Below, piece by piece: positions 1 to 64,000 of a stretch of 64,000 bases of DNA. The stretch is taken from assembly GCF_000293805.1 (NCBI RefSeq), contig NZ_AMBZ01000004.1, positions 1-64,000 of the forward strand, read 5' to 3'. This DNA comes from Paenibacillus alvei DSM 29 (lineage in GTDB: Bacteria > Bacillota > Bacilli > Paenibacillales > Paenibacillaceae). Position numbers and translations under genes: made by a program. Each line of letters opens with the position of its first letter. Within the stretch, counting starts at the first letter, position 1. Below the pieces are notes generated by a model. The model was not told where the DNA came from and ran no database searches. It saw nothing but the letters and a program-made list of their open reading frames with translations.

Positions 1-330
1 CTAGCAGAGGGAGCCGTGCATCCGCAACATCTGTCAGAGGGATCCGTGCATCCGCATCATTTGTCAGAGGGATCCGTGCATCCGCAACATCTGGCCGAAG
101 GAGCGTTGCACCCGCATCATCTAGCAGAGGGAGCCGTGCACCCGCAACATCTGTCAGAGGGAGCTGTGCATCCGCAACATCTGGCCGAAGGAGCCGTGCA
201 TCCGCATCATCTAGCAGTAGAATCGGTTCAACAGCACCATATTGCTCCGCATGCAGTCAGTGGATCGCATATTCAAGCACAGTCGATTGAGCGTGATCAT
301 CTGGCGTCGGGAGTAATAAGTGTCGAGCAT
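1..330 (+). repeat. 30-bp in-frame tandem repeat (11 units, 7 well conserved)
   Basis: Units begin at 1, 31, 61, 91, 121, 151 and 181 and encode the decapeptide L-x-E-G-x-V-H-P-x-H. Units at 211, 241, 271 and 301 keep only the spacing, the terminal H and the hydrophobic first residue. The gradient from near-identical to decayed copies suggests the array grows or is homogenised at its 5' side, which lies outside the window. Confidence 0.9.
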
Positions 331-726
331 TTGGATGAGGAACTGTTTCTTATGTTATCCGAAACGTGGGATTCCAAAATATCTGAGCAACCGTTAATTG
401 GCTCAGCGGATATCACTCCTGGCGTAATCACAACAGAACATTGTGCATTTACACCAATTCGAGCCTCATCGACTCATACTGCCGCTCTGCAGCAATTTGG
501 CACGGTGCCATTTTCATTCCGAGATCTTGATGAGATGATCGAATTGCGTATTTCATTTGATGAGCCCTATCAAAATAAGAATTATGTACTGGTAGCGATG
601 ACGAATCATTCTGCATGTTACGCCGTAATGAAATCCCAATCCACTGATCACGCTATTATCGAAATTATGCGAACACGCATTAGCCCACATCCGAATGGAT
701 TGGTGTCTTGGATAGCAATTGGGTAG
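1..726 (+). CDS. Decapeptide-repeat surface protein, 5' end outside the window
   Basis: The reading frame is already open at base 1, so the N-terminus is missing. Residues 1-110 are ten-residue repeats of the form L-[AS]-E-G-[AS]-V-H-P-[QH]-H: seven good copies, then four decayed ones. A non-repetitive domain of about 130 residues follows and ends in WIAIG, a C-terminal signature I associate with Paenibacillus/Brevibacillus surface or spore proteins and which resembles the end of H-type lectin folds. The first in-frame start-like codon (GTG at 16) lies inside a repeat and is not the real start. The gene is followed at about 230 bases by nucleotide-sugar genes, which suggests a glycosylated spore or cell surface protein by analogy with BclA next to rml genes in Bacillus anthracis. 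The function is inferred; the repeats are directly visible. Confidence 0.6.
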   Translation, partial: LAEGAVHPQHLSEGSVHPHHLSEGSVHPQHLAEGALHPHHLAEGAVHPQHLSEGAVHPQHLAEGAVHPHHLAVESVQQHHIAPHAVSGSHIQAQSIERDHLASGVISVEHLDEELFLMLSETWDSKISEQPLIGSADITPGVITTEHCAFTPIRASSTHTAALQQFGTVPFSFRDLDEMIELRISFDEPYQNKNYVLVAMTNHSACYAVMKSQSTDHAIIEIMRTRISPHPNGLVSWIAIG

Positions 727-831
727 GAGTAACGGAGTGTGATACTCCCATATTCCCAGCTTACCGGAACCGTCAGCTTCATCTGTGGCAGCTGGCGGTT
801 GCGTTCTATCCTTGCCAACCAACATCTACTC

Positions 832-859
832 ACATGACAAATTGTTCCCACATATAATG
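832..859 (+). promoter_or_regulatory. Candidate sigma-K promoter for the polysaccharide gene block
   Basis: AC at 832-833, a 17-base spacer, then CATATAATG at 851-859 matches the Bacillus sigma-K pattern (AC, 16-17 bases, CATAnnnTa). It sits about 100 bases before the start of the nucleotidyltransferase at 957. The pattern is short, so chance is possible, but the same arrangement precedes gerE in this window. Confidence 0.45.
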
Positions 860-956
860 GACTTTCCGCACATGTCACAATTGAACACGAGCGATGAGTA
901 AAATCTATGACGTGAGAGCTCATTTCTATATGTTCCACTCAGGGAGGGTGTATGTA

Positions 957-1688
957 ATGAAGGGCATCATTTTGGCTGGAGGCACGGGGACACGCCTCTA
1001 TCCATTGACGAAGCTGATCAATAAGCACTTAATACCCGTTGGGAAGCATCCTATGGTCAGTTATGCGATTGAGCGTCTTCGCTCAGCGGGTATCACGGAT
1101 ATTTTCATGGTCATCGGCAAAACGTCAGCTGCGCTATATACCGAATATTACGGAAGCGGACAATCCATGGGGGTCAATATTACGTATGCAGTTCAAGAAG
1201 AGGCAGGAGGCATTGCACAGGCGCTGTCGCTAGCAGAGCCCTATCTTCCGCCAGATGAAAAATTCGTTGTCTTGTTAGGAGACAATTTATTTTTGGATAA
1301 TTTAACGCCTTATGTAGACGAATATCGCAATCAGGATCTTGGGGAAGCGCGTATTTTGCTTAAGAAGGTCAAGGATCCGCATCGATATGGCGTACCGATT
1401 TTCGATAAGGAGCGCCAGGATCGCATTGTAAGAATCGTTGAGAAGCCGAAAGTCCCTGCTTCCTCTTATTGTGTAACCGGCATTTACATGTATGACACTC
1501 ATGTATTTGAGCACATTCGGTCGATCGCTCCTTCTACCAGAGGAGAACTGGAAATTACAGACGTGAACAACTGTTACGCCCAAGCTGGCAAGCTGCATTA
1601 CAACTTGCTGGAGAAATGGTGGATCGATGCGGGGACATTTGATTCCTTGTCTGAGGCATCTCAGCAGCTATGGGAGGTGCAGTTATGA
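957..1688 (+). CDS. Sugar-1-phosphate nucleotidyltransferase (short RmlA/SpsI type)
   Basis: The 243-residue protein begins M-K-G-I-I-L-A-G-G-T-G-T-R-L-Y-P, the nucleotide-binding signature of glucose-1-phosphate thymidylyltransferases, with GDN near residue 108 and EKP near 162. It makes a dTDP- or similar nucleotide sugar from a sugar 1-phosphate. It is shorter than canonical RmlA (about 290) and matches the length of Bacillus subtilis SpsI (spore polysaccharide). The start at 957 is chosen because of the GGGAGG at 942-948; the open frame extends upstream to 894 without a ribosome site. Its stop overlaps the next gene's start (ATGA at 1685), so the two are translationally coupled. A sigma-K-like promoter upstream supports a spore surface role, which remains an inference. 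Confidence 0.85.
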   Translation: MKGIILAGGTGTRLYPLTKLINKHLIPVGKHPMVSYAIERLRSAGITDIFMVIGKTSAALYTEYYGSGQSMGVNITYAVQEEAGGIAQALSLAEPYLPPDEKFVVLLGDNLFLDNLTPYVDEYRNQDLGEARILLKKVKDPHRYGVPIFDKERQDRIVRIVEKPKVPASSYCVTGIYMYDTHVFEHIRSIAPSTRGELEITDVNNCYAQAGKLHYNLLEKWWIDAGTFDSLSEASQQLWEVQL

Positions 1689-2677
1689 CGCATGTGCTGG
1701 TAACAGGCGGCATGGGATTTATCGGGAGCAATTTTATCCTCTACATGCTGTCCCAATATAGCAACTTACGCATTACGAATCTGGACGCTCTGACGTATGC
1801 AGGCAATCCTGATAACTTGGAAGAGGTGTCGTCTTCTGAGCGCTATCGGTTCGTTAAGGCAGACATTACAAATCACGTGCAACTGGAGCGTATTTTCGCT
1901 GAAACGGCTTACGATGCGGTTGTGCATTTTGCGGCAGAATCCCATGTTGACCGAAGTATAGCTGATCCAGAGGCGTTTGTTCGAACGAATGTATGGGGGA
2001 CGTTTCAACTGCTGGAGGCTGCCAAACGGCACGGAGTCTCGAAGTTTATCCATGTCTCCACAGATGAAGTGTATGGATCGCTTGAGGATACCGGGTGTTT
2101 CACGGAAGAGTCGCCACTTGCACCTAATAGCCCCTACTCCGCATCCAAGGCCGGCTCCGATTTGCTTGCCCGCGCGTATGGGCAGACGTATGGACTGCCT
2201 GTTGTTATTACACGCTGCTCGAACAACTATGGACCGCGGCAATTTCCGGAGAAGCTGATTCCGACTATTATTTTGCGGGCATTGCATGACGAGCCGATTC
2301 CTATCTATGGAGACGGATCAAATGTACGGGATTGGCTGCATGTGACAGATCATTGCACTGCGATTGATTTTGCTTTGCGAGTGGGCAAAGTCGGTGAGGT
2401 ATACAACATAGGTGGTCATAATGAACGGACGAATCTGGATGTCGTGAGGATGATCCTTCAAGTGCTTAATAAGCCGGAATCTCTTATTACGTTTACTTCG
2501 GATCGTCCAGGACATGACAAGAGGTATGCTATTGACCCTAGTAAGAGTGAGCGAGAATTAGGCTGGCGTCCCCAAATTGAGCTTGAACAGGGGATGCGCC
2601 AGACGGTTGCATGGTATGTATCGAATCAAGCATGGTGTGAGCGAGTGCGCTCTAATGCGTATTTAGAAAGCCGCTAG
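1685..2677 (+). CDS. rfbB: dTDP-glucose 4,6-dehydratase (RfbB/SpsJ type)
   Basis: This 330-residue short-chain dehydrogenase family enzyme converts dTDP-glucose to dTDP-4-keto-6-deoxyglucose, the branch point to rhamnose and other deoxysugars. The Rossmann motif G-G-M-G-F-I-G-S is at residues 8-15, the S-T-D-E-V-Y-G motif near 122-128 and the catalytic Y-S-A-S-K near 151-155. The length is normal for the family. The start at 1685 is preceded by GGGAGGTG at 1673-1680 and overlaps the previous stop by four bases. No rmlC or rmlD is seen here, so the final sugar cannot be named. The order nucleotidyltransferase then dehydratase repeats spsI-spsJ of Bacillus subtilis. Confidence 0.92.
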   Translation: MTHVLVTGGMGFIGSNFILYMLSQYSNLRITNLDALTYAGNPDNLEEVSSSERYRFVKADITNHVQLERIFAETAYDAVVHFAAESHVDRSIADPEAFVRTNVWGTFQLLEAAKRHGVSKFIHVSTDEVYGSLEDTGCFTEESPLAPNSPYSASKAGSDLLARAYGQTYGLPVVITRCSNNYGPRQFPEKLIPTIILRALHDEPIPIYGDGSNVRDWLHVTDHCTAIDFALRVGKVGEVYNIGGHNERTNLDVVRMILQVLNKPESLITFTSDRPGHDKRYAIDPSKSERELGWRPQIELEQGMRQTVAWYVSNQAWCERVRSNAYLESR

Positions 2678-2759
2678 TTTTTGGTTCAAGCAAGCAGCGG
2701 CTGCCTTCAACGAACAAGAGTGACAATTGGTAAAACGATAGAAAAAGGGGCCGAAAGAT

Positions 2760-4148
2760 ATGTTCAAAAAACGCCGACCGTTGCCGCGAACATCTCGGCA
2801 GACAAAGGCTCAAGGCCAGCGAATAGCTCGCCATTTACTAGGAAAGCGCAAGGGTGAAAGGCTGACTGAACGTTATGAATACGGCTATTCGCTCGGATAT
2901 ATAGAAGGTCTTCAAGCTGGACAGGAGAAGTATGGTGAGCAGTTTGAGGGTACGAGTATAATCATACCTACTTACAATCAGGTGGATGTTCTTGAACAGT
3001 GTGTAGACAGCATACGCGCCTATACGGAAGTGCCTTATGAGATTATCGTCGTTGACAATGCGTCTACGGATGGTACATCTGCTTTTTTGAATAAGAAATC
3101 CGGACAATTTCGGTTTTATATTCATGAGAAAGTTAGAGGATTTGCTGGTGCTGTGAATACAGGATTGATGATGTCAAAAGGCACGTCGATATGTATTTTG
3201 AACCCAGACACGTTCGTTACATCCAATTGGCTGACGAATATGCTGGCATGTCTGAATAGTGATCTTGAGATTGGAATGGTTGGCCCAGTGACGTACGTTC
3301 TGGATGAGAAGCAGCAGCTTGCGGATACCGATGAACAGATGGAAAATTTGCATCACTATCATTCAGAATCCACTAGCCCTGTTTTGGATCCTAGTAAATG
3401 GAACAGTGCTGATCATTTGGAAAGCGGTTGTTTATTGTTCCGTCGTAGCTTATTTGAAGAGACTGGCTATTTTGACGAGGGCTATGGTCATGTATATTAT
3501 GAGGTCGAGGATTACAATGTCCGAATCAGGCTTAGTGGTCGGAAGCTAGTCGTCGCTCAGGATACATGCATATATCAGGTTGTCAGTAAAGGGACAACTG
3601 CATCTGGGGATCAATCTCAATCCACAAATGATAATTATGCAAGTCTGTTCCAGAAAAAGTGGCGGAACCCTTATAATTGGATGCATCGTGTTCGTGAACG
3701 TTATGGCAAACAAAACGGTGAACGCTGCCAGACATTCTATCCGACTCATGTGGCTGTGGCGGGATTGTCAGAGACTGTCTATTGGATTGAACAGGGTACC
3801 AAGCATCCGGTTGAAGGGAACCTAACCATCCCGATCGTAAGCGTAAGTCAGGTTGATCTGAGGGGATGGCCGACAGGATCAACGGTAGACGCGGAAAGCG
3901 TGACGAAGAAATGGAAGGAATCACATACAGAAGATGGGGGAATCGCGGAGGGCAGTGTGTTTACTACAGAATCCGGAAGGTATTATCAACGACAAGGGGA
4001 TCTATACAGGGAATTCATGAGTGAGCATGCTTTAACGCGCTGGGAATTGACTGAGAAAGTAGTGGAGCGTACCGAGATCGACAAGGAAGCCCTTGAGGAA
4101 GGGCTCCCCATTATGGCAGCTCCAGAAATTCATTTGCATCTGTTATAA
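2760..4148 (+). CDS. Family 2 glycosyltransferase with a basic glycine-ladder N-terminus
   Basis: The 462-residue protein has a GT-A fold glycosyltransferase domain starting near residue 63 (S-I-I-I-P-T-Y-N-Q, then D-N-A-S-T-D-G), an N-P-D-T-F acidic motif near 147 and an E-V-E-D-Y motif near 248, as in GT2 enzymes that extend glycans on proteins or polysaccharides. Residues 1-36 are strongly basic. Residues 37-58 form a ladder of glycines every four residues with aromatic partners (Y-G-Y-S-L-G-Y-I-E-G), and the small protein just downstream has the same ladder. The C-terminal 150 residues are not recognised. No membrane segment is seen, so it is probably cytosolic or mother-cell located. The acceptor could be the upstream repeat protein; this is inferred from proximity only. 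Confidence 0.82.
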   Translation: MFKKRRPLPRTSRQTKAQGQRIARHLLGKRKGERLTERYEYGYSLGYIEGLQAGQEKYGEQFEGTSIIIPTYNQVDVLEQCVDSIRAYTEVPYEIIVVDNASTDGTSAFLNKKSGQFRFYIHEKVRGFAGAVNTGLMMSKGTSICILNPDTFVTSNWLTNMLACLNSDLEIGMVGPVTYVLDEKQQLADTDEQMENLHHYHSESTSPVLDPSKWNSADHLESGCLLFRRSLFEETGYFDEGYGHVYYEVEDYNVRIRLSGRKLVVAQDTCIYQVVSKGTTASGDQSQSTNDNYASLFQKKWRNPYNWMHRVRERYGKQNGERCQTFYPTHVAVAGLSETVYWIEQGTKHPVEGNLTIPIVSVSQVDLRGWPTGSTVDAESVTKKWKESHTEDGGIAEGSVFTTESGRYYQRQGDLYREFMSEHALTRWELTEKVVERTEIDKEALEEGLPIMAAPEIHLHLL

Positions 4149-4199
4149 ATGAGTCCGTTAAGCAGCAGTTGAATGGCGGCAGAAAGGGGGAGAACACGA

Positions 4200-4418
4200 T
4201 TGGATAAAATGAAGCGGATACGGAAAATCCGACAAACGGATAGACAATTGTCGGGACTGAAGCAACGTATTCGACACCGAAAATCTAAGCTGACAAAGAA
4301 GACGCATTCGAACATTTATAAGGGAGCTGAAGCAACTGCGTATCGAGATGGCTTCGAAGCCGGGTTTGCCAAGGGGTTCGAAGATGGCCATCACCTGATA
4401 TATTCCAATCAAGTATAG
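4200..4418 (+). CDS. Small basic protein sharing the glycosyltransferase's glycine ladder
   Basis: The start is TTG at 4200, eight bases after GAAAGGGGGA (4182-4191). The in-frame ATG at 4173 has no such site. The 72-residue product is rich in K and R for its first 50 residues and ends in a G-F-E-A-G-F-A-K-G-F-E-D-G ladder, the same four-residue glycine period as residues 37-58 of the glycosyltransferase directly upstream. It lacks any catalytic domain. I do not recognise a named family. The shared basic-plus-ladder layout suggests a common docking surface or a detached copy of the enzyme's N-terminal region. Being about 50 bases downstream on the same strand, it is probably cotranscribed with it. 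Confidence 0.6.
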   Translation: MDKMKRIRKIRQTDRQLSGLKQRIRHRKSKLTKKTHSNIYKGAEATAYRDGFEAGFAKGFEDGHHLIYSNQV

Positions 4419-4426
4419 GATCAAAG

Positions 4427-4466
4427 ACAGTCTGACGCTTGCGAAGCAAGAGGAGGGCTGTTTTTT
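4427..4466 (+). terminator. Weak candidate terminator after the small basic protein
   Basis: ACAG at 4427 can pair with CTGT at 4458-4461 around an inner GCTT/AAGC stem, followed by six T. The stem has interruptions, so the call is tentative. Confidence 0.4.
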
Positions 4467-4557
4467 GTGTTTTATGACATAAAGTCTTCGGTGATGGCAT
4501 CCCCTTTTGAATTGCGAATTTCGCTGTTTTCAACATCTCCCTAATTGTAACGATCTC

Positions 4558-4929
4558 TTATTTTGGCCGCACCTCAAGCTGAATGACATCCAACGTAGAA
4601 CCTCCTTGCAAAGGCATGGAAAGCCACATGCGTGCAATATGAACTCCCAGGGCGCGGGGAATAATTGATTCCCACATGATGCCGCGCTGCTGCTGCTCCC
4701 ACTGGGAAAAGGCGCGCTGCGCCCGTTGGAGTAAGTGCTTATTGATCCTGCTAGGCATGTAGTCGGCATGGAGCTGAGCGGGCTTCATTCGAACAAAAAC
4801 AAGCTCGTCAGATATATAAATTTGTGTATCTTGCGGCTGGAATAGCTGTTCGCCATGCAGGTCGTTCCAAATTTTCCATTGTTCTGTAAGCTTGTATTTT
4901 TGGGACTCGCCAAGCTCTGCGTATGACAT
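4558..4929 (-). CDS. Conserved-looking protein of unknown function
   Basis: The frame is open from 5091, but the start is placed at 4929 because AGGAGG lies nine bases before that ATG on the minus strand, giving 123 residues beginning M-S-Y-A-E-L-G. The protein is soluble, with mixed alpha/beta character and several tryptophans, and has no membrane segment or signal peptide. I do not recognise the family. It stands alone on the minus strand between the polysaccharide block and the potassium region. Confidence 0.55.
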   Translation of the reverse strand: MSYAELGESQKYKLTEQWKIWNDLHGEQLFQPQDTQIYISDELVFVRMKPAQLHADYMPSRINKHLLQRAQRAFSQWEQQQRGIMWESIIPRALGVHIARMWLSMPLQGGSTLDVIQLEVRPK

Positions 4930-5320
4930 TCTGTCCATCCTCCTGTATTTGTATTGAAGCGCTACACATATGCATTGAATCTGTCTGTACCGACGGCAAT
5001 GGGAAAGCCATTCGATCGTATTGCGTATCCTACCTTTTGGCACAAAGATTGTAAATAGATGCCAATCCATGATTTTGAAATGAATTGTCAAGCAAAGCGT
5101 TTACATACGGGTATTTATTTAAATTTCTTTGTTTTTCTCATGAAATCATCGCCGTACAAGCAAAGTGGAGAAATTGCGAGGTAATAAGGCTGTAATGAGA
5201 GATAAGATGGGATTAGTTCATCACAATTGCTTGGAAATGGAGAAATTATGGTTTTCATTTCATTTACAGCAGGAGGGGGAAAGGCGTAAGATTCAGTTCA
5301 GCAACAACAACGATATCCGT

Positions 5321-5498
5321 TGCGTCTCAATCGCTGAATTGCGCAGAAAGCGGAAGCGGGGGAACCAATAAAGCGAATGCAGAGCTGAGTAATAGTCAGC
5401 AGCCAACGTTCGCATGGGGTGAATCCGGTACAGGAATCGATTCCTGGCTGGTAGGGCGACTCTTCGCGCCCGAATCCGTCAGCTAACCTCGTAAGCGT
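5321..5498 (+). ncRNA. c-di-AMP riboswitch (ydaO/yuaA class), copy 1
   Basis: The conserved blocks of the ydaO/yuaA aptamer are all present in order: an AGCGGGGGAACC-like block near 5357, TGGGGTGAATCC near 5416, AGGGCGACTCTTC near 5455, and CGAATCCGTCAGCTAACCTC followed by GTAAGCG ending near 5497. The class binds cyclic di-AMP and usually turns expression off when the ligand is high. It lies about 85 bases upstream of the RCK_N-like gene at 5583, so it is expected to control a potassium-sensing function. The 3' half is almost identical to copy 2 at 6008-6168. The boundaries are approximate because the P1 stem was placed by eye. Confidence 0.93.
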
Positions 5499-5503
5499 AC
5501 GGG

Positions 5504-5542
5504 AGAGGCGCGCCTGATCAGATGGCGACGTACCTCTTTCTT
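5504..5542 (+). terminator. Candidate expression-platform terminator of riboswitch copy 1
   Basis: AGAGG (5504-5508) can pair with CCTCT (5533-5537) and CGCC (5511-5514) with GGCG (5524-5527), followed by TTTCTT. It starts right after the aptamer. The stem has an internal loop and the T tract is short, so it may be weak. Confidence 0.35.
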
Positions 5543-5582
5543 GCAAGCAGGGCTTCGGACAGATGAACAGGAGGAAATGGAT

Positions 5583-5990
5583 ATGTACGATGCGGACCGG
5601 GTCATTGCAGTGTTCGCAGGCTGTGAGATGGGAATTGACTTTATACGCCAATTGAAAGGAGCAGGATATTCGATAGCGGGTATCGCCCATAATGGACGGT
5701 TGGCGAAGCGATTGGAAGGTATTGGAGTTACTCCGGTATGTCGAATCAATACGACGGAGCCGAAGGCGTGGGCTGTGCCTCATGTTCCAATTGGCCGAAT
5801 CTATGTATTTGAACAAAGCTTTGCACTATCCTGCCGGCTGCTTCAAATATGCCGACAATGGACGACGGAGCCGATCACAATCGTAACGAAGCGTCATCAT
5901 CCGCAGTCGATTTACCGATTGCTTGGTGCGAATTACGTCATTTATACGCAATCGGATCAAGTATCATTTTTACTATCTGATATCATCTAA
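5583..5990 (+). CDS. Standalone RCK_N (TrkA-N-like) Rossmann protein
   Basis: The start at 5583 is set by AGGAGG at 5568-5574. The 135-residue protein looks like a single RCK N-terminal domain: a first beta strand V-I-A-V-F-A with a degenerate glycine loop (G-C-E-M-G instead of GxGxxG), and near the end R-L-L-G-A-N-Y-V-I, which matches the k-L-G-A-d-x-V-I segment of TrkA/Ktr regulators that bind NAD or nucleotides and gate potassium channels. No RCK_C domain and no membrane part are present. It lies between the two c-di-AMP riboswitches and ahead of kdp, which supports a potassium role. The glycine loop is unusual, so dinucleotide binding is uncertain. The family call is by motif reading only. 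Confidence 0.6.
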   Translation: MYDADRVIAVFAGCEMGIDFIRQLKGAGYSIAGIAHNGRLAKRLEGIGVTPVCRINTTEPKAWAVPHVPIGRIYVFEQSFALSCRLLQICRQWTTEPITIVTKRHHPQSIYRLLGANYVIYTQSDQVSFLLSDII

Positions 5991-6007
5991 TTTATCCATA
6001 TAGGCAA

Positions 6008-6168
6008 TGCTCACCGCTGAATCCCATTCATGGGAACGGGGGAACCAACGTTAGTGCGCCAACTGTACATTTACAGTTCGCGCAAGGGGTGAATCCGGCA
6101 CAGGAATCCGTTCCTGGCTGGTAGGGCGACTCTTCGCGCCCGAATCCGTCAGCTAACCTCGTAAGCGT
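6008..6168 (+). ncRNA. c-di-AMP riboswitch (ydaO/yuaA class), copy 2, upstream of kdp
   Basis: The same aptamer blocks recur: GGGGGAACCAACG near 6039, GGGGTGAATCCGG near 6090, AGGGCGACTCTTC near 6123, and CGAATCCGTCAGCTAACCTC then GTAAGCG ending near 6168. From the GGGGTGAATCC block to the end, copies 1 and 2 differ at only a few bases. It starts about 18 bases after the stop of the RCK_N gene and is followed by a strong terminator at 6237, fitting a transcriptional OFF switch for kdp at high c-di-AMP. Control of kdp by this riboswitch class is known in Bacillus. Confidence 0.95.
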
Positions 6169-6236
6169 CCAAGGAGGCAGCCTTTATTTCGTCGTGGAAC
6201 AATTACGCGTACGTTTATTTGACAATGCGTGAGTGA

Positions 6237-6276
6237 AGCCACACGGAAAGGGTCCCTCTTTCCGTGTGGCTTTTTG
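6237..6276 (+). terminator. Strong intrinsic terminator of riboswitch copy 2
   Basis: The stem AGCCACACGGAAAG pairs with CTTTCCGTGTGGCT over 14 bases and is followed by TTTTTG. It lies 70 bases after the aptamer and about 100 bases before the first kdp-region ORF, as expected for the expression platform. Confidence 0.92.
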
Positions 6277-6379
6277 TGTTGCCTGCGCGTTCTTATTGAG
6301 CCAATAAGGCTTGATAAGAACGGGATCGCGGCAGCATTGCCTGTAAGATGAGAACCTTATTCAGGAGGAGGAAGGGACA

Positions 6380-6487
6380 ATGTTTGATGCAGTCATGATG
6401 ATTCTTATCGCGCTGCTTGGACTGAGCGTATTGGGAATTCTCCATTGGTGCAAGGCGGAAGTGGAAGAACGAGGTGATCGCTCATGA
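6380..6487 (+). CDS. 35-residue single-span membrane peptide ahead of kdpF
   Basis: An ATG at 6380 follows AGGAGGAGGAAGGG (a very strong ribosome site) and encodes 35 residues: a hydrophobic stretch of about 18 residues (M-M-I-L-I-A-L-L-G-L-S-V-L-G-I-L), then a charged tail rich in E and R. Its stop overlaps the start of kdpF (ATGA at 6484), so the two are coupled. I do not recognise a named family. Position and size suggest a Kdp accessory peptide or a second KdpF-like subunit, which is an inference. Confidence 0.65.
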   Translation: MFDAVMMILIALLGLSVLGILHWCKAEVEERGDRS

Positions 6488-6564
6488 TGATCGTCTTATT
6501 CACCTTGATTACGGCTTTGTTCATTTACTTGTTATATGCCTTAGTCAAGCCGGAACGATTTTAG
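6484..6564 (+). CDS. kdpF: KdpF, small subunit of the Kdp potassium pump
   Basis: The 26-residue hydrophobic peptide ends in Y-L-L-Y-A-L-V-K-P-E-R-F, the hallmark C-terminus of KdpF (Y-A-L-x-x-P-E-x-F). KdpF is one membrane helix that stabilises the KdpABC complex. Its start overlaps the stop of the 35-residue peptide, and kdpA follows after 54 bases. Confidence 0.9.
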   Translation: MMIVLFTLITALFIYLLYALVKPERF

Positions 6565-6618
6565 TTTAGGCAGAATCATTGTTGATATTTGTACATTAGA
6601 GAAGGGTGGAACGGAACG

Positions 6619-8298
6619 ATGAGTGCAATCGAATGGATCGCCATTGGAATTACCTTATTGCTTGCCTTGGCGATAGCGCGTCCGATCGGAATATATATGG
6701 CAGGGGTGTTTGATAATAGCGGAGCTCCAAGACCGCTGGACTCTGTATTTGGGCCGATAGATCGATTTTTATTTACATGTTTCGGCATTAAGGACAAATC
6801 GCAAAGCTGGAAGGCATACGCCTTTACGGCAGTTGCCACCAACGTGCTGATGATTGTGGTGACATATGCAATATTCCGCCTTCAAGGGGTATTGCCGCTT
6901 AATCCGAATGGGATTCCGGGCATGGAACCGGGAGTGGCATTCAATACGGCGATCAGCTTCATGGCGAATACGAACTTGCAGCACTACAGCGGTGAAAGTG
7001 GGCTGTCCCTGCTGTCGCAAATGATGGGCATTATTTTCTTAATGTTCACGTCTCCTGCTACAGCTCTTGCGGCAGTGATGGCGATTATTCGCGGTTTGAC
7101 TGGCAAACCGCTCGGCAATTTCTTGGCAGACCTTGTACGTTCGATTACGCGTATTTTCCTGCCAATTGCGATCGTTGCCAGTGTGCTGTTCATCTGGAAT
7201 GGGGTACCGCAATCCTTAAGTCCAATGGAAAGTGCAGTAACTGTTGAAGGAGCAGAGCAGCACATTCCGCTTGGCCCTGTAGGAGCTATGATGTCGATTA
7301 AGGAGCTTGGCAACAATGGTGGCGGCCACTTTGGAGCGAACTCTGCTCATCCATTTGAGAATCCGAATGGTGTGACGAATTTAATTCATATTTTACTCAT
7401 GCTAATGCTGTGTACAGGACTTCCATTTACCTACAGCCGTATGGTCGGCAACAAGAAGGAAGGACGAGTTCTATTCGTCTCGATGGCGATCCTGTTCCTA
7501 ATTATGCTTAGTTCCTCTCTTACGGCGGAATATATGGGGAATCCGGTATTGAACGCTGCGGGATTAAGCGGATCTGGCAGCATGGAAGGGAAAGAAGTAC
7601 GCATTGGCGTTGCTCAATCCTCGCTATATTCGGTCGTTACGACTGCATCAGAGACGGGCGGCGTCAATAATATGCATGATACGCTGACACCGCTTGGCGG
7701 CTTGATCCCGATGGCGAATATGATGCTGAACACCGTATTCGGCGGTGTTGGTGCAGGCTTTATGAATGTGCTGCTGTACGTCATGATTGCCGTATTCCTA
7801 TCCGGTCTCATGGTCGGACGAACACCTGAGTTTCTGGGACGCAAGCTGGAAAGCCGGGAAATGAAGCTGCTGGCAGTTACTTTGCTGGTGCATCCGATCC
7901 TGATTCTTGTACCGACTGCGATTGCAGTTGCTACACAGGCGGATACGCTGTCCAATCCAGGGTTCCATGGATTGTCTCAGGCGTTGTATGAGTTTACGTC
8001 CTCGGCTGCGAACAATGGTTCCGGCTTTGAAGGGTTGGGCGACGCAACACCATTTTGGAACATTTCCACAGGGATCGTCATGTTCTTAGGGCGCTATGTA
8101 TCGCTCATTACGCTGCTGGCAGTAGCCGGTTCGATGGCGAAGAAGCAGCCGATTCCGAATACAAGCGGTACGTTCCAAACGAATACGGCGCTGTTCGGTA
8201 TCGTATTTGTCGGCACAGTGCTTATTGTAGGTGCTCTGACGTTCTTCCCGGCAGTCGTGCTTGGACCGGTCGCAGAACATCTGACGTTGTGGAAATAA
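6619..8298 (+). CDS. kdpA: KdpA, potassium-translocating subunit
   Basis: The 559-residue protein has the family's usual length and about ten hydrophobic segments. KdpA is the channel-like subunit of the high-affinity ATP-driven potassium uptake system KdpFABC in the cytoplasmic membrane. Selectivity-type glycine loops are visible, for example [18 protein letters not shown]. The start at 6619 is preceded by GAAGGGTGG; the frame extends upstream to 6589 without a better site. It is followed by kdpB after 13 bases. Confidence 0.97.
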
Positions 8299-8311
8299 GG
8301 GGGAACGGAAA

Positions 8312-10402
8312 ATGAGAACGGAAAAACAGATGAAAACACCCGCACCATATGAACCGGCGCGCAGACATACTACAGATACGAAGGAACGGAGCATGTTCCA
8401 AGGCAGCTTAATGCGGGCAGCCTCGATCGATGCGCTGCGAAAGTTTGATCCGCGTCAGATGGTTAAAAATCCAATGATGTTCATTTGCGAGGTAGGCTTC
8501 GTCATTACGCTGCTGCTTACATTCGCACCAGATGCATTTGGCTCGCCAATGCCGCGTTGGTTCAACGGCACAGTCAGCTTCATTTTGTTCATTACAGTGT
8601 GGTTCGCCAACTTTGCTGAGGCTCTTGCAGAGGGTCGGGGCAAGGCACAGGCAGATTCCTTGAAGCAAGCGAAGCGGGATTTATGGGCTAATAAAATTAC
8701 GGAAGCAGGTACGGTTCGCGTATCCTCATCCGAGCTGCGCAAGGGAGATGTCGTAATTGTTCGCGAAGGGGAAACAATTCCTGGAGATGGTGAGGTAATC
8801 TCTGGATTGGCCTCTGTTGATGAATCGGCGATTACGGGAGAATCTGCTCCTGTATTGAAAGAAGCAGGCGGGGATTTCTGCTCCGTAACGGCCGGAACGA
8901 AAGTGATCAGTGATGAGATTCGTGTTCGAATTACAAGCGACCCTGGAGAATCGTTCCTGGATCGGATGATTTCGCTTGTAGAGGGCGCACAGCGCAAGAA
9001 GACACCAAATGAGCTTGCACTTCATACCGTGCTTGTCAGCTTGACGCTTATCTTTTTGGTCGTTGTCGTTACGCTGCCTATATTCAGTAACTATTTGCAG
9101 GTTGAATTGAATGCCGGGGTACTGATTGCCCTGCTGGTCTGCTTGATTCCAACCACGATTGGCGGCTTGCTGTCCGCTATCGGGATCGCTGGTATGGATC
9201 GCGTAACCCGCTTTAATGTCATTGCAACATCAGGCAAGGCGGTTGAAGCGTGCGGGGATATTCATACGATTATTTTGGATAAGACAGGAACCATTACGTT
9301 CGGTAATCGTTTGGCTCATGAGCTCATTCCGGTTCAAGGCGTGAGTGTGAATACCTTGTCTGAATGGGCGGCAGTTGCCTCCCATCATGATGAAACGCCT
9401 GAAGGGCGCTCCGTCGTGGATTGGGTATCCAAGGCAGGAATTACGTATAATGCTGAGCTTGCTGTCCAAGGAGAATTCATCCCTTTCAAAGCGGAAACGC
9501 GCATGAGCGGCGTGGATTTGAAGGATGGACGCTGTGTGCGCAAGGGAGCTGTCGATGCGGTGAAACGCTGGGTTATCGCCCAAGGAGGTACTGTGCCTCA
9601 GGATTTGGATGCCAATTCGAATGCGATCGCTTCTGCCGGCGGCACGCCGCTGGCGGTAGCCGTAGGACGTGACATATATGGCTTAATTTATTTGAAGGAT
9701 ACGGTGAAGCCCGGGATGCGGGAGCGGTTCGAGCAGCTTCGCCGCATGGGCATCCGTACCGTGATGTGTACAGGGGATAACCCGTTGACGGCGGCGACGA
9801 TTGCGCGGGAAGCTGGTGTCGATGACTTCATCGCGGAGAGCAAGCCGGAAGATAAGCTGGCGCTTATTCGCAAGGAGCAAGCGGAGGGCAAGCTTGTAGC
9901 AATGACTGGGGACGGTACGAATGACGCTCCTGCGCTGGCGCAAGCCGATGTCGGCATTGCGATGAACAGCGGTACGGCCGCAGCGAAGGAAGCTGCGAAC
10001 ATGGTTGATCTCGACTCTGATCCGACGAAGGTTATTGAAGTGGTGTCTATCGGCAAGCAGTTGCTAATGACGCGCGGTGCTCTGACGACATTCAGTATTG
10101 CAAATGATGTAGCGAAATATTTTGCGATTATACCCGCAATGTTTATGATTGCCATCCCGCAAATGTCTGCCCTGAATATAATGGACTTGCATTCGCCAGT
10201 ATCGGCCATTTTATCGGCACTTATCTTTAATGCCATTATTATTCCGTTATTAATTCCGTTGGCGGTCAAAGGCGTCGCCTATAAGCCGATGTCATCGGCT
10301 AAACTGCTGCAGCGTAACTTGTTCGTGTATGGCTTGGGCGGGCTGATAGCTCCTTTCGTCGGCATTAAGCTGATCGATCTGATTGTGGGAATGCTGGTGT
10401 AG
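8312..10402 (+). CDS. kdpB: KdpB, P-type ATPase subunit of the potassium pump
   Basis: The 696-residue P-type ATPase energises KdpA. Visible signatures are I-T-G-E-S-A-P near residue 173, the phosphorylated aspartate in D-K-T-G-T near 323, and [10 protein letters not shown] near 533. The length is normal. The start at 8312 follows AAGGGGGAACGG. The first 28 residues are hydrophilic and slightly longer than in many homologues. It is cotranscribed with kdpF, kdpA and kdpC. Confidence 0.97.
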
Positions 10403-10499
10403 CATCGGCTTGGGTGTTTGGCGGCAATGACATAGATAGAGAATATTGTTGAATATATGATTTCGGGTTCGATCAAGGAAGAAGAGAGGATGAACGAAC

Positions 10500-11084
10500 A
10501 TGGGAGAGCGTATGAATATTGGTGGAGCGATGGTACGGACGACAATCGGTCTACTGCTGCTGTGCGGACTAGCTTATCCATTTGCGATGACGGGGCTTGC
10601 GCAGGCGGTCATGCCGAAGCAGGCGAATGGAAGCATGGTATACAATGAGAAGGGGCAATTGCTAGGCTCGAAGCTGATTGGACAGAATTTTACAGAACCG
10701 CAATATTTTCATGGACGAATTTCGAGCATTGGCAATGATGCTGCCGGCTCTGGTTCGCCGAACTACGCTCCATCAAATCTAGCTCTTCAGGAGAGAGTAG
10801 TGAAGTCGGTTGAGGAATGGGGCAAGGTGAATCCGGATGTAGCTGCAAAGCCGATCCCGCAGGATTTGTTGACGAACTCCGCGTCTGGTCTTGATCCGCA
10901 TATCACACCGGAAGCGGCGCGCGTACAGCTGACTCGTGTAGCGAAAGCAAGCGGTATTTCCAAGGAACGGTTGGAACAATTGATTGAGAAATATACGGAA
11001 GGCAGGGACTTGGGCGTATTTGGACAGATGCGCGTCAATGTATTTATGCTTAACCTGGAAGTGCAGCACGAAATGAAAGGCTAG
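10500..11084 (+). CDS. kdpC: KdpC, chaperone-like subunit of the potassium pump
   Basis: The 194-residue protein has one N-terminal membrane helix (residues 12-32) and a soluble domain containing S-G-S-P-N-Y-A-P-S-N, L-T-N-S-A-S-G-L-D-P-H-I and a C-terminal V-N-V-F-M-L-N-L, all typical of KdpC, which raises ATP affinity of KdpB. ATG at 10500 has AGAGAGG upstream; ATG at 10512 is a possible alternative with GGGAGAG. The next gene begins at the base after the stop. Confidence 0.95.
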   Translation: MGERMNIGGAMVRTTIGLLLLCGLAYPFAMTGLAQAVMPKQANGSMVYNEKGQLLGSKLIGQNFTEPQYFHGRISSIGNDAAGSGSPNYAPSNLALQERVVKSVEEWGKVNPDVAAKPIPQDLLTNSASGLDPHITPEAARVQLTRVAKASGISKERLEQLIEKYTEGRDLGVFGQMRVNVFMLNLEVQHEMKG

Positions 11085-13463
11085 GTGTCGGCTGTGAATG
11101 AAGGGGATGAATATCGTCGGCAGTCGCCAGAAATGATATTGCGCATGCTGGAGCAAATGAAGCGGGGGAGACTCCGTATTTTGATGGCCGTTGCTAGTGG
11201 AGCGGGCAAGACTACGCAGCTTCTGCTTGAAGGATGGAATTGCACCAAGCAAGGGCTTGATGTCGTATATGGGACAGCGCTGCCAACACAGGAGATATGG
11301 TCTGAGGTAGGATTGGATGCAGGCGGAGAAGAGCCTCCCCTTAAAGCAATAGCGATGATCGCATGGCAGAAGGACGGTCTGCATCGATACGATATCGATG
11401 TGGAGGCGATTACGGCACGGATGCCCGATGTTGTATTAATTGATGGGCTGGCTCATCGTAATCGAATGGCTGCCTTGCGTCCTACAAGGCTAGAGGATGT
11501 GCGGGAATTGCTCAGACGCGGCATCAGTGTCATTGCGACGATGAATGCCTATGAAGATGAAAGTGTTCAAGCGGCGGCCAAGAAAATGACAGGGGTCGTC
11601 AGCGAATGGACCGTACCAAGTGAGGTGTTGAAGGAGGCAGACGAAGTCCGCCTCCTTGACGTGTCTGCGGAGTCTTTAATGGAGCGCAGAACGTATGGGC
11701 AGCTTAGAGGCAAGGGTCATTCGCGGAAGCACCGGGCAGAAGAACGCAGCCGAATCAGCATCTTGCGTGAGCTTGCACTGCGAACGATGGCTGATCATGT
11801 GAACGGTTCTCTGGAGCAGCATCGAAATGAGCTGGGGCTTATGGGGCCATCGGGGGCATCCGAACGAATTCTTGTTCTCGCGCAATTCGGCTGGAATGGC
11901 TCGATATATGTTCGAAGAGGGCAGCAGATTGCTAAGCGGTTGAACGGGGAGCTTTATATTGTGACCTTTGTTCAGCCGGATATGGAATTAACGACGGAGC
12001 AGGCTGCTTTTCGCCGTTCTCTGAAGAAGATGGCCATGAAGACTGAAGCGGTATGGGAGGAGATTCCTTCGCGCTCTCGCCGCGATATGGCCGCTGCATT
12101 AGCTGAGTATGCGAAGATTCATGGCATCACGCGCTTTGTACTCGGCCACTCTCGTCAGACACGATGGCAGGAGTGGTGGAATGGCTCGCTAATTGGAGCG
12201 CTGCTAAGACGCATTGAAACGACAGACTTGTTCCTGATCGCCGATCATTCACTCGTGAAAGGAGAGCGGATACTGCCTGCTCGCCTAGCTGCATCGGCTG
12301 AGGCGGAGCCGCTATTTAAGCGGGTCACGGAGCAGCGGATTCAAGAGAAGGCTGCTGGCTTGAAGCGGGGAAGGCTCAAGGTGATTATTGGTGCAGCACC
12401 CGGCGTAGGCAAAACGTATCATATGCTGCAAGAAGGCAATCGGTTGCTTGAGCAAGGGGTTGATGTCGTTATTGGTCTGCTGGAAACGCACGGCAGAGCT
12501 GAAACGGCGTCTCAAGTAGGAGCACTGACAATCGTTCCGCGCAAGCGTATTGCGTATAACGGCAAGATGCTGGAGGAGATGGATACAGAAGAACTGCTTC
12601 GCATTCATGCCGAAGTCGTGCTCGTTGATGAGTTGGCCCACACGAATGTACCAGGAAGTATGCGCGCCAAGCGTTATGAGGATGTATTATGCTTGCTCGA
12701 AGCGGGCATATCCGTGGTCACGACAGTCAATGTCCAGCATCTAGAAAGCTTGAATGACGCGGTAGAGCATTTGACCGGGGTACGTGTGCGCGAGACTGTG
12801 CCTGATATCGTGCTTCGGCAAGCGCGGGAAATTCAATTAATAGATGTAACTCCCCAGACGATACAGGAAAGAATGCGTGCTGGGTTGATCTATAAGGCGG
12901 ATAAAGTAGAGCAAGCCTTATCGAACTTCTTCCGCGTTCCCAATCTGATCGGCTTGCGGGAGCTTGCGCTGCGAGAGGTGGCTGACGATGTCGATGAGCG
13001 ATTGGAATCGTGGGAGCGAAGGGCACTGTTCCGCGGTCCATGGCGGAGGCAAGAGGTGATATTCGTCTGCATTGGCCCTGACGTGCGTCCAGAAGGACTC
13101 GTTCGGCATGGATTTCGGATTGCTCATCGCCTGAAGGCCCCCATGCATGTCGTTCATTTGCCGGTTGCACCCTGGGGGCAGCGCAAGACATCTGTTGTTT
13201 TGGAGAGGGAAATGTCCGAAGTGCGGGCACTGACCGAGCGGCTTGGAGGTACGTTCCACGAGCGCGCGGCAGTGACGCGAGGAAAATGGGCTGAGTCGGC
13301 TGTACAAATGGCCGATCAGCTTCGTGCCAGTCAAATTATCGTAGGTATGCCAATCCGCTCCCGCCGCTGGGGCAGGCTGGGGGCAATGGAGGCACTGATG
13401 CGCCAGGCAAGGCATATGGATGTACTCGTCCTCTCTGAATGGGAGGATTTGCGAACGAAATAA
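11085..13463 (+). CDS. kdpD: Double KdpD-sensor protein without kinase (KdpD-USP twice)
   Basis: The 792-residue protein holds two full copies of the KdpD N-terminal unit: KdpD ATPase-like domain (about 12-230) plus USP-like domain (about 258-390), then the same again (about 425-640 and 650-785). The second copy keeps the family motifs: Walker A G-A-A-P-G-V-G-K-T-Y near 434, D-E-L-A-H-T-N and V-N-V-Q-H-L-E. The first copy has drifted: A-S-G-A-G-K-T-T near 37, and I-D-G-L-A-H-R-N in place of D-E-L-A-H-T-N. No membrane helices, GAF or histidine kinase follow, and no kdpE lies nearby. Single-unit kinase-less KdpD proteins are known in some bacteria; the tandem form is unusual. In Staphylococcus aureus the USP domain of KdpD binds c-di-AMP, so c-di-AMP sensing is possible here. 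GTG at 11085 abuts the kdpC stop; GTG at 11094 is an alternative. Confidence 0.9.
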   Translation: MSAVNEGDEYRRQSPEMILRMLEQMKRGRLRILMAVASGAGKTTQLLLEGWNCTKQGLDVVYGTALPTQEIWSEVGLDAGGEEPPLKAIAMIAWQKDGLHRYDIDVEAITARMPDVVLIDGLAHRNRMAALRPTRLEDVRELLRRGISVIATMNAYEDESVQAAAKKMTGVVSEWTVPSEVLKEADEVRLLDVSAESLMERRTYGQLRGKGHSRKHRAEERSRISILRELALRTMADHVNGSLEQHRNELGLMGPSGASERILVLAQFGWNGSIYVRRGQQIAKRLNGELYIVTFVQPDMELTTEQAAFRRSLKKMAMKTEAVWEEIPSRSRRDMAAALAEYAKIHGITRFVLGHSRQTRWQEWWNGSLIGALLRRIETTDLFLIADHSLVKGERILPARLAASAEAEPLFKRVTEQRIQEKAAGLKRGRLKVIIGAAPGVGKTYHMLQEGNRLLEQGVDVVIGLLETHGRAETASQVGALTIVPRKRIAYNGKMLEEMDTEELLRIHAEVVLVDELAHTNVPGSMRAKRYEDVLCLLEAGISVVTTVNVQHLESLNDAVEHLTGVRVRETVPDIVLRQAREIQLIDVTPQTIQERMRAGLIYKADKVEQALSNFFRVPNLIGLRELALREVADDVDERLESWERRALFRGPWRRQEVIFVCIGPDVRPEGLVRHGFRIAHRLKAPMHVVHLPVAPWGQRKTSVVLEREMSEVRALTERLGGTFHERAAVTRGKWAESAVQMADQLRASQIIVGMPIRSRRWGRLGAMEALMRQARHMDVLVLSEWEDLRTK

Positions 13464-13522
13464 CGACTATGAAAATTACAGGAACTGCGTATGATGATCA
13501 TGCTTCCCATATAAACTGAATG

Positions 13523-13553
13523 AATCATAGCCGTAAGCGGGCTATGATTTTTT
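13523..13553 (+). terminator. Terminator of the kdp operon
   Basis: AATCATAGCC pairs with GGGCTATGATT around a short GTAAGC loop, followed by TTTTT. It lies 60 bases after the stop of the KdpD-like gene. Confidence 0.9.
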
Positions 13554-13713
13554 ATTCACAAATTAGACACAAGTTTTTAAGTTGCCTTTCAGCCTATTTT
13601 CAGCTTGCTTTAGAGTTGGATCGATAACATGGAAGTAACGATTCATACAGAGGCGTACTTTATGCTTGCTGGCGAGGTACGCCTTGTATTAAGTCTGAAC
13701 AAGGGGGATTATG

Positions 13714-14658
13714 ATGCTGGAAGTGAAAGACGTCAGCAAGCTGTACAGCGAACGTCGAGGTGTTCACCATATCGACTTCTCTATGGCTCGCGGCGAAGTC
13801 GTGGGTTTTCTCGGCCCTAACGGCGCAGGGAAGACAACGACGATGCGAATGATAACGGGTTATTTGCATCCGACAAGCGGGAGTATTTCGATTGATGGCA
13901 TTTCCATGGCGGATCATGGGGAACAAGCGAGAAGCAAGATAGGTTATTTGCCAGAAACGCCGCCGCTGTACCCAGATATGACGGTGAAGTCGTATTTGCG
14001 CTTTGTAGCAGATATTAGAGGCGTATCAGTTCGAGAGCGAAGCAAACGAATGGATGAGATGGTAGTCAGATTAGGCTTGCAAGGGAGAGAAACTCAGACT
14101 ATTCGTGGGCTGTCCAAGGGATACAGGCAGCGGCTGGGATTGGCGCAGGCCATCATTCATAAGCCGGAACTGCTTGTGCTTGATGAGCCCACATCTGGTC
14201 TTGATCCGAACCAAATTGTCGAGATACGCCAGCTTATTCGTGAGTTGGGAGAGCAGCATACGGTACTGCTAAGTACACATATTCTTCCGGAAGTGAACGC
14301 GCTGTGCAACCGGGTTATTATTATTCACCAAGGGCAAATCGTTCTAGACGAACTGCCTGAACGGGTGGGAGCGGCGCTAGGTCAGGAAACGAAACTTCAT
14401 CTAATCGTGAAGGGCCCTGCTTCAGAGGTAGTAGATGCGGCAACAAATGTGCCGAAGATTGCTCATATTGAGTCTGAAAGCCATGATCAAGAGGTTCATC
14501 TTTGCATAACCTCGACAGAACAGGCGGATGTAAGGGAAGCCCTATTCTTTGCTTTGGCGAATGCAGGGTTCCCAATTCTCGAAATGAAGCGGGAATCAAC
14601 AAGCCTGGAAGATGTGTTTACAAGATTGACGACAGAGGAGGAGTCTGGGGATGCGTAG
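13714..14658 (+). CDS. ABC transporter ATP-binding protein (GldA type)
   Basis: The 314-residue ATPase has Walker A G-P-N-G-A-G-K-T-T near residue 39, the signature L-S-K-G-Y-R-Q-R (a K in place of the usual second G), Walker B L-L-V-L-D-E-P-T-S-G-L-D-P and the switch histidine in L-S-T-H-I-L. The extra 90 C-terminal residues are typical of ABC-2 export ATPases such as GldA. It forms an operon with a permease, a GldG-like protein and a DUF4340 protein. ATG at 13714 is favoured by spacing from AAGGGGG; ATG at 13711 is also possible. The substrate is unknown. Confidence 0.9.
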   Translation: MLEVKDVSKLYSERRGVHHIDFSMARGEVVGFLGPNGAGKTTTMRMITGYLHPTSGSISIDGISMADHGEQARSKIGYLPETPPLYPDMTVKSYLRFVADIRGVSVRERSKRMDEMVVRLGLQGRETQTIRGLSKGYRQRLGLAQAIIHKPELLVLDEPTSGLDPNQIVEIRQLIRELGEQHTVLLSTHILPEVNALCNRVIIIHQGQIVLDELPERVGAALGQETKLHLIVKGPASEVVDAATNVPKIAHIESESHDQEVHLCITSTEQADVREALFFALANAGFPILEMKRESTSLEDVFTRLTTEEESGDA

Positions 14659-15358
14659 ATGTAGCGCGATATTTCGCAAAGAAATGCTTGCATATTTCAC
14701 ATCGCCGACATCCTATGCGGCCTTTGCGGTGTATGTGCTGATTTCCGGGATTATGTTCTATTTGAATTTTGTTTTGTTTCAGCCGAGTATCGTTGACTTC
14801 CGGCTTGTAACGGGTAATACGACTTTTATGTATATCTTTGTCGTCCCCCTGCTGACGATGCGGCTATTCGCAGATGAGTTCCGCCATGGTACAGATGAAC
14901 TGCTGCTCACTTCACCTGCGCGAATAAGTGAAATTGTGCTTGGCAAATATGCAGCGGCATGTGTCTTAATGGTTGTACTGGTCGGATTTAGTTTGGTCTA
15001 TCCATTTGTCATGTCGTTCTTTGGAAAATTGGACATGCCTGTGCTGATGACTTCAGTACTTGGCCTGCTGCTGCTAACGATTGCCATGGCATCCATTGGC
15101 TTATTCGCATCTGCACTGTCTGAGCATCAGATGGTAACTGCCATTGCCGCATTCGTGATCCTGCTGATGTTCTGGCTGTTAGATTCCGTATCGTCATCTG
15201 CCGTCGGCGATTGGATTGCTCCTTTTTCGATGAACAACCGGCTGCAATCCTTTATGAAAGGGGTACTGAATGGATCCGACGTACTCTTTTTCCTAACACT
15301 TGCGCTTGTGTTCGTTGTGCTGAGCATCCAAGTGCTTGAAAGAAAACGGTGGAGGTAA
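14651..15358 (+). CDS. ABC-2 type permease (GldF type)
   Basis: The 235-residue integral membrane protein has six hydrophobic segments and the F-A-D-E-F-R-H-G-T-D-E-L-L-L-T-S-P stretch of the ABC-2/GldF permease family. Its start overlaps the end of the ATPase gene by eight bases. It most likely forms the membrane channel of the ATPase at 13714. Confidence 0.88.
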   Translation: MRRCSAIFRKEMLAYFTSPTSYAAFAVYVLISGIMFYLNFVLFQPSIVDFRLVTGNTTFMYIFVVPLLTMRLFADEFRHGTDELLLTSPARISEIVLGKYAAACVLMVVLVGFSLVYPFVMSFFGKLDMPVLMTSVLGLLLLTIAMASIGLFASALSEHQMVTAIAAFVILLMFWLLDSVSSSAVGDWIAPFSMNNRLQSFMKGVLNGSDVLFFLTLALVFVVLSIQVLERKRWR

Positions 15359-15361
15359 CGA

Positions 15362-16750
15362 ATGATGAACAAATGGCTGCGAAGAACGAATGCGGTTGTG
15401 CGATCGGCTGCCGTTCTCGGAATATTTGTGTTGTTGACTTATTTTTTGGAATCAATGACGGGTTGGCAATGGGATGTAACGAAGAACAAGTCTTTTACAC
15501 TGTCCGAGCAAACGACTACGGCTTTATCTTCGATCGAGGATAAGGTGAATTTGAAGCTGTTCTATACGCCGCAGGATGATGCTGTTCTTGTTAGGGAGGT
15601 TGCTGACATGGCGGAGCAGTATGCGAAGCGGAATAAGCATATTACGTTCGAGCAGATTGATTTAATGAAGGAACCATCCTTAGCTCAGCAATATGGGCTA
15701 GCAGGGAGCTCCCTTGTGTTCGAGCGCGGGACGAAGCGCAAGACGGTGGGATTGTATGAAATGTTCAGCAGTGGTGAAGGATACGGGGCTTATCGTTTCA
15801 GCGGTGAGGAAAAAATGACGCAAGCAGTAAGAAGCTTGACCAATGATCATAAATCGACAGCTTACGTACTGTCTGGACATGAAGAACTGCCGTTATCGCA
15901 AATATCTGCACTTCGCTCAAGTCTGGAAGAGGACAATATTCAAGTGAAAGAACTGAACCTGTATCGAGAGGGCGCAATCCCGCAAGACGCGGATATTGTC
16001 ATGATGCTGGGAGCCAATAAGGATATAACGGACAAGGAAGCGAAGCTGCTGCAGCAATATGTGGACAACAAAGGGAAACTGTACATTGCGCTCGGCTTCA
16101 ATCCGGACATGGCTAAGTCGTGGAAAAATATCGATGGTCTGCTGAAGCATCTAGGTGTGACAAACAAGCATGCAGTCGCTGTCGAGCCGAAGAAGAGCAC
16201 GCTGTATGATCCTTTTACAATTGTGCCTGAATACGGAGAGCATGAATTAACATCCAAGTTGTCGCAATATAATTTGCTTACGCTGCTTACACTTGGCCTA
16301 CATTTGGATGCAGTGGGAACAGATAAGCTAAAGGTGGAGCCTATCTTGAAGACTTCCGCCAACTCCTATGGTGAAACAGATATTCCTCGCCTTATGCAGG
16401 AGGGGAGTGAGCGTGATGCTAAGGATATTGCGGGCCCATTGACATTGGGAGCAGCTGTGACGACTACAGATGGGAAGCCGAAGGCAGTCATTGTCGGTGG
16501 TTCCAGCTATGTTGAGGATCAGAATCTCTATACGCAGGGCAATCGTGATTTTGCATTGAACAGCATGAACTGGCTGCAAGGCAATCAAGATCAAGTGACG
16601 ATTCGTCCACGGGAAAATGAAGCGTACCAAATCGCCTATCTCACGCCTGGGCAAGGTAAAACGATACTTTGGACGACAGTTATCGGCTTCCCTGTACTCC
16701 TGTTAGGGATCGGAGCTGCATTATGGTGGAGAAGGAGAAGGGCTGCATGA
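15362..16750 (+). CDS. GldG-family ABC-associated protein
   Basis: The 462-residue protein has an N-terminal membrane helix, a large extracytoplasmic domain (V-T-K-N-K-S-F-T-L-S-E-Q-T motif at residues 40-52, typical of GldG/ABC-type uncharacterised proteins) and a C-terminal helix followed by an R-R-R-R-R anchor. GGAGGT lies six bases before the ATG at 15362. The start of the next gene overlaps its stop (ATGA at 16747). It is probably a structural partner of the ABC transporter. Outside gliding bacteria the role of this system is unknown. Confidence 0.85.
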   Translation: MMNKWLRRTNAVVRSAAVLGIFVLLTYFLESMTGWQWDVTKNKSFTLSEQTTTALSSIEDKVNLKLFYTPQDDAVLVREVADMAEQYAKRNKHITFEQIDLMKEPSLAQQYGLAGSSLVFERGTKRKTVGLYEMFSSGEGYGAYRFSGEEKMTQAVRSLTNDHKSTAYVLSGHEELPLSQISALRSSLEEDNIQVKELNLYREGAIPQDADIVMMLGANKDITDKEAKLLQQYVDNKGKLYIALGFNPDMAKSWKNIDGLLKHLGVTNKHAVAVEPKKSTLYDPFTIVPEYGEHELTSKLSQYNLLTLLTLGLHLDAVGTDKLKVEPILKTSANSYGETDIPRLMQEGSERDAKDIAGPLTLGAAVTTTDGKPKAVIVGGSSYVEDQNLYTQGNRDFALNSMNWLQGNQDQVTIRPRENEAYQIAYLTPGQGKTILWTTVIGFPVLLLGIGAALWWRRRRAA

Positions 16751-17792
16751 ACAAGAATACGCAAGTAAAGAAGCTTATTCCAACCTTGCTGCTGGTGCTC
16801 GTTTTTATTGCCGGCTATGTATATGCTTCTTCTCATGATTTCTTCCGTAGTAAGAAGGAGGATACATCCGTGTCGCTCTTATCGCTACAGGAGCAGGACG
16901 TAAATTCTTTTACAATAACAGGAGCGGAAGACGGCTCTAAGGTATCGTTTCATAAGAAAAATGGACAATGGGGGATGACTGAGCCTAACGCATATCCGCT
17001 CAACACTTATCCAGTACAGGATTGGCTTTCTCTTTTGACGAAGGCGAAGGCAGAGTCTGTCGTAGAGGAACAGGCCAATCATTTAGAGAAATACGGACTG
17101 GATCAGCCAGCATGGACGTTTGAGGCAATCGGTGCAGACGGAGCGAAGTATACGATCAAGATTGGCAATGAATCGCCGATTTCGGGCACCTATTACGCTT
17201 TGGTGAATGATCAAGGCAAGGTATATCAAGTCTCGGAATCCGAATGGTCGGGACTGAAGCGGAGTACGTATGATTTCGTGCTGAAGGAGCCGATTACCTT
17301 TCCGCTTGAACGTGTAGAACAGTTCGTGTGGAGCTATGGAGGCAAGACCTATACATTGAACCCATTGAAGGAATCCAAGCCTTCACAAGCGGATAAAAAA
17401 CAGGATACAACTACAGCAGGTGAGGGGAAATCCGATCAAGCTGAACAGACAGAGCAAACCGAGCTGGATTGGCAGCTTCAGGGCAAGCCCATTACGGAGG
17501 ATAAGGCTTCTGTGCTTATGAATCAGTTTCGGGATTGGTCTACGAATGAGCTTCCGAAGCAAAAAAAGAACTTTTGGGCGGAAAACCCCGCAATCCGGAT
17601 TGGAAGCTCGAACTGTCCTTAAAGCCTGATGAGATCAGCTCAGCGGAGAAAAAGAGCTATGAAGGGTATGTAATAGGGGATAAGGTATGGATCATCCCTC
17701 AGGGCGAAGCATGGGCCTTTGCTGTTCCGAAGAATGCGTTTGACGAGACATGCAAGGCCTGGATAGACTCTGGAGTGGAAAAAGCAGAATAG
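16747..17792 (+). CDS. DUF4340 protein, split by a -1 frameshift at an A-run
   Basis: The first frame (16747-17622) gives a membrane-anchored protein with DUF4340-like beta-rich repeats (K-K-N-G-Q-W-G-M-T, Y-G-L-D-Q-P-A-W-T-F). At 17561-17567 there are seven A. After them, the conserved C-terminus (N-P-D-W-K-L-E-L ... K-V-W-I-I-P) continues in the -1 frame up to 17792. The heptamer A-AAA-AAG at 17562-17568 is in the exact register of a classic -1 slippery site, so programmed frameshifting is possible; one missing A in the assembly would explain it equally well. The full product would be about 348 residues. The gene closes the GldA/F/G operon by a four-base overlap with the GldG gene. Confidence 0.75.
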
Positions 17793-17808
17793 CGTAGTTG
17801 CACTTTAT

Positions 17809-17847
17809 AATAACCCGGTTATGAAAAAACATAGCCGGGTTATTTGT
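17809..17847. terminator. Bidirectional hairpin between converging operons
   Basis: AATAACCCGGTTATG and CATAGCCGGGTTATT form a 15-base stem with one mismatch around an A-rich loop. It lies between the DUF4340 gene (plus) and fabH (minus) and can serve both. The T tract is short on either strand. Confidence 0.75.
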
Positions 17848-17889
17848 GCAGGATTCATTTTAGTAGGGAAACAGGGAAATCACAAATGG

Positions 17890-18900
17890 TCACGTCCGTA
17901 ATTCCGGCCAGCGCATCAGTAATATCGACTGCGAAAAACCCCCGCCAAATCCGTACAACAAGGTGAGTGCTCCTGGAGTTAGACGTCCGTCACGTAATCC
18001 CTCAGCGATGGCTAGCGGGATACTGGCTGCGGATGTATTACCGTAATACTGAACACTTGTGAGGGTACGCTCCAGCGGAATCCCACTGCGTTCGCAGATT
18101 GATTCGATCATCCGCAGATTAGCGCTGTGTGGCACAAAGATATCAATTTGCTCTGCTGTATATCCAGTATCATACAGCAATTTTTGGATGCCTGCAGGAA
18201 CTTGGCGGAGTGCCCACTTCAGAACTTCACGCCCGTTTTGAACTAAAGTGTTGTCAGGCTTCATCTCTACATCGCCAATCCGATCGGCGACAGCCTTTCG
18301 ATGCAATATCCCGCCTAAATCTCCTGTCGTCAATGATCCAGAAGCAAGGAAACAAGATTGCTGCTCAGCAGTGCCAGCCTCCAGAAGAATCGCTCCAGCC
18401 CCATCTCCGAACAAGATGCAGGTGCTGCGATCCGCATAGTCAACCGTACGGGTCAGAACCTCTGTGCCAATCACCAATACTTTCCGATGCATGCCCGCAT
18501 CAATGAGTCCTATTGCCAATTGCATGGCACTAACAAAACCTGCACAGGCATTCGATATATCCAGTGCCATTGCATGAGGAATGCCAAGTCTACCTTGAAT
18601 GATGCCAGCCGTGCTCGGGAAGAAGGCGTCTGGTGTTGATGTAGCTACAAGCACCGCATCAACCGTATGAAGATCAACATGATACGTGTCGGCGAGATTT
18701 CTAGCAGCTTCGTAAGCAAGATCGCTGGCATAGGTTCCTTCATCAACAATACGGCGTTCAATCATGCCCGTTCGTTGAACAATCCACTCATGATTCGTAT
18801 CGACCATTTGCGACAGATCCTCATTCGTTAAACGGCGTTCAGGCACAAAGGTACCAAAAGCTGTGATTTGGGCTTTCGTATGAAGCTTAACCGTTTGCAT
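17890..18900 (-). CDS. fabH: 3-oxoacyl-ACP synthase III (FabH)
   Basis: The 336-residue enzyme condenses acyl-CoA primers with malonyl-ACP to start fatty acid synthesis. The catalytic triad is visible: Cys in S-N-A-C-A-G-F near residue 118, His in V-P-H-S-A-N, and Asn in Y-Y-G-N-T-S-A-A-S. The length is normal. It stands alone rather than in a fab operon, like the second FabH (FabHB) of Bacillus. A sigma-A promoter with a FapR-like operator is present upstream (18986-19045), fitting regulation by malonyl-CoA. Confidence 0.95.
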   Translation of the reverse strand: MQTVKLHTKAQITAFGTFVPERRLTNEDLSQMVDTNHEWIVQRTGMIERRIVDEGTYASDLAYEAARNLADTYHVDLHTVDAVLVATSTPDAFFPSTAGIIQGRLGIPHAMALDISNACAGFVSAMQLAIGLIDAGMHRKVLVIGTEVLTRTVDYADRSTCILFGDGAGAILLEAGTAEQQSCFLASGSLTTGDLGGILHRKAVADRIGDVEMKPDNTLVQNGREVLKWALRQVPAGIQKLLYDTGYTAEQIDIFVPHSANLRMIESICERSGIPLERTLTSVQYYGNTSAASIPLAIAEGLRDGRLTPGALTLLYGFGGGFSQSILLMRWPELRT

Positions 18901-18985
18901 AGGGTATATCCTCTCCTAATCAATGATGGGTTATAGGCTGAATAATCCGTTTCATAATGAGGGCATGTGAAATTGTGAAATAAAA

Positions 18986-19002
18986 TTAGTATCTGGTACT
19001 AT
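18986..19002 (-). promoter_or_regulatory. FapR-like operator upstream of fabH
   Basis: TTAGTATCTGGTACTAT is a 17-base imperfect palindrome close to the FapR site (TTAGTA, five bases, TACTAA). It lies just downstream of the -10 box at 19017-19022, where a bound repressor would block transcription. A further TAATACTAA half-site lies at 19007. Confidence 0.65.
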
Positions 19003-19016
19003 GTCCTAATACTAAA

Positions 19017-19045
19017 ATAATACGTTTCACGTTAATTATTGTCAA
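19017..19045 (-). promoter_or_regulatory. Sigma-A promoter of fabH
   Basis: On the minus strand TTGACA (19045-19040), a 17-base spacer and TATTAT (19022-19017) form a near-consensus vegetative promoter. The start of transcription would fall near 19010, directly against the FapR-like operator. Confidence 0.75.
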
Positions 19046-19219
19046 TCCAAGCTTCTGTTCTCATTAGTATTATCCTAACATTCCTCATTCTGTTAAAAGC
19101 TTCATGATGAAAGTCAAGGAGTGGAATTATCGGAAAAACCTATCGGCATAACATTAGAGCGTCGGCGCATGCTAAAGTTGGTGGCACCCCAATTATGAAC
19201 TGAACAAGGAGGAACATTG

Positions 19220-20062
19220 ATGCAAGCAAAAGCAGTTCTGCTAACGTTGACGGCAGCATTAGTGATGACAATGGGGATTACAGGTTGTGGAAATAGAAAT
19301 ATGTCCACGAAGAGTGTGCGCCAGCATAATTATGATGGCATAAATCCACTTGGAACGGATCATCGTTACAATGCGAACCGTTACAATACGAACTTCCAAG
19401 GCGACGGTTTGCGCTCTTACAGCAATGATTTCGGCCCAGACGGTTACCGTTCTAACAACTACAACTACGGCAACGGTACTTATCGCAACTATGGCTACAA
19501 TCGAATGGACGGCTTCAATCGTACGGACGGCTTCAATCGTATGGATGGAGGCCGCTATGGAGCTCATTCGGTAAATAAGATGGAAATGAACCAAAAGATT
19601 GCGAAAAAACTGACATCTGTCAAGGGCGTAAAGTCGGCACATGTTATGTTGACGAACAATAATAATGCTTATGTGGCGGTCGTTACGGATCACACAACAT
19701 CCGGCATGAAGAGCAAAAGCTTCCCAGCCGGCCATGGGCAAGGTCCTTACTCTGCAGGGAACTTGGGTACGTATGACGGCACACCTGCTGGAAATGATAA
19801 TATGCCTGCTTCAGTCAAAGAACATATTGCCAACGTTGTGAAGAAAGAAGCTCCGAACTGTAATAATGTGTATGTATCTGCGAATCCAGACTTCGTCAAC
19901 CGCATGAATGATTACAGCAAGCAAGCGGCTGCCGGACATCCAATCGCAGGGTTTACTAATGAGTTCCAAGAACTGGTGTACCGTTTGTTCCCAACAAATG
20001 CTGCGAGCCAATCTTACAATCAACCGACTCGCATTCATAACATGGCACCAGGAACTCGCTAA
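19220..20062 (+). CDS. YhcN/YlaJ-family sporulation lipoprotein
   Basis: The 280-residue protein has a lipoprotein signal (hydrophobic stretch then G-I-T-G-C near residue 23), a tyrosine/asparagine-rich linker with repeated G-F-N-R-x-D-G units, and a C-terminal YhcN/YlaJ-like domain (I-A-K-K-L-T-S-V-K-G-V-K-S-A-H-V). Members sit in spore membranes and affect germination. ATG at 19220 is chosen over TTG at 19217 because GGAGG ends eight bases before it. The N/Y-rich repeats are unlike the rest of the window and may be variable between strains. gerE follows on the same strand. Confidence 0.85.
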   Translation: MQAKAVLLTLTAALVMTMGITGCGNRNMSTKSVRQHNYDGINPLGTDHRYNANRYNTNFQGDGLRSYSNDFGPDGYRSNNYNYGNGTYRNYGYNRMDGFNRTDGFNRMDGGRYGAHSVNKMEMNQKIAKKLTSVKGVKSAHVMLTNNNNAYVAVVTDHTTSGMKSKSFPAGHGQGPYSAGNLGTYDGTPAGNDNMPASVKEHIANVVKKEAPNCNNVYVSANPDFVNRMNDYSKQAAAGHPIAGFTNEFQELVYRLFPTNAASQSYNQPTRIHNMAPGTR

Positions 20063-20218
20063 TTTTCGTTCCGAACGGACTTCATTCCTCACAACTGCTG
20101 AGGACGGAGTCCTGTTTACATATTCGCACATAAGGCTTAGCATTCGTCATGCAAGCGGAATTATACGTGAAATGCATCTTTCCACCACATAAGTAAGCCC
20201 ATTTTTGAGCAGTACCGC

Positions 20219-20246
20219 ACCAAGTGTAATGACCCTTCATAGTATA
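20219..20246 (+). promoter_or_regulatory. Candidate sigma-K promoter of gerE
   Basis: AC at 20219-20220, 17 bases, then CATAGTATA at 20238-20246 matches the sigma-K pattern. In Bacillus subtilis gerE is transcribed by sigma-K, so the match is in the expected place. Confidence 0.6.
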
Positions 20247-20307
20247 AATTTGACTGTATCCCTTAACCTTGTTAAATTACAAAAACTCGGGCAAGGAGGG
20301 GTGACAC

Positions 20308-20532
20308 TTGAAGGGTAGCGATCACAAAAATAAGTTTCTACTGACTAATCGTGAGCGCGAAGTTTTTGAATTATTAGTTCAGGACAAAACGACCCGTGAC
20401 ATTGCGCAGCAGTTATTCATCAGTGAGAAGACCGTTCGAAATCATATTTCGAATGTGATGCAGAAATTGAACGTAAAAGGTCGTTCGCAAGCGGTTGTCG
20501 AGCTAATCAAGCTTGGGGAGTTAAAAATCTAA
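20308..20532 (+). CDS. gerE: GerE, late mother-cell transcription factor
   Basis: The 74-residue protein is a bare LuxR-type helix-turn-helix domain with the sequence L-T-x-R-E-R-E-V-F-E-L-L-V-Q-D-K-T and I-S-E-K-T-V-R-N-H-I-S-N, as in Bacillus GerE, which has the same length. GerE binds DNA in the mother cell and adjusts late coat-gene expression. The start is TTG at 20308 after AAGGAGGGG; no in-frame ATG exists at the N-terminus. A sigma-K-like promoter lies 60 bases upstream. Confidence 0.96.
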   Translation: MKGSDHKNKFLLTNREREVFELLVQDKTTRDIAQQLFISEKTVRNHISNVMQKLNVKGRSQAVVELIKLGELKI

Positions 20533-20729
20533 CAATAAGCTAAGCCCATCGCCCTGACAATTCAGCCTTCTGGAACATATCGCTTGATGTGGGAAGAAAG
20601 GTTCTCTGAGAGTAGGTCCGAATGACAGACTCGGATAGATTCGAGCGTATATCCATGCTGCAGTAGAACGAGCATCGTGGCCCATACGCTTTATTTTTTG
20701 TTCCGATGGTCATGCCCTGCAATCAACAA

Positions 20730-20780
20730 ATGGCTTCCCGAAGTACGATGATGCGCATCGATCGGGAAGCCATCTTTTTT
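20730..20780 (+). terminator. Large hairpin terminator between gerE and nagA
   Basis: ATGGCTTCCCGA pairs with TCGGGAAGCCAT, and the loop holds GATGCGCATC, itself a palindrome. A run of seven T follows on the plus strand. It probably ends plus-strand transcription from gerE; on the minus strand only a weak T tract follows. Confidence 0.8.
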
Positions 20781-20808
20781 TCCTATAGGCTTGTTTTCTA
20801 AAAATAAC

Positions 20809-21987
20809 TTACATATGAGTGCTGCCCTTCACCCATACGCGTTCGATATTCAAATCAGCATCTGTCCATACTAAGTCAGCTTGTTTGCCAACTTCGATGC
20901 TGCCGGTAAAGCTGTCGATTCCGATTTGCTTCGCAGGATTCAAGCTTGCAAGACGCGATACTTCATGCAGCGGAAGTCCTGTGAATTGAATCATATTTTT
21001 GACAGCTTGAATCATCGTAAGCGTACTGCCGGCGAGCGAACCGCCCTCAGTCAGGCGGCATACGCCTTCTTTCATCGTTACCGCGAGGCCGCCCAGGTCA
21101 TACTGGCCATCTGGCATACCTGCTGCAGACATAGCATCTGTAATCATTACAAGCTTGCCGGAAGTCTTCGTACGACTTAGCATTTTGATACAAGCCGGAT
21201 GCACGTGAATGCCATCAGAAATGATCTCAGCTGTAATCCGGTCATCTGTCAGCACAGCGCCTGCTACACCTGGATCGCGGTGATGAATCGGCGTCATGGC
21301 GTTAAAGGTATGAACCGCTTGATTCAAGCCTGCATTTGCTGCGGCTGTTACTTGGTCGTACGTTGCGGCCGTATGCGCGGCTGCAGCATTTACGTTGTGA
21401 GCGCGCAGCCAGCGAATGGCTTCTGTGGCGTTGGCGCGCTCAGGAGCAAGGCTGACCTGCTTCATTAATCCAGGGAAGCGTGCATGCCAATCCTCGAACC
21501 AATCAATTTGAGGGTCGATCATGTAGATTTCGTTCTGCGCTCCCTTGTACTTCGGATTCACGAACGGGCCTTCCAAGTGAACGCCTGCCAGTTGAGTGTA
21601 TTTCATACCTTGCTTCATATAAGCATCAACGGCTGCCATAACCTGATCCAATGCTTCATGAGATTGCGTCATGGAAGTAGCAAGCATAGCCGTTGTACCA
21701 TGCTCCATATGGAACTTCGTAATCTTATTATAGGATTCAGCGTTAGCATCCATGAAGTCTGCGCCGAAGCCTCCGTGAATATGCAAATCGATAAAGCCAG
21801 GGAGCACCCAGCCGCCCTTAGCGTCTACACTTTCCTTGCCCCAAGCATCTTGCTCGGGCTGTGGCAATTCCGACCACTTTCCAATAAAGGAAATCAGACC
21901 ATCTTCTACCCGAACGACTCCATCATACAATACGCCGTTCGGTGTTACGACATTTGCATTGGTTAAGGTAAATGTTGAATTAGCCAT
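20809..21987 (-). CDS. nagA: N-acetylglucosamine-6-phosphate deacetylase (NagA)
   Basis: The roughly 392-residue amidohydrolase converts GlcNAc-6-phosphate to glucosamine-6-phosphate and acetate. Visible motifs are G-F-I-D-L-H-I-H-G-G, the metal-ligand regions A-A-A-A-H-T and H-T-F-N-A-M-T, and the catalytic aspartate in I-T-D-A-M-S-A-A-G. The start at 21987 (M-A-N-S-T-F) lies inside the end of nagB with an eight-base overlap; an AGGAGG sits 15 bases upstream, slightly far. It is the last gene of the regulator-nagB-nagA operon. Confidence 0.95.
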   Translation of the reverse strand: MANSTFTLTNANVVTPNGVLYDGVVRVEDGLISFIGKWSELPQPEQDAWGKESVDAKGGWVLPGFIDLHIHGGFGADFMDANAESYNKITKFHMEHGTTAMLATSMTQSHEALDQVMAAVDAYMKQGMKYTQLAGVHLEGPFVNPKYKGAQNEIYMIDPQIDWFEDWHARFPGLMKQVSLAPERANATEAIRWLRAHNVNAAAAHTAATYDQVTAAANAGLNQAVHTFNAMTPIHHRDPGVAGAVLTDDRITAEIISDGIHVHPACIKMLSRTKTSGKLVMITDAMSAAGMPDGQYDLGGLAVTMKEGVCRLTEGGSLAGSTLTMIQAVKNMIQFTGLPLHEVSRLASLNPAKQIGIDSFTGSIEVGKQADLVWTDADLNIERVWVKGSTHM

Positions 21988-22708
21988 GGAAATGTTGTGC
22001 AGCCTCCTTATCAAGCAGAACTACTACATTCGGATGAGTTTGCAAGAGCGATGCCGGTACTTCAGTCGTAACCGGGCCTTTAAGCGCACGATGTACAATG
22101 TCCGCCTTGTCCGCACCGCGAACGACGAGCATAATCATTTTCGCCTTCAGGATCGATCCTACACCCATGGTTACCGCTTGGGTAGGAACCTCATCAATAG
22201 AATTGAAGAATCGTTTGTTTGCTTGTCGCGTTTCTTCCTTCAATTGTACGAGATGTGTACCTGCATGCAGGTTTTGGCCTGGCTCGTTAAAGCCGATGTG
22301 GCCATTGTGGCCGAGGCCGAGCAATTGAAGATCGATAGATGCGTCAGCGAGCATCTCATCATACTGCTTGCACTCTTGCTCCAAGTCAGCTGCATTTCCG
22401 TTCGGTACACGAGTGTTGTCCTTGTTGATATCAATATGGTCGAACAATTGCTTGTTCATGAACGACATGTATGATTCCGGATGACCTTCAGGAAGGCCTA
22501 CATATTCATCCAAATTGAAGGAACGTACATTTTTGAAGCTAACATGCTTTTTCTCATTCAAGCGAATCAGCTCTTGGTAGATGCCGATTGGCGTACTGCC
22601 TGTAGCTAAGCCGAGAACGGCGTTTGGCTTCGTTTGAACCAGGCTTGCAATGATGCCTGCACCAATTTGGTTCAATTCTTCATTCGTTTGGAAAGTCAAG
22701 ATGTTCAT
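21980..22708 (-). CDS. nagB: Glucosamine-6-phosphate deaminase (NagB)
   Basis: The 242-residue enzyme converts glucosamine-6-phosphate to fructose-6-phosphate and ammonia. A-T-G-S-T-P and L-G-L-G-H-N-G-H-I-G-F-N-E-P-G are family signatures. The length equals that of Bacillus NagB, without the allosteric extension of the enterobacterial enzyme. It follows the RpiR regulator by eight bases and overlaps nagA. Confidence 0.97.
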   Translation of the reverse strand: MNILTFQTNEELNQIGAGIIASLVQTKPNAVLGLATGSTPIGIYQELIRLNEKKHVSFKNVRSFNLDEYVGLPEGHPESYMSFMNKQLFDHIDINKDNTRVPNGNAADLEQECKQYDEMLADASIDLQLLGLGHNGHIGFNEPGQNLHAGTHLVQLKEETRQANKRFFNSIDEVPTQAVTMGVGSILKAKMIMLVVRGADKADIVHRALKGPVTTEVPASLLQTHPNVVVLLDKEAAQHFHG

Positions 22709-22716
22709 TAGTAGGT

Positions 22717-23580
22717 TTACCTCCCTTTATCTTTACGGTACTTGCGTACCATGCGATACGACTGCTCAAGCTTCGGAATATGATCATCGAATTTCTCACT
22801 AACCATTCCGGCGAACAAGATATCGATGATGTGCAACTGTGCGATGCGTGAAGCCATATCGCCTCGGCGCATGCCCTCCTCCAAGGAGGAGGCGGATAAA
22901 TTAATATCGGCCAGGGATGCTAGGCGGTAGGCGCCGACCTTCGTAAGTGAGATAGTCGTCGCTCCGCGCTCCTTCGCGCATTGCAAGGCATCAATCGTTT
23001 CTGGTGTTTCTCCGGAATAGGAAATGGCGAACGCCACATCCTGCTCATTCAAATTGGCGGCAGATGTAATCTGCATATGCGGGTCAGAGAAGCAGGTTGC
23101 ACGCTTGCCTACGCGAATCAGCTTCTGATAGAAATCCAAGGCTACAATGCCGGATGTCGCCATCCCGTACATATCGATCTGTCTTGCCGCCTGGAAGGCG
23201 CGCATGGCACGTTCCAGTGTGATCATGTCTAACAGCCGCGTCGTGTCGGATATCGAGCGAATATGATTGGACTCGATGGCCGTAACAATATCGCGCAGCG
23301 GATTGCCTGCGATAATGTCCTGATAGGAGAGTGGAGTGGATTGCTGTGCCATATCGGCTGCCAGCTTCGTTTTGAAATCCGGATAACCCCGAAAATGAAG
23401 GGATTTGCAAAATCTAGTGACGGTTGCGGGTGAAGTGCCGGACTGTTCAGCCAGCTCCGTGATGCCCATCGTCACTACATTACCCGGAAATTGCAAAATA
23501 TAGTCCGCCACTTTGCGCTCCTGCGGATGGAAATCCTGAACCTGCTGCCGAATCGCGTGCAATATGCTAGACAAAAACAA
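22717..23580 (-). CDS. MurR/RpiR-family regulator of the nag operon
   Basis: The 287-residue protein has an N-terminal HTH_6 domain (H-P-Q-E-R-K-V-A-D-Y-I-L, S-P-A-T-V-T-R-F-C-K) and a C-terminal SIS sugar-phosphate-binding domain (F-A-I-S-Y-S-G-E-T-P-E-T). Such proteins sense phosphosugars; here the likely ligand is GlcNAc-6-P or GlcN-6-P. Start TTG at 23580 follows AGAGG by four bases. It is first in the operon with nagB and nagA. Two palindromes upstream (23603 and 23636) are plausible autoregulatory sites. Confidence 0.9.
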   Translation of the reverse strand: MFLSSILHAIRQQVQDFHPQERKVADYILQFPGNVVTMGITELAEQSGTSPATVTRFCKSLHFRGYPDFKTKLAADMAQQSTPLSYQDIIAGNPLRDIVTAIESNHIRSISDTTRLLDMITLERAMRAFQAARQIDMYGMATSGIVALDFYQKLIRVGKRATCFSDPHMQITSAANLNEQDVAFAISYSGETPETIDALQCAKERGATTISLTKVGAYRLASLADINLSASSLEEGMRRGDMASRIAQLHIIDILFAGMVSEKFDDHIPKLEQSYRMVRKYRKDKGR

Positions 23581-23602
23581 TCATCCTCTTACATCAATAT
23601 GG

Positions 23603-23649
23603 TGAAAATAATTTTAGTGATAAATCTCATAATCATGAAAATAATTTCA
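23603..23649 (-). promoter_or_regulatory. Two palindromic operator candidates for the RpiR regulator
   Basis: TGAAAATAATTTTA (23603-23616) and TGAAAATAATTTCA (23636-23649) are near-identical palindromes whose centres are 33 bases apart, about three helical turns, right upstream of the regulator gene. The shape TGAAA-N4-TTTCA fits RpiR-family sites. Confidence 0.6.
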
Positions 23650-23729
23650 ATATCATCATAGTCAATCTATAGCAGAAACACAAGGAAGTTATGCAAAATA
23701 CCACAATTTCCTCACAACTCTTGCCCCAA

Positions 23730-24599
23730 TCACTTGCCTGATTCGGCATGGTTGTCCAATTGACGCTGTTCTCGGAAATCGCTTGGGGCGATGCCGAGAC
23801 GATTTTTGAAGGTACGATGGAAGTACGAATAGCTCTGGAATCCGCACATTTCAGCAATCTGCTCCAGCGGCATATATCCGTGCAGAATCCGCTCGCATGC
23901 CATCGTCAATCGTAGTTGAATGGCATAATCCATGACGGATTGATGGAACGTTTCTTTGAAAATATGAGAGGCTCTCGAGACGCTGAGCTGGACACGGTCT
24001 GCAACATTTTGCAGGGTGAACGGCTCGGTTACATTCATCTCAATATAATGCTTCATGTGATGGGCGACCTGCTCTGTTCGATTTCGATTCAAATAGGAGG
24101 GATGTGCCCGCTCATTCAGTGTTCGCTCCAGCATGCGGAAGTACGCGAAGCTTAGGTGTTTAACAATATCGTTCATGTTGTGGCTTCCGTACAAACGCTG
24201 CTCCTGCATAATCTCCCGCCAAATGGAAAGGAGGCGATCATCGATTCCGATGTCTGCCTTTCCGAGCGGTTTCATCTGATTCCACCATTCCTGTATCCAA
24301 GGCCCATTTAAGATAAAATAATAGTCCAGGCTATGAACCTTTTTATGGGGAACGCCAGTTTCAGGCTGGCGATAACCAATCTTCAAGTCATAGTGGCTGC
24401 CTGGAGCCAGCATTAGCATATCGCCAGGCTTGAATTCGACATATCTTTCATCAAGCCAAACATGGGCATTGCCCTCTAGCTGAATCCGAATGAGATAATG
24501 CTCCAGCTTCGGTATGCCGAGCGTGAATGGCTTGGTGTGTCTGGCATGTCCAGAGTACATAATTGTAAATTCTTCTTGTTTGACAGCAGGTTCAGTCAT
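23730..24599 (-). CDS. AraC-family transcriptional regulator
   Basis: The 289-residue protein has an N-terminal cupin-like sensing domain (L-A-P-G-S-H-Y-D-L) and two C-terminal helix-turn-helix motifs (L-S-V-S-R-A-S-H-I-F-K and I-A-E-M-C-G-F-Q-S-Y-S-Y-F-H-R-T-F-K). It is divergent from the sugar-catabolic cluster starting at 24814 and probably activates it in response to its substrate. Confidence 0.92.
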   Translation of the reverse strand: MTEPAVKQEEFTIMYSGHARHTKPFTLGIPKLEHYLIRIQLEGNAHVWLDERYVEFKPGDMLMLAPGSHYDLKIGYRQPETGVPHKKVHSLDYYFILNGPWIQEWWNQMKPLGKADIGIDDRLLSIWREIMQEQRLYGSHNMNDIVKHLSFAYFRMLERTLNERAHPSYLNRNRTEQVAHHMKHYIEMNVTEPFTLQNVADRVQLSVSRASHIFKETFHQSVMDYAIQLRLTMACERILHGYMPLEQIAEMCGFQSYSYFHRTFKNRLGIAPSDFREQRQLDNHAESGK

Positions 24600-24739
24600 A
24601 TTTTCCTCCGCGGTGCCTATAATTCAGAATCCTCGCTTCTTTTACAAAGAGTATAGCAAAGATAGCAAGATTGTTCATGTTAAAAGGATATCCTTCATTC
24701 ACACCCAATTTGCAATGTGGCACAATGAAGTCAGCTCAT

Positions 24740-24753
24740 TGAAAACCTTTTCA
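24740..24753 (+). promoter_or_regulatory. cre-like palindrome before the catabolic cluster
   Basis: TGAAAACCTTTTCA is a perfect palindrome that resembles the CcpA site TGWAANCGNTNWCA except for the central bases (CC for CG). It could be a catabolite-repression site or an AraC-regulator site. Confidence 0.4.
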
Positions 24754-24813
24754 AAAAACAACTTGATATCATTATCTTTCATAAAGATTCATACACAAAA
24801 TGAGGTGGATCCA

Positions 24814-25572
24814 TTGAAAATTGGAGTGCAGCTTTATACCTTGCGCGACGATATGGGCAGAGACTTTATCGGAACGCTGGAGCAAGTGGCAGCTATGGGC
24901 TATGAGGGAGTGGAATTTGCAGGTTACGGTGGATTGACGCCAGAGCAATTGGCCAGCGAACTGAAGCGGTTGAACTTGAAGGCAGCAGGTTCGCACGTCA
25001 GCATCGAGCAATTGACAGATCATTTGGATGAGCAGATTGAAATGAATCTTGCTATTGGCAACCGTAACATCATTTGTCCAGGTATCCCGAAGCTGCATGA
25101 GGCCGATGAAGACATATTGAATGAGTCAGTAAGCAAGCTTGAGGCTGTCGCTGAACGGCTTGCAGTTCATGGGATGAAGCTGGGCTATCACAATCACGGG
25201 TATGAATTCGAAGCGAAAATCGGGGATGAAACCGTATTTGACTTGCTGTTTGGCAAGTTGCCCGGAGACAAGCTGTTCACTGAGCTGGACGTATGCTGGG
25301 TGAAGCATGGCGGATATAACCCGCTCGAGATCATCAATCAGTATTCAGGCCGTGTTCCTTTCATTCACTACAAGGATTTGAAGTATGATGACAATGGCAA
25401 TCCAATGACGATGGAGCTTGGTCAAGGCGAACTCGACCTGGTAGCTGTAGCACAGGCTGCACGTGCAGCAGGAACGGAATGGCTGATTGTCGAGCAGGAT
25501 GATTGTCAGCGCGCTCCGCTTGATAGCGTGCGCGGCAGCCGTGAATGGATTAAGGACAATCTTGGGCTGTAA
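24814..25572 (+). CDS. Sugar phosphate isomerase/epimerase-like TIM barrel, first copy
   Basis: The 252-residue protein is an AP-endonuclease-2/xylose-isomerase-like TIM barrel (I-G-V-Q-L-Y-T-L-R-D start, G-Y-H-N-H-G-Y-E-F, E-L-D-V-C-W-V-K-H-G-G, E-Q-D-D). The H and E/D residues form a divalent-metal site. The start is TTG at 24814 after GAGGTGG. Neighbours are Gfo/Idh/MocA oxidoreductases and ThuA, a set that in other bacteria oxidises glycosides to 3-keto sugars and then isomerises or cleaves them. The exact substrate is unknown. Confidence 0.85.
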   Translation: MKIGVQLYTLRDDMGRDFIGTLEQVAAMGYEGVEFAGYGGLTPEQLASELKRLNLKAAGSHVSIEQLTDHLDEQIEMNLAIGNRNIICPGIPKLHEADEDILNESVSKLEAVAERLAVHGMKLGYHNHGYEFEAKIGDETVFDLLFGKLPGDKLFTELDVCWVKHGGYNPLEIINQYSGRVPFIHYKDLKYDDNGNPMTMELGQGELDLVAVAQAARAAGTEWLIVEQDDCQRAPLDSVRGSREWIKDNLGL

Positions 25573-25665
25573 CACGAACTTCAAGAGGTGCGTGCCTCTA
25601 CAAATAGAACGATAAATTTTTTATCTTATATCAATTTAATTCACTTTTCTGGGAGGAATGGATTC

Positions 25666-26763
25666 ATGTCCAAGGTTTATAAAATTGCAATCATCGGATG
25701 CGGCGGCATTGCGAATGCCAAGCATATGCCAAGTCTGGCGAAGCTGAACAATGTGGAAATGGTAGCATTCTGCGACATCATTGAAGAGCGCGCGGCAGAA
25801 GCCAAAGAGAAATACGGCACGGCAGATGCGAAAATATATACGGATTATAAAGAAGTTTTGAAAGATAACAGCATCGACATCGCGCACGTATGTACGCCGA
25901 ACGACTCTCATGCTGAAATTACGATCGCTTTCTTGGAGAGCGACAAGCATGTTCTGTGCGAGAAGCCAATGGCGAAGAAGGCAGAAGATGCACGCCGTAT
26001 GGTTGAAGTGGCAAAGCGGACGGGGAAGAAGCTGACTGTCGGATATAACAACCGTTTCCGCAGCGACAGCCGCTACTTGAAGAGATTGTGTGAAGACGGC
26101 ACATTTGGCGACATCTATTTTGCTAAAGCACATGCCATCCGCCGCCGTGCGGTTCCCACATGGGGCGTATTCCTGGATGAAGAGAAGCAAGGCGGAGGTC
26201 CGCTTATCGACATCGGTACCCACTCGCTCGACCTGACATTGTGGATGATGGACAACTATGAGCCGCATATTGTGCTCGGCAAAGCTTACCATAAGCTGAG
26301 CAGCCGCGAGAATGCAGCAAACGCTTGGGGGCCGTGGGATCCAGAAAAATTCACGGTAGAAGATTCCGCATTTGGTATGATCGTGATGAAAAACGGCGCG
26401 ACCATTATTTTGGAATCAAGCTGGGCGCTGAACGTGACTTCCGGTATTGAAGCGAAGTGCACACTTTGCGGTACAGAAGGCGGAGCGGACATGAATGACG
26501 GTCTGTCTATTAATGGCGAAAAGTATGGCCAGTTGTATGAACAAAAATTCGAGCTGAACGCTGGCGGCGTTGATTTCTATGAGGGTGCTTCTGAGAACCC
26601 GCCAGATGTAGAGATGCGCATGTGGATCGACGCGATTGACAATGATAAGACACCAATTATTACGCCTGAGCAAGCTTGCGTGGTTTCGGAGATTCTAGAA
26701 GCGATTTACGAATCTTCCCGCACCGGCAAAGCAATTTACTTTGACTCAATAGCGTTGCATTAA
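25666..26763 (+). CDS. Gfo/Idh/MocA oxidoreductase with an IS-altered C-terminus
   Basis: The 365-residue NAD(P)-dependent sugar oxidoreductase has I-I-G-C-G-G-I-A-N in its Rossmann start, the E-K-P-M-A motif near residue 100 and G-G-G-P-L-I-D-I-G-T-H-S-L-D. ATG at 25666 follows GGGAGG. The insertion sequence at 26747 entered exactly at the stop region: the last five residues (S-I-A-L-H) and the present TAA are encoded by the element, and removal of the element and one target copy restores G-A-C-T-A-A, ending the protein at K-A-I-Y-F-D. The enzyme should remain functional. Confidence 0.92.
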   Translation: MSKVYKIAIIGCGGIANAKHMPSLAKLNNVEMVAFCDIIEERAAEAKEKYGTADAKIYTDYKEVLKDNSIDIAHVCTPNDSHAEITIAFLESDKHVLCEKPMAKKAEDARRMVEVAKRTGKKLTVGYNNRFRSDSRYLKRLCEDGTFGDIYFAKAHAIRRRAVPTWGVFLDEEKQGGGPLIDIGTHSLDLTLWMMDNYEPHIVLGKAYHKLSSRENAANAWGPWDPEKFTVEDSAFGMIVMKNGATIILESSWALNVTSGIEAKCTLCGTEGGADMNDGLSINGEKYGQLYEQKFELNAGGVDFYEGASENPPDVEMRMWIDAIDNDKTPIITPEQACVVSEILEAIYESSRTGKAIYFDSIALH

Positions 26764-28227
26764 ATTTCAGACCTAATTACAAATTCTAAATTGTACTAAA
26801 AATGTTAAATTATCGACGTCCATTCAAAGAAAAAATCTCCATAATTAGGGGAGCAGGTAGTCCTGTCCAAATCCCTAATCATAGGAGATCGTACATGGAC
26901 AAGGATACACTACTTTCATCATTTGGTAAATGGGTCGCACCACTAAATGCACAAATCATTTCAGATTGGACGGATAAAACCGGCGAAGATAAGTACGTTA
27001 AAAAGCTGCATTCACTGGCCTATCTCTTGATCTTTATGGATGCACAGCTGCAGCAGCGAGACTGTTTACGAACTATCGTTACTGAATTGCAGTGTAACGA
27101 AGCGTTCCAGAAAGAACTTGGAATTACGTCCATAAGCACCTCACAGCTATCAAGGAAAAACAACAAGCTTTCCAGTGAGGTTTTGCAAAGCATATTTGCG
27201 GATCTGGTCTTGAAAATCAGCGAGCACAGCCGTCCTGCTTCAGGGCGAATCGGCACAGTAAAATTGCTAGATTCCACGACGATGAGCCTATGTTTAAGTA
27301 AATACAAATGGGCAACGTACCGAAAAACAAAATCCGGTGTCAAACTTCATTTGCGAGTAACCTTTTGCGATCCGGACACGGTTTATCCAGAAAAGGCAGT
27401 GCTTACACCTGCGAAGCCTGCGGATCGTACTCAAATGGATGCTCTTATTGATGAAACCGGAGCCACCTATGTGTTCGATCGCGGCTATGTCGATTACAAG
27501 AAGTATGATCATTACTGCAGGGAAGGCATTTTTTTCGTAACTCGTTTGAAGAACAACGCGGTCGTGGAGACGCTCTCCGAATTTCCAGTAGCCGAAAACT
27601 CCTTGATCCATCGGGATCAAATGGTTCGAATCGGTAAAGGAAAGAAACAGATGGAAGAGGCATTGCGACTTGTAGAAACGACCGATTTAAAGGGTAAGCT
27701 GATCCGCATCATTAGCAATCGCTTTGATTTAACAGCAGAAGAGATCAGTGAGCTGTATCGCAATCGTTGGAAGATAGAAACATTCTTCCGTTGGGTTAAA
27801 CAGCATCTGAAGCTGACGCGTTTCTATGGAGAGCAAGAGAACGCGGTATGGAATCAGATCCTCATTTGTTTGATCGCATATAGCCTTCAGCTCTTGATGA
27901 AAATGGAGCTTGGTACAACGAAGAGCTTATTAGATCTACATCGACTACTTATCTCAATGCTGTATCAGCCCTGGGAAACGTTCAGAGAAGCTGTTTTTCG
28001 GAAGCCTGCTCGCACTTCCAAAGGTCGGCAGAAAGTCGTAAAGACCTAAGATTCAGGAAAATAGTTCCTTGAAATGATAGATATTACCAAATGGGCGCGG
28101 CTACTTGCTTTCATAGAACCCTTAACTTTTTGGCTTATATGAAAGCAAGAAAACTGTAAATTATTTTATCTGCAACAATATCTTTCCTTTAATATTTGCA
28201 GTGGGATTCTTTTATGCAACGCTATTG
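26747..28227 (+). mobile_element. Complete IS4-family insertion sequence, 1481 bp
   Basis: Perfect 14-bp terminal inverted repeats CAATAGCGTTGCAT (26747-26760) and ATGCAACGCTATTG (28214-28227) bound one transposase gene. A 9-bp target duplication, ACTTTGACT, flanks them at 26738-26746 and 28228-28236. Intact repeats, gene and duplication indicate a recent insertion. It separates the first two genes of the catabolic cluster from the rest, in the same orientation as the operon. Confidence 0.95.
26895..28049 (+). CDS. IS4-family transposase
   Basis: The 384-residue DDE transposase has an N-terminal DUF4372-like region, catalytic aspartates in L-D-S-T-T-M and F-D-R-G-Y-V-D, and the Y-(2)-R-(3)-E-(6)-K signature as Y-R-N-R-W-K-I-E followed by W-V-K. 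The start at 26895 follows AGGAG; the frame extends upstream to 26802 without a site. The full frame shows no disruption, so the element may be active. Confidence 0.95.
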   Translation: MDKDTLLSSFGKWVAPLNAQIISDWTDKTGEDKYVKKLHSLAYLLIFMDAQLQQRDCLRTIVTELQCNEAFQKELGITSISTSQLSRKNNKLSSEVLQSIFADLVLKISEHSRPASGRIGTVKLLDSTTMSLCLSKYKWATYRKTKSGVKLHLRVTFCDPDTVYPEKAVLTPAKPADRTQMDALIDETGATYVFDRGYVDYKKYDHYCREGIFFVTRLKNNAVVETLSEFPVAENSLIHRDQMVRIGKGKKQMEEALRLVETTDLKGKLIRIISNRFDLTAEEISELYRNRWKIETFFRWVKQHLKLTRFYGEQENAVWNQILICLIAYSLQLLMKMELGTTKSLLDLHRLLISMLYQPWETFREAVFRKPARTSKGRQKVVKT

Positions 28228-28297
28228 ACTTTGACTAAATCGGTAAGAAGACAACGAAGGCGAGCTTACTGAGAACCGAAGGAGGCAAAGAACGGTT

Positions 28298-29266
28298 ATG
28301 AAATTAGGTGTATTCTTAGTATTGTACGGACAATTGCCCTTGGAAGAGGCGCTTGATACGGTAGCGGCCAAAGGCGTAGAGGCAGTAGAGATCGGTACTG
28401 GCGGTTATCCGGGCAACAAGCACTGTAATCCGCATGAGCTGCTGGCTAGCGATGCGAAGCTCAAGGCTTTCAAGGAAGCAGTTGCTTCCCGTGGTTTGAC
28501 GATTAGCGCATTGAGCTGTCATGGCAATCCACTGCATCCGCAGAAGGATATTGCAAAGCAATATCATGACGACTTCATCGCTACGCTGGATTTGGCTGCC
28601 AAGCTGGATGTGCCGGTGGTGAACGGCTTCTCCGGCTGCCCAGGCGACCATGAGGGCGCGAAATACCCGAACTGGCCGGTAGCGCCATGGCCTAATGACT
28701 ATCAGGAAATTTTGGACTGGCAATGGAATGAGAAGGTCATTCCTTATTGGACAGAGGTTGGCAAGCTAGCAACTGAACGCGGCTTGAAAATCGGACTTGA
28801 GCTGCATGGCGGCTTCTCGGTTCACTCTCCAGGCACTATGCTCCGTCTGCGTGAGGCAGCAGGCGAAGCGATTGGAGCGAACCTTGACCCAAGCCATATG
28901 TGGTGGCAGGGCATCGATCCTGTTCAAGCGATCCGCATATTAGGGCAGTCAAATGCGATTCATCATTTCCATGCGAAGGATACGACAATTGATCCTGTGA
29001 ACGTGCATAAGCACGGGATTACAGACATGCAGCCTTATACGATGATGTTGGATCGCGCTTGGCAGTTCCGCACGGTCGGTTATGGTCATGATATGAAGAC
29101 ATGGGCGGATATAATTAGTGCTCTCCGTCTTGTAGGCTATGACTATGTTGTCAGTATTGAGCATGAAGACGGCTTAATGTCGGTTGATGAGGGCTTCACG
29201 AAGGCAGTTGAGAATGTGAAGCCAATTCTGATGAAGGAACCGCTTGGCGAGATGTGGTGGGTATAA
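28298..29266 (+). CDS. Sugar phosphate isomerase/epimerase-like TIM barrel, second copy
   Basis: The 322-residue protein is a longer relative of the one at 24814 (L-E-L-H-G-G-F, N-L-D-P-S-H-M-W-W-Q-G, F-H-A-K-D-T, S-I-E-H-E-D). Metal ligands H, D and E are in place. GGAGG lies about 11 bases before ATG. Before the IS insertion it followed the Gfo/Idh gene by about 60 bases. The two TIM-barrel genes are divergent in length and sequence and probably act on successive intermediates. Confidence 0.88.
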   Translation: MKLGVFLVLYGQLPLEEALDTVAAKGVEAVEIGTGGYPGNKHCNPHELLASDAKLKAFKEAVASRGLTISALSCHGNPLHPQKDIAKQYHDDFIATLDLAAKLDVPVVNGFSGCPGDHEGAKYPNWPVAPWPNDYQEILDWQWNEKVIPYWTEVGKLATERGLKIGLELHGGFSVHSPGTMLRLREAAGEAIGANLDPSHMWWQGIDPVQAIRILGQSNAIHHFHAKDTTIDPVNVHKHGITDMQPYTMMLDRAWQFRTVGYGHDMKTWADIISALRLVGYDYVVSIEHEDGLMSVDEGFTKAVENVKPILMKEPLGEMWWV

Positions 29267-29420
29267 TCGAAAAATAAGGTGTACTTGCATCGCATCTTCC
29301 TCGTTCTCGTCCATAAGGGGATGTTAGGGAGATGCGTTTTGCTTTACGAACAATAGCAAATGTCTGTTCATGGATTTATATAATCGAATGGACGATTCGA
29401 CTACAAAGGAGCATGCAGCG

Positions 29421-30140
29421 ATGACAAAACAAAACGTAACGATCTGGAATGAGTACAGACATGAACAACACAACAAAACGGTAGCTGACATTTATCCGAC
29501 AGGAATTCATACAGCTATCGGCGAAGGACTGGGTCAGGAGTTTCATGTGCGCTACGCAACGCTCGATATGCCTGAGCACGGTTTAACGGAGGAAGTATTG
29601 AATGATACCGACGTGTTAATTTGGTGGGGGCATAAGGCACACGACGAGGTGGACAATGCGATTGTTGAGCGCGTCTATCAACGCGTGCTCCACGGGATGG
29701 GACTGATTGTGCTCCATTCCGGACATTTTTCGAAGATTTTCAAGAAGCTTATGGGCACCGGCTGTGATTTGAAATGGCGCGAGGCGAATGATAAAGAACG
29801 GCTGTGGGTCGTATCTCCTGGGCATCCGATTGCAGAAGGCATTGGGGAATATATTGAGCTAGAAGCCGAAGAAATGTATGGAGAGCATTTCGATATTCCA
29901 GAGCCTGATGAACTGGTATTCGTCAGCTGGTTTACAGGCGGGGAAGTATTCCGCAGCGGATGCTGTTATAACCGCGGTATGGGAAAAGTGTTCTATTTCC
30001 GTCCAGGACACGAGACATATCCAACTTACTACAATGAGCAGATTCGTCGTGTAATCGCAAATGCAGTGAAATGGGCGAAGCCGTCGGAGCGTCCTTATCC
30101 GAAGTATGGGAATGCACAGCCGTTAGAGCCTTTGAATTAA
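29421..30140 (+). CDS. ThuA-domain protein
   Basis: The 239-residue protein has the ThuA fold (glutamine amidotransferase-like): [10 protein letters not shown] near residue 73, [10 protein letters not shown], and Y-F-R-P-G-H-E near the end. ThuA is linked to trehalose and other disaccharide use, where it takes part in conversion of keto-sugars. ATG at 29421 follows AAAGGAG. It lies between two sugar oxidoreductase/isomerase genes of the same operon. Confidence 0.88.
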
Positions 30141-30179
30141 GCATTTCGCAATTTAGGAAAGAAAGAGTGGGTATTTAAC

Positions 30180-31229
30180 ATGACATCAATAGATTCTACA
30201 CAACCATTACGCGTCGGAGTCGTTTCGGCAGGGAACATATTCCGTGGGGCGCATATGCCCGCATTTCTCTCAAATCCACATGTCCAGATCGTCGCTGTGT
30301 GCGATCCGCACAAGCCATCTGCCTGCGAAGTTGCCGATCACATTGGTCAGGTTCGGATTTATGAGGATTGGCAGGAGATGCTTGAACGCGAGGAACTGGA
30401 TATTATAGATATTTGCTCCCCGAATTACTTGCATGCGCCTGTTGCAATTGCTGCTTTAGAGAAAGGGCTGCATGTATTTTGCGAGAAGCCGGATGCGACA
30501 AACCCGGAAGATGCGCTTCGCATGCAGCAGGCTGCCGAGAAATCAGGCAAAGTGCTGATGGTAATGCGCAATAACCGCTTCCGTTCTCGTTCCCAATTTT
30601 TGAAGCAGTATATTGAGGAAGGCCAGATGGGTCAGTTGTATACGGGACGCTGCGGTTGGATTCGCAGATCAGGCATCCCAGGTGCAGGCGGTTGGTTCAC
30701 GACCAAATCGAAATCCGGGGGAGGCCCGCTCATTGATTTGGGTGTGCACATGATCGATTTGGCTATTTGGTTGATGGGCAATCCGAAGCCTGTATCTGTA
30801 TCAGGAGCAACATACCGCCATTTCATGGATAAGGCAGCGCCTGCTGCCAGTCGGGATACGTTCGATGTAGAAGACTTGGCGACTGGATTTATCCGGTTTG
30901 ACAATGGAGCGACGCTTCAGCTTGAGGTAAGCTGGGCTTCTCATATTGAGAAGGAGCAATCGTTCCTTGAGCTGCGCGGGACAGAAGCGGGCTTTAGTCT
31001 GCATGACAATGAGCTTCAAATGTTCACTGTCGCAGCAGGCAAGCATATGAATATGAAGCCGGAAGGTTTCACAGACGGAGCGGGACATAAGGAAAATGTT
31101 GATCATTTTGTTGACGTCATCTTAGGCAAAGCGAAGCCTATATTTACTCCAGAACAAGGTGTAGATATGATTCGCATCCTGAATGCGATTTATGAATCGG
31201 CGGAGCTTGGCCGAGAAATTAGACTGTAA
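30180..31229 (+). CDS. Gfo/Idh/MocA oxidoreductase, second copy
   Basis: The 349-residue NAD(P)-dependent oxidoreductase has V-V-S-A-G-N-I-F-R-G near the start (a degenerate dinucleotide loop), E-K-P-D-A near residue 103 and G-G-G-P-L-I-D-L-G-V-H-M-I-D. It is the last gene of the cluster and is followed by a strong terminator. With the first copy it may oxidise and later re-reduce a sugar ring carbon, a scheme known for ThuAB and related glycoside pathways; the pairing here is inferred. Confidence 0.92.
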   Translation: MTSIDSTQPLRVGVVSAGNIFRGAHMPAFLSNPHVQIVAVCDPHKPSACEVADHIGQVRIYEDWQEMLEREELDIIDICSPNYLHAPVAIAALEKGLHVFCEKPDATNPEDALRMQQAAEKSGKVLMVMRNNRFRSRSQFLKQYIEEGQMGQLYTGRCGWIRRSGIPGAGGWFTTKSKSGGGPLIDLGVHMIDLAIWLMGNPKPVSVSGATYRHFMDKAAPAASRDTFDVEDLATGFIRFDNGATLQLEVSWASHIEKEQSFLELRGTEAGFSLHDNELQMFTVAAGKHMNMKPEGFTDGAGHKENVDHFVDVILGKAKPIFTPEQGVDMIRILNAIYESAELGREIRL

Positions 31230-31250
31230 TTTCATTCATTTTACTAACGC

Positions 31251-31300
31251 AACCTGAATGGCAAGGGAGCCTCATGCTTCCTCGCCATTCAGGTTTTTTT
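31251..31300 (+). terminator. Terminator of the sugar-catabolic cluster
   Basis: AACCTGAATGGC pairs with GCCATTCAGGTT, extended by an inner AAGGGAG/CTTCCTC pairing, and is followed by seven T. Confidence 0.93.
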
Positions 31301-31890
31301 GCGTACAGCGAGCACATCCTAGTGCGAGATGCCTGCAGCATTAAGCTTTATCATCGAAATGGAGAATGCATCATGGAACAATAGACTTCTGAGTTCCAAG
31401 CTGCATAGTAGGCAGGATCAGAAGATGATATTCATTGGCTCGCGTGAAGGGTGGACACTGGAGGGGGAAGTATGGCATCCTGAAAAGGATTGAAGAATTG
31501 AAATGATGCAGCTCCTTAAAGTGCGAACCATTCTGTACGGATGAATACACACTGACCGCATTGAGCGGGGATCATTGCATGATGATTGCGTGCGCCGCAG
31601 AATGGCTCGTGAACGCATATTCATAAGAAAGATCACTTATGAAGACAGCGGCAATGCGTCTCGAGGACTAGGTAATGGCTATTAATGCGCTAAACCGAAC
31701 ATGTTCGTATAATCTGATCAAGGAAAAGCAAGGTGAACGCAATGGCTTGCTTCATTGCAAGTTCAATTAGGTGCGGTTTGCTAAAGCGGCAGTGTCCGGC
31801 ATTGTGCTTATAGGGACAACGGAGCTTATTTGAAGAGAAATACAGAGGAGACGGAAATAACGGAATTTCACTTGGAAGGAGCCATCTCCA
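31301..31890. other. Non-coding stretch, possible decayed gene
   Basis: No convincing gene is present on either strand. A short frame at 31426 (M-I-F-I-G-S-R-E-G-W-T-L-E-G-E-V-W-H-P, then stop) follows a weak ribosome site and reads like protein, so this may be a degraded gene. Several in-frame stops follow. The last 60 bases before 31891 probably hold the promoter of the GH8-like gene. Confidence 0.4.
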
Positions 31891-33027
31891 TTGAAAAAGA
31901 ATAGAATTCGGTCGACTATTTGGAAGCTAGTAGGGGCCGTTCTACTCACTGTAGTCATTTGGGTGGGTGCACATATATGGATGTCAGATACGAATCAGGT
32001 TTCAGCAGTGCCGCTCCAGCTGACGGGACAGGAATCCCCGCTCATGCTGTTTGTCACGAAGCACATGATGAGCGGAGAAGGGGGCATCTTCACGAATTTA
32101 CGTGATGATCTGCCCGAATCGGAGCATCAGGCGGCCAATCATCAGATGCTGTCTGAATCAACAGGCTTGATGCTGCTGCATGCGGTACAAATCAACAACC
32201 GCAATTTGTTTGATAATCAGTTTTCCTTTTTGCAGCGGCGTCTATTAGCCGACAAGGGCTATATCCGTTGGCGGTATTCCCCTCGGCACGATCCGACGGC
32301 GGTGAATGCAGCAGTCGATGATTTGCGCATTGCACGTGCATTGCTTGAAGCGGATCGGGAATGGGGAATTGAAGAGGCGAGACGGATCGCGAAGGGGATC
32401 AGCAAGGCATTGCTTGATGGCAATGTGAGCAAGGATTACATGTTCGATCACTATGATTGGAAATTCAAATCCCGCTCGGCTTGTGTAACAATGTCTTATA
32501 TGGATATCCATACGATGGGGATGCTTGCTGCGTTTGATAAGAAGTGGGAGACGGTTCGAATGAACAGTTTGAATCTGATGAAGGATTCCTCTTTGGGCAA
32601 TGGGTTGTTTAGGGCCAATTGGAATCCTTCTACAGGTTTTTCCTCAACAGGGAAAATTAATATGATTGATTCCTTATATACCGCGCTTTATTTGGCGGAA
32701 GAGGGCGAGGATGTCAGTGCAACTATTCAATTTCTGAAACAGGAGTGGAGCAGAAACAAAGGGAAGATTCCGAGTGTGTATGCGGAGGATGGAAGTGTTC
32801 GAGAAGAATTCGAATCCCCATCGGTCTATGCGCTTGCGGTTAGACTCCTTCAGTACAAGGATGAGCATGAGCTTGCTGAGCAATTGAAGCACAGGATGTA
32901 TGCATTTGCTGTACAGCACCCTTCATCCCCTAATTACGGTGGCTTTGTGGAAGAGAAGGACAACAGCGCTTATTCGTTTGATCAGCTCCAAGTACTGCTC
33001 ACTGAAATCAATCCTGCCGGGAAGTAG
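31891..33027 (+). CDS. GH8-like membrane-anchored glycosidase (YdaJ type)
   Basis: The 378-residue protein has one N-terminal signal/anchor helix (residues 12-32) and an (alpha/alpha)6-barrel-like region related to glycoside hydrolase family 8: E-S-T-G-L-M-L-L near residue 88, R-Y-S-P-R-H-D-P-T-A-V-N-A-A-V-D-D-L-R-I and Y-S-F-D-Q at the end. Bacillus subtilis YdaJ, encoded with exopolysaccharide genes, is a similar protein. The start is TTG at 31891 after AAGGAG. No polysaccharide synthase is adjacent, so the substrate is unknown. Confidence 0.7.
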   Translation: MKKNRIRSTIWKLVGAVLLTVVIWVGAHIWMSDTNQVSAVPLQLTGQESPLMLFVTKHMMSGEGGIFTNLRDDLPESEHQAANHQMLSESTGLMLLHAVQINNRNLFDNQFSFLQRRLLADKGYIRWRYSPRHDPTAVNAAVDDLRIARALLEADREWGIEEARRIAKGISKALLDGNVSKDYMFDHYDWKFKSRSACVTMSYMDIHTMGMLAAFDKKWETVRMNSLNLMKDSSLGNGLFRANWNPSTGFSSTGKINMIDSLYTALYLAEEGEDVSATIQFLKQEWSRNKGKIPSVYAEDGSVREEFESPSVYALAVRLLQYKDEHELAEQLKHRMYAFAVQHPSSPNYGGFVEEKDNSAYSFDQLQVLLTEINPAGK

Positions 33028-33111
33028 AACGAAAGTGTGCAAGGAAAAGGGAAGTAATAGGGAATCGAACGAATAGGGAATAAGAATTTTTTTGCCTTTG
33101 CAATTAATAGG

Positions 33112-33160
33112 AAGGGGCTGCCTAGCGCTGATAATTACTTATCTGTCGGGCAGTCCTTTT
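33112..33160 (+). terminator. Candidate terminator after the GH8-like gene
   Basis: GGCTGCC and GGGCAGT/CCTT can form a bulged stem with a large loop, followed by TTTT. The pairing is imperfect. Confidence 0.5.
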
Positions 33161-33263
33161 CCATCATATGTGTAAACCCTGCAGCAGGGATGAGGCAAGA
33201 ATCTTTGCATTTCGAACCCAACTCGATACAATGGAGTGAAGACTTAAATTGAGGTGAATGGTT

Positions 33264-34001
33264 ATGAAAGAATGGTACGAGCGAAGCTTCGGTCGTGACT
33301 ATTTGGTTGTATATAAGCATCGTGATTTTCAGGGTGCAGCTAAGGAAGTGCATCAGATGATGGAATGGCTGGAGCTTTCTCCTGCAGCGAGGGTACTGGA
33401 TTTATGCTGTGGGATGGGCAGACATTCTCTTGCGCTTGCGGAAGTAGGGTACAAGGTGACAGGAGTGGATTTATCTGAGGTTCTTTTGAAGGAAGCGATT
33501 AAGCAAGATGAGATGCATGCAGTAACCTTCTTATCCGGGGATATGCGGGAGCTCCCAGTTAGCGGGCCGTTTGATGCCGTCGTGAATTTATTTACTTCAT
33601 TTGGGTATTTTCAAGTGGACAAAGACAATGGAAAGGTATTCCATGAAATTAATCGGGTGCTTCGCCCAGGCGGACGATTTATTATTGATTTCCTAAATCC
33701 AAGCTATGTATCACAGCATCTGGTTCCAGAATCGGAGCGTAGGGATGAAGAGGTAACCATTCAAGAGCGCCGGTTCATTGAGGATGGGTTCGTGAAGAAG
33801 GAGATTACACTAACAGACGAGTCTACAGGGGAACGGCGCCATTATGAAGAAATTGTTCGTTTGTATGAATTGGCGGATTTTCATTCGATGATTGAACAGG
33901 CTGGGCTGCATATGGATAGGGTATATGGCGGGTATGACGGGTCGTTATATGATGAGTTTACTTCCTCCCGAATGATTATGGTTGGATCCCGTCCGGAATG
34001 A
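33264..34001 (+). CDS. Class I SAM-dependent methyltransferase
   Basis: The 245-residue protein has motif I V-L-D-L-C-C-G-M-G-R-H-S near residues 44-55, an acidic loop V-D-L-S, and the P-F-D-A-V-V-N-L-F-T-S-F-G-Y-F motif IV, as in small-molecule methyltransferases. ATG at 33264 is favoured over 33258 because of GAGGTG at 33251. The substrate is unknown. Confidence 0.88.
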   Translation: MKEWYERSFGRDYLVVYKHRDFQGAAKEVHQMMEWLELSPAARVLDLCCGMGRHSLALAEVGYKVTGVDLSEVLLKEAIKQDEMHAVTFLSGDMRELPVSGPFDAVVNLFTSFGYFQVDKDNGKVFHEINRVLRPGGRFIIDFLNPSYVSQHLVPESERRDEEVTIQERRFIEDGFVKKEITLTDESTGERRHYEEIVRLYELADFHSMIEQAGLHMDRVYGGYDGSLYDEFTSSRMIMVGSRPE

Positions 34002-34104
34002 GATATTGAGATGTTGGTATGCTAGCACTGTTGATGATAAGATGGGAAAATAATGGCATGCGTGGTTCGTGATTGACTCAATCTAGTCTGGGGGGAACGC
34101 TAAG

Positions 34105-35076
34105 ATGAAGTTTCAGCAAGTGAATGAGCATATCTTTCTGGTTCGAATGCCGCTTCCTTTCTCGCTTCGGTGGGTGAATACATATTTACTGCAAGGCTCA
34201 ACCGGATGGACAATCGTCGATCCAGGTCTTCGAACTGAGGAAACAGAGGCTGCATGGCTTGATCTGATGGAAGAGTTGAATATAGAGGCTGGAAACACGG
34301 CTTCCATCGTCCTTACACACTATCATCCAGATCACAGCGGTATGGCAGGCTGGCTTCAGCAGCGCTTAGCTGCACCAGTATGGTTATCAGAAATCGGGTG
34401 GAGACATGTGGAACGGATGTGGGCTGGAACTGCTGCAATGACGATGGATATGCAGGATCTGTTCCACAAGCAGGGAGCGCCTGCAGAGGTTGTAGAATCA
34501 ATTGGCATACATATGAATAGCTTTATCCCCCAAGTTTCTCCTTTGCCGGAAGTGTCCTTCATCAGAGATGGAGAACCATTGCTGTTGGGAGATAATTACT
34601 GGCAGCCAATAGAGACGGGTGGCCATGCTCCGGGGCATATGAGCTTCTATCATGCTGATTCGCGCATTATGCTGTGCGGTGATCACGTTCTGCCGCAAAT
34701 TACGCCCAATGTTAGCCTTATGCCGAATAGTGATCCCGAGCCGCTGTACTCCTTCCTTATTGGGTTGGAACGGCTCGCTGCTTTCGATGTTGAACTGGCG
34801 CTTCCGGGACACCGGCATCCGTTTCCTTATTATAAGAACCGGACAGATGAGCTGATCCGGCATCATGAAGCACGGCTACAGGAGATGCAGGCCGCGCTTC
34901 ATGAGCCGATGACGGCTTACGAGTTGTGCTGTATCAGCTTCGGTACGCTGGATCGTTTAACGGTGCATCAGTTCCGTTTCGCCATGGGTGAGACTCTTGC
35001 TCATCTCGTAGAGCTTAGACGTCGTGGCCTTGCCAATACGGACTCTGAGCAAGTCATAAGGTGGCAATCATCTTAG
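34105..35076 (+). CDS. Metallo-beta-lactamase-fold hydrolase
   Basis: The 323-residue protein carries the zinc motif H-Y-H-P-D-H-S-G near residues 72-79, further ligands in G-H-A-P-G-H and C-G-D-H-V-L, and the conserved P-G-H-R-H-P. The C-terminal extension of about 90 residues is common in the thioesterase-like branch of the fold. ATG at 34105 follows GGGGGG. The substrate is unknown. Confidence 0.9.
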   Translation: MKFQQVNEHIFLVRMPLPFSLRWVNTYLLQGSTGWTIVDPGLRTEETEAAWLDLMEELNIEAGNTASIVLTHYHPDHSGMAGWLQQRLAAPVWLSEIGWRHVERMWAGTAAMTMDMQDLFHKQGAPAEVVESIGIHMNSFIPQVSPLPEVSFIRDGEPLLLGDNYWQPIETGGHAPGHMSFYHADSRIMLCGDHVLPQITPNVSLMPNSDPEPLYSFLIGLERLAAFDVELALPGHRHPFPYYKNRTDELIRHHEARLQEMQAALHEPMTAYELCCISFGTLDRLTVHQFRFAMGETLAHLVELRRRGLANTDSEQVIRWQSS

Positions 35077-35080
35077 TGAA

Positions 35081-35632
35081 TTACAAGGACTGCATTTCTT
35101 GTTCACGCTCTGCCTGCTTGCGGTGGGCAATCCGACTGCTTGCCGCTGCAGCAATTGCGCCTACGATGTCATCGAGGAACGTATGGATTTGTCCACTGTC
35201 CTTATTGTTCAAGCGCTCCAATATACCTGGCTTCAACTTGTCAACATAGCCATAATTGGTGAACCCGATACTTCCGTATACGTTGACTATGGAGAAGGCG
35301 AGTATTTCATCCACGCCGTACAATCCTTCATCATTCTCAATCATCTCTTGCAGCGCAGGTGTAAGCTTGCCCTCTTCTGCCATAATATCAAGCTGGATTC
35401 CGGTCAGGACGGCGTTTTGAACTTCGCGTTTGCTCAGCACCTGTTCCACATTGTAGATGCAGTAGTCTATTGTCAGTTCAGGGAAGTAATTCTGCTGCAG
35501 GAACATGACCAATTCTGCAATATCCTCTACACGAACTCCCCGTTTGCGCAGCCACTCGCGTGTTTCTGCTTCGACCTTCTCGCTGTCCAGGCTGTAGGCT
35601 TTGGCTGTTCTCGTGTCTTTTTGTTCTGACAT
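35081..35632 (-). CDS. PgpA/YutG-family phosphatidylglycerophosphatase
   Basis: The 183-residue protein matches the YutG/PgpA domain: V-E-D-I-A-E-L-V-M-F-L-Q, Y-N-V-E-Q-V-L-S-K-R-E-V-Q-N-A, Y-G-V-D-E-I-L-A and H-T-F-L-D-D-I-V-G-A. PgpA-type enzymes dephosphorylate phosphatidylglycerophosphate. The start at 35632 (M-S-E-Q-K) follows GAGGTG; the frame extends to 35665 without a site. It converges with the MBL-fold gene, five bases away. Confidence 0.85.
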   Translation of the reverse strand: MSEQKDTRTAKAYSLDSEKVEAETREWLRKRGVRVEDIAELVMFLQQNYFPELTIDYCIYNVEQVLSKREVQNAVLTGIQLDIMAEEGKLTPALQEMIENDEGLYGVDEILAFSIVNVYGSIGFTNYGYVDKLKPGILERLNNKDSGQIHTFLDDIVGAIAAAASSRIAHRKQAEREQEMQSL

Positions 35633-35906
35633 GGAAGTCACCTCGATCTCTGATTCGTATTGCATGCTACCTACTCATTCTTCACCATAGCATGAGAAAG
35701 GTATATGACAATGATATACCCATTCCCTTCTCTCCTTACTCTTCCTTTTTGCTTTTTGAGGCTACAATGTATGAAACTACGTCATGTTTTGGACAGCCTT
35801 ATCGTATATATAGGGGTATGACGAAGGGACGCCTATGCATGCACGATGTAGGTAGACAGGCTCCCGCAGATCACACGATAGATGCATAGAGGAGGTTGCT
35901 GCGCTT

Positions 35907-36974
35907 ATGGTGCGGACAAAATATTTTCGACAAGGTGTACTGGCAGCAGTACTGATGCTGCCCTTTCTATTGACGGCTTGTGGTGGCACAAGCGGTGCAA
36001 TCGATCCGCCGCCAGCAGATGTGGAAGCCAAAATGATGTCTGCAGCAGGAGGAGAGGGCGGTGCGGTTGATCGTGCTGTCAATCCAACTGATGCAGCGCA
36101 GCAGAAAGCAAATATGACGGTTTACGCTCAAGATCGCCATGGCTATTTGGCGCCCATTTCGTATCAATGGAGCTCTGAAGATCCTGCCGTTGTTGCCCAA
36201 GCATCACTGGAGATGCTTGTGAAGGATGGTGTGCATCAGGGAATGCTGCCTCCGGGATTTACCGCTACCCTTCCGAAGGGGACGAGTTTAAAGGTTACCC
36301 TCAAGCCAGAGCAGAAGACCGCATTGGTGGAGCTGTCCAAGGAATTTGCTTCATACGACAAAAACGATGAACGCAAGGTGATGGAGTCTATCGCCTGGAC
36401 CCTTACATCGCTGCCAAATGTAGATCAGGTGCAGTTATGGATGGATTCCAAGAGACTGACCGAAATGCCGGTTGACCATACGCCGATGGACACCCCATTG
36501 TCACGCCAAATTGGGATTAATTTAGAGAAGGATCTATCGGTCAATTACCTGCACTCGATGCCGGTGACTTTATATTTCTCAAGCTACAGCGAAGAGGGAA
36601 GAGCTTACTTTATTCCTGTGACAAGATTGGTTGAGCCATCTTCTGATCCAGTGAGAACAACGCTCGAACAGATGATAGCGGGACCGTTGGACAAAAAATC
36701 GATGAACATGGTTGCAACCAAGGAAACGGAAATAAATGATATTGCGGTTGATGGCGATATGCTTACGATCGATTTGGCAGACACGATGTTCGAAAAAGGA
36801 GATCAAGTCCCTGCGGAGTTGGTTAAGGCTGTCGTTCTATCCCTTACAGAGCGCCAGGGCGTGAAGAAGGTGAAGTTGAAAATCAATGGCGATGTGGATA
36901 TTCAAGGAACAGACAAGATAAACTATTCGGAGCCGGTTTCGCGGCCTGTTGTGAACATGGCTTGGAAAGGATAG
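35907..36974 (+). CDS. gerM: GerM spore germination lipoprotein
   Basis: The 355-residue protein has a lipoprotein signal ending L-L-T-A-C-G-G near residue 25 and two GerMN domains (about 70-190 and 205-340; for example V-T-L-Y-F-S-S-Y-S-E-E-G-R-A-Y and T-I-D-L-A-D). GerM is needed for sporulation/germination and in Bacillus bridges membranes of the mother cell-forespore channel. GAGGAGG lies nine bases before the ATG. The order gerM-rph-rdgB matches Bacillus subtilis. Confidence 0.93.
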   Translation: MVRTKYFRQGVLAAVLMLPFLLTACGGTSGAIDPPPADVEAKMMSAAGGEGGAVDRAVNPTDAAQQKANMTVYAQDRHGYLAPISYQWSSEDPAVVAQASLEMLVKDGVHQGMLPPGFTATLPKGTSLKVTLKPEQKTALVELSKEFASYDKNDERKVMESIAWTLTSLPNVDQVQLWMDSKRLTEMPVDHTPMDTPLSRQIGINLEKDLSVNYLHSMPVTLYFSSYSEEGRAYFIPVTRLVEPSSDPVRTTLEQMIAGPLDKKSMNMVATKETEINDIAVDGDMLTIDLADTMFEKGDQVPAELVKAVVLSLTERQGVKKVKLKINGDVDIQGTDKINYSEPVSRPVVNMAWKG

Positions 36975-37055
36975 ATGCTTTTCGCCAAGCTCTTTGGTAG
37001 AATAGGGGATGTTACTTTTTACGGACGACAGTGGAAATGTAGGAGGCACTATTAA

Positions 37056-37841
37056 ATGAGAAGCAACGGACGAAAGGCGGATGAACTCCGCCCAGTTACG
37101 ATTCGAACTAACACGAACAAATACGCGGAAGGCTCCGTATTCATTGAAGTAGGCGACACGAAGGTGCTGTGCACGGCTACGGTTGACGAGAAAGTTCCTC
37201 CTTTTATGAAGGGGCAAGGCAAAGGCTGGATTACAGCGGAATATTCAATGCTCCCGCGTGCAACGCAGACACGCAACCAGCGTGAGGCGAATCGAGGCAA
37301 GCTAACCGGTCGTACGATGGAAATCCAGCGGTTGATCGGACGGGCATTGCGCTCGGTTGTTGATTTGCATGCATTAGGTGAAAGAACGATAACGCTTGAT
37401 TGCGACGTTATTCAGGCTGATGGCGGTACGCGTACGACTTCCATTACCGGCTCCTTTATTGCGATGGCAATGGCGATTCATAAAGTAGCGAGCCAGCATT
37501 CATTAAATAAATATCCGATAACGGATTTTCTTGCATCGGTTAGTGTTGGAGTGATCCAAGGAAATACGCTGCTTGACTTGAATTATGAAGAGGATTCCAC
37601 GGCGAAGGTTGATATGAATGTCGTGATGACAGGTCAGGGCAAGTTCGTCGAAGTACAGGGTACAGGGGAAGAGAGTCCATTTACGCGCGAAGAGCTTAAC
37701 GGGCTTCTGGCCATTGCGGAGAAGGGAATCTTGGAGCTTGTTGAGATGCAGAAGGAGGCACTCGGCCCAATTGCGGACAAGATTGCTGCACGAGCAGCGT
37801 TAGAACGCGGAGAGGCGGCCGGACATGCATCTAGCAAGTGA
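37056..37841 (+). CDS. rph: Ribonuclease PH
   Basis: The 261-residue phosphorolytic 3'-5' exoribonuclease trims tRNA ends. Signatures: [16 protein letters not shown], the arginine-rich [12 protein letters not shown] and [19 protein letters not shown] precedes the ATG. It overlaps rdgB by 17 bases. Confidence 0.97.
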
Positions 37842-38484
37842 TACGATTATTGTTGCAACCAGCAACCAAGGCAAGCTAAAGGAATTTCAGCTTGCCTTCG
37901 CCTCGCTCGGCAAGCGTGTGCTCAGTATGGCCGACTATCCTCAATTGCCTGAAGTGGTAGAGGATGGGGATACCTTCAATGCGAATGCGCTCAAGAAGGC
38001 TAAGGAAGTGGCAGAAGCGATACAACTTCCTGTTCTTGCTGATGATTCGGGCCTTTGTGTAGAACGTTTAGCTGGTGCGCCTGGCGTATACTCCGCACGA
38101 TATGCCGGTGGGCACGGGGATACGCAGGCGAATAATGCTAAGCTTCTTGAGGAGCTGAAGAAGCTGCCTGCTCGCCGCGTGGAGCACGATAAGCTGGGAG
38201 AAGCTTCGGAGCATGTGCTTAGTGCTGCGCAATTCGTTTGCTGCCTAGTACTGTATGATCCTGCAGAGCGGCAGTATGTCGATGTGACCGGTACATGTGA
38301 TGGGTTCATCTTGGACGAGGCGCGCGGGGAACATGGCTTCGGCTATGATCCGCTATTTTACGTTCCTGCATTCGGCAAGACAATGGCGGAGCTGACTCCG
38401 GAGCAGAAGCAGAGCATTAGCCATCGTGGAAATGCAATTCGTATGCTACTTGATGTACTGCAGAAGGAGCACTCGCAAGTGTAA
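37825..38484 (+). CDS. rdgB: XTP/dITP diphosphatase (RdgB/YsnA)
   Basis: The 219-residue Ham1-family pyrophosphatase removes non-canonical purine nucleotides. Signatures: [12 protein letters not shown] near the start, [15 protein letters not shown] and G-Y-D-P-L-F at the end. A segment around residues 110-135 ([17 protein letters not shown]) is longer than in most homologues. It is cotranscribed with rph. Confidence 0.95.
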
Positions 38485-38560
38485 CCATGTCAATCGAGCG
38501 TATTTCGAAGCGTGATGACACAACAAAGATAAGAAAATTAAAAGCAAAAACCTTTCAGCG

Positions 38561-38602
38561 AAGGGCACCTGACTAGATGACCAGTTTAGGTGTCCTTTTT
38601 TC
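38561..38602 (+). terminator. Terminator of gerM-rph-rdgB
   Basis: AAGGGCACCT pairs with AGGTGTCCTT across a 17-base loop, followed by TTTTT. Confidence 0.8.
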
Positions 38603-38668
38603 TTATCAAAATACTCAGATTTTATACTTTCCAACAACGGAAAAATATGAGAAAATTATGGGCAATAA

Positions 38669-39997
<1,329 letters not shown>

Positions 39998-40017
39998 GAA
40001 TCGATGTACAAATGAAG

Positions 40018-40060
40018 AAAGACACACGGTACGCTGCAGCGTTTACCGTGTGTCTTTTTG
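40018..40060 (+). terminator. Terminator after metY
   Basis: AAAGACACACGGTA pairs with TACCGTGTGTCTTT around a GC-rich loop, followed by TTTTT. It lies between converging genes and may serve both. Confidence 0.92.
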
Positions 40061-40096
40061 TTGGAAGCCAGTGGGTACCAGCATTTCAGTGTTAGA

Positions 40097-41944
40097 TTAC
40101 CATGCTACACGGATGCCGTATTCTCGCAGCCATGCATCTACCTGCAGCAGATAAGCGAATAATTGAGGGCCAGACATCAGCTGGCCGAACCAAGGCAGAT
40201 TTGAGCTTGCTTCCTCGGAAGCGGCAATCGTCCGTATTCGTTCTGCATTGACAAATTGATGGAGTGGGGATGAAGGGTCATCCAATCTCTCAAGTGCCAG
40301 TCGGCGAACCGTATTCAAGTAATTTGGATTGTGGGTTTTTGGATAAGGGCTCTTTTTGCGATAGAGGACATCATCTGGCAAAACGCCCTCCAGCGCCTTT
40401 CGCAAGATCCCTTTCTCCCGTCCGCCGTAAGTTTTAATGTTCCATGGAATATTGAATACATATTGGACGAGCCGATGATCGGTATATGGGACGCGAACCT
40501 CGAGACCAGCGCCCATACTCATTCTGTCTTTGCGATCCAGCAAGGTTGGCATGAAGCGGGTAATGTTGAGATAGGACATATTTCTCATTTTCGCGGCTTG
40601 AGCCTCTTCTCCGGGCAATACAGGCACCTCGCGCACCGCATCTGCATAGCGGTCAGCTACATATTGCTCTGCGCGGAGCAAATGAGCGACCTCAGGCTTC
40701 AACAAACTGGCTCTGAGAGGCGTAGCAAGCGCCCAAGGGAATGTCCCGGCATTGAGCGCCTCTTTCCGGTGGAACCAAGGATATCCGCCGAATACTTCGT
40801 CAGCAGCTTCACCAGAGAGTGCGACAGTGGCGCCTTTCTTGATTTCTTTGCAAAATAAAAGCAATGAACCGTCAATGTCGGCCATGCCCGGGATGTCTCT
40901 AACCCTTACCGCGTGCTCAAGCGAAGCAACGAGCTCAGGGGTATCAAATTGAATCCAATGGTGAGTCGTTCCGAGCTCTTCTACCATTCGTCGAATCCAA
41001 GGCTCATCCGCATTTGGTTGAAAGGCGTGAGATTGGAAGTAAAGGTCGTTATCCACATAGTCCACCGAATACGTATGCACCTGACCAAGCTTGTGACGCT
41101 TATAATGTTGAACCGTTAGGGCGGTTAGCGCGCTTGAGTCCAATCCTCCTGACAATAAGGTACATACAGGAACATCAGAAATAAGCTGGCGTTCAACGGT
41201 ATCCTCCAGAAGTTCGCGCACATGTTTGGCTGTTTGTTCGGCATCCTCTTCATGCGGAGTGCTCTCCAGCTTCCAATAACTGCGGATGCGCAGGCCATCT
41301 GGATTATACTGCAAGGTGTGACCTGGACGCAGCTCTGACATTGCTTGATAGATGCCGTGTCCTGGAGTTCGGGCAGGCCCGATCATCCATATTTCAGCTG
41401 CTCCCTCTAAGCTGATGACAGGCTCAATGTCCGGATGGGCAAGCAGCGCCTTAGGCTCGGAACCAAATGCGAACCATCCTTCACCTTGAGAATAGTATAG
41501 AGGCTTCACCCCAAGCCGGTCGCGGGCCATGAACAAATGCTTTCCAGCTTCATCCCATATGGCAAAAGAAAAGATGCCGTTGAACCGTTCTACGCATGCT
41601 TCTTTCCATTCCAGATAGGCTACAAGCAGCACTTCCGTATCACACTGTGTTACAAATAAATGTCCTCGGCTCATTAACTCCGATCTTAATTCCCTCATAT
41701 TGTACAGCTCGCCATTATACACAATCGCGAACACGCCATGCTCCGTGTGCCGAATCATCGGCTGGGCGCCGTTAGCTGGATCAATAACAGACAAGCGCCG
41801 GTGTCCCAGTGCACATGGACCGGTTATCCATGTTCCCTTCGCATCAGGGCCCCGAGAAGATAATGTTTCGGTCATTTGCTCGACAACGTCGGAACATTGG
41901 GCCAAATCACGGTTCCAGTCAATCCATCCTGTAATTCCACACAT
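40097..41944 (-). CDS. asnB: Asparagine synthase, glutamine-hydrolysing (AsnO type)
   Basis: The 615-residue enzyme begins M-C-G-I-T-G-W, exposing the N-terminal nucleophile Cys after Met removal. The glutaminase domain (1-200) has R-G-P-D and Y-N-G-E-L-Y-N; the synthase domain has the ATP loop L-S-G-G-L-D-S-S. The length is close to Bacillus subtilis AsnO (YisO), the sporulation paralogue, rather than to AsnB or AsnH. Specific AsnO identity is inferred from length and the many sporulation genes here. Confidence 0.92.
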   Translation of the reverse strand: MCGITGWIDWNRDLAQCSDVVEQMTETLSSRGPDAKGTWITGPCALGHRRLSVIDPANGAQPMIRHTEHGVFAIVYNGELYNMRELRSELMSRGHLFVTQCDTEVLLVAYLEWKEACVERFNGIFSFAIWDEAGKHLFMARDRLGVKPLYYSQGEGWFAFGSEPKALLAHPDIEPVISLEGAAEIWMIGPARTPGHGIYQAMSELRPGHTLQYNPDGLRIRSYWKLESTPHEEDAEQTAKHVRELLEDTVERQLISDVPVCTLLSGGLDSSALTALTVQHYKRHKLGQVHTYSVDYVDNDLYFQSHAFQPNADEPWIRRMVEELGTTHHWIQFDTPELVASLEHAVRVRDIPGMADIDGSLLLFCKEIKKGATVALSGEAADEVFGGYPWFHRKEALNAGTFPWALATPLRASLLKPEVAHLLRAEQYVADRYADAVREVPVLPGEEAQAAKMRNMSYLNITRFMPTLLDRKDRMSMGAGLEVRVPYTDHRLVQYVFNIPWNIKTYGGREKGILRKALEGVLPDDVLYRKKSPYPKTHNPNYLNTVRRLALERLDDPSSPLHQFVNAERIRTIAASEEASSNLPWFGQLMSGPQLFAYLLQVDAWLREYGIRVAW

Positions 41945-42148
41945 GTTACGTTCATCCTTTCCGCACCAATCTGTCCACCCGGAAGACCGAATACCGGTAT
42001 GCTGGAAGATTGAGATAATACCATGGGTATGCGCAAATCGGCATAAGATGTATGTCCATCGGGAGATGATAAAAAAGCTTCCCTTAAAAGCTGAAACCTG
42101 ATCTAAACAAAGCGAAGCAATGGTTCTATTAAGGAAAGGAGGTGCTTA

Positions 42149-42475
42149 ATGGAGCGCCGACCTTATTATGTATCCGTACAGAATCGTTCTGTTGTTGCGG
42201 AACAAGATGCGGGTGATTATGAATTTGTAGTCCATGTGAATGAGGCAGAAAGGGATGAGCTTCAAAGGCTGCTGAATGGGGTGGGAGACGCCGAAACGGA
42301 TCAAGTATACAGCTTCATGTTATTTACAAGCAAATCGAATGACATGATTAACGAGCCGTATCAGCAAAACCTCAATAGTGTATATGCCTACATACACAAA
42401 TTCGGAACCACAGAAACAAAGCAATTTGTGGAGCAATTACGAGAAGTGAGGAGCGAAGACAATGATGGAATTTAA
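42149..42475 (+). CDS. Small conserved protein of unknown function
   Basis: The 108-residue protein begins M-E-R-R-P-Y-Y-V-S-V-Q-N-R, a start I associate with small uncharacterised Bacillaceae proteins often mislabelled hydrolase. It is acidic and soluble. AAAGGAGGTG gives a strong ribosome site. It overlaps the next gene by 14 bases, so the two act as a pair. Confidence 0.75.
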   Translation: MERRPYYVSVQNRSVVAEQDAGDYEFVVHVNEAERDELQRLLNGVGDAETDQVYSFMLFTSKSNDMINEPYQQNLNSVYAYIHKFGTTETKQFVEQLREVRSEDNDGI

Positions 42476-42812
42476 GGCTGCAAAATTTCGCCGTCCGGTT
42501 GAAATCGAAGGGCGTCTGTGTGCAGAAGTAGGACTTATCCCAGATGATGACAAGGAGACTCCCCTGCTTGCGTATGTGGCTCCTGTACAAAATGGCGGTT
42601 ATGAGATTGTTCGCTTGCTGCGCAATGATTCACATTTTGAAGCAGACTGGTACGACAATAATTTGCATAATGCCTTTGAGGAAGTGGCTGCAGAGACATT
42701 TATCAATAATAACGAAATTAGCTGCAGCGACCGGGATTCGATCGTAGATGCAGTGCTTGGATCGAGTGAGGTACGGGAAGCGGTTGACGACTTGTTCCAA
42801 ATGAATTGGTAA
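42462..42812 (+). CDS. Small acidic protein of unknown function
   Basis: The 116-residue soluble acidic protein ends in D-D-L-F-Q-M-N-W. No family is recognised. GAGGAG lies about nine bases before ATG at 42462; ATG at 42465 is an alternative. It is translationally coupled to the gene at 42149. Confidence 0.75.
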   Translation: MMEFKAAKFRRPVEIEGRLCAEVGLIPDDDKETPLLAYVAPVQNGGYEIVRLLRNDSHFEADWYDNNLHNAFEEVAAETFINNNEISCSDRDSIVDAVLGSSEVREAVDDLFQMNW

Positions 42813-42885
42813 ACAACTTGGTTTGCTTCTTATCATCGTGTTCATACTAAGGTGATTGATGTACGATGAAGGGAGGTGAGTAAAT

Positions 42886-43014
42886 ATGCCAGAACAATTC
42901 AAGCAAAATAAGGGCAATAAATATGCGCATCAGAAGAAACATGCGGATGCGGTTCTGTCGAAGAACTTCAAGCATCCGGGCGAAAAGAACCATTGGGAGT
43001 TTCACAATAAATAA
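42886..43014 (+). CDS. 42-residue lysine/histidine/asparagine-rich peptide
   Basis: ATG at 42886 follows GGGAGGTGAG (42871-42880), one of the best ribosome sites in the window. The 42-residue product (M-P-E-Q-F-K-Q-N-K-G ... H-W-E-F-H-N-K) is hydrophilic and basic with seven N, five H and ten K. It resembles small acid-soluble spore proteins in size and composition but no family motif is clear. It lies between host genes and the prophage. Confidence 0.6.
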   Translation: MPEQFKQNKGNKYAHQKKHADAVLSKNFKHPGEKNHWEFHNK

Positions 43015-43106
43015 GCTGGATTCTGAAATGAAGCGCAATTATTCAAGGCTCTGCGATATGCAGGGCCTCTTATGCAGTTAGATGTCCGTAGAGATTTTGG
43101 GGATAT

Positions 43107-43144
43107 AAAAAAAGCCTCACATACCAAGTTAGGCTCTGCGAGGC
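43107..43144 (-). terminator. Minus-strand terminator near the prophage edge
   Basis: On the minus strand GCCTC and GAGGC enclose a 26-base loop followed by seven T. It would end transcription coming from the integrase gene. Confidence 0.6.
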
Positions 43145-43173
43145 TGCTCATGTATATTGTAAGCAATGAATGG

Positions 43174-43190
43174 CGTCCCAGGAGGACGTC
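43174..43190. other. Possible attL core resembling a tRNA 3' end
   Basis: On the minus strand this reads as CCTCCTGGGACGCCA, which looks like the T-stem and acceptor end of a tRNA including CCA. No tRNA body adjoins it. Phages with tyrosine integrases often insert in tRNA 3' ends and leave such a remnant. The expected partner lies beyond the window, so this stays a candidate. Confidence 0.3.
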
Positions 43191-43237
43191 TATAATCAAT
43201 GGGAAATCCCAGAGTATTCAAGGGTTTTGGGGTAGGC

Positions 43238-43276
43238 TGTGTAAAATATGTGTAAAATGATTTTCCGGTGTAAAAT
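43238..43276. repeat. Three direct GTGTAAAAT repeats, candidate integrase arm sites
   Basis: TGTGTAAAAT occurs at 43238-43247 and 43249-43258, and GTGTAAAAT at 43268-43276, just beyond the 3' end of the integrase gene. Short direct repeats beside the core are the usual arm-type binding sites of tyrosine integrases with an AP2-like N-terminal domain. Confidence 0.55.
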
Positions 43277-43277
43277 T

Positions 43278-44387
43278 CTATACAACCATTGCATTGAAGA
43301 TATCGACTGTACTTTGTTCGTCTTCTGCTCGTAGTTCTTTAACGATATGGGCATAATACTTCATGGTGGTCTCGATGTTCTCATGGCCTAACCGTTCAGA
43401 TACGTAGTAAATTGATACTTTCTTGTAAAGCAATACACTTGCATGCGTATGACGTAAGCCATGAGCCGTAATCGGGTCAATGTTCATGTTAACGAGAATG
43501 TTTTTTAGCACATTATTAACCCCGGTGTTACACAACACTTTGTACTTTGATTCTGGACTGAAGAAGACTAGCCCATGAATATTGTCAGACAATTTTGTGA
43601 AAAGTTCCTTAAATCGATTCATTGTTTCAGCGTCAATCTTAATTACTCTTTTGGACTGTTCATTCTTTGTGGGTCCAAATCCTTTATGCATCTTCTTTGT
43701 ATAGCCCCATGTTTTATTAATTCTAAGTTCGTTGGTGTTAAAATTGAAATCGCTTTTAGTTAAACCAACAAGCTCAGCATATCTCAATCCTGACGTTAAG
43801 CCGAGAAGAATTAGATAATGGGTAAGAGATGTCAGATTGCTGTGCAGCCCTTTTAATAACCGTCTACTGTCAAAGTAACTAAGATGCTTTTCTTCAGGGC
43901 GCTTAGAAGGAACACCTCCAGTCAAGACAACTCCACGCGTAAAGTCTGTTCTTATCAATCCCTCGTCAATTGCGTCTTTTACACAGGCTCTAATATGTGT
44001 ATTTAGCTTTCTGGTTGTGTCCTTAGCTCTAGTGGCTCCATATTCGTTCAGGAATGCCTGGTACTGACGTTTAGTAATGTTCTGAATAGGAACGCCTGGA
44101 AAGCACTCCTGAATGGTCGAGAACGTGTTCAGATAACGTTGGTAGGTATTCTGAGCAACAACATTCTTTTTATAAAGCTTCAACCACTCTTCGAAGTATT
44201 CAGCCATAGGTACAGGCTTGAGCTGCGGAACAATTCCCTTGCTAAGTTCTGTTTCTACCTCTGCAGCCGCGACTTGGGCTTCTTTCTTAGTAGCAAAACC
44301 GCCCTTGCGAATAGGCTTGGACTTTCCATTTACCATGTGGCTTACGGTATATTGCCATGTCTTCCCGCGTTTTGTGAAGCTTGCCAT
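43278..44387 (-). CDS. int: Prophage tyrosine integrase
   Basis: The 369-residue recombinase has an N-terminal AP2-like arm-binding domain (1-50), a SAM-like core-binding domain (65-165) and a catalytic domain with R in S-G-L-R-Y-A-E, H-G-L-R-H-T-H and the nucleophile Y in T-M-K-Y-Y-A-H. It integrates and excises the prophage. It is preceded, five bases away, by a 54-residue ORF that copies its arm domain. It marks the left end of the prophage. Confidence 0.96.
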   Translation of the reverse strand: MASFTKRGKTWQYTVSHMVNGKSKPIRKGGFATKKEAQVAAAEVETELSKGIVPQLKPVPMAEYFEEWLKLYKKNVVAQNTYQRYLNTFSTIQECFPGVPIQNITKRQYQAFLNEYGATRAKDTTRKLNTHIRACVKDAIDEGLIRTDFTRGVVLTGGVPSKRPEEKHLSYFDSRRLLKGLHSNLTSLTHYLILLGLTSGLRYAELVGLTKSDFNFNTNELRINKTWGYTKKMHKGFGPTKNEQSKRVIKIDAETMNRFKELFTKLSDNIHGLVFFSPESKYKVLCNTGVNNVLKNILVNMNIDPITAHGLRHTHASVLLYKKVSIYYVSERLGHENIETTMKYYAHIVKELRAEDEQSTVDIFNAMVV

Positions 44388-44392
44388 TCGGA

Positions 44393-44557
44393 CTACTCCC
44401 TTCTTTGGGATCGCGAATTCAATTCAACTTCAGAAGCAGCTATTTCGGCTTCTTTCTTGGTCTTAAATCCGCTTTTGCTTACTCTTTTCCTCTTTCCATC
44501 CTCGGTGTGGTTCACCTCATATTTCCACACGTCTCCACGCTTTTGGATAGATGCCAT
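44393..44557 (-). CDS. 54-residue standalone integrase arm-domain protein
   Basis: ATG at 44557 follows AAGGAG by ten bases, and TAG at 44395-44393 comes five bases before the integrase ATG. The product aligns with the first 45 residues of the integrase without gaps (M-A-S-x-x-K-R-G-x-x-W ... T-K-K-E-A ... E-V-E); I count 26 identical positions. It therefore encodes only an AP2-like arm-binding domain. It may compete for or modulate arm sites, or be a remnant of a second integrase. The tight spacing suggests coupled translation. Confidence 0.75.
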   Translation of the reverse strand: MASIQKRGDVWKYEVNHTEDGKRKRVSKSGFKTKKEAEIAASEVELNSRSQRRE

Positions 44558-44607
44558 TATGATCCATCTCCTTTACTTTTTAGAAACATATGTTCGGTTT
44601 CGTGGTA

Positions 44608-44632
44608 TATATAAACAGCCTTGCGGCTGGTG
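44608..44632 (-). terminator. Candidate terminator of the repressor-ImmA unit
   Basis: On the minus strand CAGCC-GCAA-GGCTG, a stable tetraloop hairpin, is followed by TTTAT. It lies just after the ImmA-like gene. Confidence 0.5.
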
Positions 44633-44641
44633 TTGTAAGTT

Positions 44642-45103
44642 TTATTCAATGTTGCGGAAGCAGTATGTAATTCCGAGCGGATCGAAGTGTATGAAATGAT
44701 CACCCATGTCAGCATAAAGTCCGTATCGTTGACGGTATCGTTCAATTGCAGCTAATAAATATTCCTCAGTAATATCCAAGAACTCGGCTAGTTCGTGACG
44801 GGTACGAATTCCTGCTTGATGTGCCCTCTTAAAGGACTCCAAAGGGACTACAGATTCATAACCCCACTGTCTAGCTCGAAGTTCTTGCTTCCGGTTAATG
44901 ATAGTATTCTGATTTAAAATATCACCAAATGATGTATAATCGTGTCCGTTTTCTTCAGCAAGTACGCATGCCTTTTCAGCCCTTGTTTCAATATGCTTGT
45001 TAATCCAGATGTTTCCGTCCGAGTAAAGGCCTTTTATAGTGAGGGGCATGTCCACTTCAAAAACATTTGCTCTAGTTTCACTGAGAAGCTTGTCATATAG
45101 CAT
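44642..45103 (-). CDS. ImmA/IrrE-like metallopeptidase of the prophage
   Basis: The 153-residue protein resembles the ImmA proteases that cleave phage/ICE repressors. The zinc motif region reads C-V-L-A-E-E-N-G-H-D-Y-T-S-F-G-D-I, where the first His of HExxH is replaced by Glu, as in a common phage branch (A-E-E-x-G-H). ATG at 45103 is preferred; GTG at 45115 overlaps the repressor stop. Location behind the repressor fits the ImmR-ImmA pairing in Bacillus mobile elements. Confidence 0.82.
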   Translation of the reverse strand: MLYDKLLSETRANVFEVDMPLTIKGLYSDGNIWINKHIETRAEKACVLAEENGHDYTSFGDILNQNTIINRKQELRARQWGYESVVPLESFKRAHQAGIRTRHELAEFLDITEEYLLAAIERYRQRYGLYADMGDHFIHFDPLGITYCFRNIE

Positions 45104-45111
45104 GCATGCAA

Positions 45112-45456
45112 TCACTCCTGCGATTTGCGTTGGGATTTAACGAATTCCTTAAATTTTTTGATAGTCTCAAGTTCTTCCTCAGTCCAATCCTCTCCATCAT
45201 GATGGGCAGCGATTGTACTTATTTCTTCTACCTTCTGTTCAAGTCCTAGTAGGTGATCAAGGGAAACGTTGAACAGCATTGAAAGGTGCCGAACAGTCTC
45301 TAAGCGCGGATCACCAAGACCGTTTTCCCATTTCGAGATCATGCCCTTGTTGATAGAAGATCCGAATTTTGAGTTTAACTTTTCAGCTAAATCATCCTGA
45401 GATAGTCCTTGCTTTACACGCAACTCTTTAATCATTTTACCTACTTGAAATGTCAT
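45112..45456 (-). CDS. CI-like XRE-family phage repressor
   Basis: The 114-residue protein has an N-terminal helix-turn-helix (L-S-Q-D-D-L-A-E-K-L, I-N-K-G-M-I-S-K-W-E-N-G) and an acidic C-terminal tail. ATG at 45456 follows GGGAG with seven bases; ATG at 45462 is too close to the site. It faces the Cro-like gene across a region with several palindromes and should hold the lytic genes silent. The downstream ImmA-like protease may inactivate it. Confidence 0.9.
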   Translation of the reverse strand: MTFQVGKMIKELRVKQGLSQDDLAEKLNSKFGSSINKGMISKWENGLGDPRLETVRHLSMLFNVSLDHLLGLEQKVEEISTIAAHHDGEDWTEEELETIKKFKEFVKSQRKSQE

Positions 45457-45472
45457 TTTCATTCTCCCTTAA

Positions 45473-45488
45473 TTTAGATGTATCTAAA
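45473..45488. promoter_or_regulatory. Operator candidate of the CI-like repressor
   Basis: TTTAGATGTATCTAAA is a 16-base palindrome with one central mismatch pair, 16 bases upstream of the repressor start. A related half-site ACATCTAG follows at 45497. Confidence 0.6.
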
Positions 45489-45550
45489 ATCATATTACAT
45501 CTAGGGTTTCAAAAATGCAACATTATTTTAGAAAAATAGAAAAAATGTTA

Positions 45551-45579
45551 TTGACTTTGAAACTATGCAGAGTTATTCT
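45551..45579 (+). promoter_or_regulatory. Rightward early promoter of the prophage
   Basis: TTGACT at 45551, a 17-base spacer and TATTCT at 45574 form a sigma-A type promoter leading to the Cro-like gene. A GGTTTC palindrome lies just downstream of the -10 box. Confidence 0.6.
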
Positions 45580-45586
45580 TGACCTA

Positions 45587-45604
45587 GGTTTCGAAAAAGA
45601 AACC
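45587..45604. promoter_or_regulatory. GGTTTC-N6-GAAACC operator, copy 1
   Basis: This perfect 18-base palindrome lies between the early promoter and the Cro-like gene, where binding would block transcription. A weaker version (GGTTTC-N6-GCAACA) is at 45505-45522. Confidence 0.65.
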
Positions 45605-45625
45605 CCAAAAAGAGGAGGTGAGGTA

Positions 45626-45862
45626 TTGAACCAGATTAAGAGTCGTCGACACACTCCTTACACTAAATTTAAAGCATACTTAGATGAAACTGGCGTAAAG
45701 CAAAAGGAACTAGCTCATTTACTAGGAAAGTCAACATCAGCTCTCAATCAGAATTTGAATGGAACTGGTGGCGATTTCTCTGTAGCTGAGCTGAGACTCA
45801 TCTGCGCGACATTCAAAATCAGCGCAGATGAATATTTTTTACGCCCCGAGGTTTCAAAATAG
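45626..45862 (+). CDS. Cro-like XRE-family regulator
   Basis: The 78-residue protein is a helix-turn-helix domain (V-K-Q-K-E-L-A-H-L-L-G-K-S-T-S-A-L-N-Q). The start is TTG at 45626 after AGAGGAGGTGAGG; the frame extends upstream to 45515 over the promoter and operator, which makes the longer start unlikely. It is first in the rightward early operon. Its stop codon lies inside a second GGTTTC-N6-GAAACC palindrome. Confidence 0.85.
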   Translation: MNQIKSRRHTPYTKFKAYLDETGVKQKELAHLLGKSTSALNQNLNGTGGDFSVAELRLICATFKISADEYFLRPEVSK

Positions 45863-45867
45863 AAACC
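45850..45867. promoter_or_regulatory. GGTTTC-N6-GAAACC operator, copy 2
   Basis: A second perfect 18-base palindrome with the same arms as copy 1 spans the stop codon of the Cro-like gene. It sits 263 bases from copy 1, so looping or a roadblock is possible. Confidence 0.6.
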
Positions 45868-45900
45868 ATGATTTCCTGTATGAGGGGAGGTGCTACATAA

Positions 45901-46236
45901 ATGCAACATCTTAATGTTCAACTATCAATTCCTATACCGGAAGATTCGATCATCATCACTAAAGTTGAGTTTCTCAAACTCAAGGAATGTGAGTTAGCAG
46001 GAGTGTACTGGGGAGCTAAGGATTTAGAAAAGCGAACAGGGAGAAGGATGGACTGGTTAAAAGAAAACATTCTCTACCCTTCTCGGTTTAGAAAAATCCT
46101 AGATGTTGAGCATGGCGGCTTCGTTTCTTATCCAAAGGTGCAGGGTCAAGCTTGGGCTTTTCAGGCGTCAAAGATGGCAGCATTCCTAGATAAGTATTTC
46201 AACCTGATTTTTGGAGCTAAGGAGGAATTACCATGA
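45901..46236 (+). CDS. DUF771-family phage early protein
   Basis: The 111-residue protein has D-L-E-K-R-T-G-R-R-M-D-W-L-K-E-N-I-L and F-R-K-I-L-D, typical of DUF771 proteins next to phage regulators; it looks like a helix-turn-helix-like DNA-binding protein. GAGGTG precedes the ATG. Its stop overlaps the next start. Confidence 0.8.
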   Translation: MQHLNVQLSIPIPEDSIIITKVEFLKLKECELAGVYWGAKDLEKRTGRRMDWLKENILYPSRFRKILDVEHGGFVSYPKVQGQAWAFQASKMAAFLDKYFNLIFGAKEELP

Positions 46237-46478
46237 TCGGCATTCACCCTGTCCACCGTCGCCTGGCAGAGCTTCACTTAATCCAACAGAAGCGACAATG
46301 GACAGCTTTCGAAATGATGGAATTAGTTCACTGCATGCGAATCAACGCGAACCTGATTCAACGGTTAGACGGCCTCAAGCAGCTTAGCCAGCATGCTTAC
46401 GAGATGAACGACACAGATTGGCAGCATGAGATCTGCGGCCAGATTGAAAAGCTTCAGGCGTCGATGGACGCATTTTGA
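46233..46478 (+). CDS. Small helical phage protein of unknown function
   Basis: The 81-residue protein is mostly helical (E-M-M-E-L-V-H-C-M-R-I-N). It overlaps the DUF771 gene by four bases. GGAGG lies seven bases before ATG. Similar proteins are common in Paenibacillus phages, without known function. Confidence 0.75.
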   Translation: MIGIHPVHRRLAELHLIQQKRQWTAFEMMELVHCMRINANLIQRLDGLKQLSQHAYEMNDTDWQHEICGQIEKLQASMDAF

Positions 46479-46497
46479 TGGGAAAGGAGAATTCCGC

Positions 46498-46695
46498 ATG
46501 AGTAAAGTTCTGGATCAAGTGTCTAGGGAAGTAATCGACTACTGTCCGCCATGTAAATCAGAAATCATGTTCGGTCAACGTGTTTGGAAAGAGGGGCATG
46601 CTTTATGTTGCTCCGTCCCTTGTATGATTCAGCAAGCAAAGGTGAAGTCAGTTATCGCAGGGACGGAGGGTACGCAATATGCCGATACCCGATAA
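46498..46695 (+). CDS. 65-residue cysteine-containing phage protein
   Basis: ATG at 46498 follows AAAGGAG. Cysteines in C-P-P-C and C-C-x-x-x-C suggest a small zinc-binding fold. The function is unknown. The frame extends upstream to 46426, within the previous gene, without a site. Confidence 0.65.
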   Translation: MSKVLDQVSREVIDYCPPCKSEIMFGQRVWKEGHALCCSVPCMIQQAKVKSVIAGTEGTQYADTR

Positions 46696-46810
46696 GCTTC
46701 TGGATCATCTGGCTGACGTGTATTGTGAATCGGCAATCGATCCGGCGTACTATCCGTTCTGGGCTTGGGCGTCCGTCGAGGCTGAGAAGTTGGGTTTTAG
46801 ATTCCAATAG
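46679..46810 (+). CDS. 43-residue phage micro-protein
   Basis: ATG at 46679 follows GGACGGAGGG by about eight bases and overlaps the previous gene's end by 17 bases. The product (M-P-I-P-D-K-L-L-D-H-L ... Y-Y-P-F-W-A-W-A-S-V) is aromatic-rich. It is kept as a real gene because of its site and the tight packing of early phage genes. Confidence 0.55.
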   Translation: MPIPDKLLDHLADVYCESAIDPAYYPFWAWASVEAEKLGFRFQ

Positions 46811-46826
46811 GGAGGTGATAGAGAGG

Positions 46827-46976
46827 GTGTCACAAGCGAAACGACTGGGAGTATGTTTGAAATTGCTTGTATTGGCCATGTCGTCTGGATCGGTTCGAAC
46901 GCGCCAAATGTACCGTAGGCAGTATCGAATGGTTGCAAGCAGGCTCAAAAACGAAAAACAGCTCCAAGCGGGGTAG
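46827..46976 (+). CDS. 49-residue basic phage micro-protein
   Basis: GTG at 46827 follows GGAGGTGAT at 46811-46819. The 49-residue product has many R and K (R-T-R-Q-M-Y-R-R-Q-Y-R) and could bind nucleic acid. No family is recognised. Confidence 0.5.
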   Translation: MSQAKRLGVCLKLLVLAMSSGSVRTRQMYRRQYRMVASRLKNEKQLQAG

Positions 46977-47061
46977 GAGCCGCAAGGAGCTGCAGAAATT
47001 TAGTCTCAATTCAAAGCAAGTTTATCACTAATTCATACCCAAATTCAAGGAGGACTTATAG

Positions 47062-47477
47062 ATGCCAGTCATGATTCAAATAACGGGCGAAAATGCCGGT
47101 CAAGCCATTGAGGAATTTGCAGCACTGTCAACAGCATTCACGGGGGCGGTCAACACTGTAACTGCCGCTGCTCCTGTGCAAGAAGAAAAGCCGAAGCGCC
47201 AGCGCACCACTAAAACTGAGCCAAAGCCAGAATCGACGAAGGAAACTGAATCGGTTGAAAAACGAAAGACAAGTCGACTGCTGAGGTTACTGGTGAGGGC
47301 ACTGGTGAGGATATACCGACCTTTGAAGATTTGCGTGCCGTAGGGAAGGAGAAGGGAGCGACGTCCGACGGCAAGGCGGCCATTAGGGCACTGCTCGACG
47401 AGTTTGAGAGTAAGTCTCTTTCTGAAGTACCAGAGGAGAAGCGAGCTGCGTTCCTGGAACGGTTGAAAGCTCTATGA
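47062..47477 (+). CDS. Phage protein split by a -1 frameshift
   Basis: The first frame gives M-P-V-M-I-Q-I-T-G-E-N and a linker rich in P, K and E. After the five A at 47258-47262 the protein continues in the -1 frame as T-K-D-K-S-T-A-E-V-T-G-E-G and ends ...A-A-F-L-E-R-L-K-A-L at 47477, overlapping the next start (ATGA). Read in one frame it would be about 138 residues. The untouched frame instead runs into arginine-rich nonsense at 47343. One extra A would repair it; real slippage is less likely because the site is not a classic heptamer. The function is unknown. Confidence 0.65.
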
Positions 47478-48673
47478 CACAGCCAGCACATGCAGAACGT
47501 GCTCACGCATTGCTTGGTGCTTCTGGGGCTGATCGTTGGATCAACTGCCCGCCTAGTGCACGGCTTTGCGAGAGTATTCCTGATAGACGAAGTGAGTATG
47601 CAGACGAGGGGACAGCGGCGCATGAGCTGTCAGAGTTGAAGCTTAAGCGTAGTATATTCCCGTGTAACTCAAAGGCAAGAGCAGAGTTAGAAGCCGCTAT
47701 GCAGCTCTTTACGGGAACAAACGAATACTACAACGCTGAGATGGAGAACGCTGTCCAGCGATACGTTGAAGTAGTCGAGGAGAGATTCATGGAAGCGAAA
47801 GCCCGTAGTTTTGACGCAGTGGTAATGCTGGAGGAACGTCTGGATTTTACGGAATGGGTTCCAGAAGGATACGGCACCGGAGACGTGGTTCTGATAGCGG
47901 ATGGGGTGCTGGAGATCATCGATCTCAAATACGGGAAAGGTGTTCCCGTTAGTGCTGTCGGAAACCCTCAGCTTCGTTTGTATGGCCTCGGTGCCTGGTC
48001 CGCTTATAACTGGATGTTTGATATCAAAGAGGTGCGCATGACCATTGTACAGCCACGCCTCGATAGTGTCAGCACGGACACGCTGCTGGTCGACGAGTTG
48101 CTACAGTGGGCGGAAACAGTGGTCAAACCTGCAGCGGCACTCGCTTTTGCTGGCGAGGGGGTTTTTATGGCGGGAAGCCATTGCCGCTGGTGCAAGGTGA
48201 AAGGTAATTGCCGTGCCCGAGCTGACGAGAACATGAAGGCGTTGGCACACGAGTTCAAGGATCCGGCTCTGCTCTCCTTGGAGGAAATCGGCTTGACTCT
48301 AGTTGTCGCTGAACAACTGCAGGCATGGGCAAAAGATGTTCAGGAATACGCCTTCGGGCAAGCCATGATCGGTAACCGTATCCCTCAGTGGAAGCTTGTC
48401 GAAGGGCGGAGTAATCGAACAATCACCGATAAGGATGCGGCGTGGGCAGCTTTCAGAGCTGCAAAACTAGAATCGGACAAGTACCTCAAGCCACAGGAGC
48501 TTTATGGCATTGGTGAGCTTGAGAAGCGGATCGGTAAGAAAGAGCTGACAAAGCTTCTGGACGGGCTGATAGTGAAGCCTCAAGGCAAGCCAGTCCTCGT
48601 TCCTGAGACTGATCCACGCTCTGAGCTGAACAGCTTAGGAGATGAATTTTCTAACGTGGAATTTGAGGTATAG
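47474..48673 (+). CDS. DUF2800 phage protein, RecB/Cas4-like nuclease fold
   Basis: The 399-residue protein has H-E-L-S-E near residue 55, the V-L-E-I-I-D-L-K-Y-G-K-G motif near 147 (the D-x-K of PD-(D/E)xK nucleases) and a cysteine cluster C-R-W-C-K-V-K-G-N-C near 238, as in iron-sulfur RecB/Cas4 relatives. DUF2800 is standard in replication blocks of Firmicute siphophages, beside DUF2815 and PolA. It is probably a nuclease in phage recombination or replication. Confidence 0.88.
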   Translation: MTQPAHAERAHALLGASGADRWINCPPSARLCESIPDRRSEYADEGTAAHELSELKLKRSIFPCNSKARAELEAAMQLFTGTNEYYNAEMENAVQRYVEVVEERFMEAKARSFDAVVMLEERLDFTEWVPEGYGTGDVVLIADGVLEIIDLKYGKGVPVSAVGNPQLRLYGLGAWSAYNWMFDIKEVRMTIVQPRLDSVSTDTLLVDELLQWAETVVKPAAALAFAGEGVFMAGSHCRWCKVKGNCRARADENMKALAHEFKDPALLSLEEIGLTLVVAEQLQAWAKDVQEYAFGQAMIGNRIPQWKLVEGRSNRTITDKDAAWAAFRAAKLESDKYLKPQELYGIGELEKRIGKKELTKLLDGLIVKPQGKPVLVPETDPRSELNSLGDEFSNVEFEV

Positions 48674-48769
48674 CGAATGGGTGATATTGCAGATTACCAC
48701 GTAGACATGATGGCTTCAGGCAAATGGTCTGTAGGAAGTTATAAAACAACGAAAAGGGGAAATGTTCAA

Positions 48770-49369
48770 ATGGCAATCGACAATCAAGCAACAAAGGTAA
48801 TCACGGGAAAGGTACGTCTTTCTTATACTCATGTTTTTGAACCGCAATCTATCGACGGTGGCGATGAGAAATACAGTACGGCCATTTTGATTCCAAAGAG
48901 CGACAAGGAGACGCTGCGTAAGATCAAGGCAGCAGTTGATGCAGCGAAGGAGCTCGGCAAGGGTAAATGGGGCGGGAAGATCCCGGCCAACTGCAAGACA
49001 CCGCTGCGTGATGGCGACGAGGAGCGTCCAGACGATGAAGCATATGCTGGCCACTACTTCTTGAATGCTACTTCGAAGAACAAGCCAGGTATCGCAAAGC
49101 CTATCGGCAAGGACAGCAACGGAAAAACAAAATTCCAAGAGATTACGGACACAACGGAAGTTTACAGCGGCTGCTATGCCAAAGTATCTCTCAACTTCTA
49201 TCCATTCGACGCAAAAGGAAACCGCGGCGTCGCTGCCGGATTGAACAATATCGTTAAAGTTCAGGATGGCGACTTCCTGGGCGGCCGCAGCAGCCTGAAC
49301 GATGATTTCAGTGACGAGGATTTCGATATTGATATCGACGTTGATGTTGAGGAAGATTTCTTGAACTAG
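48770..49369 (+). CDS. DUF2815 phage protein, likely ssDNA-binding
   Basis: The 199-residue protein (G-K-V-R-L-S-Y-T-H-V-F-E-P ... Y-S-T-A-I-L-I-P-K) ends in a D/E-rich acidic tail (D-I-D-I-D-V-D-V-E-E), the typical end of single-strand-binding proteins. ATG at 48770 follows AAAGGGG; the frame extends back to 48677, and the longer start is possible but gives an atypical N-terminus. It sits between DUF2800 and PolA as usual. Confidence 0.85.
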   Translation: MAIDNQATKVITGKVRLSYTHVFEPQSIDGGDEKYSTAILIPKSDKETLRKIKAAVDAAKELGKGKWGGKIPANCKTPLRDGDEERPDDEAYAGHYFLNATSKNKPGIAKPIGKDSNGKTKFQEITDTTEVYSGCYAKVSLNFYPFDAKGNRGVAAGLNNIVKVQDGDFLGGRSSLNDDFSDEDFDIDIDVDVEEDFLN

Positions 49370-49434
49370 CGCATTTCTTAGAGGGGATTCAGCAATGAGT
49401 CCCCTTTCTCAATAAAGTTCTGGGAGATGAGAGA

Positions 49435-51387
49435 GTGACAGTTCTGCAGATTGACCTTGAGACATACAGCAGCATCGATTTAATTAAATGCGGTGTCCAT
49501 CGTTACGTAGAAGCCTCGGATTTCGAGATATTGCTTTTTGGATTCGCCTTTGACAATGATCCCGTACAAGTCATTGACCTAACCGCATTCGAGGACATTC
49601 CGAGAGACGTCTTGGACGCGCTTCGGATGGACGTAATAAAGACGGCATACAACGCAGCATTCGAACGAACTTGCATAAGCAAGCACTTGGCGATTAGATG
49701 CGAACCACAGCATTGGAAATGTACGTCAGTTCACGCACTCACATTAGGGCTTCCTGGTTACCTAGAAGGTGTGGCAGATGTGCTGAAGCTAGAGGCGAAG
49801 AAGGACGCCAAGGGAAAGGCGCTCATTAAATACTTCTCTGTACCGTGTAAGCCTACCAAAGTGAATGGGCAGCGAACTCGGAATCACCCTCACCACGATC
49901 TGGAGAAATGGCAGCAGTTCATAGACTATTGCCGCCAGGACGTGGTTGTAGAACGCGAGATTCGCCGCAAGTTGGAACGCTTCCCTGTTCCAGATCATGA
50001 GTGGCATCTATGGGCACTCGATCAGCAAATCAACGATCGGGGTGTTCGGTTGGATCCCAAGCTGTTCAAAGCTGCTATCGACTGCGACATGCAATATGGG
50101 GTCCGGCTGCTGGAAGAGGCCAAGGAGCTCACCGGACTTGATAACCCGAACAGCGATACTCAGCTCAAGGGTTGGCTATCAGAACACGGCTTAGAAGCAG
50201 AGAGTCTGGCAAAGGAACATATGCCGACCCTGCTGGATGCTGCTCCAGACGACGACACACGCAGAGCGCTAGAGCTGCGCCAGGAGATGGGAAAGACGAG
50301 CGTCGATAAATACAACGCTATGAATCGCTCAATATGCGAAGACGAACGGGCAAGGGGGCTGCTGCAGTTTTGTGGAGCTAACCGCACATGGCGCTGGGCT
50401 GGAAGGCTCATTCAGGTACAGAACCTACCACAGAACAAGATTGATGACTTGGAACTGGCAAGGGAGATATTACGCTGTGGCGATTACGAGCTACTTGAGA
50501 TGCTTTACGGTGCGCCGCCGTTCATCCTCTCCCAACTTATCCGCACCGCATTCATACCGTCACCAGGTTGCCGGTTCATTGTCTCAGACTTTGCAGCCAT
50601 CGAGGCACGTGTCGTTGCATGGTTGGCAGATGAGCAGTGGGTGCTCGACGTATTTCGCGGGCACGGCAAGATATATGAAGCAACGGCATCGAACATGTTC
50701 GGTGTGCAGTTCGAGACGATTACAAAAGGGCATCCGAATTACGAGCTGCGGGCACGCGGCAAGGTAGCGGTGTTAGCCTGCGGGTATCAAGGCGGGCCGA
50801 ATGCCATGGCCGCTATGGACTCGAAAAAAGAGATTGATCCGGATGACTACCCTAGGCTAGTAAAGCAATGGCGAGACGCCAATCCAAATATACGAAAGCT
50901 TTGGTATAAAGCTGAGGAGGCAGCTATTACAGCTGTGAGGGAGAAGACGACCGTCAAGCTCGCACACGGTGTGCAGTATCGATACGAAGCAGGCATGCTG
51001 TTCGCTGATCTACCGAGTGGCCGCAGCCTTGCATATGTAAACCCTCGAATTAAGACGGATCCGAACTTTAGCAAGGATGGGATTGTCTTCGATGGTATGG
51101 ATCAGGTCAAGAAAAAGTGGATGTCGCACCGCACATATGGCGGGCGGCTGGTGGAGAACTTGGTTCAGGCCATTGCTCGGGACTGCTTGGCCGTCAGTAT
51201 GGAGGGATTGGCAACTGAAGGGTACAGCATTGTAATGCATGTCCATGACGAGGTTGTTTTGGATGTGCCGATCGGTACAGGATCCGTGGAGCATGTGACA
51301 GAGATAATGGGGCGGCCGATTGAGTGGGCACCGGGGCTGCCGCTGAAGGCAGCAGGGTTTGAATGTGATTTCTATCAAAAAGACTAA
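49435..51387 (+). CDS. Phage family A DNA polymerase
   Basis: The 650-residue protein has an N-terminal 3'-5' exonuclease domain (D-L-E-T-Y, and Y-C-R-Q-D-V near residue 165) and a C-terminal polymerase domain with motif A V-S-D-F-A-A-I-E-A-R-V near 384 and motif C H-V-H-D-E-V-V-L-D near 606. It replicates the phage genome. The start is GTG at 49435 after GGGAGATGAG. Confidence 0.95.
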   Translation: MTVLQIDLETYSSIDLIKCGVHRYVEASDFEILLFGFAFDNDPVQVIDLTAFEDIPRDVLDALRMDVIKTAYNAAFERTCISKHLAIRCEPQHWKCTSVHALTLGLPGYLEGVADVLKLEAKKDAKGKALIKYFSVPCKPTKVNGQRTRNHPHHDLEKWQQFIDYCRQDVVVEREIRRKLERFPVPDHEWHLWALDQQINDRGVRLDPKLFKAAIDCDMQYGVRLLEEAKELTGLDNPNSDTQLKGWLSEHGLEAESLAKEHMPTLLDAAPDDDTRRALELRQEMGKTSVDKYNAMNRSICEDERARGLLQFCGANRTWRWAGRLIQVQNLPQNKIDDLELAREILRCGDYELLEMLYGAPPFILSQLIRTAFIPSPGCRFIVSDFAAIEARVVAWLADEQWVLDVFRGHGKIYEATASNMFGVQFETITKGHPNYELRARGKVAVLACGYQGGPNAMAAMDSKKEIDPDDYPRLVKQWRDANPNIRKLWYKAEEAAITAVREKTTVKLAHGVQYRYEAGMLFADLPSGRSLAYVNPRIKTDPNFSKDGIVFDGMDQVKKKWMSHRTYGGRLVENLVQAIARDCLAVSMEGLATEGYSIVMHVHDEVVLDVPIGTGSVEHVTEIMGRPIEWAPGLPLKAAGFECDFYQKD

Positions 51388-51407
51388 TATCCGGAGGAGG
51401 AGCTGGA

Positions 51408-51776
51408 ATGTTAGATCAAGCAAAAGCAAAGCTGCAGGCCGAAATGGCCGGAGCTAAAGATAACGATTATGTGCAGTTCGTAGGGCAATACCTGCTTAAC
51501 CATATTGAGTCCCATCCTAAAGATGCTGACAAGGTCATGGTCGAAGAAAAATCGATCATAAAGAGTCTGGAAGCCATGCGCAAAGCTGCTGAGAAGAAGA
51601 GAAAGGGCAACGTGGCCATGTTGACACCGCAGGAAGGGTTTGCTGTCGTGTTCGAATATTACGGCATTAAGTCGCCGGGATCCGTACCAGTTGCTCCAGT
51701 GGTGCCCCCAATTGCGGCTAAGGTGGATTCTAACGATGGCGACTTTGATATCGATCTTGACGACTTGTTGAAGTGA
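51408..51776 (+). CDS. PcfK/AcrIIA9-like protein
   Basis: The 122-residue protein has the layout of the PcfK-like family, to which the Cas9 inhibitor AcrIIA9 belongs: Y-V-Q-F-V-G-Q-Y-L-L, K-S-I-I-K-S-L-E-A-M-R-K-A-A-E-K-K and G-F-A-V-V-F-E-Y-Y-G. It ends in an acidic tail (D-I-D-L-D-D-L-L). A PcfJ-like gene follows 13 bases later, the same pairing as pcfJ-pcfK in conjugative plasmids, which supports the family call. Anti-CRISPR activity is only a possibility; a replication role shared with DUF2815 is also plausible given the similar acidic tail. GGAGGAGG precedes the ATG. Confidence 0.6.
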   Translation: MLDQAKAKLQAEMAGAKDNDYVQFVGQYLLNHIESHPKDADKVMVEEKSIIKSLEAMRKAAEKKRKGNVAMLTPQEGFAVVFEYYGIKSPGSVPVAPVVPPIAAKVDSNDGDFDIDLDDLLK

Positions 51777-51789
51777 GGAGGGGCAGGAC

Positions 51790-53415
51790 ATGTCACTTGG
51801 GATTCCTAAAGACTTTACGGATCATATGCCTCAGCAGATTAGCGAGGAGCTAAATAGTTACGTCATTGAGGAGGCGCTTGGGGATAGCCGCTACATCTTC
51901 ACTCGTCGAGCTGGAAGTTACCAGTACGGCTACTGCACCCATTGCAAGAACGAATACTCGACTAAAGGATTCCGTCACGGCAAAACGGAAATGTGCCCGA
52001 AATGTGGCTCATTCTGTACCGTCAAAGCAAGCGGCAGAGGACGAAAGAAACTAATCGACGATGCTTATATCGTCTGGTATGACAAGTCACGTAAGGATCC
52101 TAAATCAATTGTTGCCCACGGGATATACGTTCGACGTGATTACACAGGTGACTATAAACAAGTAGAGACGCAATTCTATGTACAAGCTGAATATGTTTTT
52201 ACTCCAGGAGATCCAAAAGCAGCTGGTAAGGATCGCTTTGGGACAGCAAGGATGATACGTAGAGATTACTATCAAAACTTCTACGAGACTTCATCTATTT
52301 TTAGTGAAAGAGATAGCGTTATGAGGCGACCGCCTTTTTACTTATCTGAAGATAACATCTCGAAAGCTGTACAGGGCACACCGTTTCAGTATAGCGGATG
52401 GGAGGAGTTTATCTCGTATAGATTGTTCGACGAGTGGGTTGGCGGTCTTTTTGGCACAACACGTCGCGAAGGGGAACCTCGGACGGATCTGGTGAAGTTC
52501 TTCGAAATCGCGGCCAAGTATCCATGCACAGAATATCTAGTGAAAATGGGCTTCACTTCTTTTATTGAAAGGAAAATCAATGGCTGGGGAACGTACGGGG
52601 CGATCCATTGGAGAGGGACGACGATGGAAAAGGTACTCCGCCTATCCAAAGCAGAGATAAAGGAATTAAGGGCTTTGAATATCAAAGTTACGCCTTTACA
52701 TCTTCACAGCTACAACTTCTATAAAAAGAGAGGACTACCTATGCCCTTTGAGAAAGCACATGAGCTAAGCGAGCTTACTCACTCTGATGGTTGGAAGATA
52801 TTGAAGCAGCTGGACCTACCATTCGAATTATCTGTGAAATACATCTATAAACAATTCTCCCGTCCAGGTGCTAATAAGCATTACTATGATGTCTCATCTG
52901 TTCTTAGAGATTGGAGAGACTACTTGGCAGACTGTAAGAAGCTCGGCATGGATACAGGTTCAAATGCTGTTTTGTACCCCAATAATCTTCACACAGCACA
53001 CCAGAAAACGATAAAAAAAGTGAAGTATGCGGAGGATCAAGCCCTCAATTTGCGGGTTGTTGATAGATACAAAAAACTTAATAGTCAGTATCGATTTGAG
53101 AGTAATGGTCTGATAATCCGGCCAGCAGCGAGCAGTGCCGAACTCGTACAAGAAGGTAAACAGCTGAGCCATTGTGTCGGTGGGTATACCAAGAATTACG
53201 CTGATGGTAATTGTGATCTGCTATTCATACGACGTGTTTCCGAACCGGATAAACCATTCTACACGGTGGAGGTAAAAGGCGGGAAGGTCGTGCAGTGCCG
53301 TGGTTTTAAAAATGGTGCCATGACGCCAGAAGTAAAAGCATTCGTTGAGAAATTCATCGATGAGAAGCTGACTAAGAAGAAACGCATTAAGGCAATCCAG
53401 GGGGTAGCCGTATGA
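51790..53415 (+). CDS. PcfJ-like phage protein
   Basis: The 541-residue protein has an N-terminal zinc ribbon (C-T-H-C near residue 54, C-P-K-C near 75) and the C-terminal PcfJ signature: L-Y-P-N-N-L-H-T-A-H, Q-L-S-H-C-V-G-G-Y, L-L-F-I-R-R, Y-T-V-E-V and V-V-Q-C-R-G-F-K-N. PcfJ proteins occur in conjugative elements and phages; their biochemical role is unknown. It overlaps the next gene by four bases. Confidence 0.85.
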   Translation: MSLGIPKDFTDHMPQQISEELNSYVIEEALGDSRYIFTRRAGSYQYGYCTHCKNEYSTKGFRHGKTEMCPKCGSFCTVKASGRGRKKLIDDAYIVWYDKSRKDPKSIVAHGIYVRRDYTGDYKQVETQFYVQAEYVFTPGDPKAAGKDRFGTARMIRRDYYQNFYETSSIFSERDSVMRRPPFYLSEDNISKAVQGTPFQYSGWEEFISYRLFDEWVGGLFGTTRREGEPRTDLVKFFEIAAKYPCTEYLVKMGFTSFIERKINGWGTYGAIHWRGTTMEKVLRLSKAEIKELRALNIKVTPLHLHSYNFYKKRGLPMPFEKAHELSELTHSDGWKILKQLDLPFELSVKYIYKQFSRPGANKHYYDVSSVLRDWRDYLADCKKLGMDTGSNAVLYPNNLHTAHQKTIKKVKYAEDQALNLRVVDRYKKLNSQYRFESNGLIIRPAASSAELVQEGKQLSHCVGGYTKNYADGNCDLLFIRRVSEPDKPFYTVEVKGGKVVQCRGFKNGAMTPEVKAFVEKFIDEKLTKKKRIKAIQGVAV

Positions 53416-54206
53416 CACAGGTAACGAGATCAGTTGATATAATAGCGGCCGAGATTCGTAGCATTGATGCTCAGGCCAGAGAGATGGTTCTGCGCAGCGC
53501 GATGGAAATCGGAAAGCGGCTCAAGGAAGTTAAGGAGCTAGTGCCGCACGGCGATTGGGGAAATTGGCTGAAGGAGAATGTCGAATACAGCCAATCTACT
53601 GCGAACAACTTCATGCGACTGGCCGACGAATACGGTTCAAATTCACAAGCGCTTGGCAATATGAGCTATACGAAGGCACTGGCCCTTCTTGGTGTTCCGA
53701 CTGAGGAGCGAGAACAGTTTGCTGCCGAGAATGAGGATAAGTCAGCGCGTGAACTGCAGCAGGTGATTAAGGAGAAGAAGCAGCTAGAGAAGCAGCTGAA
53801 GGCAGCGGAGAAAGAGCGCGCCGCACTCCAGAAGCTCAATGAGCAGTTGGAAGAAGCGCAAGCGGACTTCGATGAAGAACAGGAACAGCGGCTCAAAGCT
53901 GAGATACAAGAGTCACGGGAGCGAATTAAGCAGCTAGAAAGTGAACTCAAGGCAAAGCCGATTGATGTGGCAGTCGTCGAGAAAATCCCTGAAGCCGTGG
54001 AAAAGGAGCTCGAGGAGCTGCGGAAGAAAGCAGCGCAGCCTGGTAATGACTTAGCCGTTAAGTTCAAATACCAATTCGAGTTTTTGGTGAGTTGCTTCAA
54101 GGATATTCTCTCGACTCTATCTGAAATGCAAGGCGATTCGGAGCTTCACGAAAAGTATAAAGGAGCTGTGCGAACAACTATCAACAAGATGAATGAGCGG
54201 CTATAG
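53412..54206 (+). CDS. DUF3102 phage protein with coiled coil
   Basis: The 264-residue protein starts with a DUF3102 domain (A-M-E-I-G-K-R-L-K-E-V-K, H-G-D-W-G-N-W-L, S-T-A-N-N-F-M-R-L), found in plasmids and phages near replication genes. Residues 105-205 are a long E/K/Q-rich coiled coil. It is probably a DNA-associated structural or regulatory protein. Confidence 0.82.
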   Translation: MTQVTRSVDIIAAEIRSIDAQAREMVLRSAMEIGKRLKEVKELVPHGDWGNWLKENVEYSQSTANNFMRLADEYGSNSQALGNMSYTKALALLGVPTEEREQFAAENEDKSARELQQVIKEKKQLEKQLKAAEKERAALQKLNEQLEEAQADFDEEQEQRLKAEIQESRERIKQLESELKAKPIDVAVVEKIPEAVEKELEELRKKAAQPGNDLAVKFKYQFEFLVSCFKDILSTLSEMQGDSELHEKYKGAVRTTINKMNERL

Positions 54207-54223
54207 ATGAGTGAGGTGTAAAC

Positions 54224-56593
54224 ATGGTTGAGCTTGATATTAGTTTCGGCAAACATCGTGCCGACACGAACTGGAAACCTGAATATCTGACTTGGGATGA
54301 GTTCGTTGATCGGCTGCGCAAGGTACGCCGGACGAACGAAACCATGGAGCAGTACGAGAAGATGCACAGCGCAGGGAAAGGGAAAGTCAAGGACGGGCCA
54401 GCATTTGTCGGCGGGCTTGTACGGACTGGGCGGCGGAAGAAGGAGAACATTGACTCGAGGAGTTTGATTACCCTTGACGCTGACTTTGCAGACGATGATT
54501 TCCTCTTCACCGTGGAGCTGGTACTGGGCGGCACAGCTTATGTCGTGTACTCGACGCATAGTCACCGCCCGGCTAAGCCTAAATATCGGCTTATTGTTCC
54601 GGCTGATCGGGCAATGAGCCCAGACGAGTACGCAGCTACAAGCCGAAAAGTGGCTGAGATGATCGGCATGGGTTACTTCGACAAAACGACTTTCGACGTC
54701 CATAGACTTATGTATTTACCAAGCTGCAGCAAGGACGCTGATCCCGTGTTCGAAGTTAACGAGGGCGAGCCTCTCGGAGTGAATAGTATCCTTGCCCAGT
54801 ATGATGACTGGCAAGATGTCATGCAGTGGCCTCGGCATAAAGACGAAAAGGCTGGGCCTGTGCTTACGGGGAAACGTGCTCAGGATCCACGGGAAAAGCA
54901 AGGCGTAATAGGGCTCTTCTGTCGTTCTTACACAATTGAGGAAGGTATCGACACTTTCCTTTCTGATATATACGTTGCTGGTACAATGCCTAATCGCTAC
55001 ACATATCAACACGGTACATCGGCCAATGGGCTAGAGATATATCCCGATCAGGATCTGGCTTACTCGCACCAGGACTCCGATCCCGCAGCGGATGGGCGCA
55101 CTTATAACCTATTTGATCTTATCCGTGTTCATAAATTCGGCCATCTCGACGAGCGAGTGAAAGATCATACGCCGGATGCTAAGAAGCCAAGTCACTTGGC
55201 CATGGAACGCTGGGCAGCTGATCGGCCAGAAGTAAAGAAGCTCAGTATTGCTGAACGGCATGCTGAATTTGCGGAGATGGTTGACGAGTCCGATTTTGAA
55301 GATGAAGAGGAGCCGGAGGGCGATGATTGGGAAACGAAGCTTGACTGTCATCATAAGACGGGTTTACCGCTTCCGACTGCCGGCAATGTTGAAATCATCC
55401 TAACCCATGGCTTCTGGCGTAATGTGCTTGCCTATGACGCTTTTGGAAATACAGAAGTCATTCGTAAAGCTTTACCTTGGAGAAAGCAGGAACGGCCAAA
55501 TCGGACATATGAGCCATGGCTAGGGGCAGATGATAAACGGCTGCAGCACTGGTTCGCTAAAGTGTATGGAATCAATTCGGCCAAGACGATTCAAAATGCA
55601 TTCACGGAGGTTGTGCATATGAATACCTTTCATCCAATCAAGGCATTTGTTGAAAGTGCGGAATGGGACGGAGTGCCGCGAGCTGAACGGTTATTCGTGA
55701 CTTACTTAGGTGCAGCCGATACCCATTTCATCCGGCAAGTGACACGTAAGATGCTGCTTGCTGCAGTTGCTAGGTTGTATCATCCAGGCTGTAAGTTTGA
55801 TCAGATGCTTGTGCTTGTTGGTCCGCAAGGAGCAGGTAAGAGCTCATTACTGGCTAAGCTTGGCCGTGAGTGGTTCAGCGATAGCTTACGCACATTTGAG
55901 AATAAAGAGGCTGGGGAACACCTGCAGTCAGGATGGATTTTCGAGATTGGCGAGCTGTCGGCCATGAAGCGGACGGAAGTCGAAGAGGTTAAGGCGTTTC
56001 TTTCGAAGACGGAAGACCGTTATCGGGTGGCATATGATCGGCAAGTATCTGAGTTCCCACGGAAGTGTGTTTTTTTCGGAACAACGAATACACGAGACTT
56101 CCTAAGAGATGCAACCGGGAACCGTCGCTTTTGGCCCGTAGAGGTTGTGCCAGAACGGGCAGAACTTAGCCATTGGGATCATCTGACCGATGAAGAGGTA
56201 CGGCAAATCTGGGCGGAGGTTTTGAGCTGGTTTAAGGCGGGGGAACCTTTGGAACTGGATAGCGAAGCCCGCATGGAAGCGGAGCGGCAGCAAGCTGCGC
56301 ATATGGAGTCGGATCCACGCGAAGGGCTCATACAGGAATGGCTAGAAACTCCTGTTGAAGATGAATGGGCGGACGAGCCAGACGGCCAGCTGCGCGACCG
56401 TGTGTGTGCAGCCCAGATATGGACGGAGTGCTTGGGCAATAAAAAAGGTACTATGCGGCCATGGGAAGCGAAAGAAGTGTGCGACATCTTGCGCCGCATT
56501 CCGGGGTGGCGTGAACGAAAAGGGAGAGCGCGAGTTTCGGGTTATGGGCTCCAAACCGTGTTTGAAAGATGTATCAGTAACCCCGATCAGTAA
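54224..56593 (+). CDS. VapE-family primase/helicase
   Basis: The 789-residue protein has a primase-like N-terminal half (T-L-D-A-D-F-A-D-D near residue 86, Y-S-T-H-S-H-R near 107) and a C-terminal VapE superfamily 3-like ATPase: Walker A G-P-Q-G-A-G-K-S-S near 532, F-E-I-G-E-L near 573 and N-R-R-F-W-P-V near 635. Such proteins start replication of many phages and satellites. The 230-base repeat-rich region immediately downstream is a likely origin. Confidence 0.92.
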   Translation: MVELDISFGKHRADTNWKPEYLTWDEFVDRLRKVRRTNETMEQYEKMHSAGKGKVKDGPAFVGGLVRTGRRKKENIDSRSLITLDADFADDDFLFTVELVLGGTAYVVYSTHSHRPAKPKYRLIVPADRAMSPDEYAATSRKVAEMIGMGYFDKTTFDVHRLMYLPSCSKDADPVFEVNEGEPLGVNSILAQYDDWQDVMQWPRHKDEKAGPVLTGKRAQDPREKQGVIGLFCRSYTIEEGIDTFLSDIYVAGTMPNRYTYQHGTSANGLEIYPDQDLAYSHQDSDPAADGRTYNLFDLIRVHKFGHLDERVKDHTPDAKKPSHLAMERWAADRPEVKKLSIAERHAEFAEMVDESDFEDEEEPEGDDWETKLDCHHKTGLPLPTAGNVEIILTHGFWRNVLAYDAFGNTEVIRKALPWRKQERPNRTYEPWLGADDKRLQHWFAKVYGINSAKTIQNAFTEVVHMNTFHPIKAFVESAEWDGVPRAERLFVTYLGAADTHFIRQVTRKMLLAAVARLYHPGCKFDQMLVLVGPQGAGKSSLLAKLGREWFSDSLRTFENKEAGEHLQSGWIFEIGELSAMKRTEVEEVKAFLSKTEDRYRVAYDRQVSEFPRKCVFFGTTNTRDFLRDATGNRRFWPVEVVPERAELSHWDHLTDEEVRQIWAEVLSWFKAGEPLELDSEARMEAERQQAAHMESDPREGLIQEWLETPVEDEWADEPDGQLRDRVCAAQIWTECLGNKKGTMRPWEAKEVCDILRRIPGWRERKGRARVSGYGLQTVFERCISNPDQ

Positions 56594-56594
56594 A

Positions 56595-56826
56595 TGATAC
56601 ATCACTGATACACTGATACAAAAAATGTAACAGTTGTATCAGTGATGTAACAGTAAAAAATAAATTAATGATACACCGTAAAGCCTTTAAGATCAAGCGG
56701 TTCAGGCGATTGTATCAGTTGTATCAGTAAATTCCTTTAGATTAGATAAAAGATAGATTAAGTATACGTAGAGCGTAGTTAAACGCGAAAAAACGCAGTA
56801 CGCGCGTGCGAGTGTTACTGCTGATA
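56595..56826. repeat. Repeat-rich candidate phage replication origin
   Basis: TGATAC or its complement GTATCA occurs at 56595, 56606, 56614, 56636, 56669, 56712, 56721 and 56821 between vapE and the VRR-NUC gene. ACATCACTGATACA (56599-56612) and TGTATCAGTGATGT (56635-56648) form a perfect 14-bp inverted repeat. The stretch is A/T-rich around 56730-56770, then has a G/C-rich block of CGCGAAAAAACGC type. No gene is present. The layout, iterons plus inverted repeat plus A/T-rich segment beside a VapE initiator-type gene, fits an origin; a regulatory role is the alternative. Confidence 0.55.
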
Positions 56827-56846
56827 CATGCGGAGGTTGATAAAAC

Positions 56847-57134
56847 ATGAGGGAGTCAACACTGGAACGACAGCTGGTGAACGCAGTTGCTAGGGTAGGC
56901 GGGCGAGCAGAAAAGTGGACTTGTCCGGGTAATAGCGGCGTACCAGATCGAATTGTAATTCTGCCGGGTGGCAGAGTGGCTTTCGTAGAGATGAAAGCCC
57001 CCGGTAAGCCATTACGACCTCTACAGCAAAAATGGGCTCGTACCCTTCAAGAGTTAGGTCACAAGGTTTATAAAATAGATTCGGTTGAGGGTATCAACAG
57101 ATTTATAGCGAAGGTGATACTGGATGAGATATAA
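56847..57134 (+). CDS. VRR-NUC domain nuclease
   Basis: The 95-residue protein is a minimal VRR-NUC domain: P-G-N-S-G-V-P-D-R-I-V near residue 28 and V-A-F-V-E-M-K-A-P-G near 46. Such small phage nucleases resolve branched DNA and are usually encoded beside the SNF2 helicase, as here; the two genes overlap by 11 bases. Confidence 0.93.
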   Translation: MRESTLERQLVNAVARVGGRAEKWTCPGNSGVPDRIVILPGGRVAFVEMKAPGKPLRPLQQKWARTLQELGHKVYKIDSVEGINRFIAKVILDEI

Positions 57135-58500
57135 GCCGCACCAGTATCAGGAGTATGCGACGTCCCGCATCCTGGACACACCATACATCGCGTTGTTTTT
57201 GGAGATGGGTCTTGGAAAAACTGTATCGACTCTAACAGCAGTCGACCTGTTATTGAATGACTACTTCGAAGCCACGAAGGTTCTAGTAATAGCGCCGCTA
57301 CGAGTGGCTGACGACACATGGGCAAGGGAGATTGACAAGTGGGATCATCTGCAGCATCTCCGCATTAGTAAAGTATTGGGTAGCGCTGCAGCACGACGGA
57401 AGGCGTTAAAAGCTGAGGCCGACATCTACGTAATCAATCGGGAGAATGTGGAGTGGCTAGTAGGCGAGTACGGAAGCAAATGGCCATTCGATACAGTAGT
57501 CATCGATGAGGTAAGTAGCTTTAAGAATCACCAGTCTAAACGGTTTCGGGCACTTCGCCGGGTTCGGCCAATGATGAAGCGTGTTATCGGCCTAACAGGA
57601 ACGCCAGCACCGAACAGCCTAATGGATCTGTGGGCGCCCATCTATCTGCTAGATCAGGGCGAGAGGTTAGGCAAGACGATAACAGGCTATCGTGATCGGT
57701 ACTTCACGCCAGGAGAGCGGAGCGGCCATATCGTTTACAACTGGAAGCAAAAGAAAGAATCAGAAGAACGGATTTACGAAGCCATTAATGACTTAGCGGT
57801 AAGCATGAAAGCAGAGGATTGGCTTGACCTCCCTGAACGAATTGATCGGGCGGTTCCTGTGAAGATGTCGGAGAAAGCTAGGGAGCTGTACGAGAAACTA
57901 GAGAAGGACTTGCTGCTGGAGTATATCGACGCCGACGTGGTAGCAAGCACGGCGGCGGTGCTTTCGAACAAGCTTCTGCAGATGGCCAGCGGGGCCGTCT
58001 ACGATGAGAATCGAGGCGTCAAACTGATTCATGACGCCAAGCTTGATGCACTGGAGGACATCATCGAGGCAGCACAAGGGAAGCCAGTCATGGTGTTCTA
58101 TAACTTCCAACATAGCCTTTCACGAATCCAAGAGAGATTCCCGCAAGCCCGAATTCTACGAAAAGGGAAAGACGGGAACGAGGATATCAGGGCTTGGAAC
58201 AATGACGAAATACCTTTGCTGCTACTTCATCCTAAGTCAGCTGGCCATGGCCTTAACCTCCAGGAATCAAGCTGTCAGACGGTAGTCTGGTATGACCAAA
58301 TATGGAGCCTAGAAGAGGATCAGCAGGCTAACGCCCGCGTCCACAGGCAAGGCCAGACACGACGTATTGTGGTAATGAGGTTGGTAGCCGAAGGGACAAT
58401 GGACGAGGAAGCCGTCGAGGCACTGGAGCGTAAGGCAACAGGGCAAGAAGAGCTTATGCAGGCAGTTAAAGCACGGATAAATAAAATCCAGAAAGGGTAA
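57124..58500 (+). CDS. SNF2-like DEAD/DEAH helicase of the phage
   Basis: The 458-residue superfamily 2 enzyme has Walker A E-M-G-L-G-K-T near residue 28, V-I-D-E-V-S-S-F-K near 126, and motif VI N-A-R-V-H-R-Q-G-Q-T near 401. It works with VRR-NUC in phage DNA processing. Confidence 0.93.
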   Translation: MRYKPHQYQEYATSRILDTPYIALFLEMGLGKTVSTLTAVDLLLNDYFEATKVLVIAPLRVADDTWAREIDKWDHLQHLRISKVLGSAAARRKALKAEADIYVINRENVEWLVGEYGSKWPFDTVVIDEVSSFKNHQSKRFRALRRVRPMMKRVIGLTGTPAPNSLMDLWAPIYLLDQGERLGKTITGYRDRYFTPGERSGHIVYNWKQKKESEERIYEAINDLAVSMKAEDWLDLPERIDRAVPVKMSEKARELYEKLEKDLLLEYIDADVVASTAAVLSNKLLQMASGAVYDENRGVKLIHDAKLDALEDIIEAAQGKPVMVFYNFQHSLSRIQERFPQARILRKGKDGNEDIRAWNNDEIPLLLLHPKSAGHGLNLQESSCQTVVWYDQIWSLEEDQQANARVHRQGQTRRIVVMRLVAEGTMDEEAVEALERKATGQEELMQAVKARINKIQKG

Positions 58501-58505
58501 ATGGA

Positions 58506-58757
58506 ATGACAAGTGATCCAGTAAATAACCCCGCGCACTACACAGCTGGCGGGATTGAAACGATAGATTACATTCAAGCGAAGCTATCCGCTGAAGAGTT
58601 TGGCGGATATTGCCGCGGAAACGTTTTGAAATATGTTAGTCGTTTTGCTAAGAAAGGTGACGGTCTCGAGGATCTGAGAAAAGCACGATGGTATTTGGAA
58701 CGACTCATTACATATGTGGAGGGGATCAAGGATGATACTGAAAGCAAAGATGACTGA
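58506..58757 (+). CDS. DUF3310 phage protein
   Basis: The 83-residue protein has N-N-P-A-H-Y, E-T-I-D-Y-I and Y-L-E-R-L-I, the DUF3310 (SaV-like nucleotide kinase-type) signature common in phages. It overlaps the next gene. Confidence 0.9.
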   Translation: MTSDPVNNPAHYTAGGIETIDYIQAKLSAEEFGGYCRGNVLKYVSRFAKKGDGLEDLRKARWYLERLITYVEGIKDDTESKDD

Positions 58758-59370
58758 ACAACACGCATTAGATCAACTGCTGGCATATAAGCGTTTGCTT
58801 ACTCGGATTAGAGTCATAGAGACATACCCGGTTACCGGTGGTATTTTGTTAAAGACTATAGCGAGTGATGATCGTCTGCAGGAGCTCCACAGCAAATTGA
58901 AAGGGCTGCCGTCATACATGTATCTGACAAAACATGAACAGCGGTTAGAGCAAACAGCGCATGCGTATTTGTCTAGGTACCCTGTCGGTACTCGGGCGCA
59001 ATTAAACGAAGTCAGGAGTTGCAAGGGAGCAGATGCAGAAGACGAGAAACTTTTAAAGGAGTTAGCAAGAAAGATACAAAATGTGATTGATGCGCGTGGT
59101 GGCGGGCAAGTAGATGATTTTGAGGGAGTTCTAGAGCGAATCAGTGAACTACAGGAACTCGAGTCTCAGAAGAAGTATTTTGAGTCGACGTTAGAAACGC
59201 TAGGGGGTAAGTACGGTCGTATTCTCTGCATGCAGTACGTTGAATTTAAGGAGCCGATGGATATCGCAGATGAGATGGGAGTATCACTCCCAACCATGTA
59301 CAAATGGCGTCGTCAGGCGCTTCAAGCTTATGGAAAATTGATTGATGGCCTTGTCCCGATAAAAATGTGA
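58732..59370 (+). CDS. Sigma-like late transcription regulator (ArpU/RinA type)
   Basis: The 212-residue protein ends in a sigma-70 region-4-like helix-turn-helix (Y-V-E-F-K-E-P-M-D-I-A-D-E-M-G-V-S-L-P-T-M-Y-K-W-R-R). Proteins of this shape lie just before the terminase genes of Firmicute phages and activate late transcription. ATG at 58732 follows GGAGGGG; longer starts lack a site. The region after it (59405-59434) holds a candidate promoter. Confidence 0.75.
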   Translation: MILKAKMTEQHALDQLLAYKRLLTRIRVIETYPVTGGILLKTIASDDRLQELHSKLKGLPSYMYLTKHEQRLEQTAHAYLSRYPVGTRAQLNEVRSCKGADAEDEKLLKELARKIQNVIDARGGGQVDDFEGVLERISELQELESQKKYFESTLETLGGKYGRILCMQYVEFKEPMDIADEMGVSLPTMYKWRRQALQAYGKLIDGLVPIKM

Positions 59371-59404
59371 GAAAAAAGCGATAAAGAATTGATAATAGAA
59401 CGAG

Positions 59405-59434
59405 ACGACAACCCCGTTTTACCCGTGCTAATAT
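59405..59434 (+). promoter_or_regulatory. Candidate promoter before the tRNA-like genes
   Basis: ACGACA, an 18-base spacer and TAATAT form a weak-35/good-10 sigma-A type promoter. It may be the late or tRNA promoter. Confidence 0.35.
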
Positions 59435-59452
59435 GATAGTGTCAGAAGAATT

Positions 59453-59501
59453 AGAGATGTGGTCGTTTGCTACTCTGCACCAAGCGGTCACATCTCTTTT
59501 T
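59453..59501 (+). terminator. Hairpin terminator or attenuator before the tRNA-like genes
   Basis: AGAGATGTG pairs with CACATCTCT and is followed by TTTTT. It ends three bases before the first tRNA-like gene and starts about 20 bases after the candidate promoter, so it could act as an attenuator of the tRNA transcript as well as the end of the early operon. Confidence 0.75.
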
Positions 59502-59503
59502 AT

Positions 59504-59619
59504 GCGGTGAGTAGTTCAGTTGGTAGAACGCCTCTTGCAATAAGCCCCATCATAATTCGCGATAATCCGATGGGAGCTGCCGGAGGAAAGCAGTGGTTCG
59601 AAGCCCGTCTTGCCGCCCA
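59504..59619 (+). tRNA. tRNA-like gene with a long anticodon-loop insertion (1)
   Basis: The 5' GCGGTGAG pairs with CTTGCCGC over eight base pairs and a CCA follows at 59617-59619. The D arm (GTTC-AGTTGGTA-GAAC) is regular. The anticodon stem CCTC pairs with GAGG, but about 50 bases lie between, including a CCCATC/GATGGG hairpin, instead of seven. The T arm has TTCGAAG but a poorly paired stem. The extra first G opposite C before CCA is a tRNA-His-like feature, yet no GTG anticodon is evident. It may be a processed tRNA, a degenerate one or a decoy. The total is 116 nt against about 76 for normal tRNAs. Confidence 0.5.
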
Positions 59620-59623
59620 ATAT

Positions 59624-59707
59624 ACCAGTGTAGCTCAGCGGTAGAGCACAGAGAAGACGTCGATAACAAGACTCTGGATGTCCTAGGTTCGATTCCTAGC
59701 GCTGGTA
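59624..59707 (+). tRNA. tRNA-like gene with an enlarged anticodon loop (2)
   Basis: ACCAGTG pairs with CGCTGGT (7 bp), the D arm GCTC/GAGC and the T arm CTAGG-TTCGATT-CCTAG are perfect. The anticodon stem CAGAG/CTCTG is also perfect but its loop has 18 bases instead of 7. No CCA is encoded. It begins five bases after the first tRNA-like gene and is followed by a terminator at 59738. The strong conservation of three arms argues that it is under selection; the anticodon cannot be assigned. Confidence 0.6.
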
Positions 59708-59737
59708 TTAACAAGTTATTTTCTCTTTCTCTCTAAA

Positions 59738-59763
59738 GCCGTCTCATAGTGAGGCGGTTTTTC
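59738..59763 (+). terminator. Terminator after the tRNA-like pair
   Basis: GCCGTCTCA pairs with TGAGGCGGT around a TAG loop, followed by TTTTT. It supports a short RNA transcript made of the two tRNA-like units. Confidence 0.85.
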
Positions 59764-59772
59764 ATTGCAGGA

Positions 59773-59817
59773 TTTACCTTCCACTATATCGAAGTATGGC
59801 GACATGAGGAGGGGTAA
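59773..59817 (+). promoter_or_regulatory. Repeated leader element, copy 1
   Basis: TTTACCTTCC then TATCGAAGTATGGC and ATGAGGAGGGG are shared, with small gaps, with the stretch at 60795-60835 before another accessory gene. Each copy ends in the ribosome site of the gene that follows. Confidence 0.6.
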
Positions 59818-59819
59818 AA

Positions 59820-60541
59820 TTGAAAGAGAGAAAAAACTATCGGAAATAATCAGAGATACGGTTGACATTACAGCTGAGACTGGAACCTCGATAATTTCTG
59901 ATTTATTTCTAGAAGGAACTATCGGCCAAATAGCTCCTGGGCTAGTGGCGATCAAAAATTCATACAAGCAAAAGAAATTTGAAGAACGAATGCTATTAGC
60001 TCTAAAAGAGCTTTCTTCTCGACAAGAAAAGATTGAAGCGTCTCTAAGTGAGGCTAATAACGAGCAATATGAATTTATTAAAAATACTGTTTTACCGTTA
60101 TATTTTGACTATGCTTCAGAGAGTAATCAAGATGATAAAATTAAGATTTTCGCAAACGGCGTTGAATACATTACCTGCTTCAAACTAACTGAAGAAGATA
60201 TAGCTATTACCTACTTCGATGTACTTAAAGAGTTAACTTTAAAGGAATTGAACCTTTTACTAAGGGAATACGCAGGTACATACGTAAGTGAGGAGCAGTT
60301 AACATTAGATATTAGACTGCCCGTTAGTAATGAGGAACAATTACATTTTGAACAGTTACAAGGCTATAAAAAATACGTAGACAGTAAACTATTCAGGATG
60401 GGACTAATAGAATATGAGGAGGAAATAAGCTACTTACCGAAAAGAATTGACGAAGTTGGTTATCCACCAAAATATGATTTAACCAGCTTTAGGATAAGTG
60501 ATTTTGGTAGAAATTTTGTTTCCTTCTTTAAAAATAGATAA
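59820..60541 (+). CDS. AT-rich phage accessory protein, unknown function
   Basis: The protein of about 240 residues is largely helical, with a short hydrophobic stretch near residues 30-50 (S-I-I-S-D-L-F-L-E-G-T-I-G-Q-I-A-P-G-L-V-A). TTG at 59820 is well placed after GAGGAGGGG, but its frame hits a stop; one extra A in the six-A run at 59831-59836 would join it to the long frame as M-K-E-R-K-K-L-S-E. Otherwise translation would have to begin at ATG 59804 or ATT 59819. The gene is visibly more A/T-rich than the phage core and lies between replication and packaging genes, where phages carry cargo such as defence genes. I do not recognise the family. Confidence 0.6.
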
Positions 60542-60617
60542 AAACAGAGAGCACCCATTGCGGTGCTTTTTCTTTTTATTCATATTCCCAAGCGCTTGCG
60601 AATTTGAGGTGATTACA

Positions 60618-60788
60618 ATAGCTAACAAGAGAGCCAAGCTGCAGCCGCCTGAGCGAAAACCACAGCAGCCTGGTAAATGTATCGGCTGTAGGTGGGGACG
60701 ATGGGACGATGGGACGATGGGACGATGGGAAGGCACGAAGCAGTACTGTATGTTCCCTAGATGCTTTGAAATAAGACTGAAGTTCTAG
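60618..60788 (+). CDS. Small cysteine protein with a start-codon problem and an 8-bp repeat
   Basis: The frame encodes about 56 residues: A-N-K-R-A-K-L-Q-P-P-E-R-K, then C-I-G-C ... Y-C-M-F-P-R-C, a likely zinc-binding pattern. GAGGTG lies seven bases before ATA at 60618, where a standard ATG would be expected; GTG at 60609 has no ribosome site. Four copies of GGGACGAT lie inside the coding region at 60695-60726. The gene may be inactive or expressed at low level. Confidence 0.5.
   Translation: MANKRAKLQPPERKPQQPGKCIGCRWGRWDDGTMGRWEGTKQYCMFPRCFEIRLKF
60695..60726 (+). repeat. Four tandem copies of the 8-bp unit GGGACGAT
   Basis: Exact copies start at 60695, 60703, 60711 and 60719, with a partial GGGA after. 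Three units add 24 bases (eight residues), so only changes in multiples of three units keep the frame. Confidence 0.9.
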
Positions 60789-60794
60789 GAGGAA

Positions 60795-60835
60795 ATACCT
60801 TCCTTATGTCGAAGTATGGCATGAAGGGAGGTGGG
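60795..60835 (+). promoter_or_regulatory. Repeated leader element, copy 2
   Basis: ATACCTTCC then TATGTCGAAGTATGGC and ATGAAGGGAGGTGGGG mirror the element at 59773. It ends in the ribosome site for the gene at 60843. Confidence 0.6.
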
Positions 60836-60842
60836 GATATAA

Positions 60843-61259
60843 ATGCTAGAATGGAGAAATAGTTTTTACAGTCATGTTGTGCAAAAAAGTTTTGAGGATA
60901 GCCTAAAGAATAAAGAAGATGTAATCAGGGTGATAAATAAAGAGTTTAATGAGTTAGCTGAACCTGTAAAAGAGTTATCGAAAGTGCATAAAAACGAAGG
61001 CATTTATCGATATCAGATTTATGATCGAATACTTGAAGTGGATTTCCAAGATACTACCGTGAAATTCTATCAAATTTATCTAGGGTCATTTGATCATGAA
61101 GAAAAAGAAAAGAGACTAGTGACAGAATTTATTCACAACGGGAATGTTTTTGTGGAACCGGATGAGAGAAGAGGTCAACCCGATCGATTTATTAGTAAAA
61201 GAAATATTGATGAGATTTTCAAAAATGTTTTTACGTTCGGGAGTGCAATAAGGTATTGA
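60843..61259 (+). CDS. AT-rich phage accessory protein, unknown function
   Basis: The 138-residue protein is mixed alpha/beta (Y-R-Y-Q-I-Y-D-R-I-L-E-V-D-F, F-I-H-N-G-N-V-F-V-E-P) with no membrane segment. GGGAGGTGGGG precedes ATG at 60843. Base composition and the shared leader link it to the gene at 59820. No family is recognised. It is followed by a strong terminator and so forms a separate unit from the packaging genes. Confidence 0.7.
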   Translation: MLEWRNSFYSHVVQKSFEDSLKNKEDVIRVINKEFNELAEPVKELSKVHKNEGIYRYQIYDRILEVDFQDTTVKFYQIYLGSFDHEEKEKRLVTEFIHNGNVFVEPDERRGQPDRFISKRNIDEIFKNVFTFGSAIRY

Positions 61260-61263
61260 TTTG

Positions 61264-61294
61264 GAAGAGCGCTCATTTTGAGTGCTCTTCTTTT
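61264..61294 (+). terminator. Terminator after the accessory genes
   Basis: GAAGAGCGCTC pairs with GAGTGCTCTTC around a TTTT-type loop, followed by TTTT. Confidence 0.85.
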
Positions 61295-61385
61295 ACTTAC
61301 GAGTCAATTCAGGGGCTTTTGTTCTTGGATATAGGTTAATAACTATAACGAAACAAACATAACGCCGGGGGTGGTGATGATGTAG

Positions 61386-62108
61386 ATGGCGGAATCGCGC
61401 ATTTTAGCTGAGCAAGATTATCAGAATGGCATGAAGTACAAAGACATTGCAGAGAAACATGGTGTCTCTCTCAATACCGTGAAATCATGGAAACAGAGGC
61501 ACGGATGGAATCGCAATAAGGGTGCACCCTCTGAAAAAAGTGTGCGCACAAATAAAGGTGGAGCGCCTAGAGGGAATCAGAATGCCAAGGGTAACCGGGG
61601 CGGGGCGGCTCCCAAAGGAAATAAGAATGCTGAGAAGCATGGCTTCTTTAGCAAGTATCTACCGGCAGAGTCTTTGGAGATCATGCAGCAGCTTGAAACC
61701 AAGCAGCCGCTGGATATCGTATGGGATAACATCATGATCCAGTATGCGGCCATCATTAGGGCCCAGCAAATTATGTACGTCCGGGATCAGGACGATAAGA
61801 CGATTGAGCGGATCGAAGAGAAGCGCGGCAAAGTCAGTGGAGAGCGCTGGGAAGTGCAACAGGCATGGGACAAGCAGGCGACCTTCCTTCAAGCGCAGAG
61901 TCGTGCTATGTCTACGCTTCAAAGCCTGATCAAACAGTATGACGAGCTCCTGAGGACAGAGCTGGCAACTGAGGAGCAGAAGGCACGTATTGAGGTGCTG
62001 CGTTCAAAGGTGCCGAATAAGGATGGCGTTGATCCGAATGCTCAGATAACGGCGTTGGCTGATTTAATCAACAATCCAGCTCCTGAAAGGGTGTTGGATG
62101 ATGATTGA
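61386..62108 (+). CDS. Terminase small subunit (PBSX/XtmA-like)
   Basis: The 240-residue protein has an N-terminal helix-turn-helix ([18 protein letters not shown]), a G/N/K-rich linker ([11 protein letters not shown]) and a helical C-terminal part, as in PBSX-type small terminases that recognise the packaging site. It overlaps the large subunit gene by 11 bases. Confidence 0.9.
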
Positions 62109-63420
62109 GTATGCGCCACTTACGGTTAATCAAGCCGAGTATATACGTTGCAGCAAGGACGCCTGGCTCAATGTAGCAGAGGGCGGCAAACGGGCCGGGA
62201 AGAACATCATCAACCTGATTGCATACGCCATGTGCTTGGAAGTACATCCGGATAAGCTGCATCTTGTGTTCGGGGTGAGCCTGGGTGCGGCCAAGATGAA
62301 CGTTATCGATTCCAATGGTTTCGGCCTGCAGCATCTTTTCGCGGGGCGTTGCAGGGAAGGCGAGTACAAGAATCGAGATGCCCTATACATCCAGACTAAG
62401 ACCGGCGAGAAGGTCATTATCATCGCAGGCGGGGGCAAAGCGAACGACGCAGCGCGGATCAAAGGGAACAGTTACGGCACGGTATATGGTACAGAGGTCA
62501 ACGAATGCCATCAGTCATTTGTGCAGGAGGTATTTGACCGAACGCTGGCGAGTTCAAGACGGCAGCTGTTCTTTGACCTTAACCCAATGCCGCCATCACA
62601 CTGGTTTTACCGGGACATCCTAGACTATCAGGATGAGCTACTGAAGCGTGGGGAAAATCCGGGGTATAATTACGGACATTTCACTGTGCTAGGCAATTTG
62701 AGCATCCCGGATGACCGCCTAAAGGCCGTGCTATCCAAGTATGATAAAGGCAGCCTGTGGTATCAAGCAGATATATTGGGTAAACGTACAGCGGCAACGG
62801 GGCGGATCTACACAGGGTATACAAAGCAAGGTGTTGTCATTACGCCTGACGAGATCAAGGGCAAGCGGTTCATTGAGTTCAGCATCGGCATCGATATCGG
62901 GGGTACAGACGCCACGGTTGCTACACTGACCGGCATGACGCTGGGCTACAAGGACGTTATCCTGCTAGATGGCTATTATCACAAGCAGGGTAAAGAAACA
63001 GGCTATACGCATGACCGGTATGCCAATGAAATCGTGAATAAGATCGTCGAGTGGTCGGAAACCTATCCGGCCTTTTTGTCGTGTACTCACATCTTCGCGG
63101 AATCCGCTGATAAGCTGTTCCGTCAGGCTCTGGCCAATGAGCTGAAGCGGAGAGGTATCCATATTCAGGTTGTGCCAGCATACAAGAAAGAGGGTATTGT
63201 GGATCGGATTCGTTTGACCAGCATTCTGATCAACCAGGGGCGATACAAAGTCATGGCTCATCTCAAACAGTGGCTTGAAGCGCTGGAGAACGCGACATGG
63301 GACGAGAAGGAACGCCAGAAAGGCGAGTGGGTGCGAACGGATGACGGCAGCTATCCAGTGGACTGCTTGGACAGTAGCGAGTATGCTGTGCAGCCGTTCA
63401 AACGGAGATTGGAGGTATAG
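62098..63420 (+). CDS. Terminase large subunit (PBSX family)
   Basis: The 440-residue DNA-packaging motor has an ATPase half with the Walker A-like G-G-K-R-A-G-K-N near residue 29 and Y-G-T-E-V-N-E-C-H (Walker B region), and a nuclease half with G-I-D-I-G-G-T-D-A near 265. It starts inside the end of the small subunit gene; ATG at 62098 and 62101 are both possible. Confidence 0.94.
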
Positions 63421-63423
63421 AAG

Positions 63424-64000
63424 GTGGGGTGGTTTAAGAACATGATCATGAAGATGTTGAGGATTAATCCAGCGCCTGATAATCGAATCATTACGATTAC
63501 GGAGCCATTTTCGTACAATACGAACGTGCTGCGGAATCGGCTCTGGTATCGTGGGGATCCGTCCGAACTGGATCAGTTCTATAAGCAGACAGCCGGTGAT
63601 TCAGTGAGTAAGTCACGCTTCTGGGCTGCCGTCCCGAGCGCCGATCTAGCTATCAGGAAGATCCATTCGGGACTGCCTGCAATGATTGCTGAGCGCCTGT
63701 CTGATATCGTCGTGGCTGACCTGGACGGCATCGAGTTAGAGAGCCAGGAGCAGACGGATCTATGGGATGAGATAGCCAAGGATAACGACTTCGACGAGCT
63801 GGTTGGCGAATCTATCATTGAGACGCTTGTAGCTGGCGATGGGGCATTCAAGATTACGGTGGACACGGACGTTACTGAGTATCCGATCATAGAGTTCTAC
63901 AGCGGCGACCAGGTTAGCTATAAGCGAGAACGTGGGCGACTGCAGGAAGTCATTTTCTACACCGATTACCGTTCTAAGGATAAGGACTATCGCCTTGAAG
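63424..64000 (+). CDS. Phage portal protein, 3' end outside the window
   Basis: GTG at 63424 follows GGAGGT by seven bases, three bases after the terminase stop. The 192 residues present (W-F-K-N-M-I-M-K-M-L-R-I, Y-K-Q-T-A-G-D-S-V-S, L-V-A-G-D-G-A-F-K-I) match the start of SPP1 gp6-type portal proteins. The frame stays open to base 64000. Confidence 0.85.
   Translation, partial: MGWFKNMIMKMLRINPAPDNRIITITEPFSYNTNVLRNRLWYRGDPSELDQFYKQTAGDSVSKSRFWAAVPSADLAIRKIHSGLPAMIAERLSDIVVADLDGIELESQEQTDLWDEIAKDNDFDELVGESIIETLVAGDGAFKITVDTDVTEYPIIEFYSGDQVSYKRERGRLQEVIFYTDYRSKDKDYRLE

Follow-up and report, generated by a model that had tools for sequence, protein, structure and literature searches.

The kdp locus of Paenibacillus alvei DSM 29 carries, in order along the forward strand, a c-di-AMP aptamer (aptamer 1), an RCK_N-like gene (hereafter RCK), a second c-di-AMP aptamer (aptamer 2) and the potassium-pump genes of kdp, an arrangement that is kept in related genomes. 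We tentatively read the two aptamers, at something close to an even chance, as elements of a single transcript on which aptamer 1 mainly gates the translation of RCK and aptamer 2 gates the transcription of kdp. The features of the locus are collected in Table 1, where positions refer to the window, by which we mean the whole 64,000-nt stretch of contig NZ_AMBZ01000004.1 that was analyzed.

Table 1. Features of the P. alvei kdp locus, with positions counted from the first nucleotide of the window
Feature	Position	Strand	Basis or remark
Promoter-like TTTACA-18-TAAGAT	5263..5292	+	upstream of aptamer 1; motif in 13/13 aptamer-RCK loci of the genus
c-di-AMP aptamer 1 (RF00379)	5322..5512	+	89.4 bits vs gathering 38; E 1.4e-19
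Aptamer 1 platform hairpin GGGAGAGG (5501-5508) : CCTCTTTC (5533-5540)	5501..5540	+	weak terminator-like or anti-sequestor
RCK Shine-Dalgarno AGGAGG	5569..5574	+	complementary to CCTCTT at 5533-5538
RCK_N-like gene, 135 aa, without GxGxxG	5583 (ATG)..5990 (stop)	+	family in 18/19 genus genomes
c-di-AMP aptamer 2 (RF00379)	6005..6182	+	91.4 bits; E 3.8e-20
Aptamer 2 intrinsic terminator	6235..6273	+	kept in 9/9 serial loci
Small hydrophobic ORF, 35 aa, 5′ of kdpF	6380..6487	+	ORF list
kdpF-like small ORF, 26 aa	6484..6564	+	named from position and resemblance, by inspection only
kdpA	6619..8298	+	PF03814, E 5.3e-221
kdpB	8312..10402	+	E1-E2 ATPase and HAD hydrolase domains, position
kdpC	10500..11084	+	PF02669, E 1.3e-67
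KdpD-like non-kinase protein, 792 aa, sensor module twice	11085..13463	+	NF038185, 637.8 bits, two stretches; PF02702, two stretches

The profile search returned KdpA, KdpB and KdpC in that order, which identifies the locus as KdpABC. The 35-aa hydrophobic ORF runs into the start of the kdpF-like ORF, and similar ORFs can be recognized by eye after the kdp leaders of L038, L040 and L041. The KdpD-like protein, which the profile match assigns to the non-kinase family NF038185, has two copies of the KdpD sensor module.

Two full-length aptamers flank RCK

Both matches to the Rfam model RF00379 lie on the forward strand and cover the full model (cmscan, gathering score 38). The initial annotation had placed one aptamer before RCK and the other just after its stop codon and had proposed a search with this model; the search, once run, confirmed both placements, with scores far above the gathering score. 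Judging by sequence, either aptamer would bind c-di-AMP. The whole genome contains seven RF00379 matches and one KdpA. The stop codon of RCK lies 14 nt before the Rfam start of aptamer 2 and 24 nt before its P1 strand, a gap that is also 24 nt in one relative (G017) and 61–85 nt in the other seven serial loci, as we call those with the order aptamer–RCK–aptamer–kdp; with the stop this close to P1, terminating ribosomes might affect the folding of aptamer 2 in this species. The two aptamers of the window have 58 identical bases in common (5441–5498 and 6111–6168), those of G004 share a different block of 39 bases, and pairs taken across different lineages share at most 33 when our genome and G017 are counted as one, a pattern that is suggestive, and only suggestive, of gene conversion between serial aptamers.

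Conservation of the serial layout

RCK was present in 18 of the 19 genus genomes, and the search of these genomes found neither an RCK nor a KdpA match in the remaining one (G010). By Rfam and tblastn searches and comparison of layouts, nine genomes carry the serial layout (our own, G017, G004, G003, G009, G005, G013, G016 and G007), a frequency that makes chance or misassembly an unlikely explanation. Four genomes have an aptamer and RCK alone, which we call solo loci, with an aptamer–aptamer–kdp arrangement elsewhere in the genome (G014, G018, G011 and G002), and five have the order aptamer–aptamer–RCK–kdp (G015, G012, G001, G008 and G006). Named records with a layout identical to that of the window are Paenibacillus sp. 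NAIST15-1, whose RCK is 94% identical, Paenibacillus sp. ACRRX and Paenibacillus taiwanensis. With midpoint rooting, the RCK tree unites the proteins from all 13 loci in which aptamer 1 leads into RCK (serial and solo) in one clade (98/97), and the KdpA tree does so for the nine serial loci (100/99). The 13 loci are related and so amount to far fewer than 13 independent cases.

At wider range, the searches detected the RCK family in 105 of the 197 genomes covered in the bacterial family, our own genus included, and in 46 of 398 genomes of a class-wide sample, several of them at E values near 1e-5 to 1e-4. We read 81 places outside the genus, 74 from the family list and seven from a first survey, a set that is part of the listed places, with many of one genus that had near-identical scores left out. 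An aptamer was found by pattern upstream of RCK at 70 of the 81 places, and kdpA lay downstream within the stretch read at 52, but at none of the 81 did the pattern find an aptamer between RCK and kdpA. The distance from RCK to kdpA is 549–849 nt outside the genus, compared with 1029–1195 nt in the nine serial loci. The aptamer finder is a core-sequence pattern that misses some aptamers found by Rfam (for example, one each in L028 and L032), so the doublet counts in our surveys of layouts, terminators, promoter motifs and places outside the genus are lower bounds.

Aptamers before kdp or RCK–kdp are frequent in the bacterial family; the count of 12 species with the riboswitch before kdp, given in the excerpted text of PMC6488665, refers to an earlier genome set and is not a like-for-like figure. 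In L036, L039, L057–L060, L062, L068, L069, L082, L085 and L108, the kdp or RCK leader is preceded, at ~660–730 bases from core to core, by a further c-di-AMP aptamer in the opposite orientation. In L023–L027, the other strand carries an M-box Mg2+ riboswitch ~1.6 kb before the aptamer–aptamer–RCK–kdp leader.

A probable single transcript

A TTTACA-17/18-TAAGAT-type promoter motif precedes aptamer 1 in all 13 aptamer–RCK loci, the window included, with the variant TAATAT in G004. Of 94 first aptamers, 78 have a looser form of the motif, TTTACA-like-16..19-TANNNT, at 130–420 nt before the core; it precedes none of the 39 second aptamers, the nine that are separated by a gene included, in a count that omits loci L001–L010, L037 and L042–L044 (duplicates or leaders of other genes). 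The region holds three promoter-like sites where 3.1 would be expected from shuffles, and the promoter before aptamer 1 scores 10.2 on our weight matrix, the 95th shuffle percentile of the 200 nt before aptamer 2 being 10.5, so it is conservation that argues for this promoter. At G013 and G016 the top upstream matrix score falls on another site, and the TTTACA–TAAGAT motif is present there. Between the aptamers, a candidate promoter inside RCK was tried and rejected: over the 200 nt that lead up to aptamer 2, no site in the weight-matrix scan of the nine serial loci scored higher than the 95th shuffle percentile. Nor did a terminator come to light between RCK and aptamer 2 at these loci, in contrast to the four solo loci, all of which have one after RCK.

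These observations bear on whether the locus might instead consist of two independent adjacent units, promoter–aptamer 1–RCK and promoter–aptamer 2–kdp, with the second promoter inside RCK. Such an arrangement would have a precedent in the solo units of four of the 19 genus genomes, where kdp is elsewhere, and our scans, which used approximate SigA weights and 100 mononucleotide shuffles, cover sigma-70-type promoters only. We nonetheless consider it rather improbable, as the best site before aptamer 2 stays under the shuffle threshold in all nine serial loci, the first-aptamer motif is missing there from all nine, and a terminator like those closing the solo units was found in none of the nine. 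With the motif before aptamer 1 only and no terminator found between, the comparison supports the serial placement on one transcript that the initial annotation had proposed, and both aptamers are probably co-transcribed.

Expression platforms of the two aptamers

A strong hairpin followed by a T-run lies after aptamer 2 in all nine serial loci (−26.5 to −33.3 kcal/mol). As terminator-like sites in the scan of the region are no commoner than in shuffles, the support for this terminator is its conservation in nine of nine loci. Among 114 terminator hairpins at −12 kcal/mol or better in our survey, CCTCT occurs in 74 and CCTC or CTCTT in 14 more, and a GAGG-like element follows P1 in 84 of 114 aptamers (a figure without a chance control), which suggests that GAGG:CCUC is a common antiterminator pairing. 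As a separate candidate link from ligand to platform, we tried a P0 helix in which GCGTCTC, in the 5′ flank of aptamer 1, would pair with GAGGCGC after P1, and rejected it: shuffle p was ≤0.05 in four of 114 aptamers, and for aptamer 1 of the window, where p is 0.085, the helix is good by eye only.

The leader between aptamer 1 and RCK could act on translation. CCTC occurs 8–45 nt before the RCK Shine-Dalgarno (SD) sequence in all 13 aptamer 1–RCK leaders. The corresponding figures are 23 of 64 for RCK leaders from other genera, where the search found no SD in a further 17, and 9.5% for shuffles. In the 13 leaders a CCUC:SD helix is possible over 4–8 bp, with an enclosed loop of 26–33 nt. For the window, the predicted exposure of the SD is 0.99 when the GAGG segment takes part in folding and 0.46 when it does not, with the leader cut at ATG+12, and 0.91 versus 0.34 with the cut at ATG+24. 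Measured against shuffled linkers (mononucleotide, 100 each), this predicted switch is equaled by none of the 100 shuffles in the sister genomes G011 and G002, by 8 in the window, G013 and G016, and by 12–74 in the other eight of the 13 loci, and it lies clearly beyond shuffles in two of the 13 only. The SD is predicted to be closed in both states in G003, G009 and G004, and in G005, G013, G016, G007, G014 and G018 the SD is less well hidden in the modeled bound leader than in most shuffles (74–83 of 100 being at least as closed). We regard SD sequestration as a reasonable alternative to a terminator after aptamer 1 and tentatively consider translation somewhat more likely than termination as the mode by which aptamer 1 controls RCK. 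If aptamer 1 acts by sequestering the SD, kdp is gated once directly, at aptamer 2; the earlier proposal that RCK and kdp respond differently to c-di-AMP may then still stand, as a matter of two mechanisms and not of one versus two terminators.

In the initial annotation, each aptamer has an intrinsic terminator of its own, both are on one transcript, and RCK passes one gate where kdp passes two. The likelihood of a single transcript accords with this proposal, and so does the hairpin GAGAGGCG..CCTC with a TTTCTT-like sequence after aptamer 1 in the window and four relatives; among adjacent-aptamer leaders of the bacterial family, moreover, 25 of 30 have a terminator-like site, in some cases a weak one, behind aptamer number one. 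The GAGAGG..CCTC hairpin is weaker than its counterparts after aptamer 2: its energy is −11.8 kcal/mol in the window and between −14.2 and −16.9 in the four relatives. In the window, where TTTCTTGCA follows it, it could act as a weak terminator. In the other eight of the 13 loci with the same aptamer 1–RCK leader, however, no terminator was found after aptamer 1, which leaves it doubtful that transcription of kdp depends on passing two terminators. A terminator match was found for 72 of the 75 other aptamers that the pattern placed immediately upstream of RCK (24 of 24 second aptamers and 48 of 51 single ones), although some of the 72 matches lie far downstream and some are no stronger than the four hairpins at −14.2 to −16.9. 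If the aptamer 1 hairpin is the counterpart of the GAGG:CCUC antiterminator, it would form without ligand and so have the wrong sign for an OFF switch. On balance we think the two-terminator arrangement somewhat unlikely. Far less probable still is that aptamer 1 has decayed and lost any regulatory effect, leaving aptamer 2 alone to matter: a platform with no strong terminator and a predicted translational switch that is uneven across relatives would fit such decay, but a full-length aptamer 1 match is kept at 75.6–94.0 bits in all 13 loci, and many of its core columns are invariant.

A working model of the locus

In the mechanism that we tentatively prefer, translational control at aptamer 1 and transcriptional control at aptamer 2, the single promoter of Table 1 would give rise to a transcript running through aptamer 1, RCK, aptamer 2 and kdp. 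In the free state, GAGAGG just after P1 would pair with CCUCUUU and leave the RCK SD open, whereas c-di-AMP bound to aptamer 1 would free CCUC to pair with the SD, so that RCK would go untranslated. On aptamer 2, c-di-AMP would allow the terminator to form, and kdp would not be made, the OFF control demonstrated for a c-di-AMP terminator riboswitch before kdp in B. thuringiensis (PMC6488665, in the excerpted text). Under K+ shortage, as c-di-AMP falls, RCK would open through translation of existing mRNA and kdp through read-through.

The RCK protein

TrkA_N/RCK_N domains carry GxGxxG as their nucleotide-binding motif. This motif is absent from RCK, where the aligned residues are VFAGCEMG in the window and VFAPNxMG in most of the close relatives. 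RCK scores 12.3 bits with Pfam TrkA_N (PF02254), below the cut-off of 23.8, which makes the label ‘RCK_N-like’ a weak one; no NCBIfam family matched at E 0.1, and a search of PDB chains gave seven marginal matches, with a de novo protein (E 0.029) and KtrA (E 0.06) among the best. RCK thus resembles the RCK_N domains of KtrA and TrkA in length and in a weak profile match, but differs from these proteins in staying under the Pfam cut-off, in lacking GxGxxG and in a size, 135 aa, that leaves no space for RCK_C as a second domain. Its conserved residues include FE.S..L.CR.LQ. Genomic context makes RCK a candidate Kdp accessory, regulator or sensor. Alicyclobacillus kdpZ might be a relative of the gene. 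The kdpZ mentioned in the excerpted part of PMC5401905 is that of Clostridium acetobutylicum.

Possible origin of the gene-separated pair

A platform motif, CGTCGTG..ACGGT..CTGTG, follows aptamer 2 in four of the nine serial loci, L017 and L018 among them, and is absent, by sequence, from the aptamer 2 platform of the window. Elsewhere in the genus it occurs in two of the four aptamer–aptamer–kdp loci and in four of the five aptamer–aptamer–RCK–kdp loci, and it follows none of the 22 first aptamers of the genus and none of 93 aptamers outside it. This distribution hints that the ancestor of aptamer 2 was the second member of a tandem in a kdp leader, and that a promoter–aptamer–RCK cassette now occupies the place of the first. 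A tblastn search with the ORFs of the window found no upstream genes common to it and the four solo loci; one repeat-rich upstream ORF shows a faint likeness between serial and solo loci, by eye only. It is conceivable, at rather less than an even chance, that the locus represents a gene-separated, bi-mechanism pair for one ligand, in which the translation of an RCK_N-like protein is switched first and the transcription of the pump next on the same RNA, and in which the aptamer 1 platform changed from terminator to SD sequestration when a gene came between the aptamers of an older tandem.

Relation to known riboswitch pairs

As excerpted, PMC9481103 lists 77 c-di-AMP doublets, accepting a tandem only where no ORF intervenes and excluding gaps over 300 nt, and its figure 3 legend describes seven riboswitches within 7 kb of one bacterium; contiguous riboswitches are defined in the available part of PMC12452182 as lying within one intergenic region. 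Here a conserved 135-codon ORF intervenes, which places the pair outside both definitions. Like the tandem (pseudo-cooperative) c-di-AMP doublets in the excerpts of PMC9481103, the locus has two complete aptamers in series before one operon, and adjacent doublets also precede kdp in the bacterial family, in the aptamer–aptamer–kdp and aptamer–aptamer–RCK–kdp layouts. Unlike those published doublets, the present pair has a gene between its aptamers, and its first aptamer is without a canonical terminator in most related loci. Our search of the open-access literature found no description of a gene-separated c-di-AMP riboswitch pair. The earlier statement that no serial pair with a gene in between had been described holds for the intervening gene only, since side-by-side doublets are already published in PMC9481103, to go by its excerpted text, and the novelty is limited accordingly.

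Two further systems invite comparison. The B. thuringiensis kdpFABC riboswitch, as described in the excerpts of PMC6488665, is similar in ligand class, operon, terminator-type switch and the presence of a KdpD-like protein without a kinase, but it has one aptamer, and its operon as described has no RCK gene. KdpE is absent from that system. Those excerpts, which give the species count quoted above, describe no riboswitch pairs. If our reading is correct, the locus also resembles the SAM-II/SAM-V bi-mechanism tandem covered in the excerpts of PMC9481103, in that two riboswitches for one ligand combine control of transcription and of translation. In SAM-II/SAM-V, transcription is controlled first and then translation, for one ORF, whereas here the translation of the first gene would be controlled first and then the transcription of the next genes.

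The locus points to a small RCK_N-like family without an above-cut-off Pfam or NCBIfam assignment. If the mechanism holds, surveys confined to single intergenic regions would miss pairs of this kind, and a pair of riboswitches for one ligand, spread along an operon, would control successive genes, possibly by different mechanisms.
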